DNA of 35,356 bases, taken from assembly GCA_948433085.1 (NCBI GenBank), contig CAOJDP010000009.1:1-35356 (forward strand). The letters are read 5' to 3'. Below the pieces are notes generated by a model. The model did not search any database. It saw only the letters and a list, made by a program, of their open reading frames with translations, and was not told where the DNA came from. This document shows, one piece after another, positions 1 to 35,356 of this stretch (positions are counted from its first letter, which is position 1; every line of letters begins with the position of its first letter). This DNA is from an uncultured Caryophanales bacterium (GTDB lineage: Bacteria; Bacillota_I; Bacilli_A; RF39; UBA660). A program made the translations under genes and the position numbers.

Positions 1-4
1 ACTA

Positions 5-283
5 ATGAATTATATATCATCGGATTTTTTCCGAAACTTCTTGACACTAATATCTAAAGAGTTTCTAGAGAGGTGTAGTATGCAAGACAGAGAAATTTTA
101 GAGAAATGGAAAACTGGTTTAAGTAAAGAGCAATTAGCTAAACAATATAAAAGACAATATAACATGCAAATAAGAAATATAAGAGCAGAAGTAAGAAATA
201 GATACGCAGGACGTTTTATAACGCAATATGAAGCTTTAGCTTATGTAGAAAAGACAATATATAAATATTTAAAGAGGAAGTGA
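5..283 (+). CDS. Small early protein, continuous with the ORF at the right end of the window
   Basis: Unrecognised basic protein. The reading frame is open from base 1, and the ORF beginning at 35244 at the other end of the window runs into it in frame. If the molecule is circular, the full product is 131 residues with a Cys cluster (CKKCGGC) near its N terminus. An internal ATG at 80 has a good GAGAGGTG site just upstream and would give a 67-residue product. That part contains a helix-turn-helix-like stretch (LSKEQLAKQYKRQYN). It lies first in a run of small genes leading to the late activator at 2515. The function is unknown; the ORF is convincing, the start is not settled. Confidence 0.6.
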   Translation: MNYISSDFFRNFLTLISKEFLERCSMQDREILEKWKTGLSKEQLAKQYKRQYNMQIRNIRAEVRNRYAGRFITQYEALAYVEKTIYKYLKRK

Positions 284-287
284 GAAG

Positions 288-401
288 ATGGACAATGTAC
301 TAATAAAACTGAAAATAATTTTAAACACTTATAAAGAGTTAAAAGAAAAAGATTTATGGATAGACAATAGCAAGAGTAAAGATGTAATTGCAATAGATTA
401 A
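288..401 (+). CDS. Short hypothetical early protein, possibly cut by an in-frame TAA
   Basis: A 37-residue ORF starts at ATG 288, a few bases after the previous stop. The TAA at 399-401 is followed in the same frame by 19 more sense codons ending at TAA 459-461 with similar composition (NAISLITDSKLLKIDEKDW). The gene may once have been 57 residues and lost its end through an AAA to TAA change, or the second part may be chance. No family is recognised. Confidence 0.4.
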   Translation: MDNVLIKLKIILNTYKELKEKDLWIDNSKSKDVIAID

Positions 402-505
402 AATGCAATATCACTAATTACAGATAGTAAATTGTTAAAAATAGATGAAAAAGATTGGTAAAGCAAAAGAAAAAAATAAGAAAAGAGGTAGAAAGATGAA
501 TCGAG

Positions 506-1357
506 ATGATTTTTTTGAAAATAAAGTTAGCTAATGATGAAAATCATATAGAAAACATAATGAAAGAAGGTTACAAAAGAGATAGAGAAAAACTAGAGAA
601 TTTTAGCAATTGGTATTCTAGCATAACGAATTTTGGAAATTTCAAACATGCTAATATAATAGCAAATCAAATTTTTACATATGAAGAAGTAAAAGCAATG
701 CAAGAAACGGAAGATATTAACAAAGTTAATTGGGACAAGATAAAGAAGATATTAGAACCAACATTTATGAAAATGGAAAAAAATAAAGTATACAACATAA
801 AAAACGGTTGTTTTTCAAATAAATTTGACTTTAAAACTTGCATGGCAACAAGAGAGAATTTGGCAAAACAGTTATGGGAAATAAATTATATGTCTTGTTT
901 TTATGAAACAGGCGGACATACAGAGTTAGTAGTAAGAGAATTAATACCATGTACAGACAAAAGAATAGCAACAATTTACAACGGTATGCCATTAAGAGAA
1001 GAAGTTAGAGTATTTTATAACATAGATACTAAAGAAATTAAGTACATAGTAGATTATTGGGATTACGATTATTGCAGTCCGCATGTAGAAAAAAAGACTG
1101 ACAAAACCATATTTGATTGGTTTCATAACAAAATCGGGAACAGAGAAATAAATCATAAAGAAAAACTAAAAGAATTATTTAATCGAATAGAAAAAGATAT
1201 AAGCAGTTTAAAATTTAACAACAAAATAGAGGGAATTTGGTCAATCGATTTTTTGTGGGAAGAAGAATCAGACGAAATTTATCTAATAGACATGGCAAGA
1301 GGTGAAAGGAGTGCTTATTGGGACGCAAGTAAAATAAAAGAAAGCGAGGAAAAGTAG
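506..1357 (+). CDS. ATP-grasp-like (CDC123/D123-like) protein
   Basis: The 283-residue product has the look of an ATP-grasp enzyme of the CDC123/D123 type: a VRELIPC strand, GMPLREEVRVFY, then YIVDYWDYDYC, and near the end GIWSIDFLW followed by YLIDMARGERSAYWD, which would supply acidic metal-binding residues. The substrate is unknown. The best start is ATG 496, six bases after AAGAGGT, but it is out of frame by one base. Removing one T from the seven-T run after codon 5 joins it to this frame as MNRDDFLKIKLANDE. So either a homopolymer indel is present or translation starts at 506 with a poor site. Fold assignment is from motif reading only. Confidence 0.55.
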   Translation: MIFLKIKLANDENHIENIMKEGYKRDREKLENFSNWYSSITNFGNFKHANIIANQIFTYEEVKAMQETEDINKVNWDKIKKILEPTFMKMEKNKVYNIKNGCFSNKFDFKTCMATRENLAKQLWEINYMSCFYETGGHTELVVRELIPCTDKRIATIYNGMPLREEVRVFYNIDTKEIKYIVDYWDYDYCSPHVEKKTDKTIFDWFHNKIGNREINHKEKLKELFNRIEKDISSLKFNNKIEGIWSIDFLWEEESDEIYLIDMARGERSAYWDASKIKESEEK

Positions 1358-1358
1358 A

Positions 1359-1703
1359 ATGGAAAAACAAGAAATAAAAGAAACTATAAAAATATGTAAT
1401 GGAAAACCAATTTATTGCTTACAAGTAGAACAAGGAGAATCAAAAATGCAAATTTATATAAAAAATGGAGAGATATATTTCGAAAGTTGTGGATATGGAT
1501 TTGATAAATATCCTACTTTCGATATGTGCAATGAAGCACATCAAGTTGCAAAAGAAATATTCTTATCTAGCTTAAAAACGGATATAAAAAATAAGATTTT
1601 ACAATTAAAGCAATTAGAACTGATTTTAGACCAATTAAGTTTAAAAGATGTTATAAGCGAAGAATTAAGACAAGGAGGACTATTTTTATCAATAAAAAAA
1701 TAA
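1359..1703 (+). CDS. Hypothetical early protein
   Basis: A 114-residue protein starting one base after the stop of the ATP-grasp-like gene, with GAGGAAAAG upstream inside that gene. The first half is beta-rich (KMQIYIKNGEIYFESCGYGF) and the second half helical (ILQLKQLELILDQLSL). I do not recognise a family. Its tight coupling suggests it is co-translated with the upstream gene. Confidence 0.7.
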   Translation: MEKQEIKETIKICNGKPIYCLQVEQGESKMQIYIKNGEIYFESCGYGFDKYPTFDMCNEAHQVAKEIFLSSLKTDIKNKILQLKQLELILDQLSLKDVISEELRQGGLFLSIKK

Positions 1704-1738
1704 ATTACTAGAAAAATAAAGAAAAGGAGTGAAATCAA

Positions 1739-1942
1739 ATGACAGAATGTTATAAAACAGCAAAAGAAATAAAAGAAAAAGCTAGCAGATATGATAGATT
1801 AATAATTAAAATTAATAAAAGTATAAAGAAGTATAGAATATTAGCAAAAACAACAAAGAATAAAGATTATGGATTAGCATATAGTATGTTGGCAGATTAC
1901 TTAGATGAAATTAAAAAAGAAAGTGGGAGAAAAAAATGGTAA
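1739..1942 (+). CDS. Hypothetical small basic protein
   Basis: A 67-residue, Lys-rich, helical protein preceded by AAGGAGTG. It overlaps the next gene by a few bases, so the two are probably translated together. No family is recognised. Confidence 0.6.
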   Translation: MTECYKTAKEIKEKASRYDRLIIKINKSIKKYRILAKTTKNKDYGLAYSMLADYLDEIKKESGRKKW

Positions 1943-2097
1943 ATAAAGATTGTTTCGCTTATAAAGAAAGAAATGGACATGTAGGCTGTAAAGCATTAAA
2001 AGAAATAAATTGCAAAGACTGTAAATTTTATAGAAATGACATAAACGAATCTGAAATAGAGCAAGATATAAGACATTATTCATACATAAAAAATTAA
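1936..2097 (+). CDS. Small four-cysteine protein, likely zinc-binding
   Basis: A 53-residue ORF overlapping the end of the preceding gene, with GGGAGAAAAAA upstream. It has a C-x12-C-x7-C-x2-C pattern (CFAYKE, GCKAL, CKDCKFY). Small proteins of this shape are common in clostridial phages and are presumed to bind a metal ion; their role is unknown. The regular cysteine spacing supports a real gene. Confidence 0.65.
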   Translation: MVNKDCFAYKERNGHVGCKALKEINCKDCKFYRNDINESEIEQDIRHYSYIKN

Positions 2098-2111
2098 GTG
2101 AGGAGGTATTT

Positions 2112-2504
2112 ATGAAATCATTAGAATTATTAGAAGAATTAAATAAAATACTTATAGATGCCAATAAAAGATGTAATATAGCTTATGAAAATGTAGGCGA
2201 ACAGGATAAAATAAAAAGCGATATAGAACATGATATATTAAATAATTATAATTCTATGTCAGCAAAAGAAAAAAGAGAATATACTGAAAAGATGTTTGAA
2301 TGTTTAGCAGAAAGACATAATTATAAATATGAATATAGAGAACTTGAAATATTAAAAGATCTATATAATACATCTCAAAATATAGAAACAGCATTTAATA
2401 CAACAATAAACAAACTAAGAAAGTTGAATCAAGAACAAGAAAAACCAATTTATTATAAGAGAGCTAAAAAGAACAAAGGCGAAGTGATTATAGTTAAGAA
2501 ATAA
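2112..2504 (+). CDS. Hypothetical helical early protein
   Basis: A 130-residue protein behind GAGGAGGTATTT. It is rich in Glu, Lys and Asn and mostly helical, with a basic C-terminal tail (YYKRAKKNKGEVIIVKK). It sits directly before the late activator gene, ten bases away. No conserved motif is visible. Confidence 0.7.
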   Translation: MKSLELLEELNKILIDANKRCNIAYENVGEQDKIKSDIEHDILNNYNSMSAKEKREYTEKMFECLAERHNYKYEYRELEILKDLYNTSQNIETAFNTTINKLRKLNQEQEKPIYYKRAKKNKGEVIIVKK

Positions 2505-2514
2505 GGAGGTACTT

Positions 2515-2934
2515 ATGACAAAAGAGTTTTTGGATAAAATAGAAAATACAAATAAAGAACTTGAAAGTTTAAATAAGAGATTATTCAAAATAGAAAACAA
2601 AGAAAATACAGTAGTAACAGATAGTGTTCAAAAAAGTAGTAGTAGGTATCCATACATGAAACACAATTGTGTTGTAGAAGGGGTTGAAGTACCAAAAAAC
2701 AGAAATTTAAAACATAAATATAGAAAACTAATAAAAAGCAAGAAATATAAACTAGAAAAATTAAGATTACAACTTGAATATGAGCTAAATTATGTTAAAG
2801 AAGCGGAAATAAGAGATATTATAAGATACAGATATAATGATAATAAAACATGGATACAAATAATGTTTTTAATGAAATATAACAATGAAGATACAGCAAG
2901 AAAAAAAATAAAAAGATTTTTAGAAAAAAAATAA
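2515..2934 (+). CDS. Sigma-like/ArpU-RinA-type late transcription activator
   Basis: A 139-residue protein with an AAGGAGG site. The N-terminal half is coiled coil. The C terminus is a sigma-70 region 4-like helix-turn-helix: EIRDIIRYRYNDNKTWIQIM, then the turn and recognition helix, ending in RKKIKRFLEKK. Proteins of this type end the early operon in many Firmicute phages and switch on the late genes next to them. Here the gene is followed at once by a tandem repeat and the 318-base leader of the late operon, which fits. The exact subfamily is inferred from architecture. Confidence 0.75.
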   Translation: MTKEFLDKIENTNKELESLNKRLFKIENKENTVVTDSVQKSSSRYPYMKHNCVVEGVEVPKNRNLKHKYRKLIKSKKYKLEKLRLQLEYELNYVKEAEIRDIIRYRYNDNKTWIQIMFLMKYNNEDTARKKIKRFLEKK

Positions 2935-2936
2935 TA

Positions 2937-2970
2937 TTGTCCGTTTTGTCCGTTTATAACATGATAAAAT
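2937..2970 (+). promoter_or_regulatory. Likely late promoter / activator site with tandem TTGTCCGTT
   Basis: Two perfect head-to-tail copies of TTGTCCGTT (2937-2945, 2946-2954) are followed by TATAAC (2955-2960) and TAAAAT (2965-2970). Spacing from either TTGTCC to either -10-like box is not consensus, as expected if an activator is required. It begins three bases after the sigma-like gene, the likely source of the binding protein. Confidence 0.5.
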
Positions 2971-3040
2971 GTTAGTAAGTAATAAAGTAGTTGTTCAGAA
3001 ATGGACAAGCCCAAAACTACTAATAATGAATAAAGGTTCC

Positions 3041-3077
3041 AAAAGCTAGTTATAGATTTAATTTATAGCTAGTTTTT
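3041..3077 (+). terminator. Terminator-like hairpin in the late leader
   Basis: AAAAGCTAGTTATA (3041-3054) pairs with TATAGCTAGTTTTT (3064-3077) over 14 positions with two G-U pairs and a 9-base loop, ending in a U run. It lies between the late promoter and the first late gene, so transcripts must pass it. Confidence 0.6.
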
Positions 3078-3162
3078 AATTTATTAAGTTATTAACACAA
3101 TACTAGGTAAGTGCTAATATATATGAACAATGCAAGTTTAATGATATGTAATATGTAATAAT

Positions 3163-3232
3163 CCCCTTTGATGGAAGGAATTGGAGAAGAAAACAGAGGG
3201 CATTAGAACTTTCCTAGTGAGTTCTATTTTTT
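3163..3232 (+). terminator. Structured leader ending in a second terminator
   Basis: CCCTTTG (3164-3170) can pair with CAGAGGG (3194-3200). It is followed by the hairpin TAGAACT (3204-3210) / AGTTCTA (3220-3226) and six T's (3227-3232). The remainder of the 2935-3252 gene-free stretch holds no ORF I can support. Two hairpins in a row ahead of the late operon suggest attenuation or antitermination. Confidence 0.5.
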
Positions 3233-3252
3233 ATATAAGCGAGGTAAGGCTT

Positions 3253-3456
3253 ATGAAAGAAGAAACAATCTACGAAACATATAAAAGAACATTATGCAGT
3301 AACTGTAAAAACAGAGAACGAAATCTATGCGAAATAAGAAGAAACACAAATGGAAATTTACAATGTTGTTATTACATAAAAGAAAAGCAAATAGAAGGAT
3401 ATAAGAAAGCAGAAAAGATAACAGCGAAACAACAAAAACCAATAATGAATTTATAA
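3253..3456 (+). CDS. Small Cys-rich late-operon protein
   Basis: A 67-residue protein starting at ATG 3253 behind GAGGTAAGGC. The frame is open further upstream, but that part covers the terminator hairpin and is not likely coding. It has CSNCKNRERNLCEI and a CC pair later, so metal binding is likely. It is the first gene after the late leader. No function is known to me. Confidence 0.65.
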   Translation: MKEETIYETYKRTLCSNCKNRERNLCEIRRNTNGNLQCCYYIKEKQIEGYKKAEKITAKQQKPIMNL

Positions 3457-3473
3457 AAAAAGGAGGAAGTATT

Positions 3474-3710
3474 ATGTTAGTTAAAGCAACAAACAAATAC
3501 AAAGAATTAAATCTAAAAGACAATGAATTAGGAAGAATACCAAACGAGGGAGAAGAATTTGAAGTATCTAAAGAAAGATACAAAGTATTAACGCAAACTA
3601 ATAAATTTAATGCTGTGTTTGTAGAGAAAGTGGAAGAGGTTACAGAAGTAGAAACAGCAACTAAGAAAGTAAAAGCAGAAACAGCGATAAAGAAACAAGA
3701 AAGAAAATAA
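3474..3710 (+). CDS. Small hypothetical protein, YqbF-like N terminus
   Basis: A 78-residue protein behind AAAGGAGGAAG. The N terminus (VKATNKYKELNLKDNELGRI, then PNEGEEFEVSKERYKVL) matches a pattern common in small Firmicute phage proteins near the packaging genes. The C-terminal part is a low-complexity repeat of VE, TE and KK. The role is unknown. Confidence 0.65.
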   Translation: MLVKATNKYKELNLKDNELGRIPNEGEEFEVSKERYKVLTQTNKFNAVFVEKVEEVTEVETATKKVKAETAIKKQERK

Positions 3711-3716
3711 ATTAGA

Positions 3717-4023
3717 ATGACGTACAGAGATAATAAAGATATAGCAAACAAATACAAAAGCAAGAGATGGCAGAAGTTAAGAAAACAAAAACTATTATCA
3801 ACAAATGGTTTATGTGAAAGATGTTTAAAGAAGCGGAATATATGTTCCAGCTTTTTTTATTCATCATAAAGAATATATAACAGATATAAACTATGAAGAT
3901 GATAATATATTCTTTAATATAAACAACACAGAAAGTTTATGCAAGAAGTGTCACAACGAAGAACACTTCAAAGAGAAAGAAGAATACAAATTTGATGAGA
4001 ATGGAGATTTAATAAAACAATGA
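3717..4023 (+). CDS. HNH endonuclease, needs +1 shift at CGG 3834
   Basis: HNH nucleases beside the terminase assist DNA cleavage during packaging in many cos phages. The first 39 codons give a typical N terminus (YKSKRWQKLR, then GLCERCLKK). CGG at 3834-3836 follows in frame; read as arginine, the gene stops ten codons later. Skipping the C gives GGA and continues IYVPAFFIHHKEYIT, then SLCKKCHNEEH, restoring both Cys pairs and the His-His-Asn core (101 residues). The shifted stop at 4021-4023 overlaps the next ATG as ATGA, as expected for coupled genes. The frame change seems physiological rather than decay. Confidence 0.85.
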
Positions 4024-4211
4024 AGAAGTATAATAATAAATATATGACAGATAAAGAAATCATAGATCTTATGAAATTAGAAGTAGAATACTATAAAAAG
4101 GAATTAGAAAAATTAAAACAAATAAAAAAAGATAATAAAATAGAAAGTGTAACAACAGCATATTATACAGATGGACAATTAACAAGAGAACAAACAGTTT
4201 ATTATAAATAG
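4020..4211 (+). CDS. Hypothetical protein coupled to the HNH gene
   Basis: A 63-residue protein whose ATG overlaps the HNH stop (ATGA). Coiled-coil N terminus (LMKLEVEYYKKELEKLKQ) and a short beta C terminus (TTAYYTDGQLTREQTVYYK). It is the last gene before the putative packaging region. No family is recognised. Confidence 0.6.
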   Translation: MKKYNNKYMTDKEIIDLMKLEVEYYKKELEKLKQIKKDNKIESVTTAYYTDGQLTREQTVYYK

Positions 4212-4318
4212 CCCCCCTATAAGCCTAAAAATAAAGCAATTAGGGAGAACGGTGAGAGGGCATTCAAAAAATACACAAGTCATCTTGCGTAAGGGGTGTA
4301 GTTAAAGGAGGTGCAGAG
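4212..4318 (+). other. Candidate cos/packaging region
   Basis: A gene-free stretch between HNH and small terminase genes, unusually rich in C and G for this genome: a six-C run at 4212-4217, then GGGAGAACGGTGAGAGGGC and later AAGGGG. This is where cos sites lie in phages with a terminase-linked HNH nuclease. The site itself cannot be defined from one sequence. It also carries the TerS ribosome binding site. Confidence 0.35.
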
Positions 4319-4714
4319 ATGGAAGAAGAAAACAATATGATGCGTGAAAAATTAAGTGGACAAGCACTTATAGAAAAAAATAAAAAAATAAAAAAAGAAA
4401 CGCAAAGACTAAAGAAATTATTTAGAGATTTACCAGAAAACAAGCATAAAATGGCAGAAAAATTAATAGAAAATGCTTCTTTTATGTCTATAACCTTAGA
4501 TGAATTAAAAGAAGATATAAAATTGTATGGTGTAAAAGAAACATATGTAAACGGCAAAGATCAATATGGTTTCAAAGAGTCGATAGAAAGCAAAACATAC
4601 AACACAATGGTAAAAAACTATATGAGCATTATAAAGCAATTGAACGATATGTTACCAGAGCAGAAGAAAATAGATGAGGATGATGAATTTGAACAATTCA
4701 ATGGTTTAACATGA
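4319..4714 (+). CDS. terS: Terminase small subunit (P27-type)
   Basis: A 131-residue protein behind AAAGGAGGTGCAGAG. It resembles the P27 family of small terminase subunits, which recognise phage DNA for packaging: MAEKLIENASFMSITLDELK, then VNGKDQYGFKESIESKTYNT and MVKNYMSIIKQLNDMLP. The stop overlaps the large subunit start (ATGA at 4711), so the subunits are coupled. Confidence 0.85.
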   Translation: MEEENNMMREKLSGQALIEKNKKIKKETQRLKKLFRDLPENKHKMAEKLIENASFMSITLDELKEDIKLYGVKETYVNGKDQYGFKESIESKTYNTMVKNYMSIIKQLNDMLPEQKKIDEDDEFEQFNGLT

Positions 4715-6415
4715 CATATATAGAAGAATACTATGAATTTTTACTTAAAAATCCAGATAAAGCTCCACATAAGGTTTTAATGACATATAAGAAACTTGTA
4801 CAAGATATTTATAATCCAAAACAAGTTTCTTTTTTTAATGAAATAACAGAAAAAAATGAAACACATACATATATATTCAATTTACAAAAAGCTAATAGAC
4901 CGATTGAATTTATAGAAAAATTTTGCAAGCACTCTAAAGGAAAATGGGCTGGAAAGCCTGTTATATTAGAACTTTGGCAAAAAGCATCTGTACAAGCGTT
5001 GTTTGGTTTTGTAGACAAAGAAACCGATTTAAGAAAATACAAAAAAGGAATTTTATTTGTAGCAAGAAAAAACGGAAAATCTACAATAGATGCAGGATTA
5101 GGAAATTATATGCTTACATCAGCTGGCGAAGGTGGTGCAGAAATTTATTCTGTTGCTACCAAGAAAGAACAAGCTAAAGTAGTTTGGGAAGAAGCTAAAA
5201 GAATGATTAAAAAAAGCCCAGTTCTAGCGAAAAGAATAAGAACATTAGTAAATGGGTTATTTTTTGATAAAGCAGAAAGCTTTTTTAAGGCTCTTGCAAG
5301 CGACTCTAATTCACTCGATGGTTTAAATGCCTTTTTTGTAATATGCGACGAAATTCAAGCGTGGAAAGATAAAAATTTATTAGATGTAATGTACGACTCT
5401 ATGTCTGCAAGAGAAGAACCACTTCTTTTAGAAACTTCTACAATGGGGACAGTAAGAGAAAGTGTATTTGACAACGAATATGAATATGCTTCGGCTATTA
5501 TAGATGGATATGAAGGAAAACAAGATGGAATAGTAGATGAAACAGTTTTGCCAATTATTTATGAATTAGATAATACAAATGAATGGCAAGACGAAAAGAA
5601 ATGGTATAAAGCAAATCCACGGACTTGGAACCATAAAAAATATAAAAGATTTACGAGATAAAGTTAACAGAGCAAAAAATAATCCAACAGAATTAACAAA
5701 TCTACTATGTAAAGATTTTAACATAAGACAAAATGACCAAGATAAATGGATTACATTTGATATCGCAAATAATGAAGCATTATACAATATAGAAGATTTA
5801 TTCGACACATATGCAATTGGTGGAGTTGATTTATCTAGTACAACAGATTTAACTTGTGCAACTTTATTAATTATAAAACATGGTAAAAAGTATGTAATAC
5901 AACAATATTTCATAGCAAGTGAAAGACTAGAATTTAAAATAAAAGATGATAAAATACCATACGACAAATGGGAAAAACGTGGATTAGTAACAATTTGTGA
6001 AGGTGCAAAAGTAAATTATAGCGATGTAACGCAATGGTTTATAAAGATGCATAATGAATATGATATAAATGCGTTATGGATAGGATATGACCCTTGGAAC
6101 ACTCAATACTGGGTTGAAGAAATGAAGGAGCAAGGTTTTGAAATGATAGAGATAAGACAAGGAGCTAAAACAATGAGTAATCCAATGAAACAATTAGAGG
6201 CTGATTTAATAGAAAAAAATGTTAATTATAACAATAATCCAATTTTAAAATGGTGCTTATGTAATACTTCAGTAAAAAGAGATGATAATGACAATATAAG
6301 ACCAGTAAAAGGACAAAAACAAAGAGCAAGAATAGATGGTACAGTAAGTTTAATAATAGCTTATTGCGTTTTATTTGAAAAAATGAATGACTATTTAGTG
6401 TTACAAGGAGAGTGA
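4711..6415 (+). CDS. terL: Terminase large subunit, needs +1 shift at CGG 5620
   Basis: The packaging motor. Before the shift, 303 codons hold the ATPase: Walker A ARKNGKST (residues 118-125), Walker B FFVICDE (D213, E214) and the coupling motif LETSTMG. CGG at 5620-5622 is in frame after ANP; read normally, translation ends within 14 codons and the nuclease is lost. Skipping the C gives GGA and restores ANPGLGTIK, a motif this terminase family conserves, then the nuclease domain with GGVDLSSTTDL, WIGYDPWNT and ARIDGTVSLIIAY. The joined product is 567 residues, normal for the family. An essential gene that can work only with the shift is strong evidence that the shift occurs in vivo. Confidence 0.92.
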
Positions 6416-6416
6416 A

Positions 6417-7637
6417 ATGAAAAAAGAAAAAAGAAGTTTATTTAATATGGTTTTTGGAAAGAAAAAACAAAACAAAGTATTAGAAAATACATTAAAGCTT
6501 TTAAGTGGATTTAATGCAACATATACAAATATTTCAGATAACATAGAAGATAATATAATAGCTAAACAATGCATCCATACAATTGCTACACACTGTGCAA
6601 AAATGATGCCAAGACACTTCAAACAAAATGGAGAGGTAAAAAACCATATACAAGGCGATATAGATTATATTATTAGTATAAAGCCCAATCCGTATATGAC
6701 GATATATGATTTTATCTATAAAGTAATTAGTATATTATTAGCACAAAACAACGAATTTATATATATTGACATAGACGACAAAGGGTATTTAAGAGGATTA
6801 TATCCACTAAATCCATTATTTTGTACATTAGTAGAAGATAATGAAGAAATATGGTTGAAATTTCAGTTTTTAAATGGAAACATATATTATGCGAAATATG
6901 ACAGAGTAATTCATTTAAGAAATTTTTATACAAAACATGATTTTTATGGTGAAACAAACGAAACACTTAAAAGTGCAATAGAAACGCAAATAGTAGCAGA
7001 TGACGGAATAAAAAATGCAATCAAAATCAGTGCATCTTTGAGAGGGGTTCTAAAAGCGTCTCAATCTATGTTAAAAGATGAGGACATAAAAGAAATGAAA
7101 AATAATTTTATAGAGTCTTTATTATCAAGCACAGATGGAATTGGAGGATTAGATGCAAGACTAGACTTCAAAGAAATCAACTTAAATCCAGTTTTATTAG
7201 ATAATGAACAATTAAAAGCTGTAAATGGAAATATTTATGGATATTTTATGTTAGATGAAAAATTTATAAAGAGTAATTTTACTGCAGAAGAATGGAATGC
7301 CTTCTATGAAAGCGTTTTAGAACCGCGAGCAATACAAATGGGACAAGCTTTTACAAATGCTATTTTTGGAGAAAAAGCAATAAAACAAGGACATAGGATA
7401 GAATTTTCAGTTAATAGAATAAAATATGCAAAAACAGAAACCAAAATAAGCTTAATAAAAGAGGCAGGAGCATTAGGATTATTAACAGTAGATGAAGGTA
7501 GAGAGATACTAGATTTACCAGCCGTAGGTGGGGAAGAAGGTAAAAAAAGATTGCAAACTTTAAATGTTATAAATGCTAATTTGGCAGATAAATATCAAGG
7601 AGGTAAGGAAAATGAACAAAGTGGAGAAGGCAATTAA
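6417..7637 (+). CDS. Portal protein (HK97-type)
   Basis: A 406-residue protein starting one base after the terminase stop, with AAGGAGAGTG upstream. It has typical portal sequence: an NPYMTIYDFIYKV segment, YIDIDDKGYLRGLYPLNP, the VIHLRNF strand, then a C terminus of LGLLTVDEGREILDLPAVGG. It forms the dodecameric ring through which DNA is pumped and to which the connectors attach. The gene overlaps the protease start by 26 bases. Confidence 0.92.
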   Translation: MKKEKRSLFNMVFGKKKQNKVLENTLKLLSGFNATYTNISDNIEDNIIAKQCIHTIATHCAKMMPRHFKQNGEVKNHIQGDIDYIISIKPNPYMTIYDFIYKVISILLAQNNEFIYIDIDDKGYLRGLYPLNPLFCTLVEDNEEIWLKFQFLNGNIYYAKYDRVIHLRNFYTKHDFYGETNETLKSAIETQIVADDGIKNAIKISASLRGVLKASQSMLKDEDIKEMKNNFIESLLSSTDGIGGLDARLDFKEINLNPVLLDNEQLKAVNGNIYGYFMLDEKFIKSNFTAEEWNAFYESVLEPRAIQMGQAFTNAIFGEKAIKQGHRIEFSVNRIKYAKTETKISLIKEAGALGLLTVDEGREILDLPAVGGEEGKKRLQTLNVINANLADKYQGGKENEQSGEGN

Positions 7638-8190
7638 AGAAATAAGAATTAGTGAACTACGAGCATTACAACAAGAAGAAAGTACTGAAATGATAATTGA
7701 AGGGTATGCAACAGTCTTTGAAACGGAAACAGATTTGGGTTATTACAAAGAAATTATAAGTAGAGATGCTTTTAACAACTGCAATATGAAAGATTGTGTT
7801 TTGAAATATAATCATAACGATAATTGTTTCATATTAGCAAGAACTAGAAACAAAAGCTTAGAATTAACAATTGACAACAAGGGATTAAAAATAAGGGCAA
7901 AGCTAATAGATACTCAAAATAATAAAGATATTTATAAAATGATACAAGCTGGATTGTTAGATAAAATGAGCATTGCTTTTTCAGTAAAAAAACAAGAATG
8001 GGACTATGAAAATGACTTAAGAAGAATAACTGAAATAGAACAGCTATTTGATGTATCAGTAGTAGATGTTCCAGCTTATGAAACAACAGAAGTATACGCC
8101 AGAAGTAAAGAAAAATTTGAAAAAGAAAAGGAAAATTATCAAAATTTAAAATTAGAAAAAAGAAAACTAAAATTAACATTAAGTTTATAA
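7612..8190 (+). CDS. Prohead maturation protease (HK97 family)
   Basis: A 192-residue protein from ATG 7612, chosen because AAGGAGGTAAGGAAA precedes it; earlier in-frame positions lie inside the portal gene. Family motifs: IIEGYATVFETETDLGYYKE, the catalytic-His region VLKYNHNDN (family HN), MSIAFSVKK with the nucleophilic Ser, and FDVSVVDVPAYETTEVYAR. It cleaves the capsid scaffold domain during head maturation. The C terminus is a charged helix. Confidence 0.9.
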   Translation: MNKVEKAIKEIRISELRALQQEESTEMIIEGYATVFETETDLGYYKEIISRDAFNNCNMKDCVLKYNHNDNCFILARTRNKSLELTIDNKGLKIRAKLIDTQNNKDIYKMIQAGLLDKMSIAFSVKKQEWDYENDLRRITEIEQLFDVSVVDVPAYETTEVYARSKEKFEKEKENYQNLKLEKRKLKLTLSL

Positions 8191-8198
8191 TCTCGAAC

Positions 8199-8273
8199 AA
8201 AGAGTGGTGGTAGAACTGCTCTTTTTTAGTTGGTAGAAACTAATAGAGCTTTATAGAAGCGGTGGTAGAACTG
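8199..8273 (+). repeat. Hairpin and 13-base direct repeat before the capsid gene
   Basis: GGTGGTAGAACTG occurs at 8206-8218 and 8261-8273. The first copy is built into a hairpin (8199-8207 with 8216-8224, nine pairs including two G-U) followed by a T run, which looks like a terminator. A partial third copy (GGTAGAAAC) lies at 8232. The non-coding 117 bases otherwise hold only the capsid ribosome binding site. Confidence 0.5.
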
Positions 8274-8307
8274 TTAAAAATTAAAAAAATAAAAGGAGGA
8301 ATAAAAA

Positions 8308-9555
8308 ATGACAGAAAAAGAACTACAAGAAAAAAAGAAAGAATTGTTAAAAAGAATTGAAGAAGCTAAAAGTGACGAAGAACTAGCTGGATTAAAAAAG
8401 GAAATTGAAGCATTAAAAGATGTGGAAATTGAGAAAAAGGAAGAAAAAACAGATGAAAGAAGTCTATTAAAAGGTGCAGTAGAAAGATTAGAAAAAAGAA
8501 GTGTAGATTTTTCTAATGCCAAAGAAATTGAAAAACCAATTAAGGAGGAAAGAAAAATGGAAGAAAAAGAAGTTATTGAACAAAGAGCAAAGGATTTAAA
8601 AGAAGGAAAAGCTGTAAGAGTAGCATTTGATAATGGCGAACAAAGAAGTGTTTCCGTATCTGGTGGGACTATATTAGTGCCAAAAAAATATAAAAATGAA
8701 ATAAGTGAAAGTTTCAATGCAGTTTCTGGAATGGTAGATATGTTAAATACAGTACCACTAAACGGAGGAGAGTCTTATTCCGTAGCATTTGAAAAAGGAT
8801 ATGGAGAAGGAGACTATACCACGGAAGGTGGAGAATATCACGATATTGATGTTGATACAGACTATGTAGAAACAGGTAGAGCAAAATTAACATCTTATAT
8901 AGAAGTAACAAAAGAAGTTAAAAAATTGCCTTCTGCACAATATTTAGCATTAATTTCAAAACGAGTAACAAGCTCAATTAAGAAAAAAATTGGTGCACAA
9001 TCTATCGTAGGTGCTGGCACGACAAACACAATAAAAGGTATTTATAACGCAGACGAAAAAGTAATGCCAACAGGAGAAGGAACAAGCGACATTGAACTTG
9101 CAGGAATTGATGCAGATACACTAAATGAAATAACATTTGCATACGGAGGAAATGAAGATGTAGAAGCTCCACAAACATTAATTCTTTCAAAAGAAGATTT
9201 AAAAGCATTTGCAAAAGTAAAAACAAAAGATGAAAAATTTGTTTATAGTATTACTAAAAATGGAGCGAGAGGAACTATCTCATACAAAGAAGGTGGACTA
9301 GCAGTACCATTTGTAATCAATTCTGCTTGTAATTCTATTTCAAATAGTAAAACTACAGCTGGTAAATATACTATGATTTATGGTTCTTTAATGGACTTTG
9401 AATTACCAGTATTCTCTGATTTAGAGGTACAAGAAAGTACAGATTATCAATTTAAAAAAGGTATGATTTGCTACAGAGCTGATGCAATAATTGGTGGTAC
9501 AGTTTCTAAGTATAATGGATTCGTAAGAGTTAAAAAGGCAACTGCAAGTGTTTAA
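8308..9555 (+). CDS. Major capsid protein (HK97 fold)
   Basis: A 415-residue protein behind AAAGGAGGAATAAAAA. Residues 1 to about 110 are a charged coiled coil, the delta/scaffold domain removed by the protease. The rest is an HK97-like capsid: GGTILVPKKYKNEI, the A-domain region GGLAVPFVINSACNS, YGSLMDFELPVFSDL and the C-terminal KKGMICYRADAIIGGTV. The position after portal and protease fits. No in-frame CGG is present in this highly expressed gene. Confidence 0.93.
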   Translation: MTEKELQEKKKELLKRIEEAKSDEELAGLKKEIEALKDVEIEKKEEKTDERSLLKGAVERLEKRSVDFSNAKEIEKPIKEERKMEEKEVIEQRAKDLKEGKAVRVAFDNGEQRSVSVSGGTILVPKKYKNEISESFNAVSGMVDMLNTVPLNGGESYSVAFEKGYGEGDYTTEGGEYHDIDVDTDYVETGRAKLTSYIEVTKEVKKLPSAQYLALISKRVTSSIKKKIGAQSIVGAGTTNTIKGIYNADEKVMPTGEGTSDIELAGIDADTLNEITFAYGGNEDVEAPQTLILSKEDLKAFAKVKTKDEKFVYSITKNGARGTISYKEGGLAVPFVINSACNSISNSKTTAGKYTMIYGSLMDFELPVFSDLEVQESTDYQFKKGMICYRADAIIGGTVSKYNGFVRVKKATASV

Positions 9556-9578
9556 TAAAAATAAGGAGATGAAGATAA

Positions 9579-9932
9579 ATGACAGATAAAGAAATTGAAG
9601 AATTGCAAATGAAAGAAATTGAAATAAAAACAGACTTAAAAGACTTAGCGAAAGAATGTTTAAGTATTGTAAACACATCTACTTTAAAAGACAAAGAGAT
9701 ATTAATGTTTTTAAATGCAGGAATAGAAGATATGAAAAGATTAGGAATTGATGCAAATAAAAACATAAAAAATTCTTTGGTACAAGCAGGAGTAATCATG
9801 TTTATAAAAGCAAACTTTGGAATGGTAGATATAAAAGAAAAACAACTTGCTCAAAAAACATACGAAATGATTTGTAATAATTTATCTTTATCTTCTGAAT
9901 ACCAAATTGAGGAGGTAGATAACAATGCGTGA
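9579..9932 (+). CDS. Head-tail connector (gp6/gp15-like)
   Basis: A 117-residue helical protein behind AAGGAGATG. The size, helical content (FLNAGIEDMKRLGI, VQAGVIMFIKANFG) and place right after the capsid gene match the gp6-like adaptor that docks under the portal. It overlaps the next gene by eight bases. Confidence 0.75.
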   Translation: MTDKEIEELQMKEIEIKTDLKDLAKECLSIVNTSTLKDKEILMFLNAGIEDMKRLGIDANKNIKNSLVQAGVIMFIKANFGMVDIKEKQLAQKTYEMICNNLSLSSEYQIEEVDNNA

Positions 9933-10248
9933 TGTGAGTTGCAAGTTGTTATCTACAACTTTAAAATCAAACAAAATTGGAGTTCAAGAAGAAGGTACAG
10001 TTGAAGTAGAGATTCCACTAATAAAAGTAGAAGATGTTTATGCTAATGAGTTTTATAAAGCAAATGAGCAAGGTTATAAACCAAGTTTAAGATTACGAAT
10101 AAGCAATTTGAACTACGACAATCAATCAGAGTTAATTTATATGGATCAAACATATAGCATTATACGAACACAAGAAATAACAACAGATGAGTTAATACTT
10201 GTTTGTGAAAGGAAAATAAAAAATGTCAAAAAATACAAAAGTAAGTGA
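9925..10248 (+). CDS. Head closure protein (SPP1 gp16-like)
   Basis: A 107-residue beta-rich protein behind GAGGAGG inside the previous gene. Typical features are paired strands, SELIYMDQTYSIIRTQEITT and ELILVCERK. These proteins close the portal channel after packaging. Assignment rests mostly on position and size. Confidence 0.72.
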   Translation: MRDVSCKLLSTTLKSNKIGVQEEGTVEVEIPLIKVEDVYANEFYKANEQGYKPSLRLRISNLNYDNQSELIYMDQTYSIIRTQEITTDELILVCERKIKNVKKYKSK

Positions 10249-10648
10249 TTTTCAAAAAGCTGTAATGGATTATCTTATCAATTATGTAGAAGATATAGAA
10301 CATGATGTAATTCAAGAAACAGATAATACAACTAAAGAAGCATTAAAAGAAATAAAACAAACATCTCCACGAGGAAAAGGAGTTACAGGAAAACAAAAAA
10401 GAGATGGTCCATATTGGAAAGGCTGGAGAAGACAAACAGGAAAAGCAATATTAAAAAATCATAAATATACAATAAAAATACATAACGCTACAAATTATCA
10501 ACTAACACATTTGCTTGAGTTTGGACATGCTACATGTGATGGAGGATATACTGGAAAATATCCACATATTAGACCATTGGAAGAAAAATATAGCAAAATA
10601 TATGAACAAAAAATTACTACAGTAATCCGAAGGAGGTCAAAAAAATGA
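10223..10648 (+). CDS. Tail completion / HK97 gp10-like protein
   Basis: A 141-residue protein overlapping its neighbours on both sides. It has the gp10-like pattern: TKEALKEIKQTSPRGKG, GPYWKGWRRQTGK, IHNATNYQLTHLLEFGHA and a final PHIRPLEEKY. It works at the head-tail joint. The ribosome binding site is AAAGGAAAATAAAAA. Confidence 0.82.
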   Translation: MSKNTKVSDFQKAVMDYLINYVEDIEHDVIQETDNTTKEALKEIKQTSPRGKGVTGKQKRDGPYWKGWRRQTGKAILKNHKYTIKIHNATNYQLTHLLEFGHATCDGGYTGKYPHIRPLEEKYSKIYEQKITTVIRRRSKK

Positions 10649-10956
10649 CACTAGAAGATTTAAAAACAAAGAGTGAACAAATAGGTTTTCAATATGCTTA
10701 TGGACAATTTAAAAAACCAGTAAAACCTCCACATTTAGTCGCTATAGTAGTTGCCACAGATAACTTTATGGCAGATAACAAGGTCTACCAAAAAAGAACA
10801 CCGATTAAACTAGATTACACTTATATAGATAAAGACATAGAAATGCAAAACAAAATAGAAGATGAAATTTTAAGCAATATAGCTTGGAATAAAACAGATG
10901 AAACTTACTTATCAGACGAAGAAGTCTGGCAAGTGAGTTATTTTTTTGAAATTTAA
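10645..10956 (+). CDS. Tail terminator-like protein
   Basis: A 103-residue protein starting in the ATGA overlap with the previous gene. It contains a short HLVAIV strand, YQKRTPIKLDYTYIDKDIEM and WNKTDETYLSDEEVWQVSYF, matching proteins that cap the tail tube. The family is inferred from size and position. Confidence 0.7.
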   Translation: MTLEDLKTKSEQIGFQYAYGQFKKPVKPPHLVAIVVATDNFMADNKVYQKRTPIKLDYTYIDKDIEMQNKIEDEILSNIAWNKTDETYLSDEEVWQVSYFFEI

Positions 10957-10979
10957 AAAAGGAAAGAAGGAAAAAAGAA

Positions 10980-11561
10980 ATGAAAAACAAGGTAAAATTT
11001 GGATTAAGTAATGTACATATTGCAAAAATGATTTTAGAAGAAGATGGAACGATTACTTATGATACACCGTTTGCAATACCTGGAGCAGTAAATCTAAGCT
11101 TGGATGCCGAAGGAGAAGAAACACCATTTTATGCAGATAATGTAAAATATTATAGTTCTTATGCCAATAATGGATATTCTGGAGATTTAGAAATAGCGGA
11201 TATTCCAGAAGAATTTAGAATTAAAATTTTGGGTGAAAAGAAAGACAAAAATGGGGCATTAATTGAAAGTTCAGACGTAGAAATTGCACCATTTGCATTA
11301 ATGTATCAAATCGAAGGAGATCAGAGCGGTAGAAGATGTGTTTATTACAACACAACAGTATCAAGACCATCTTCTGAGGCTAGTACAGTAGAAGAATCAA
11401 AAGAACCAAAAACAGATACTTTATCTATTACAACAGGACCACGTTCTACTGACAAAAAAGTAAGAGCTATTTTAGAAAAAACAGAAGCAAATGCTACAAT
11501 TTATGAGAATTTTTATAAATCTGTTTATGAAGAAGAGAAAAACGTTGAAGAAGGTATTTAA
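10980..11561 (+). CDS. Major tail (tube) protein, phi13-type
   Basis: A 193-residue protein behind AAAGGAAAGAAGG. It starts VKFGLSNVHIAKM and has FAIPGAVNLSLDAEGEETPF, YADNVKYYSSYANNGYSGDL and EIAPFALMYQIEGDQSGRR, all typical for phi13-like tail tube proteins. It polymerises into the tail tube around the tape measure. Confidence 0.9.
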   Translation: MKNKVKFGLSNVHIAKMILEEDGTITYDTPFAIPGAVNLSLDAEGEETPFYADNVKYYSSYANNGYSGDLEIADIPEEFRIKILGEKKDKNGALIESSDVEIAPFALMYQIEGDQSGRRCVYYNTTVSRPSSEASTVEESKEPKTDTLSITTGPRSTDKKVRAILEKTEANATIYENFYKSVYEEEKNVEEGI

Positions 11562-11563
11562 TT

Positions 11564-12133
11564 ATGATAATTAAAACAAGTAATAAAGAATATATAGGAC
11601 AATGCAACGCATTGTCTTATATATTTCACAATAGATTATTTAAAAAGAATATAATTGAAGAACTAATAGAGTTAAGAAAATGTTTTATAGAATTAGATAA
11701 AAAAGAAGTAACAGAAAAAGTTATTGAAAGTATTTATAATATATTAACAAGAATAATGTATACCTTATTATATACATACAATAGCAAAATTTGTAGTTTT
11801 ACTGATTTTAAAAAAGAGATAACGGAAGAAGTTATTTCAAATGAGACTATAAATGAAATTATAGAACTTTTAATGGAAAACTTTACAGATATAGAAGTTT
11901 CAAAACAACTAGAAAAAATAAATAGCAATAATACAGAAAAGTCTATATTCCCAGAGCATGAATTTTTAGTTACATGTTTACAACTTAAATTAACAATTCA
12001 AGATTTAAAAATATTAAGTTATATAGATATTATGAAAATGTTTGTATTAACTTTAAATCTAGGAAAAGAAGAAAATAAGGAATTTAATTATAAAAAAGCA
12101 ACACAATCAGATATTGACAGATTTTTAATGTAA
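11564..12133 (+). CDS. Tail assembly chaperone
   Basis: A 189-residue helical protein between the tube protein and the tape measure, the position of tail chaperones (lambda G/GT type) that keep the tape measure soluble. It appears as one continuous gene, and I see no clear slippery heptamer near its end. Its start follows the tube stop after two bases with a weak site (GAAGGTATTTA), and a very stable hairpin lies inside its first codons. These signs suggest that its translation is kept low relative to the tube protein. Confidence 0.72.
   Translation: MIIKTSNKEYIGQCNALSYIFHNRLFKKNIIEELIELRKCFIELDKKEVTEKVIESIYNILTRIMYTLLYTYNSKICSFTDFKKEITEEVISNETINEIIELLMENFTDIEVSKQLEKINSNNTEKSIFPEHEFLVTCLQLKLTIQDLKILSYIDIMKMFVLTLNLGKEENKEFNYKKATQSDIDRFLM
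11589..11625 (+). promoter_or_regulatory. 17-base-pair hairpin inside the chaperone gene start
   Basis: AATATATAGGACAATGC (11589-11605) pairs with GCATTGTCTTATATATT (11609-11625): 17 consecutive pairs, one of them G-U, with a three-base loop AAC. It starts 25 bases after the chaperone ATG, has no U run, and so does not look like a terminator. It could slow the ribosome or protect the tube mRNA from decay. Confidence 0.6.
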
Positions 12134-12158
12134 AATTACACATAAAAGGAGAAGAAAT

Positions 12159-15100
12159 ATGGCTGGAAGTATAAAAGGAATAATAGTTGAAATTGGAGGA
12201 GACACATCAGGACTACAAAAAGCATTAAGCAAGGTTAATTCTCAAAGTTCTAGTTTAAGCAAGGAATTAAAAGGGATTAACTCTTTACTTAAGCTAGATC
12301 CAAAAAATGTTGAATTATTAGAACAGAAACAAACAGTTCTAAATGAAAGTATACAAACTACGCAACAGAAATTAAATCAGTTAAAAGCAGTTAAAGAAGA
12401 AGCCGACAAAAAAATGGCAAATGGAACTAAAATTTCAGAAGAAAATTATAGAAACTTACAAAGAGAAATAATAAACACAGAAAGAAAACTAAATAATTTA
12501 ACAAACGATTTAAAGCAATTCATGGTGGAAAATTCAAATTGGACAAAAGCTGGAAAAAAGATAGAAGAATATGGCGATAAAATAACAAAAGCAAGTAAAA
12601 AAATAGATGAAATCGGAGATAAAGCGTCTATTATATCTGGTAGTGTTGTAGCAAGTGGAACATTATTAACCAATAGTGCTATGAATTTAGAAGATGCAGT
12701 TTCAAAGTATATAAATACAACTAGCACTGCTAAAGAAGAAACAGAGCAATATAAAGAAGTTTTAGAAAATATACATAGAAATAATTATGGAGAAGATTAC
12801 GAAGATATTGCAAATTCTATGTCTAACGTAAAAATGCAATTAAAAGATTTAAACGGACAAGACTTGCAAAACGTAACAGAAAAAGCTATTGCTTTTAGAG
12901 ATTTATTCGGTTATGAAGTATCAGAAAGTATACGAGCAGTAAAAGCAATGATGGACAACTTCAATATCAGTGCAGATGAGGCATTTAATTTGCTAGCAGA
13001 AGGTAAAAAGCAAGGATTAGATTTTTCAAATGAACTACTAGATAATGTAAATGAATATTCAGTGCAATTTAAAAAGCTAGGTTTTACCGCTGATGATATG
13101 TTTAATATTTTTAAAAGTGGAGCTGAAAATGGTGCTTTTAATTTAGATAAAATAGGTGATGCCGTAAAAGAATTTTCAATTAGAGCAATAGACGGTTCAA
13201 ATACTACAATTGAAGGCTTTAAAAAACTAGGATTAAATGCTAATACAATGGCTAAGAAATTTGCACAAGGTGGAGATGTAGCAAAAGAAGCATTTATTCA
13301 AGTAGTTGAAAAAATCGGAAAAATGGACAATAAAGTAGAACAAAGCATAGTTGGAGTTGATTTGTTCGGAACAATGTGGGAAGACTTGGGACCTACAGTT
13401 GTTACAAGCTTTAGTAAAATGGATAATGGAATATCTAAGAGTAGCAATTCAATGCAAGAATCAATTGATGGACTATATAACACAACAAAGAAAAAAGCAG
13501 AAGCACAATTGAGAAGATTACAAAGTTTAGGTGCAGATTTTGGAAAAGAAATGTTACCAACTCTAGAAAAGATTATAGATAAAGCAGAAGATTTCATTAA
13601 AAGCTTAGAAGGAATGAGCGATGCTGAAAAAGAAAATATATTAAAAATAGGACTATTTGTCGCAGGTATGGGACCAGCCACAAAGGTATTAGGAACAGCA
13701 GGTAAGGTAATAGGAACTACGACAAAAGGAATATCAACATTTTCGCAAGCAGTAGGACTTATGGGAAAAACAAGTACAGACGCTTTTAACAATGCTTCAA
13801 AAGGAACGCAGATTTTGGCAAAAGGTTTAACTGGTTTGGCAAGTCCAGCTGGAATAGCAACATTAGCAATCACAGCAGCTGCAACAGCAATTACTATTGC
13901 AATTCAAAATTCGGGAAAAGAAACTAAAGAAGCATTTTCTAATATGGGAGAAGGTGCCACGGATTTTATAAGAGGAATTGATAGTGCAACGTCTCATTTG
14001 GATAGTTTTAATAGCACATTATTTGCAAGTTCGGAGGAACAACAAAAATTACAAGAAGATATGAATAGTGTACAAGAAGGAATAACAAGTATTTGTAAAA
14101 GAGCATCTGATGAAAGAAGAAATTATACACAAGAAGAGATTACACAACTAGATGAATATTTTAATAAATTAAGAGAACTTAAAAACAGAGAACTAGAAAT
14201 CCAAAAAAGTATATCTAGTTCTATTGCTCAACAAGCACAACAGGAAGCTCAAACATTTCAAGGGAGTTTAGAACAATATAAAATAAAATCACAAGAATGG
14301 ATAAAAACAGCACAAGAACAAGCAGATAAGCAAATATCAATAATTAATGATAGAGCAACGCAAGAAATTGCATTGTTACAGCAGAAGTATGGAGAAAGAG
14401 CAACATTAGATAACGAAGAATATGCTAGACAGTATAATGAAATAGTAAATAATAAAACTAAAGCTATAAATGAAGCGAATGACCAAGTCGCACAAGTTAA
14501 CATGGTTTATGCTAATGGCTATTTGGAAAGAGCAAATCAAAATGAAGGTTTCTTAACAACAATGAGTGAATATAATGCAAGAGCAGAAACAGAAAATAAT
14601 AGACACAATCAAAAAATGCAAGATATTGAAGATGGTAATTTTAATAAAATTCTAGGAAGAACAAAAGAAAGACAGTCAGAGGCAGTAAAACATAATGACA
14701 AAATGAAGGATATATGGAATGATATGTATAAAAATATGTCAGAAGAACAAGAGAAAGAAATGGGAACTTGGTTGACAATGGTAGCACAAACGGAAATGTA
14801 TGGAGGAGAAGTCTCAGATGAAACTCAAAAAATAGTAGATGCAATACTTGATAGTTATGATAGTATGCCAGAAGAAACTAGAAAAACTATGAAAAATGCA
14901 ATGCAACCTTTACTAGAAGAAATGCAAAACAAAGAACCAGATTTATATGCAAAAGCAAGTGGAATTGCTAAAGGAATATTAAGAAGACTAAACGAATCCT
15001 TCGATATACATTCTCCTTCAAGAGAAACAAGAAAAATATTCAAATATGTTATGGAAGGGGCAGAATTAGGATTACAAGATGAAGAAAACAATATTTATAA

Positions 15101-15350
15101 GCAAATAGATAAATTTACAGACAATACATTAAGTAGATTAAACAAGATTAAAATTCAAGACTTACAGTTAAAAACATCAAAAATACAAGATTTCGGAAAA
15201 ATTCAAGGAAATTTAAGAAAAGAAATAGCAAATAATACAAAAACAATATTTACTACTCCACAAATAGTATTTAATGTACAAGAATTAGACGAAGCAAAAC
15301 TACAACAATGTTTTAATTATATTAATAGGAAATTTGGAAGTGCTTATTAA
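12159..15350 (+). CDS. Tail tape measure protein
   Basis: At 1063 residues this is the longest product in the window. The N terminus is coiled coil (SKELKGINSLLKLDP), followed by the TP901-type core, a hydrophobic segment at about residues 560-582 (ASPAGIATLAITAAATAI), then long coiled coils (residues 640-900) and a C terminus with INRKFGSAY. It sets tail length and enters the host membrane during DNA injection. Residues 594-617, just after the hydrophobic segment, recur in the membrane protein encoded next (16 of 24 identical). Confidence 0.92.
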   Translation: MAGSIKGIIVEIGGDTSGLQKALSKVNSQSSSLSKELKGINSLLKLDPKNVELLEQKQTVLNESIQTTQQKLNQLKAVKEEADKKMANGTKISEENYRNLQREIINTERKLNNLTNDLKQFMVENSNWTKAGKKIEEYGDKITKASKKIDEIGDKASIISGSVVASGTLLTNSAMNLEDAVSKYINTTSTAKEETEQYKEVLENIHRNNYGEDYEDIANSMSNVKMQLKDLNGQDLQNVTEKAIAFRDLFGYEVSESIRAVKAMMDNFNISADEAFNLLAEGKKQGLDFSNELLDNVNEYSVQFKKLGFTADDMFNIFKSGAENGAFNLDKIGDAVKEFSIRAIDGSNTTIEGFKKLGLNANTMAKKFAQGGDVAKEAFIQVVEKIGKMDNKVEQSIVGVDLFGTMWEDLGPTVVTSFSKMDNGISKSSNSMQESIDGLYNTTKKKAEAQLRRLQSLGADFGKEMLPTLEKIIDKAEDFIKSLEGMSDAEKENILKIGLFVAGMGPATKVLGTAGKVIGTTTKGISTFSQAVGLMGKTSTDAFNNASKGTQILAKGLTGLASPAGIATLAITAAATAITIAIQNSGKETKEAFSNMGEGATDFIRGIDSATSHLDSFNSTLFASSEEQQKLQEDMNSVQEGITSICKRASDERRNYTQEEITQLDEYFNKLRELKNRELEIQKSISSSIAQQAQQEAQTFQGSLEQYKIKSQEWIKTAQEQADKQISIINDRATQEIALLQQKYGERATLDNEEYARQYNEIVNNKTKAINEANDQVAQVNMVYANGYLERANQNEGFLTTMSEYNARAETENNRHNQKMQDIEDGNFNKILGRTKERQSEAVKHNDKMKDIWNDMYKNMSEEQEKEMGTWLTMVAQTEMYGGEVSDETQKIVDAILDSYDSMPEETRKTMKNAMQPLLEEMQNKEPDLYAKASGIAKGILRRLNESFDIHSPSRETRKIFKYVMEGAELGLQDEENNIYKQIDKFTDNTLSRLNKIKIQDLQLKTSKIQDFGKIQGNLRKEIANNTKTIFTTPQIVFNVQELDEAKLQQCFNYINRKFGSAY

Positions 15351-15371
15351 AAAAAGAATTAATAGCAAAAT

Positions 15372-15399
15372 TCGACAAATTTTCACCTTTTTATATGAT
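15372..15399 (+). promoter_or_regulatory. Promoter of the moron gene
   Basis: TCGACA (15372-15377), 16 bases, then TATGAT (15394-15399), each one base from consensus. It lies between the tape measure stop and the next gene, so that gene can be expressed from the prophage. Confidence 0.5.
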
Positions 15400-15425
15400 A
15401 TATAAATAATAAAGGAGGAAATTTG

Positions 15426-15875
15426 ATGAAAAATATAATAAAAAAATGGTGGTTTTGGGTAATATTTATTATAATATGTATATTATGTTATGTATTTACT
15501 TTACATTATTTAGATAATAAAAAAATAAAGAAATCTGTAAGTAATATAGGGAATGGTGCTTCGGACTTTATAGAAGGCGTTGATAATGCACAATCTCATC
15601 TTGATGAGTTTTCTTATAATTATGATACAGGAGAAGTTGAATATAAACCTTCAAAAATCACTTTAGAGATGTACAATAGAATAGAAGAAGGAATGAGTCA
15701 AGATGAAGTAGTTTCAATATTAGGAAAATATGAAGATATGCTAAATGGAGAAAATACATATATTTTAGAATGGGGAAACGAATATTCTCCAGTACACAAT
15801 GGATATTGGATACAAATTACTTTTAATGTCAATGAAAAAAACGTTTTAAAGAAATATCAAATTGGCTTAGAATAA
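15426..15875 (+). CDS. Membrane-anchored moron with tape-measure mimic segment; likely superinfection exclusion
   Basis: A 149-residue protein from ATG 15426, chosen over TTG 15423 because AGGAGG is seven bases away. Residues 8-29 form one membrane helix after a short Lys-rich start. Residues 39-62 repeat tape measure residues 594-617: SNIGNGASDFIEGVD and SHLDEF here against SNMGEGATDFIRGID and SHLDSF there. The C-terminal half (GMSQDEVVSILG, EWGN, ITFNV) resembles SmpA/OmlA-like small domains. It has its own promoter and terminator inside the tail operon, the layout of a lysogenic cargo gene. By analogy with the Ltp lipoprotein of phage TP-J34, which acts on the tape measure, I infer blocking of DNA entry by related phages. 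Confidence 0.7.
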   Translation: MKNIIKKWWFWVIFIIICILCYVFTLHYLDNKKIKKSVSNIGNGASDFIEGVDNAQSHLDEFSYNYDTGEVEYKPSKITLEMYNRIEEGMSQDEVVSILGKYEDMLNGENTYILEWGNEYSPVHNGYWIQITFNVNEKNVLKKYQIGLE

Positions 15876-15883
15876 TAATACAA

Positions 15884-15916
15884 AAATAAACACTCAGTTA
15901 AGAGTGTTTATTTTTT
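15884..15916 (+). terminator. Strong terminator after the moron
   Basis: AAATAAACACTC (15884-15895) pairs perfectly with GAGTGTTTATTT (15902-15913) across a six-base loop, ending in a T run. It insulates the moron from the tail genes that follow. Confidence 0.85.
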
Positions 15917-15937
15917 ATAAAAAAAGGAGGGAAATAT

Positions 15938-16792
15938 GTGGTAAGAGAATTTTATCTACTAAATGAAAAAGGTCAACAATATTCTTTTATGGATATAAAG
16001 AATTACTGTTTATTAACAGAACCAAGCGGATTAGGATATTCTTATACTAGAGAATATGAACAACTAGGAAATACTTTTATAAAAACATTTGGAAGAATAG
16101 AACAAAAGCAGATTGAAGGAGCAGTTAACTTTCTAAACTATGATAATTTTAAAAATCTTGTAGACTTTATAGAGAAAGCAGAAAGTTTGAGAATTTTATA
16201 TAAAGTACCATCTAAAAATGGCTTAAAAGAGTATTTCAGAGATGTGAATATAAAAAGCTTATCAAAAACACAAATACAACAAAATGGAATATTAAGTGAA
16301 ACTATAGTATTTGATTGTTTAAGCTTATGGTATGAAGAAAACAAAGTAATTTACACGACAAAAGGGGAAGATGACGAAATAATTTGGGACTTTAAATGGG
16401 ATAGCAAATTTTCGGATTATAGTACAAGAAGCTTAGAATATGTTAATAAAGGACATGTAGAAGCACCCATTGAAATAGTTGCAAATGGTCCGATTGTAAA
16501 TCTAAAAATATTATTACTTGTAGAGGGCGAATTAGTACAAGAAGTTCTGATTAAAACAACAATACAAAAATATGAAAAAATATTATATGGAACAAGAGAG
16601 AATGATTTTTATATAAATAAAGAAAACACAGATGGGACTTTAACAAGTCTTTTTTCTTTGGATTATATTGATTTTGAAAACGACAATGTAATTAGAATAC
16701 CGAAAAATCGATCATGCAAACTAAAATTAACAGCAGAAAACGAAATCTTATTAGCAGAAATAATGATATTACCGCAGTACATAACAGTATAG
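15938..16792 (+). CDS. Distal tail protein (Dit)
   Basis: A 284-residue protein starting at GTG 15938 behind AAAAAGGAGGGAAATAT; the ATG two bases earlier is in another frame and stops at once. It has the siphovirus distal-tail pattern: an FYLLNEKGQQYSF start, GLGYSYTREYEQLGNTFI, VKI-like strands in the middle and a galectin-like second half (DFYINKENTDGTLTSLFSLD). Dit forms the hexameric hub joining tube and baseplate. Confidence 0.82.
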   Translation: MVREFYLLNEKGQQYSFMDIKNYCLLTEPSGLGYSYTREYEQLGNTFIKTFGRIEQKQIEGAVNFLNYDNFKNLVDFIEKAESLRILYKVPSKNGLKEYFRDVNIKSLSKTQIQQNGILSETIVFDCLSLWYEENKVIYTTKGEDDEIIWDFKWDSKFSDYSTRSLEYVNKGHVEAPIEIVANGPIVNLKILLLVEGELVQEVLIKTTIQKYEKILYGTRENDFYINKENTDGTLTSLFSLDYIDFENDNVIRIPKNRSCKLKLTAENEILLAEIMILPQYITV

Positions 16793-16801
16793 GAGGTAGC
16801 A

Positions 16802-18025
16802 ATGAATGATGTACAAGTAAACTTTAATAATCAACAATATTTAGCTACTTATAACGAACAAACTGGATATTATGAAGTAGAGATTACAGCACCGTCAGAG
16901 GGAGGAATATACAACACAGATGTATTATTTACAGATTTATTAGGCGTAACAACGCAAGAAAATATCGACATACAAGTTTTGGCAAAAGAAAAAATAAAAA
17001 TAGATACGAACAAAGTTTTTATGTACATATTTGATTACAAAGATTTAAAATTAAAAGATATTATAGAAATAGCAGATTATGAAATTAATATAGATGAAGA
17101 AACAAACGCTAACTCTATTTTAAAAATCCTGAAAAATACGAATGCAAAATCAAAAGATATAGTGGCAATTAAAAAAAATAATACAATTGTGTTTTGGGGT
17201 ATTGTTGATAATATACAAAATGAAGATGGAAAAGAATTATACGAATTTACATTGAAATACATAACAAACCTATTCAATCAAACAGTGGAATTAAAAAACG
17301 AAAGCTTAATACGAACTAATGGAATAGAAGACTTTTTGGTAAAAACAATTACAGATAATTTTATAAATAATACAGAAGATAGTTTTCTTAATAAAAATTA
17401 TTTAGAAGTAATAGCAGAAACACATACAAAACTAGAAAAGTCAGTCGATAACGTAAATAACAATATATATAATTTACACACATGGATGACAAATTGTACA
17501 CAAAATTACAATATTAATTATAATATTTCAATTGTTAATAAAAAACTTAGAATTACTGTAAAAAAAGAAGAATTAAAAAAAGAATTAATAGATATGTATG
17601 CTTATAGTATTAGCAACTACACAGAAGTTTTTGAAACAGATCTAGTAACAAAAGTTAAAGTCTTAACAAAAGAAGAAGGTAGTTATGTATTAGTACTATT
17701 AAATGATAGAACAACGTCAGAAGATATTAACAATATGAATAGAGTTGATGGAGAAACAAAAATTGTATATACAGAAAAAATGGAAGACGCTAAGCAAACG
17801 GCACTTGATGAATTTAAGCAAAATTCTTATAAGCATATGATAAGTTTTAATATGTTAAATAAATACATGCCAGTCGGAACACCGATCGCAGTTAAAACTA
17901 AGAAAAGTGTAATATTAGATACTTATATAAGTGCTATAAAAATAACACAAAAACATGTATATGAATATACATGTGGAAACATGAGAGTTAAATTTATAGA
18001 TAAATTATTGAAAGAGAGGAAATAA
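16802..18025 (+). CDS. Baseplate hub / tail-associated protein (Tal-like)
   Basis: A 407-residue protein behind AGGAGGTAGCA. The first 70 residues are Ig-like (GYYEVEITAPSEGGIYNTDV). The rest resembles the gp27-like fold of tail hub proteins, with VAIKKNNTIVFWGIVDNIQN and a C-terminal PVGTPIAVKTKKSVILDTYI. No lysin domain is visible at the C terminus. It closes the tail tube under Dit. Confidence 0.75.
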   Translation: MNDVQVNFNNQQYLATYNEQTGYYEVEITAPSEGGIYNTDVLFTDLLGVTTQENIDIQVLAKEKIKIDTNKVFMYIFDYKDLKLKDIIEIADYEINIDEETNANSILKILKNTNAKSKDIVAIKKNNTIVFWGIVDNIQNEDGKELYEFTLKYITNLFNQTVELKNESLIRTNGIEDFLVKTITDNFINNTEDSFLNKNYLEVIAETHTKLEKSVDNVNNNIYNLHTWMTNCTQNYNINYNISIVNKKLRITVKKEELKKELIDMYAYSISNYTEVFETDLVTKVKVLTKEEGSYVLVLLNDRTTSEDINNMNRVDGETKIVYTEKMEDAKQTALDEFKQNSYKHMISFNMLNKYMPVGTPIAVKTKKSVILDTYISAIKITQKHVYEYTCGNMRVKFIDKLLKERK

Positions 18026-18027
18026 AA

Positions 18028-18666
18028 ATGTTAAAAGGACATGTTTTTAAGAAGCAAAGATTTGGAAGTGAAATCTTTGCTTTATTTATAGATACTTTTT
18101 TAGCAGAAAAATGTGGAATTACAAAAAAATATAAAGAGAAAATGGAAGTTGTAAAAAACGGAAATACAGTCACAATATTAAGCGGTTGTGTGTGTATAAG
18201 AGGTAGACTTTTAGAAGAAGATACTTCTACAACATTAGCAACTGGAACTGATTCGGCTTATTGTAGATTAGTTATAGAAATTGACTTATCAAAAGAAAAT
18301 ACAGACGAACACTTAATACAAGCAGATTATAAAATTTTGAAAGGCACAGATAGATATCCGCTTTTAACACAAACAGATATAGTTGCAAACAATAGCGGAA
18401 TCTATCAATTTCAATTAGCACAATTTAGAACTACAAGCAATGGCATTACAGACTTTGTTGATAAACGTACCTATTTAGATTTTAATAGCATTTATGGAGA
18501 AATTAAAACAGAGTTTAGAAGTATTTTACAAGATTTAAAAGAAGAATTAGCAACCGTAGAAGACGGAAGTGCTTATGTTTTGAAAACTTCTATTTTGAGT
18601 GGAACAAATGAGCCAACTACTAGTTTAGGGAAAGATGGAGATTTATACATACAATATTTAGAATAA
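18028..18666 (+). CDS. Baseplate/tail fibre protein
   Basis: A 212-residue protein behind AGAGAGGAAATAAAA. The first part resembles upper-baseplate or T4 gp10-like proteins (ALFIDTFLAEKCGITKKYKE, then GCVCIRGRLLEED), and the end resembles fibre tips that start GTNEPTTSLGKDGDLYIQ. It probably links the hub to the host-binding fibres downstream. Confidence 0.65.
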   Translation: MLKGHVFKKQRFGSEIFALFIDTFLAEKCGITKKYKEKMEVVKNGNTVTILSGCVCIRGRLLEEDTSTTLATGTDSAYCRLVIEIDLSKENTDEHLIQADYKILKGTDRYPLLTQTDIVANNSGIYQFQLAQFRTTSNGITDFVDKRTYLDFNSIYGEIKTEFRSILQDLKEELATVEDGSAYVLKTSILSGTNEPTTSLGKDGDLYIQYLE

Positions 18667-18678
18667 CGGAGGTTCAAA

Positions 18679-19795
18679 ATGGCAGAATTTTATCAATATG
18701 GAGGAAATAACGGAGGAACTTATGCTTCTCACTTCTCATGCAGATTAAGTGTATGGGAAAACAGTTACGATATAAATAGTAATAGTAGTAATGTTGGTTA
18801 TAGATTAGAATTAATCAGCGGAAGTAGTGGGAGATTTAGCGGATTAAGAGCTAGTTATACTGTGTGCTTAGACAGTCAAGGAAGTCCACAATATGTAGCA
18901 CAAGCTAGTGGGACGTATAGTTCTCAAAGCTATAATACAGCTCAAACAATTTGCGAAGGAACAACAACAATATATCATAATGCCGACGGAACCAAAAATA
19001 TTGGTTGTTGGGGGAATTTAGATTTTCAAGATCATACATATAGTCCACGGTGACTTTAGCCCAAGTGGATATATGGATTTAAGCACGATTCCACGTTATG
19101 CAGATTTTAACGGGCATAGAATAAATGCAACAGATTTAGAAAGTGTAGAAGTTGCTTATAATTCTAATAAAAGCTTATGTGCTGTTGAATATTGCTTGAA
19201 TGGAAATGGATATTGGCGAACACTTAATGATAATTGCTATGTAAAATCTGGTTCATGGAGTGATCCCAATAATACTGTAATTTATTGTGTTTCAAATTTG
19301 ACCGCAAATACGAATTATACAATTGAAACAAGAATAGCCCATGTAAACGGACTATGGAAATATGGAGGTCAATTATCTTTTAAAACTACAGATATAGTAA
19401 GAATTACAAATAATTTAAACTCAAGTTTTGGCGAAAATGTTACTATTAATTTTTCTAATTTAGCAAATAGAACAGCAAAATTAACAGTAAAAGTTGCTAA
19501 TACAGAAATATGTACAAGAGAAAATTTAACAAGTAATTATACATTATCTTTTACAAAAGCAGAATTGTCTAAAATGATAAAACTTTTAAAAGATGAAACA
19601 ACAGAAATTACATACATAGTAACAACAAATAATAAATATACAGCTACGACAAAAGCAATTATTACGTTAAAAGCTAATATCTATAAAAAGAAAAATGGCA
19701 AATGGGTAAAAGCTAAGCTATATAAAAAAAATAACAATTGGAAATTGACAAAATTATTTTATAAAGTAAATGGGAAATGGAGAAATACAAAATAA
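18679..19795 (+). CDS. DUF859-like tail fibre, needs +1 shift at CGG 19048
   Basis: A siphovirus fibre protein. The first 123 codons are Ser/Gly-rich beta repeats (GSSGRFSGLRASYTV, then DHTYSP). CGG at 19048-19050 is followed by TGA, so normal reading stops one codon later. Skipping the C gives GGT and continues DFSPSGYMDLSTIPRYADF and Ig-like repeats to a basic end (KKKNGKWVKAKLYKKNNNW). The joined product is 371 residues. The SG-x-x-x-L-x-TIPR motif is shared with DUF859 proteins. The two halves are unlikely to be separate genes: the second has no ribosome binding site. Confidence 0.8.
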
Positions 19796-19995
19796 TGTCT
19801 AAGATAAAGGAAATAATAGTGGAACCAAGTAGAATAGTTTGCGGTTCTACTTTTAAATTAAAAATAAAAGCGATTAAATATCTAACATATGGTGAATTAA
19901 AAACAACACAAGTTAAAAATTTAAAAAGACATACAGTATTAGACCTGAAAGGAGGAAGAAATGAGACAAACAAAGTACAATATTCCGATTTATGA
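19795..19995 (+). CDS. Small hypothetical structural protein
   Basis: A 66-residue basic protein whose ATG overlaps the fibre stop (TAATG). Beta-strand pattern EIIVEPSRIVCGSTFKLKIK and a Lys-rich tail. Small genes of this kind often sit between fibre genes; the role is unknown. It overlaps the start of the next gene by 35 bases. Confidence 0.55.
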   Translation: MSKIKEIIVEPSRIVCGSTFKLKIKAIKYLTYGELKTTQVKNLKRHTVLDLKGGRNETNKVQYSDL

Positions 19996-21376
19996 AGATG
20001 AAGACTTAGCAGACTTACAAGATTATTCAGAAAAAATGGCAGAAGCTATAAAAACGCAAATAGATAAATTCGGAAATCCGTTGAATTTTAAAGGAAGTGT
20101 GTTAACATTAAGTGATTTACAATTAATTACAGATAATGAAAATGGAGATATATATACAGTAAAAGAAGAAAACAAAAATTATATTTGGAATGGAACGCAA
20201 TGGGTGGAATATTCAAACAATACGCCAGTTACAACTGATGAATTAGTGAAAGAAGTTATTGAAATAATACAAAAAGGGCATATATATGGCGTAAAAAGAA
20301 ACATAGAAAGTTCGGATCCAGCATGGGAAAGAATTGGAGATTCTGTCGGACTGGTAGCAAATGCTACACACGATGGAACAGAAGTACAAAACGACTTTGA
20401 CAATATCTATCCATATAGTGATATTATATCTTACAATTACGATGTAGGAAGTCAAAGAATTACAGCATATTACGGAGAACCCACATTCAAGTTTGATGGA
20501 AGTAATGGCGAGGTAATGACAAGAATACCTGAATTTTGGTATAAACGAGAACAAAAAGAGGAAGAAGATGGAAATACTTATGAATATGTTTATATTGCAG
20601 ATTATGAAGCAGAGGGATTTATTAAATCAGAAGCATTTAGTTTAAGTAGGTATACAGCTTCTGGAAATTCGGAAAGATTACATTCAACAAGTGGAAAAGA
20701 ACCACTTGTTAATAATACGTCAGTTCAACTTAGGACTTATGTAAAAACATTAGGAAGTGTCTGGGGAAATTTAGATATAAAACATTGGTCGTTATTACAA
20801 GTATTATATTTAGTAGAATACGCCAATTATAATTCTCAAGAAAAAATAGGACAAGGAAGAACACTTGCTATGAATACAGTAGCTAATAATAGTGGTGGTT
20901 GTGATGAACTAGGAATGAAATCAGGAACTTTAGAAAATGATGGGACACATTCTGTTATTTATCGAGGAATTGAGGATATTTTCGGAAATGTACAACAATT
21001 TTGCGATGGTGTAACTACGGCATCAAATGGACAAGCATATATTTGTTACAATTCAGAAAAATATGACAATACGCCAAACGATAATTATAACGAATTAGGA
21101 TATACATATCCGATTTTTACAAGTAAAAGTTATATAAAAAAAATTGGATATGATGAAAATAATCCTTTAATACAATTTCCAATTGAAAGCGATGGAAGTA
21201 ATAATACATATATTACAGATCAATACAAATGTTCAGAGAGAATTGGTTGTGCTTGTTGGGTTGGAGGAATGTATAAGTATGAAGCAGGATGTGGATTATG
21301 GGGATATTTTTTCGATGTGTATACTAATTCAAGTAATATAGCAGGATATGCTTGTAGATTGCTTTTAAATAAATAA
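19961..21376 (+). CDS. Tail adhesin with C-type-lectin/FGE-like C-terminal domain
   Basis: A 471-residue protein behind GGAGGAAGA. The N terminus is a helical attachment segment; from about residue 115 on it has the FGE-sulfatase/C-type-lectin pattern: AWERIGDSVGL, MTRIPEFWYKRE, GIEDIFGNVQQFCDGV and a final GGMYKYEAGCGLWGYFFDVY then ACRLLLN. This is the fold and ending of proteins diversified by diversity-generating retroelements, and of many gut-phage receptor binders. No reverse transcriptase or template repeat is visible here. It likely binds the host surface. Confidence 0.75.
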   Translation: MRQTKYNIPIYEDEDLADLQDYSEKMAEAIKTQIDKFGNPLNFKGSVLTLSDLQLITDNENGDIYTVKEENKNYIWNGTQWVEYSNNTPVTTDELVKEVIEIIQKGHIYGVKRNIESSDPAWERIGDSVGLVANATHDGTEVQNDFDNIYPYSDIISYNYDVGSQRITAYYGEPTFKFDGSNGEVMTRIPEFWYKREQKEEEDGNTYEYVYIADYEAEGFIKSEAFSLSRYTASGNSERLHSTSGKEPLVNNTSVQLRTYVKTLGSVWGNLDIKHWSLLQVLYLVEYANYNSQEKIGQGRTLAMNTVANNSGGCDELGMKSGTLENDGTHSVIYRGIEDIFGNVQQFCDGVTTASNGQAYICYNSEKYDNTPNDNYNELGYTYPIFTSKSYIKKIGYDENNPLIQFPIESDGSNNTYITDQYKCSERIGCACWVGGMYKYEAGCGLWGYFFDVYTNSSNIAGYACRLLLNK

Positions 21377-21388
21377 AGGAGGTAAAAA

Positions 21389-21859
21389 ATGAAAACAGAA
21401 AGTTATACAAAACCGAATAAATTTGAAATAGAATTGCTAAAGAACGGAAAAATAACCGTTATTTTTTTTGACAATATAACAGAAATAACAGAGATTTTTG
21501 AAGATGAAGAAACAACCAAATATGAGTATGACATGTATAGAATTACACTTAACAATAGAATTAATCTAGCAGAAGATATAAAAAATAATTATGATATATG
21601 GCTACAGTTTGCAAAAGATTGTGAATATGAAAAATTAGCAACAGAAATAAGAACAAGAAGAGATAAATTATTGACAGAAACAGACTGGACACAAGTTACG
21701 GATACGGTTTTAAGTGATCAAAAACAAGAAGAATATAAAAACTATAGACAACAATTAAGGGATATTACAGAACAAGAAGATTTTCCGCACAAAGTAGTAT
21801 TTCCATCAAAACCAGTCCAAGAAAAAGGAGATGGAAACTGTGAAAATAAAAGTAAATAA
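21389..21859 (+). CDS. Tail fibre assembly chaperone-like protein (DUF4376/Caudo_TAP-like)
   Basis: A 156-residue protein behind AAAGGAGGTAAAAA. The C-terminal half has the known pattern TRRDKLLTETDWTQVTDTVL, then YRQQLRDITEQEDFP and VVFPSKP. Proteins with this ending lie next to tail fibre genes and are thought to help fibre assembly. Confidence 0.7.
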   Translation: MKTESYTKPNKFEIELLKNGKITVIFFDNITEITEIFEDEETTKYEYDMYRITLNNRINLAEDIKNNYDIWLQFAKDCEYEKLATEIRTRRDKLLTETDWTQVTDTVLSDQKQEEYKNYRQQLRDITEQEDFPHKVVFPSKPVQEKGDGNCENKSK

Positions 21860-22445
21860 AAACAGAAAAGTATATATTTTACAGGAAGAAACTGACAAAG
21901 CAATTGAAAAAATAGGAACACAAAATGAAAACAATGCAACTGAAATAGAAATAGAAGTTCCAGAAAAGTATGAGGGATATAATAAGAAGATAGTTTTTGT
22001 AACAGATAATGGAACCATATGGGACATAATAGAAAATAACAAGTATAAACTAACAAAAGCAATCACGAAATATAAAAGTGTTAAATTTTATATTTGGCTA
22101 ACAAAAGGCGAGGAAGATTTTAGGAGTGAAGAAAGACTATTAATATTTAATGACAATACAAATGTAGATAAAGAAATAGAACCAGAAGAGATAGATGGCA
22201 TTAATAAAGTAATTAAGATAGTAGAAGATGAAATAATAAAAGTGACAGAATTAGAAAAGGAAATAAAGGTCTTAATTAGCGATATTCAAAACAAACTAGA
22301 GAATGGAGAACTAAAAGGAGAAAAAGGAGATAGTGGGATAGTAGGTTTTGAAATCAGGGAAGGAAATTTGATAGCTATATCAGAAAATAGGGAAAACATA
22401 GAAAGATTTAAAATAAAAGAAGGAAATATGATACTAACAGTGTAA
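21840..22445 (+). CDS. Fibre-type protein with short collagen-like tip
   Basis: A 201-residue protein from GTG 21840, chosen because AAAAAGGAG ends nine bases before it; the ATG at 21831 touches that site. The N terminus is beta-rich (KIKVNKNRKVYILQ, FYIWLTKGEEDF) like upper baseplate proteins, the middle is coiled coil, then LKGEKGDSG and FEIREGNLIAISENR. It overlaps the preceding gene and probably supports the larger collagen-like fibre that follows. Confidence 0.62.
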   Translation: MKIKVNKNRKVYILQEETDKAIEKIGTQNENNATEIEIEVPEKYEGYNKKIVFVTDNGTIWDIIENNKYKLTKAITKYKSVKFYIWLTKGEEDFRSEERLLIFNDNTNVDKEIEPEEIDGINKVIKIVEDEIIKVTELEKEIKVLISDIQNKLENGELKGEKGDSGIVGFEIREGNLIAISENRENIERFKIKEGNMILTV

Positions 22446-22456
22446 GGAGGGAAAGA

Positions 22457-24037
22457 ATGGAAATAAATTTAGGAAGAGTGCAAGGATTAAGTGCTTATGA
22501 AGTAGCAGTAAAAAAAGGATATGAAGGGACAGAAGAAGAATGGCTAAGCTCATTAAAAGGAGAAAAAGGAGAGACAGGAGAAAGAGGAATACAAGGGGAA
22601 AGAGGAGAGCAAGGCAAACAAGGAGAAAAGGGAGCTCCCTTTACCTATGAAGACTTTACAGAAGAGCAATTGACAGGATTGAAAGGAGAAAAGGGCGACA
22701 AAGGAGAAAGTGGACAGCAAGGAGAAAAAGGGAATCCCTTTACCTATGAAGACTTTACAGAAGAGCAATTGATAGGATTGAAAGGAGAAAAGGGCGACAA
22801 GGGAGAGACAGGAGAGCAAGGACTACAAGGAATACAGGGAGAAAGAGGAGAAAAAGGAGCCCCCTTTACCTATGCAGACTTTACAGAGGAACAATTAGCA
22901 GGATTAAAAGGAGAAAAAGGAGACAAAGGAGAGCCAGGGATTTCAGGTTCCTATAATGATACAGAAATAAAGAAACAAATAGAAGAATTAGAAGCAGAAA
23001 ATAAAAGAATAAAGAAAGATTTTGAAGCTAGTATGATAGAGGGACAAGCAGAAGGAGAAAAAATAACAATAACAGATAGTGTGGAAGCGAGATTTAAAAG
23101 TTTTGAAATAGAAGGAAATAGTAAGCAAGAGAGAAGAGAAGGATATAATTTATTTAATGCTAATAATACGACTTTTTCTAATAGGAATAATACAGGAAAT
23201 CCAATCATTCATTCAGATAATAAAATAGATATAACCATCATGGGAATATGGGCAAGAATAAAGGGTATGGTGAATGGATTAAAACCAAGCACAAGTTATA
23301 GAATTTCTTGTAATTGGAAAGCAGATACGGTCATTACAGCAGGATTATGGAATGGTAGCAATTTTAGTTCAGAAGCAATAAAGAAGTCCGATAGTGCTGA
23401 TGTCTATTTAATAGATACCAGTAATGAAAATGGAGAGTTATCATTTTATTTTTATTGTAATTATAGTGGAGAGGCACTTACCAATAAAAAAGTGGAGTTT
23501 GATGACATAATGATTGTAGAAGGTACCGAGAAGAAGGAATATGAAGCCTACGGAGTAAGTCCAACCACAGAATATCCAAGTGAAATAAAAACAGTGAAAG
23601 AAAACATTCATGTAAAAATAGTAGATGAAAATAATAGTAAAGAACAAAACTATAGTATTCCTGTTCAACAAGAAATGTTAGAAAAGGATAGTTTTATAAA
23701 AGTAGAGGGAGAATGGAAGGAACATCATGTATGGACAAAGATAGAAAGCTATAAGGGAGAGGAAATTACAACAGAATATAAAAGTACAACAGGGGAATTA
23801 ACAGAAAATGCAACTATCTATTATAAAAATGAATTTGATTTAGTATGTACAGAAGAACAAGGCAAGGCATTAGAAGAAATAGAGAAAATAGCGTATAGTT
23901 ATCAAGATACAACTCATATCTATAGTCCAGATGAAGTTAGTCCCGTTTTTAAAGTAAGATATGTAAAAAGCATAGAAAAAATAATGGGAGATCTCGCAAC
24001 CATTTTAGATACCATTAACGGGGAGGTGGTCAAATGA
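22457..24037 (+). CDS. Collagen-like tail fibre
   Basis: A 526-residue protein behind AAGGAGGGAAAGA. Residues 10-25 (AYEVAVKKGYEGTEEEWL) form a common fibre attachment motif. Gly-X-Y repeats (KGEKGE, RGIQGERGEQ) at about 34-165 alternate with three copies of a block around PFTYEDFTEEQ. The C-terminal 300 residues are a carbohydrate-binding-like beta domain (FYFYCNYSGEALTNKKVEF) and a conserved ending. It is likely a trimeric host-recognition fibre. Confidence 0.75.
   Translation: MEINLGRVQGLSAYEVAVKKGYEGTEEEWLSSLKGEKGETGERGIQGERGEQGKQGEKGAPFTYEDFTEEQLTGLKGEKGDKGESGQQGEKGNPFTYEDFTEEQLIGLKGEKGDKGETGEQGLQGIQGERGEKGAPFTYADFTEEQLAGLKGEKGDKGEPGISGSYNDTEIKKQIEELEAENKRIKKDFEASMIEGQAEGEKITITDSVEARFKSFEIEGNSKQERREGYNLFNANNTTFSNRNNTGNPIIHSDNKIDITIMGIWARIKGMVNGLKPSTSYRISCNWKADTVITAGLWNGSNFSSEAIKKSDSADVYLIDTSNENGELSFYFYCNYSGEALTNKKVEFDDIMIVEGTEKKEYEAYGVSPTTEYPSEIKTVKENIHVKIVDENNSKEQNYSIPVQQEMLEKDSFIKVEGEWKEHHVWTKIESYKGEEITTEYKSTTGELTENATIYYKNEFDLVCTEEQGKALEEIEKIAYSYQDTTHIYSPDEVSPVFKVRYVKSIEKIMGDLATILDTINGEVVK
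22637..22934 (+). repeat. Three direct repeats in the collagen-like region
   Basis: About 73 bases beginning CCCTTTACCTATG recur at 22637, 22736 and 22862. The first two copies are nearly identical and the third is more diverged. Spacings of 99 and 126 bases are multiples of nine, keeping the Gly-X-Y register. Such repeats can change number by recombination and so alter fibre length. Confidence 0.75.
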
Positions 24038-25179
24038 CAATAGCAGAAAAAACAGACTACCTATTGAAGACGAAAAAACAAATAAAAAATGCTATTAGCC
24101 AAAAAGGAGTGAGTATTGCAGATACTGACTCCTTTCGTAGTTATGCCGATAAAATAAGGCAAATAGAAGTTGGAGGAGGAACGACTACACCAAGTGTAGA
24201 GGATTGGCAACCCGAAGCAGACTGGTGGGATATTGAAACAATTTTAGAAAATGATACAGAAGATTATACACAAAAAGCAATCTTTTTATTAACAGATGAA
24301 TTAGACGATTCTATGACAAATTTTACAATTAGTGGATTTGAAAAATATAAATTAAGTGATGGACAAGAATTTGAAACAACACAAGCTTTAGATATAACCA
24401 ATATATTTGACGTGACTAAGGATAAAATATGTAGCAAAGGATATAAAACTAGATATGTGATTGCTTATACAAATTCATCTAATTCAATTCTTATAAAAGT
24501 CCCCATGAATTGTATTTCTTTAGTATTTGAAAATATAAAATACAAATATTCAGGTTCTTGGGGTGATTCTACTTTTTATAATCATCATTACTTACAATCT
24601 GTAATATTTAAAAAGAATACCATTTACGACCAAAATAATTTTACAGATTTATTCTATGGTTGTCATGCCTTACAAAATATAAAGGGGCTGATTACAGAAC
24701 ATGGTAAGATTTTTGATGAAATGTTAAATGGATGTCATAGTTTAAAGAAAGCTCCTGTAATAAATCCAACAGGGGGAACTTCTTTTAATTATCTATTATA
24801 CAACTGTTTTTCACTAACGGATATAGAGGAAATTGATTTTGATAAAGTGCAAGGAAATTGTAACCAAGCATTTTATAATTGTTACTTATTAAAGAAAATA
24901 CCAAAGTTAGATTTTTCAAGAATTACTACGTATAATACGTTATTTAGTTCTTGTAAATCTTTAGTGGATATAGAAACTATAGTAGGAAATATAGGAACAA
25001 CTATCATGCTAAATCAATGTAATTATCTGAGCCATTCAACATTATTAAAGATATTAAAGGCATTAATAGATTTAACAGGGCAAACAACAAAAACATTAAC
25101 ATTAGGAAGTAGCAACTTAGCTAAACTAACTAACGAAGAAAAAGTGATGGCTACAGAAAAAAACTGGACGTTAGCATAG
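24034..25179 (+). CDS. BspA-like leucine-rich-repeat tail protein
   Basis: A 381-residue protein overlapping the previous stop, behind GGGGAGGTGGTCAA. It starts with a helical motif shared by gut-phage fibres (KNAISQKGVSIADTDSFRSY, ADKIRQIE). Residues 150-320 are BspA-type repeats: LFYGCHALQNIKGL, MLNGCHSLKKAPVI, LYNCFSLTDIEEIDF, FYNCYLLKKIPKLDF and LFSSCKSLVDIE. Such repeats bind surface glycans or proteins. It probably forms part of the host-binding apparatus. Confidence 0.78.
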   Translation: MTIAEKTDYLLKTKKQIKNAISQKGVSIADTDSFRSYADKIRQIEVGGGTTTPSVEDWQPEADWWDIETILENDTEDYTQKAIFLLTDELDDSMTNFTISGFEKYKLSDGQEFETTQALDITNIFDVTKDKICSKGYKTRYVIAYTNSSNSILIKVPMNCISLVFENIKYKYSGSWGDSTFYNHHYLQSVIFKKNTIYDQNNFTDLFYGCHALQNIKGLITEHGKIFDEMLNGCHSLKKAPVINPTGGTSFNYLLYNCFSLTDIEEIDFDKVQGNCNQAFYNCYLLKKIPKLDFSRITTYNTLFSSCKSLVDIETIVGNIGTTIMLNQCNYLSHSTLLKILKALIDLTGQTTKTLTLGSSNLAKLTNEEKVMATEKNWTLA

Positions 25180-25191
25180 GAGGTGAGAAAT

Positions 25192-25380
25192 GTGGAACTA
25201 CAAGAAACGAATGTAAAGCTAAGGAAACTAACAGCAGACGAAGGAAAAATCATAGTATCAAAAGAAACACAAAAAGATGAGAATGGCATAGAGGTGCCAA
25301 TTGTAAGAGCAAAAGAAATCTATCTTGGGAAGGAAGATAGCGAAGAAAATTACATAGAAGTAGAAGAAAGAGAGGAATAG
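25192..25380 (+). CDS. Small conserved protein before the holin
   Basis: A 62-residue acidic protein from GTG 25192, with AGGAGGTG six bases upstream; the in-frame GTG at 25183 lies within that site. ELQETNVKLRKLTADEGKII and a Glu-rich end. Small proteins with this start are common at the fibre-lysis boundary of gut phages. The role is unknown. Confidence 0.6.
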   Translation: MELQETNVKLRKLTADEGKIIVSKETQKDENGIEVPIVRAKEIYLGKEDSEENYIEVEEREE

Positions 25381-25381
25381 A

Positions 25382-25726
25382 ATGGAAGAATTAATGAATT
25401 TACATTTTACGAATTTATGGTGGGTAATAGGTGTGCCACTAATTTTGATGATATTAGATATTATAACAGGCTATTATAATGCTTGGGAAAACAAACAAGT
25501 GTCTAGCTCAAAAATGCGAGATGGACTAGGAAAGAAATGTGCTGAAATATGTTACATAGTAGTTGGATTTTTATTCAAATTTGCATTTGGTATAGATAGT
25601 GTAATGTACTTTATGGTTATTTATGTATGTTATATGGAACTGGTATCATTAGCAGAAAATTGCACAAAATTAGGATTACCATTACCAGATAAAATAAAAA
25701 ATAAATTAAATAATAAGGAGGAATAG
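25382..25726 (+). CDS. Holin (phage holin family 4, TcdE-like)
   Basis: A 114-residue membrane protein. Helices at about 12-33 (WWVIGVPLILMILDIITGYY), 52-70 (CAEICYIVVGFLFKFAFG) and 73-92 (VMYFMVIYVCYMELVSL), with the family motif DIITGYYNAWENKQVSSSKM and RDGLGKK between the first two. The charged C terminus is cytoplasmic. It forms the membrane lesion that releases the amidase encoded next. Confidence 0.9.
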   Translation: MEELMNLHFTNLWWVIGVPLILMILDIITGYYNAWENKQVSSSKMRDGLGKKCAEICYIVVGFLFKFAFGIDSVMYFMVIYVCYMELVSLAENCTKLGLPLPDKIKNKLNNKEE

Positions 25727-25728
25727 TT

Positions 25729-25800
25729 ATGGAAGAAGAAAAAATAGAAGAAGTAACAGATTTAGCAGAACAAGACAATATAGGGGAGGTGAATGAGTAA
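25729..25800 (+). CDS. Possible 23-residue acidic peptide
   Basis: A short ORF with a strong AAGGAGGAATAGTT site, two bases after the holin stop. Its TAA overlaps the amidase ATG (TAATG), and it contains the amidase ribosome binding site GGGGAGGTG. It may serve only to couple translation of the lysis genes. Confidence 0.45.
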   Translation: MEEEKIEEVTDLAEQDNIGEVNE

Positions 25801-26543
25801 TGAATATAGAAGAAAGACTATTAACCATTAGTCATTATTGTAGAAGTGGAGAAAGGCAAAATGGGATTCAAAAAATAGTAGTACATTGGGTTGGAAATGC
25901 TGGTTCAAGTGCTTTAGGAAATAGGAATTATTTTAATTCCTTAGCAACATCACATAAAACATCGGCAAGTTCTCATTATATAATAGGATTAAATGGAGAA
26001 GTTATAAGATGTATTCCAGAAAATGAGGTGGCGTTTCATAGTGGTTCCTATAGCATGAATAGAAAATCAATAGGGATCGAAACATGTCACCCAGATTGGA
26101 ATGGAAAGTTCGCAGATAGTACCTATAACAGTTTAGTGGAATTATGTGCTGATATTTGTAGAAGATATAATTTGACGGTAAACCATATAATAAGGCATTA
26201 TGATGTAACAGGGAAAGATTGTCCAAGATACTACGTCCAAAATCCAAATGAATGGGTTAAATTTAAAAATGACGTAGCTAAAAAATTAGGACAAGCAACA
26301 GTAAGTGTTGCGGTAGAAGAAATGAAAGGAAGTGATGAACCAGTGAAAAGATATAAAAACGGAAGTACGAAAGAGACAATATATGCAGATACAGGTTTAA
26401 CAAAAGTAATAGGGAGTTTAAGTCCTTATGAGGAATGCGACTGTTTTGGAATATTTAATAATAGACCAATGGTACGTTATAAAATAGATGGAACCAGTAA
26501 CTATAAGATTGGTTTTGCTGTTTGGACTGGTGGTGTTAGATAA
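25800..26543 (+). CDS. N-acetylmuramoyl-L-alanine amidase (Amidase_2), endolysin
   Basis: A 247-residue endolysin. The Amidase_2 domain covers about 20-155 with zinc ligands H29 (KIVVHW), H133 (IIRHYDVTGKDCP) and C141, plus FHSGSYSMNRKSIGIE. It cuts the bond between muramic acid and the peptide. The C-terminal 75 residues (GSTKETIYADTGLTKVIGSL, YKIGFAVWTGG) look like a cell-wall-binding module. It follows the holin, completing the lysis cassette. Confidence 0.92.
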   Translation: MNIEERLLTISHYCRSGERQNGIQKIVVHWVGNAGSSALGNRNYFNSLATSHKTSASSHYIIGLNGEVIRCIPENEVAFHSGSYSMNRKSIGIETCHPDWNGKFADSTYNSLVELCADICRRYNLTVNHIIRHYDVTGKDCPRYYVQNPNEWVKFKNDVAKKLGQATVSVAVEEMKGSDEPVKRYKNGSTKETIYADTGLTKVIGSLSPYEECDCFGIFNNRPMVRYKIDGTSNYKIGFAVWTGGVR

Positions 26544-26553
26544 TATAAAATAA

Positions 26554-26591
26554 AGCTAGATTAGATTGATTTCTAGTCTAGCTCTTTTTTT
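26554..26591 (+). terminator. Late operon terminator
   Basis: AGCTAGA-T-TAGA pairs with TCTA-G-TCTAGCT across a short loop, followed by CTTTTTTT. It lies ten bases after the endolysin stop and ends the late transcript. Confidence 0.85.
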
Positions 26592-26602
26592 GTGCCTAAT
26601 GT

Positions 26603-26631
26603 TTGACTAAAAAATAAAAATGGCTTAAAAT
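26603..26631 (+). promoter_or_regulatory. Sigma-A-type promoter
   Basis: TTGACT (26603-26608), 17 bases, TAAAAT (26626-26631). It sits between the late terminator and the small ORF at 26656, so the small genes before attP probably form their own unit, active in the prophage. Confidence 0.65.
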
Positions 26632-26655
26632 ACATTTTAGAAAGAAGTTGATTGA

Positions 26656-26835
26656 ATGAAAGAAGTGTATGAGAAATCTTTATTACTGATAAAAACAAAT
26701 AAAATAAGAACAGAAAAAGAATATATGAAACTAGTAAAAGAACATTTTTTATTAAGTAGTGTGACGTTAAAATTGTTATCTAATAAAAAGACGTTTCAAG
26801 ATGTAATTAAATATGCTAAAAATAGAGAAGATTAA
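26656..26835 (+). CDS. Hypothetical small helical protein
   Basis: A 59-residue protein starting 25 bases after a good promoter (AGAAAGAAGTTGATTGA upstream). Mostly helical and basic (KEYMKLVKEHFLLSSVTLKL). It resembles small accessory proteins near integrases in clostridial prophages, but I cannot name a family. A weak hairpin with a T run follows at 26826-26858, and a perfect GTTTCT-CATA-AGAAAC palindrome at 26861-26876. Confidence 0.5.
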   Translation: MKEVYEKSLLLIKTNKIRTEKEYMKLVKEHFLLSSVTLKLLSNKKTFQDVIKYAKNRED

Positions 26836-26953
26836 AAACTTCTTTATTTTTTTTGCTTTAGTTTCTCATAAGAAACCAGATACGTGCTATGATTAAAAAA
26901 GAAAAATTTCATAAAATTAATAAAAATGGAAATACTATTTTAAAAGGTGATAT

Positions 26954-27145
26954 ATGATGAACTATTACAAAAAAAGCAAAAAAGCTTTTAAAGGGTTTGT
27001 AAAAAACAATATAAATTGTACAAAAGAAGAATGGGATAAATACGCACAAGAAAATTATTTGTTTAGTGCTTTTACATTAGCAGCACATAAAAACGCAAGT
27101 AGTTTTGAAGAATTAAAAAGAAAGATAATGAAAAGTTTCATATAA
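26954..27145 (+). CDS. Hypothetical small basic protein
   Basis: A 63-residue protein behind AAAAGGTGATAT. Helical, with KAFKGFVKNNINCTKEEWDK and FTLAAHKNASSFEELKRK. Unrecognised. It precedes the XRE regulator and shares the region with its operator. Confidence 0.5.
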   Translation: MMNYYKKSKKAFKGFVKNNINCTKEEWDKYAQENYLFSAFTLAAHKNASSFEELKRKIMKSFI

Positions 27146-27157
27146 GAAAAAGACATT

Positions 27158-27173
27158 TTTCCACCATAGTGGA
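27158..27173 (+). promoter_or_regulatory. XRE operator copy 1
   Basis: TTTCCACCATAGTGGA, containing the inverted repeat TCCAC-CATA-GTGGA, lies 55 bases before the XRE gene. An identical 16-base copy follows the gene at 27476. This pattern suggests autoregulation by the XRE protein. Confidence 0.6.
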
Positions 27174-27227
27174 TAAAATGTATGTTATAAAAATATTGAA
27201 CACGCTAAAGATAAAAGGTGGAAAAGC

Positions 27228-27429
27228 ATGAGAATAGAGATTTTATTAAAAGAAATTAGAAAACAAAAACGGCATAAGTTTACAACAACTCTCAAAAATA
27301 ACAGGGATTTCAACTTCACATTTGAACTATATTGAGAAAAACGAAAAGGAGCCGTCAATTTCAGTTGTTGTAAGAATTTCGAATGCTTTAAATGTAGATA
27401 TTACAGAACTATACAAAGTAATACAATAA
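27228..27429 (+). CDS. Small XRE-family regulator, needs +1 shift at CGG 27270
   Basis: Starts at ATG 27228 behind AAAAGGTGGAAAAGC. Fourteen codons (RIEILLKEIRKQK) are followed by in-frame CGG at 27270-27272; normal reading leads into a foreign frame. Skipping the C gives GGC and restores a textbook XRE helix-turn-helix: KQKGISLQQLSKITGISTSH, LNYIEKNEKEPS and VVVRISNALNVDITELY, 66 residues in all. The glycine between helices 1 and 2 is the usual residue of this family. It is flanked by two identical operators and probably controls the small genes around attP. Confidence 0.82.
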
Positions 27430-27475
27430 GTATTACTTTTTTTGTTTTGTAAAAGAAAAACGGCATTTCATAAAA

Positions 27476-27491
27476 TTTCCACCATAGTGGA
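27476..27491 (+). promoter_or_regulatory. XRE operator copy 2
   Basis: Second exact copy of TTTCCACCATAGTGGA, 46 bases after the XRE stop and ahead of the small ORF at 27559. It follows AAAAACGGCAT, which also occurs within the XRE gene. Confidence 0.6.
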
Positions 27492-27558
27492 CAAAATTCG
27501 ATATATTTTTTCATATAGAAGCTTCTAAGAAATAAATTAAAAAAGGAGAATGGATTGT

Positions 27559-27648
27559 ATGAAAAAAAAAGAAAAAGATATAACGCTAAATAAGATAAAA
27601 AAAAAGGAGAAAAACTATTTACAAAAAAGAAGATTAATAATACAATAA
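27559..27648 (+). CDS. Possible 29-residue Lys-rich peptide
   Basis: ATG 27559 behind AAAAAGGAGAATGGATTGT. The product is almost all Lys, Glu and Ile. The same leader wording (GAG-x-TGGATTGT) precedes the ORF at 27711, which slightly supports translation. Confidence 0.35.
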   Translation: MKKKEKDITLNKIKKKEKNYLQKRRLIIQ

Positions 27649-27710
27649 GAAAGAATTATAACCCCTTTGGAGTAGATTATAAAATTTACAAAAGAGGGAG
27701 TGGATTGTGT

Positions 27711-27842
27711 ATGGAAAATACAGAAATGAAAAAAATTAGAAAAGAATTAGATATGAAAGGAAAGATTATCTCTTATATGTTTCCAAGTGTGTTTATAAAA
27801 GTATATAAATTAGGAATTAGTTTTGGTTATAACAATAAATAA
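27711..27842 (+). CDS. Small hypothetical protein next to attP
   Basis: A 43-residue basic ORF behind GAGGGAGTGGATTGTGT. The C-terminal half is moderately hydrophobic (IISYMFPSVFIKVYKLGISF). Function unknown. It ends at the edge of the integrase arm repeats. Confidence 0.45.
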   Translation: MENTEMKKIRKELDMKGKIISYMFPSVFIKVYKLGISFGYNNK

Positions 27843-28103
27843 TTGCATGAAAATTGCATGAAAATAAGAAGTATGAACTATGAAAGCATTAAAAATGCTG
27901 GGTTTTAGAAAAATACAATCTAGCCAGCCCAGCCAAAATGCAGGATTTTCATATCCTGTTTTTTATTGCTATTATATTTTATTATTATGCTATTATCCTT
28001 TTTTATCAAGGCTTTTAAAGGATAGATAAAATTATAATGTTTTATTATATATTTATTATTTTTTATTATTTGCATGTAAAATTGCATGAAAATTGCATGA
28101 AAA
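27843..28103. other. attP region with five integrase arm-type repeats
   Basis: TTGCATGAAAA occurs as a tandem pair at 27843-27864 and, with one variant (TTGCATGTAAA), three times at 28070-28103, all in the same direction. Such clustered short repeats on both sides of a core next to the integrase gene are arm sites of a tyrosine recombinase. The core should lie between them; a dyad AGCATT-AAA-AATGCT at 27885-27899 is one candidate. I see no gene in 27843-28145. Confidence 0.65.
27941..27964 (+). terminator. Terminator inside attP
   Basis: CAGGAT (27941-27946), loop TTTCAT, ATCCTG (27953-27958), then a T run. It ends rightward transcription of the small gene unit before the oppositely oriented integrase. 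Confidence 0.65.
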
Positions 28104-28145
28104 AATTTTTATGCTATTAAAAAATCAAAGGGGTTATAATTTTTA

Positions 28146-29609
28146 TTAAGAAGTTTTTTCTTTTAATAATTGATATTTGTTTTTTATTTTATCTAAAGCT
28201 TTGTATAATATTTTTTTATCTAAGTCATCTAAAGAGGAAGTATCAAGAGTATTATTGATTTTTTCTATTTCAATTAAAATATTATCTTGTTTGCTTAAAT
28301 CTACATAGTTTAATTTTTGTTCTTTCATATAATCTTCACTAATTTTATTGTATTTGTTTTTATATTCTGAAAATGCGTCAAAATAGGTATTAAGTGTTAC
28401 TTCAATGTCTTTATGTCCTAAAAGGTCTTTTAAAACTTCAACAGGCATACCAGATTCTATTTTTCTTGTAGCATAAGAATGTCTCAAAACATATTGTGTT
28501 TCTTCAAATTCTTTTCCTATATTGTATTTTTTACAAAATCTCTTAAAAGAACTATTAGAAGCGGATACTGATGTAAAATCATCTCTTTTTTTATCCCAAA
28601 ATAACAAATTATATTTATTATAAATATTTTCGTTTAATGCTTCTTTTAATATAGCTTCTGAATCCCTACTTATATTGATATATCTATCACCAGAATATGT
28701 TTTTGTTTTATCTCCAAGTACAGTATTTCCGTTTTTATCTTTAGTAAGAGAAATTCTTATATGAATTTTTTTATTTTTAAAATCTATGTCGTTAATATCT
28801 AGTGCATAACATTCACCTGGTCTAATGCCTGTGCTTAACATTAATAGCCATGCATATTTATATTTATTTTCTTTGTTTTTTATAATATCAATAAACTTCT
28901 TTTGCTCAGACAACATAAAAGCACGTACTTTTTCAGTTTTTCGCTTTGAGTTAGGTTTGCTAAATTCATCTTTGTCATCTAGCGGATTTAACGGTAATAT
29001 GTTTTTACGAACAGCTCTAATAAAAGTTGCATTTAGCAATCCAAAATCTTTTCCAATTACAGAATCAGAATAAACAGTCATATAGTTAAGATATTTATGT
29101 ATGTCTTCATCAGTTACTTTTTGAGCAGGTTTATGCATAAAAGAATGTTGATTTAATCTGTTTAATTTAGACAAATTAGCAATATAAGAATTATCGGTAG
29201 TTTTGTTTTTGTTATGTCTGTCTTCTACAATATTTTTTGCTATTTCATATAAAGTAATAGTGGATTTATCAACTAATTTATTATCATTGATTTTATTAAT
29301 AGTATCAAGATTATTTTTAGCAGCATCTTTCTTTTTCTTTGCATACTGGGGAGAAGTTCTAGTTCCATCTTTTTTTGTTGCTTGACTAACACTTCTTTCA
29401 TATATATAATATCTATCGCAATACTTTAAACATTCTATACAATTTTTACATTTATCACATAAGTTTTTGCAATCTTCTCTATTGTGACATAGTTCTTGAT
29501 TATTGCAATTCTTACATATCTCACATATTTCTAAATTTGTGTTTTTCTTTTTTACTTTTTGTATAAATTCATATACACTTCCTTCGCCGTTTGCACGTCT
29601 TCCTTTCAT
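28146..29609 (-). CDS. int: Tyrosine integrase with Cys-rich N-terminal insertion
   Basis: A 487-residue phage integrase on the minus strand, behind AGGAGG. The start KGRRANGEGSVY is the arm-binding domain, interrupted by ten cysteines at residues 29-64 (CEIC, CKNC, CDKCKNCIEC and others), which suggests zinc binding. The core domain spans about 120-215. Catalytic residues: R263 (STGIRPGECYAL), K290, R376 (YVLRHSYATR), H399 (LLGHKD) and the nucleophile Y409 (NTYF). The usual His of H-x-x-R is Tyr here (Y373), one base change from His. It contains no in-frame CGG. Confidence 0.93.
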   Translation of the reverse strand: MKGRRANGEGSVYEFIQKVKKKNTNLEICEICKNCNNQELCHNREDCKNLCDKCKNCIECLKYCDRYYIYERSVSQATKKDGTRTSPQYAKKKKDAAKNNLDTINKINDNKLVDKSTITLYEIAKNIVEDRHNKNKTTDNSYIANLSKLNRLNQHSFMHKPAQKVTDEDIHKYLNYMTVYSDSVIGKDFGLLNATFIRAVRKNILPLNPLDDKDEFSKPNSKRKTEKVRAFMLSEQKKFIDIIKNKENKYKYAWLLMLSTGIRPGECYALDINDIDFKNKKIHIRISLTKDKNGNTVLGDKTKTYSGDRYINISRDSEAILKEALNENIYNKYNLLFWDKKRDDFTSVSASNSSFKRFCKKYNIGKEFEETQYVLRHSYATRKIESGMPVEVLKDLLGHKDIEVTLNTYFDAFSEYKNKYNKISEDYMKEQKLNYVDLSKQDNILIEIEKINNTLDTSSLDDLDKKILYKALDKIKNKYQLLKEKTS

Positions 29610-29690
29610 AATAAAATACCTCCATTTTTCAACAAATTTATTAATAAACTATTGAAAATAAAGGTATTTTAATATATAATAAAAATATAT

Positions 29691-29706
29691 TCACTTTCAA
29701 TAGTGA
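29691..29706. promoter_or_regulatory. Palindrome in the integrase upstream region
   Basis: TCACTTTCAATAGTGA is a TCACT/AGTGA dyad, and ACTATTGAAAAT at 29648 repeats its core in the opposite direction. They lie in the 154-base gap between repressor and integrase, a likely control site for the integrase. Confidence 0.4.
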
Positions 29707-29722
29707 GTGATGGGAAAATAAA

Positions 29723-29738
29723 TGTACAGGTCGTGGTT
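29723..29738 (-). promoter_or_regulatory. Nut-like 16-base motif, leftward transcript copy
   Basis: On the minus strand this reads AACCACGACCTGTACA, 25 bases after the repressor stop. The identical sequence on the plus strand starts one base before the cro-like stop codon ends. Each copy lies at the start of what follows its gene in its own transcript. Confidence 0.5.
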
Positions 29739-29763
29739 GGTTTGAACATCTATTTTCCTTATT

Positions 29764-30451
29764 TTATTTCTTTCTAAAATTTCTAATTGATTTTTCTACT
29801 ACGCCAATTATCTTAACTGGTAATTTTTTAATTTCTTCTTCTGTAAATATTCTAGGTGGGTAGTAAGGATTAACAGCCTTTAATTCAAGTCCAGTAGTTC
29901 CTTTGTAAACTTTTTTAATAGTAGCTTCATCTCCATTGATAAGAACAACACAATTTTCTCCATTTCTAAAATCCTCTTGTTTGTGTATTATAACAGTATC
30001 GCCATCATCAAAAAGCGGTGTCATGCTATCACCAACTACATTTAAAGCATAGTAGTTTTCTTTGTCTGTTCCATCTACTTTAAAATGTATGTGGTCAATA
30101 ATATTTTCTTGTGCCAAGTAATCATATCCAGCTTTAACAGTTCCGAAGAATTGGAATTTTGACAGTCTCCATATCTGTTAAAGGAATAGCTCCTATTTTT
30201 TTTAATATATCCTCTGTTTGTTCTTTAATAGGAACATCATACCCCATTAACCATGCTGGATTAACATTGTATAAGTGAGCTAAAAGTTCCAATATAGGAA
30301 TTTTGAATTTTTCGGTTGCTCCATTTTCCCATCTTAAAATTGTACTTTTATGAACTCCAGCTAATTTTCCTGCTTCTTCTAAAGTTATTCCTTTTAATTC
30401 TCTAGCGAATTTTAATCTTTGACCGACTTTTTCATAAATAATTTTTTCCAT
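29764..30451 (-). CDS. CI/LexA-like repressor, needs +1 shift at CGG 30145
   Basis: Starts at ATG 30451 (minus) behind TAGGAG. Residues 1-70 hold an XRE helix-turn-helix (GITLEEAGKLAGVHKSTILR). CGG on the minus strand at 30145-30143 is in frame after KIPIL; normal reading adds RNC and stops. Skipping the C gives GGA and restores PILGTVKAGYDYL, the conserved approach to the A107-G108 cleavage site, then the S24 peptidase with S142 (VVGDSMTPLFDDGD) and K179. The joined product is 228 residues. Without the shift only the DNA-binding half would form, which could not dimerise or respond to DNA damage. Confidence 0.88.
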
Positions 30452-30473
30452 AAAAAATCTCCTATCTGTGTCT

Positions 30474-30501
30474 ATTATAACATATTTTACAACTTTTGCA
30501 A
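30474..30501 (-). promoter_or_regulatory. Repressor promoter (PRM-like)
   Basis: On the minus strand: TTGCAA (30501-30496), 16 bases, TATAAT (30479-30474), 22 bases before the repressor ATG. Its -35 box overlaps a GCAAC operator half-site, as expected for autoregulation. Confidence 0.65.
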
Positions 30502-30527
30502 CATTTCTTATAAAAAAAACGAAAAAA

Positions 30528-30595
30528 GTTGCAAAAATGCTATTGACATTATTTTTATTTTGTGTATAATAATAATGAAGTTGCAAAAAAGCAAC
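30528..30595. promoter_or_regulatory. CI/Cro operators between the divergent promoters
   Basis: GTTGC-AAAAAA-GCAAC (30580-30595) is a perfect dyad just after the PR -10 box. GTTGCAAAAATGC (30528-30540) is an incomplete copy overlapping the upstream side of PR, and GCAAC half-sites lie at 30489-30502. The same dyad recurs within the end of cro. Confidence 0.65.
30543..30570 (+). promoter_or_regulatory. Early rightward promoter (PR-like)
   Basis: Perfect TTGACA (30543-30548), 16 bases, perfect TATAAT (30565-30570). It drives cro and the early operon, and is bracketed by repressor operators. Confidence 0.85.
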
Positions 30596-30615
30596 AAAGA
30601 AAAGAGGTGAATAAA

Positions 30616-30846
30616 TTGATTAATAGTGCAAAATTAAGAGGAAGAATCGTTGAAAAGGGTAAAACAATACAATCATTAGCACCTAAAATACCTTGTACGC
30701 CATATACATTAGGGAAAAAAATTGCTAATGAAACACCAATGCAAATTGAAGAAGCTACAATAATAGCCAATCAGTTAGAAATACCAGATAGTGAAATAAC
30801 AGAATATTTTTTTTACAATAGAAGTTGCAAAAATGCAACAAAGTAA
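30616..30846 (+). CDS. Cro-like DUF739-type regulator
   Basis: A 76-residue protein from TTG 30616, chosen because AAGAGGTG lies six bases upstream; the ATG at 30562 sits in the promoter. KLRGRIVEKGKTIQSLAPKI, TPYTLGKKI and the ending SEITEYFF fit DUF739, small Cro-like proteins opposite the repressor gene. It is transcribed from the consensus promoter and should repress CI during lytic growth. An operator dyad lies within its last codons. Confidence 0.75.
   Translation: MINSAKLRGRIVEKGKTIQSLAPKIPCTPYTLGKKIANETPMQIEEATIIANQLEIPDSEITEYFFYNRSCKNATK
30824..30839. promoter_or_regulatory. CI operator inside the 3' end of cro
   Basis: GTTGC-AAAAAT-GCAAC, a perfect dyad matching the operator at 30580, within the last codons of the cro-like gene. 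A bound repressor here could loop to the main operators or block elongation into the early genes. Confidence 0.55.
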
Positions 30847-30860
30847 CCACGACCTGTACA
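30845..30860 (+). promoter_or_regulatory. Nut-like 16-base motif, rightward transcript copy
   Basis: AACCACGACCTGTACA starts one base before the cro-like stop codon ends, identical to the minus-strand copy at 29723-29738. The pair flanks the immunity region in inverted orientation, as nutL and nutR do in lambda. Confidence 0.5.
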
Positions 30861-30879
30861 AAGAAAAAAGGAGGAAAAA

Positions 30880-31152
30880 ATGAATGTAAAATACGAAATT
30901 ACTATGAACTGGAACGAAGCACCAGACACTATAACCCCAGAAATTTATGCAAAAATTCGAGGAAAATCACCTCAATGGGCAAGGAATAAATTCAACGAAA
31001 AGAACTTTCCAAAATTAGATGGAAAGTTACTAATGGCAGATAAAACAGCAGTAAGACTTTATGACATGGGAATTAACCCGAAGCAAAATCAAAAAGCTAG
31101 TATAGATTATCTAATATTTTTAGAATTACAGAAATTAAACGAAAGGAGATGA
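30880..31152 (+). CDS. Excisionase-like/helix-turn-helix early protein
   Basis: A 90-residue protein behind AAGGAGGAAAAA. The pattern TITPEIYAKIRGKSPQWARN, KNFPKLDGKLLMADKTAV and RLYDMGI resembles excisionase or MerR-like winged helices in early phage operons. It may direct excision or act in early control. The third gene of the switch region, after cro. Confidence 0.6.
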   Translation: MNVKYEITMNWNEAPDTITPEIYAKIRGKSPQWARNKFNEKNFPKLDGKLLMADKTAVRLYDMGINPKQNQKASIDYLIFLELQKLNERR

Positions 31153-31158
31153 AAACCA

Positions 31159-31270
31159 ATGAAAAAGATTAAAAAAAAGCTAATACAAATAATGTTATAC
31201 ACAATTTGTTGCCGGAATGTGGACAGGCTTAATAATGTATGGATTTATGACAGCGACAACGTTAAATTAA
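31159..31270 (+). CDS. Small membrane protein, needs +1 shift at CGG 31213
   Basis: Starts at ATG 31159 behind AAAGGAGATGAAAACC. After 18 codons (basic start, then LIQIMLYTICC) comes in-frame CGG at 31213-31215. Normal reading gives a polar tail; skipping the C gives GGA and continues MWTGLIMYGFMTATTLN, making one membrane helix across residues 8-33 of a 36-residue protein. The shifted stop lies just before the next gene's AGAGGA site. Small single-helix proteins here are common in early phage operons. Confidence 0.6.
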
Positions 31271-31289
31271 GATGAAAGAGGATTAGAAA

Positions 31290-31634
31290 ATGGAAAGAAA
31301 AGAAATTATAGAATATTACGAAAAAGAAAAAGAAAAATTGGAAAAGCACAAAACGGAACTTTTAGAAGTGGATAAAAGTACGAGATATACAGATAAGAAG
31401 ATAAGCCATATATACGATTTGTTAACAATATTAAAAGCCTGTCAGAAATCAGAAATATTAAGAATACAAAATATGGAGTATAGAAAAATAATGTATAAAA
31501 TAGAAAAATGTTTAGAAGAAGTGGAAAAAGCAAAACAAAGAAATAATAATAAAGAAGTTAAAGTGATTATTTATAAGTTATTGGAATATTTAAAAGAAAA
31601 AATAGAGGGGGAAACAAATAAAAAAGATGTTTAA
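31290..31634 (+). CDS. Hypothetical coiled-coil early protein
   Basis: A 114-residue protein behind AAGAGGATTAG. Nearly all helix with heptad character (EIIEYYEKEKEKLEKHKTEL; RKIMYKIEKCLEEVEKAK). It overlaps the next gene by eight bases. No family recognised. Confidence 0.65.
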   Translation: MERKEIIEYYEKEKEKLEKHKTELLEVDKSTRYTDKKISHIYDLLTILKACQKSEILRIQNMEYRKIMYKIEKCLEEVEKAKQRNNNKEVKVIIYKLLEYLKEKIEGETNKKDV

Positions 31635-31926
31635 AAGAGTAAAACTAATAATAAAAAACAGAAAATTGCAAAAAGAAAATGAAGAACTTTATAAAGAAAA
31701 CAAGGTAAATAGGAATGATATAGAAGACTTAGAATTACAGAAGTTACATGCTAAATTATTAGCAGAAGATACTATAAAGAAGTTATTTGAGTTAGAGCAA
31801 ATAGAAAGAAGCGGAATTTCAGAAGAGACAAAAAGAAAAAACAGAAATGTAATTTTTAATGACTTGAGAAAACGAAATATAAACATAATAAAAGAGCTAT
31901 CTAACAGATTTGGAAGTGGTAGATAA
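31627..31926 (+). CDS. Hypothetical coiled-coil early protein
   Basis: A 99-residue basic protein overlapping the previous gene, with GAGGGGGAAACAAATAAAAAAG upstream. Helical (NRKLQKENEELYKENKVNRN), ending LSNRFGSGR. Function unknown. A possible small ORF starts inside its last codons. Confidence 0.6.
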   Translation: MFKRVKLIIKNRKLQKENEELYKENKVNRNDIEDLELQKLHAKLLAEDTIKKLFELEQIERSGISEETKRKNRNVIFNDLRKRNINIIKELSNRFGSGR

Positions 31927-32020
31927 CTCAAAATACATAAATATATGTTTATATTGCAATTATAGCATAGAAGGAACAGGAAAGTCAAATGAAAAAGAAA
32001 ATATAAGTACAAAGGAATAA
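31916..32020 (+). CDS. Possible 34-residue protein with Cys pair
   Basis: GTG 31916 overlaps the end of the previous gene. The product VDNSKYINICLYCNYSIEGT has one CxxC pair and a polar tail. The ribosome binding site is weak (TTTGGAA). Listed because the overlap and CxxC are typical of tiny early phage genes. Confidence 0.35.
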   Translation: MVDNSKYINICLYCNYSIEGTGKSNEKENISTKE

Positions 32021-32053
32021 TGATAAATAAATTGCAAATTAAGGTGGAAAGAA

Positions 32054-32490
32054 ATGATAGTTAAAAATTTAAGAAATAGCTTTAATCCATATCCGAAGCG
32101 GTCAAAGGATAGAATTAAAAGTACAAGAAAATAAAAATACAAAAAAGCGAAAAGAGGAAAAAACTAAGAAGCGGAAAAACAAGTTATAAAAAATTAAAAA
32201 TAGATTTTTGTATTATGCCTAAAAGCACAAAATATAGCACAATAAGAACTAAAAAATATAATGAAAGACACGAAGTATTTTTTAGTCGAGCCTATAGAAA
32301 TAAGAGTATACAAGATGGACTAATTATATTTTTAACCGAAGAAGATCACAGGGGGACTAATGGAGTACATGGAAAAAATGGAGACAAGCTAAATAGGTTT
32401 TTGAAGAGAACGGCTCAAAAAGCATGGAGTAGCTATTATAAAAAAACAAAAGAAGACTTTATTAAAAGATATGGTCAAAATTATTTATAA
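32054..32490 (+). CDS. HNH-like early protein, needs two +1 shifts (CGG 32099 and 32172)
   Basis: Starts at ATG 32054 behind AAGGTGGAAAGA. Fifteen codons (FNPYPK) reach CGG 32099-32101; skipping the C gives GGT (PKGQRIELKVQ). Twenty-four codons later, exactly in this new frame, comes CGG 32172-32174; skipping again gives GGA (KKGKTSYKKLKIDFC) and enters the long ORF KSTKYSTIRTKKYNERHEVF, then RNKSIQDGLIIFLTEEDHRG and KKTKEDFIKRYGQNYL. The last part matches small HNH-like phage proteins. The ATG at 32215 has no ribosome binding site, favouring the joined 144-residue product. Confidence 0.65.
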
Positions 32491-32507
32491 AGATAGGAGG
32501 TAAAAAA

Positions 32508-32780
32508 GTGGAGAAACAAATTATTATTCAGTGATACCAGCAAAATAAGATATGATGATAATTAAAAGCGAATGAAAAGTTATTGTATGGAGAAATATCT
32601 GCGTTATCAAATAAAAATGGATATTGTAATGTAGCAAACACCTATTTTGCTGAATTATATCAAGTGCACAAAAAGACTATTTCAGAATAGGTTTCACATC
32701 TAAAAGAAAGAGGTTATATAGAAGTAAAGCTCATTTATGAAAATAAGGAAATAATAGAAAGAAGAATTTTTTTAGTATAG
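32508..32780 (+). pseudogene. Broken helix-turn-helix replication-type protein
   Basis: Behind AGGAGGTAAAAAA, GTG 32508. The intended product can be followed: MEKQ, NYYSVIPAKIRYDDNLKANE, KLLYGEISALSNKNGYCNVA, TYFAELYQVHKKTISE(W)VSH, LKERGYIEVKL, ERRIFLV. Reading it needs three missing bases, each in a short A or T run (near 32518, 32535-32540 and 32560), and TAG at 32688-32690 stands where Trp is expected. No CGG is involved. It is a true pseudogene or a patch of sequence errors. Confidence 0.65.
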
Positions 32781-32791
32781 GAGGGGTTAAA

Positions 32792-32947
32792 TTGTATTTA
32801 GTAGTATTAGGAAATAAAATACATGATGATACTTATGAGTTTACATTTAATGATTTTGAAGAAGCTACAAATTTTATTGAAATAGCAATAAATAATGGTC
32901 ATGAGATAACTATAAAAATAGCAAAAGGGGAAATCAATGTTGAATAG
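32792..32947 (+). CDS. Small hypothetical early protein
   Basis: A 51-residue acidic protein from TTG 32792 behind AGGAGGGGTTAAA. YLVVLGNKIHDDTYEFTFND and FEEATNFIEIAINNGHEITI suggest a small alpha/beta fold. It overlaps the next gene. Role unknown. Confidence 0.6.
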   Translation: MYLVVLGNKIHDDTYEFTFNDFEEATNFIEIAINNGHEITIKIAKGEINVE

Positions 32948-33101
32948 ACATTTAAAGGAGTTTAAGAGAAAACAAAATAGAGAAGTTGAAGATATAGTTG
33001 AAGAGGGAGATACACTTGGCTGGATTATGGATATAGTATTTAATTTCTATGAAAACGAAATTGATTTAGAAAAATTAATAAATGTATTATTAGAAGACTA
33101 A
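32937..33101 (+). CDS. Small hypothetical early protein
   Basis: A 54-residue acidic helical protein behind AAAAGGGGAAATCA, overlapping the gene before. Ends DLEKLINVLLED, with AGGAGG of the next gene right after its stop. Unrecognised. Confidence 0.55.
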   Translation: MLNRHLKEFKRKQNREVEDIVEEGDTLGWIMDIVFNFYENEIDLEKLINVLLED

Positions 33102-33112
33102 GGAGGAAGTAG

Positions 33113-33887
33113 ATGAATTATATAAAACAACTCAATGAACTATATACTACATTAGATTACAAGCCGTTGACTGCTGAAGCTATTGCTGTATATTTTGTAT
33201 TACTTCAAATAGCTAACAAAACAGGATGGATTGCTGAATTTAAAGTAGCTAATAAGGTTTTAATGAGTAAGTGTAATATCAGTATAGATGTGTTAAAAAC
33301 AGCTAGAAACAAGTTAAAAACACAAGGATATATTGACTACACTAAGGGAAAGAATCAAAATGATGCTCCTAAATATAAAATAATAAAATTATATACAACA
33401 CAAGCAGAGCCACAAGCGGAAACACAACCACTGCCACAAGCGGAAACACTAGCACAAGCACAACCACTGCCACATATTAATAAACAAAACAAAACGAAAC
33501 AAAATAATATATCATCAAATAGTGAGGAATTGAAAAATCATTTTGAAAAAATATGGAGAGAATATCCAAATAAGAAGCGGAAGAGCAAAAGCAGAAGAAT
33601 ATTTTTTAAAGTTTATAACAACAGGAAGAAAGATAAATGGGAAAAACACTAAATTAACAGAAATTGAAATCTGGAAAGCTGTGTGTAAATACAAGAACGA
33701 ATGTAAAAAAAATAAAATTGAACAACAGTTTATAAAACATGGAGATACATTTTTCAATAAGGCGATATTAGACTATGTTGTGGAAGAAGAAAGAAAAACA
33801 GGGGAAAGAAAAGAATACAAAGAAATAAAGATGACAGAAGAAGAATATAAGCAAAAAATGGACGAAGGAGGAAAGAATTATGGTTGA
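33113..33887 (+). CDS. Replication initiator / helicase-loader-type protein, needs +1 shift at CGG 33578
   Basis: Starts at ATG 33113 behind AAGGAGGAAGTAG. Residues 1-100 are a winged-helix replisome-organiser domain (LTAEAIAVYFVLLQIANKTG, CNISIDVLKTARNKLKTQGY), followed by a Gln/Pro-rich linker. CGG at 33578-33580 follows EYPNKK in frame; normal reading soon stops. Skipping the C gives GGA and restores YPNKKGRAKAEEYFLKFI and the C-terminal domain with KHGDTFFNKAILDYV, 257 residues in all. The shifted stop overlaps the helicase start by eight bases, as usual for initiator-helicase pairs. Confidence 0.8.
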
Positions 33888-35103
33888 TGAAGAAATAGAA
33901 AAAGCAATCTTGCATTATATTATTTTTGACGATGAAGATTTTGAGGTAACAGAAAAAGACTTTGTAAAAAAAGAAAACCAGAAAATAATAAAAGCAATAA
34001 ATGAATTAAAAACTAAAAAGCAGGAAATAAGTATGTTAACAATAAACAACAAAATAGATTCAGACAATAAAAACATATTAGTCTATTTAAGTGAATTAGG
34101 AGAATATATACGAAGAACCAATCCCGATACAGCTTATAAAATATTAAAAAATAATACCAAGAAAAGAGAAACTTATCAGTTAGCAAGAGAGATACAAACA
34201 GAAATAAAAGAGATAGAAAACATTGATATTTACATAGAGAAAATTATTTCAAGATTAGAAAAAATACAAGCACAAATGCAAGAAAAAGAGACATTTGTGG
34301 AGTTAGTATCTAAAACAGCAGAATTAATAGAAAGAAACATAAACAGAAAGAAGAATTATGATTTTTACACAGGATTTTTTGATTTAGATGGGTTAACAGA
34401 TGGGTTACATGATGGAGAATTAACCATTATTGGAGCACGCCCTGGAGTAGGAAAGACAACATTTTCACTGCAAATAGCAGATAAAATAGCAAGTAAGAAT
34501 AAAAAAGTTGTCTATATAAGCTTAGAGATGTCAGAAGAACAAATGATACAAAAGATACTAGCCAAAAGAGCAAGAATCAATTCAAGGAAGATAAGAAACG
34601 GAGATCTAAAAGAGGAAGAAATCGAAAAAATAGGAATAGTATGTGGAGAAATAAGCGAATTACCATTAAGCATATTAACAAAAGCAAATACAATACAGCA
34701 AATTGAAATGGAAGCAAGAAAAATGAAAAATAAGAATAAATTAGATTTGTTAATAATTGATTATTTGCAGTTAGTAAGGAACATAGGAAATTTTAAGAGT
34801 AGAGAACAAGAGGTGGCAGACATATCAAGAACCCTAAAATTATTAAGTTTAGAATTAGAAATTCCGATAATAGCCCTTTGTCAATTAAATCGAAACGCAA
34901 GTAGAAATGAACCAACATTAGCAGATATAAGAGAAAGTGGTTCAATCGAACAAGATGCCGACAATGTAATATTTTTATATCAGGTAGACCCAGAAAGTAA
35001 TATGGTAATAGTAGACTTACAAAAACAAAGAGCAGGAAATACAGGAAAAACGATGTTGAAATTTAACAAAATAAATAGTGAATTTGTAAATATAGAGAGG
35101 TAA
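33880..35103 (+). CDS. Replicative DNA helicase (DnaB-type)
   Basis: A 407-residue hexameric helicase behind GAAGGAGGAAAGAATT. A helical N-terminal domain (1-95), then the RecA-like ATPase: Walker A GARPGVGKTT (185-194), SLEMSEEQ, Walker B LDLLIIDYLQLV, CQLNRNAS with DIRESGSIEQDADNVIFLYQ, and the arginine-finger region KQRAGNTG. It unwinds phage DNA and is loaded by the protein encoded just upstream. No in-frame CGG. Confidence 0.95.
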   Translation: MVDEEIEKAILHYIIFDDEDFEVTEKDFVKKENQKIIKAINELKTKKQEISMLTINNKIDSDNKNILVYLSELGEYIRRTNPDTAYKILKNNTKKRETYQLAREIQTEIKEIENIDIYIEKIISRLEKIQAQMQEKETFVELVSKTAELIERNINRKKNYDFYTGFFDLDGLTDGLHDGELTIIGARPGVGKTTFSLQIADKIASKNKKVVYISLEMSEEQMIQKILAKRARINSRKIRNGDLKEEEIEKIGIVCGEISELPLSILTKANTIQQIEMEARKMKNKNKLDLLIIDYLQLVRNIGNFKSREQEVADISRTLKLLSLELEIPIIALCQLNRNASRNEPTLADIRESGSIEQDADNVIFLYQVDPESNMVIVDLQKQRAGNTGKTMLKFNKINSEFVNIER

Positions 35104-35108
35104 AGCTT

Positions 35109-35229
35109 ATGGAGAAAATAATAAATAAAAACGATCTCAAACAAGCCAATAATGCTAAGAGATGTGAAATGATATTAGCAATTATAAAACGGACAAGCAA
35201 GATACCAACAAGAGACAAAAACACATTAG
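35109..35229 (+). CDS. Small early protein, needs +1 shift at CGG 35190
   Basis: Starts at ATG 35109 behind AGAGAGGTAAAGCTT. After 27 codons (KQANNAKRCEMILAIIK) comes CGG 35190-35192. Skipping the C gives GGA and a stop at 35227-35229, directly before the AGGAGG of the next gene: a 39-residue protein with normal gene spacing. Read normally, this frame has no stop and fuses with the next gene through the window end. Function unknown. Confidence 0.55.
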
Positions 35230-35243
35230 AGGAGGAAAAAGGA

Positions 35244-35356
35244 ATGAACACAATAACGAAACAAACAAGAAAAGAAAGTTTTAAAAAAATACAATTAACG
35301 AGAAAATGTAAAAAATGCGGTGGCTGTAACAGATTAGAGCTAGAAAACTTCAGAGG
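35244..35356 (+). CDS. Start of the ORF that continues at base 1
   Basis: ATG 35244 has AGAGGAGG eight bases upstream. The 37 complete codons include CKKCGGCNRLELENF, a likely metal-binding cluster, and two bases are left over at the window end. Joining these to base 1 keeps the frame open into the ORF ending at 283, giving 131 residues if the molecule is circular. Confidence 0.6.
   Translation, partial: MNTITKQTRKESFKKIQLTRKCKKCGGCNRLELENFR

What the first reader, a model, noticed from the sequence alone, without database searches (positions are those of the whole stretch)
15372..15916. Moron protein that copies a tape-measure segment next to a membrane helix
Residues 39-62 of the 149-residue protein match tape measure residues 594-617 at 16 of 24 positions, and in both proteins the segment starts 10-12 residues after a hydrophobic helix. 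The DNA differs at most third positions, so the similarity is not a recent duplication. The gene carries its own promoter and strong terminator within the tail operon. Ltp of phage TP-J34 is a known exclusion protein acting through the tape measure. I infer that this protein occupies the tape-measure contact in the membrane and blocks injection by related phages.
Basis: partly seen in the sequence, partly recalled or inferred. Interest (0 to 1): 0.82.

Follow-up and report, generated by a model that had tools for sequence, protein, structure and literature searches.

The report
Phage membrane protein copying tape-measure segment
A small membrane protein carried by a gut-bacterium prophage displays a copy of a piece of the phage's own DNA-injection protein, and eleven related phage proteins carry versions that tend to match tape measures of their own kind, which points to a way of blocking rival phages at the moment of DNA injection.

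Summary
The match is real. In a blind search of its own genome the 149-aa protein hits the tape measure protein (TMP) at E 3.9e-8. I found 11 further members in other phages and prophages, each a membrane helix followed by a TMP-like segment; 9 of the 11 also have a BLIP/BamE-like C-domain. A profile made only from these segments hits nothing but these proteins and TMPs in about 625 genomes. Across ten moron/TMP pairs the segments match their own TMP better than shuffled pairs (p 5e-5), at the protein level only: codons at shared residues are no more alike in own pairs than in others. Ten of the 12 genes lie at the TMP gene, most with their own terminator. Two lie just behind the CI repressor, the place of the known exclusion gene ltp. 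One phage has replaced this part of its TMP but keeps the protein, which argues against a role in its own tail. Best reading: superinfection exclusion by TMP mimicry. No exclusion was measured, and the molecular partner is unknown. Unexpectedly, these and other phage membrane morons tend to carry a consensus Spo0A box upstream.

The parts
12159..15350 (+). tape measure protein (TMP) gene, 1063 aa
   Evidence: PHROG tail length tape measure E 3e-110; Pfam PhageMin_Tail
13848..13904 (+). hydrophobic helix of the TMP (residues 564-582)
   Evidence: hydropathy
13920..14009 (+). TMP segment that is mimicked (residues 588-617)
15371..15377 (-). consensus Spo0A box (TGTCGAA on the minus strand)
   Evidence: enriched upstream of such genes; core motif as in PMC3485338
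15372..15399 (+). possible promoter TCGACA-16-TATGAT
   Evidence: 10 of 12 consensus match, not above chance alone; same -35 word with a 16-bp spacer upstream of the L002 and L122 genes
15426..15875 (+). membrane moron, 149 aa, TMP-mimic protein
   Evidence: 11 further family members
15447..15503 (+). membrane anchor (residues 8-26, KKWWFW helix)
   Evidence: hydropathy 2.48; AF2 helix 8-53
15522..15611 (+). TMP-like segment (residues 33-62)
15654..15872 (+). C-terminal BLIP/BamE-like domain (residues 77-149)
   Evidence: weak Pfam and PHROG hits; Foldseek top hits BLIP-like and BamE, E 0.004-0.03
15882..15915 (.). palindromic intrinsic terminator behind the moron
   Evidence: -15 kcal/mol, z -6.7
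15938..16792 (+). distal tail protein (Dit), next gene of the tail operon
   Evidence: Pfam Dit_N E 5e-28
28146..29609 (-). integrase (temperate phage)
   Evidence: Pfam Phage_integrase
29764..30117 (-). repressor-type protein with S24 peptidase domain
   Evidence: Pfam Peptidase_S24

Best explanation
The gene encodes a superinfection-exclusion protein that works by mimicry. A KKWWFW helix anchors it in the cytoplasmic membrane. Just beyond the helix it displays a copy of the segment that follows the hydrophobic helix of the tape measure protein. When a related phage ejects its tape measure into the membrane, the displayed copy takes the place of that segment, either by occupying the host partner it docks on or by co-assembling with the incoming tape-measure oligomer, so DNA does not enter. 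Shown here: the family, the similarity, its specificity to tape measures, the co-variation, and the genome placements. Inferred: N-in/C-out topology, expression in lysogens, the block itself, and the partner.
For: Similarity E 3.9e-8 in the own genome. A profile built from TMPs finds these proteins in other genomes. A profile built only from the moron segments hits only morons and TMP-length frames (540-1080 aa) in 385 and 240 genomes. Over about 60 contigs, among all small/large ORF pairs, only these moron/TMP pairs show self-similarity. Ten pairs: own-pair score 752 vs 620 +/- 32 shuffled, p 5e-5; p 9e-5 without a sister phage; own-TMP rank among 42 TMPs p 2e-4. The strongest co-varying positions (10, 13, 17 and 26 of the 30) include three with i, i+3, i+7 spacing, one face of a helix, and codon sharing shows no gene conversion. 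Two members sit directly behind a CI repressor, one followed by integrase, as ltp does in TP-J34. Members beside the TMP usually have their own terminator, as gp15 does beside gp16 in HK97. A 77-aa natural form (L068) is anchor plus segment only. Phage L122 lost the segment from its TMP but keeps the moron, whose segment matches other phages' TMPs at 20 of 30.
Against: No infection data, and the host is uncultured. Co-variation is incomplete: own TMP ranks 13th-23rd of 42 for four members. Known exclusion proteins HK97 gp15 and TP-J34 Ltp show no significant similarity to their own TMP, so there is no proven precedent for mimicry. The structure model of the segment is low-confidence. Expression in the lysogen is only inferred for members inside the tail operon.
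Confidence: 0.6

Rival explanations
1. It helps its own phage: a membrane partner that receives, tethers or matures the phage's own tape measure during assembly or infection, so the two segments co-vary because they work together.
For: Gene at or near the TMP gene in 10 of 12 members; co-variation with own TMP.
Against: L122 keeps the moron although its TMP has lost the segment. Two members are in the lysogeny operon, away from tail genes. Most contigs with this TMP type show no such moron, though many are fragments. Terminators separate it from the tail operon.
Confidence: 0.12
2. It is a decoy that protects the phage's tape measure from a host or prophage sensor that recognises TMPs, such as a SNIPE-like membrane nuclease.
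For: SNIPE is a membrane defence that associates with TMPs (PMC13190303); a decoy should copy the bait.
Against: The decoy would not be present when the first genome is injected. The lysogeny-operon position suits protecting a lysogen rather than an incoming phage.
Confidence: 0.12
3. The segment is only a stalk: a TMP fragment captured once as spacer between anchor and C-domain, with no role in recognising TMPs.
For: Sister proteins use low-complexity linkers at this place (L065, L073, L074), so a spacer is needed anyway.
Against: A passive relic should not track the own TMP at the protein level. A form consisting of anchor plus segment alone exists (L068).
Confidence: 0.12

Closest known systems
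Ltp of Streptococcus phage TP-J34 (superinfection exclusion, acts on the TMP)
   Same: Small membrane-anchored protein of a temperate phage; gene between CI repressor and integrase in TP-J34, as for L066 here; reported to act through the TMP of the superinfecting phage (PMC3952083).
   Different: Ltp is a lipoprotein whose repeat domains are reported to bind the positively charged C-terminal region of a TMP; no detectable similarity to its own TMP; no KKWWFW-type anchor in Ltp, and no Ltp family match for the moron.
HK97 gp15 moron (superinfection exclusion)
   Same: Small membrane protein encoded directly next to the TMP gene with its own terminator; [quoted passage not shown]
   Different: 62 aa; similarity to its own TMP is not significant; no C-domain.
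P22 SieA
   Same: Inner-membrane exclusion protein acting on the phage's injection proteins (PMC10883804).
   Different: Targets short-tail ejection proteins, not a tape measure; I saw no mimicry reported in the passages read.
SNIPE
   Same: Membrane protein that associates with the incoming TMP (PMC13190303).
   Different: A host nuclease with DUF4041; no nuclease domain here and no PADLOC hit.
BLIP / DUF3862 / BamE fold domains
   Same: C-terminal domain of the moron, by weak profile and fold matches.
   Different: Below Pfam cut-offs; one domain only; no beta-lactamase link implied.

Membership tests
Ltp-type exclusion lipoproteins | lipoprotein signal and lipobox cysteine | tested here: not met
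   N-terminus is MKNIIKKWWFWVIF..., a plain helix
Ltp-type exclusion lipoproteins | tandem helical Ltp repeat domains | tested here: not met
   no Ltp family hit in Pfam
Ltp-type exclusion lipoproteins | acts through the TMP of the superinfecting phage | not testable with these tools
   similarity and co-variation with TMPs are consistent with it
Ltp-type exclusion lipoproteins | gene in the lysogeny module | tested here: inconclusive
   not in the window (beside the TMP), but true of two relatives
membrane superinfection-exclusion morons (functional class, as HK97 gp15) | small membrane protein with its own terminator, insertable in the tail operon | tested here: met
membrane superinfection-exclusion morons (functional class, as HK97 gp15) | protects the host from related phages | not testable with these tools
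   needs a plating assay
tape measure proteins | long coiled tail protein | tested here: not met
   only about 30-60 residues aligned in a 149-aa protein
BLIP/DUF3862/BamE domain family (C-domain) | profile match above cut-off | tested here: not met
   DUF3862 17.6 vs 25, BLIP 15.8 vs 26.7, BamE 15.5 vs 23.2 bits
BLIP/DUF3862/BamE domain family (C-domain) | fold of that family | tested here: inconclusive
   best Foldseek hits are BLIP-like and BamE, E 0.004-0.03, query TM about 0.35, on a model of mean pLDDT 66

The most novel reading that the evidence does not exclude
A class of temperate-phage exclusion proteins that work by displaying a copy of the injection protein's own segment in the membrane, kept in step with circulating tape measures by selection, and switched by the host sporulation regulator Spo0A through a consensus box in the promoter.
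Probability: 0.3. Interest if true: 0.9.

Novelty: new variant of a known kind. Interest (0 to 1): 0.74.

Why it matters
How tape measure proteins get DNA across the membrane, and what they touch there, is poorly known. A natural protein that copies one TMP segment, with co-varying positions on one helical face, points to the residues of that contact and offers a tool to test it. It would be the first exclusion mechanism I know of based on mimicry of the injection protein, found in phages of uncultured gut Clostridia. The Spo0A-box association would tie phage exclusion to the host's developmental state.

Tried and rejected
Recent duplication or gene conversion: rejected, codon sharing at identical residues is 60% in own pairs and 59% in others. 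Motif common in unrelated proteins: rejected. Known defence family: no PADLOC hit. Relatives in annotated phages: one weak partial hit, to the C-terminal half only. Mimicry in known exclusion proteins HK97 gp15 and TP-J34 Ltp, and in Tuc2009 orf2: none significant. Generic sigma-70 scan for the promoter: no more sites than expected. AlphaFold models of moron and TMP region: segment below pLDDT 50 in both, so no structural comparison was made. Profile search with full morons in 386 family genomes: no new full-length member; the weak hits are anchor matches, unrelated membrane proteins or TMPs.

Full report
THE OBSERVATION. The gene at 15426-15875 encodes 149 residues with one strong hydrophobic helix (8-26) and lies between the tape measure gene (12159-15350) and the Dit gene (15938-16792) of a temperate phage with integrase and repressor. 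Residues 39-62 equal TMP residues 594-617 at 16 of 24 positions. A blind search of the whole own genome with the protein returns, after itself, that TMP (E 3.9e-8) and a second TMP on contig C12 (E 0.0034). The statement about third positions is wrong in detail (15 of 24 agree), though the conclusion drawn from it survives. The terminator is strong. The promoter by itself is no better than chance.

A FAMILY. Searches of viral contigs and of one genome per species gave 11 further members: L001, L002, L028, L043, L044, L056, L066, L067, L068, L069 and L122. All have a helix (mostly with the K-WWFW motif), then the TMP-like segment, then a conserved stretch close to FSYNYxTGxVEY. Most go on to a C-domain with weak sequence and fold similarity to BLIP/BamE. 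L068 ends after the segment (77 aa) and L069 (116 aa, with a Cys-rich N-terminus resembling a zinc ribbon) also lacks the C-domain. The L002 frame is broken in the linker at a run of A. The hosts that could be named are uncultured Clostridia, several from gut samples.

SPECIFICITY. A profile made only of the 46-residue moron segments was run on 385 genomes of the order and 240 relatives of another carrier. At E 1e-4 it hit only known morons and long frames (540-1080 aa) that I take as TMPs, always at the segment. A TMP profile run on the genomes that carry morons recovers the morons. A scan of all small against all large ORFs within about 60 contigs found self-similarity only for these moron/TMP pairs.

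CO-VARIATION. Ten morons have their TMP in hand. The 30-residue segments align without gaps. The summed BLOSUM score of own pairs is 752 against 620 +/- 32 for shuffled pairs (p 5e-5), and 708 against 591 +/- 29 with one of two sister phages left out (p 9e-5). Examples: TMP FETMGDAAADFYEGIQTAEGYLSDF with moron FEKMGEGASDYYKETQEAEGYLDKF (L002); TMP ENIGSGATDFITGIDSATSYL with moron KNIGSGALDYLTGINNAQSYL (L067). Against a pool of 42 different TMP segments the own TMP has mean fractional rank 0.20 (p 2e-4), but for four morons another phage's TMP is clearly closer. So the segments follow the pool of related TMPs with a bias to the own lineage. An old duplication followed by joint inheritance would not give this pattern, because all cross-gene distances would then be equal on average (my reasoning). 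Gene conversion would show in the DNA and does not: 60% same codons at shared residues in own pairs, 59% in others. The strongest positions are 17, 13, 26 and 10 of the 30; 10, 13 and 17 lie on one face if the segment is a helix. With ten pairs, the single positions are suggestive only.

PLACEMENT. Ten of 12 genes lie at the TMP gene: seven directly before or after it, three up to about 2.5 kb upstream. Seven of the 12 have an obvious terminator just downstream. The other two genes are elsewhere: in L066 the order is CI repressor (S24 type), a gap of about 15 bp, moron, later integrase; on contig C15 of G466 the L069 moron follows an HTH repressor on the same strand, with the TMP about 21 kb away. 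In TP-J34 the exclusion gene ltp lies between repressor and integrase, and in HK97 the exclusion gene gp15 with its terminator lies directly before the TMP. Both known placements of exclusion genes are therefore found in this one family.

A NATURAL SWAP. L122 and L043 are 86-88% identical in DNA across the tail region and their morons share the end of the C-domain. L122's TMP has had the part with the segment replaced by unrelated sequence; the segment profile finds nothing there and a search of the whole 42-kb record finds only the moron. The L122 moron keeps the segment, and it matches TMPs of other phages at 20 of 30 positions. This argues that the targets are other phages.

MECHANISM. I infer that the protein sits N-in/C-out, supported only by the zinc-ribbon-like N-terminus in L069. 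It would display the segment at the outer face, where an incoming TMP inserts, and interfere with injection. Whether it fills the docking place on a host protein or co-assembles with the TMP cannot be told. TMPs are known to be the target of exclusion and defence proteins: Ltp (PMC3952083), HK97 gp15 and its TMP dependence (PMC10883804), SNIPE (PMC13190303). I found no report of mimicry in the searches made, which cover open-licence papers only.

CONTROL REGION. TTCGACA at 15371-15377 is the reverse complement of TGTCGAA, the core Spo0A box (PMC3485338). It recurs upstream of the L002, L028, L043 and L122 morons. In an unbiased count of 7-mers in 150 bp upstream of 15 K-WWFW genes it is the top word apart from ribosome-binding sites (5 against 0.2 expected, p 1e-6), and 6 of 17 such genes have it against 8 of 382 others (p 6e-6). 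Twelve of 15 intergenic boxes with a gene close downstream precede membrane or lipoprotein genes. The window's host and four moron-carrying hosts encode Spo0A, and the G466 prophage itself carries a Spo0A_C domain protein. Binding is untested, some related contigs are not independent, and the motif was noticed before it was tested, so this is a strong lead and not a result.

VERDICT. The sequence finding is real and much broader than first described. The exclusion interpretation is the best one but has no functional proof.

Noticed in passing
15371-15377 and upstream of morons in L002, L003, L028, L041, L043, L055, L056, L122: Consensus Spo0A boxes (TGTCGAA) are enriched upstream of phage membrane and lipoprotein morons near the TMP; hosts encode Spo0A.
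   Followed up: partly
L110:4829-5167 (G466 contig C15): A prophage that carries a TMP-mimic moron also encodes a small protein with a Spo0A_C DNA-binding domain (39 bits) and no receiver domain, with a TGTCGAA box just behind the gene.
   Followed up: no
4711-5661 and 5579-6415: The large terminase is split into two overlapping frames, so the prophage or the assembly seems to have a frameshift there.
   Followed up: no
L122:8426-11746 vs L043 TMP: Closely related phages differ by replacement of the TMP part that holds the segment and much of the following C-terminal region.
   Followed up: partly
G000 contig C12 (L149:5274-8468): A second prophage in the same genome has a TMP with the same segment but no TMP-mimic moron near it.
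   Followed up: partly
L003:2980-4069, L044:3850-6675, L056:5123-6797, L001:5210-7051: The slots beside the TMP are a hot spot for other membrane morons, several with the same K-WWFW anchor and different outer domains.
   Followed up: no
L002:2296-2743: The moron reading frame is broken at a run of A in the linker between segment and C-domain; could be error, decay or slippage.
   Followed up: no
L120:1339-1860 (Tuc2009 orf2): A lactococcal phage protein encoded between integrase and CI has a similar Lys-rich FW helix anchor (KPIYKRIWFW) with another outer domain.
   Followed up: no
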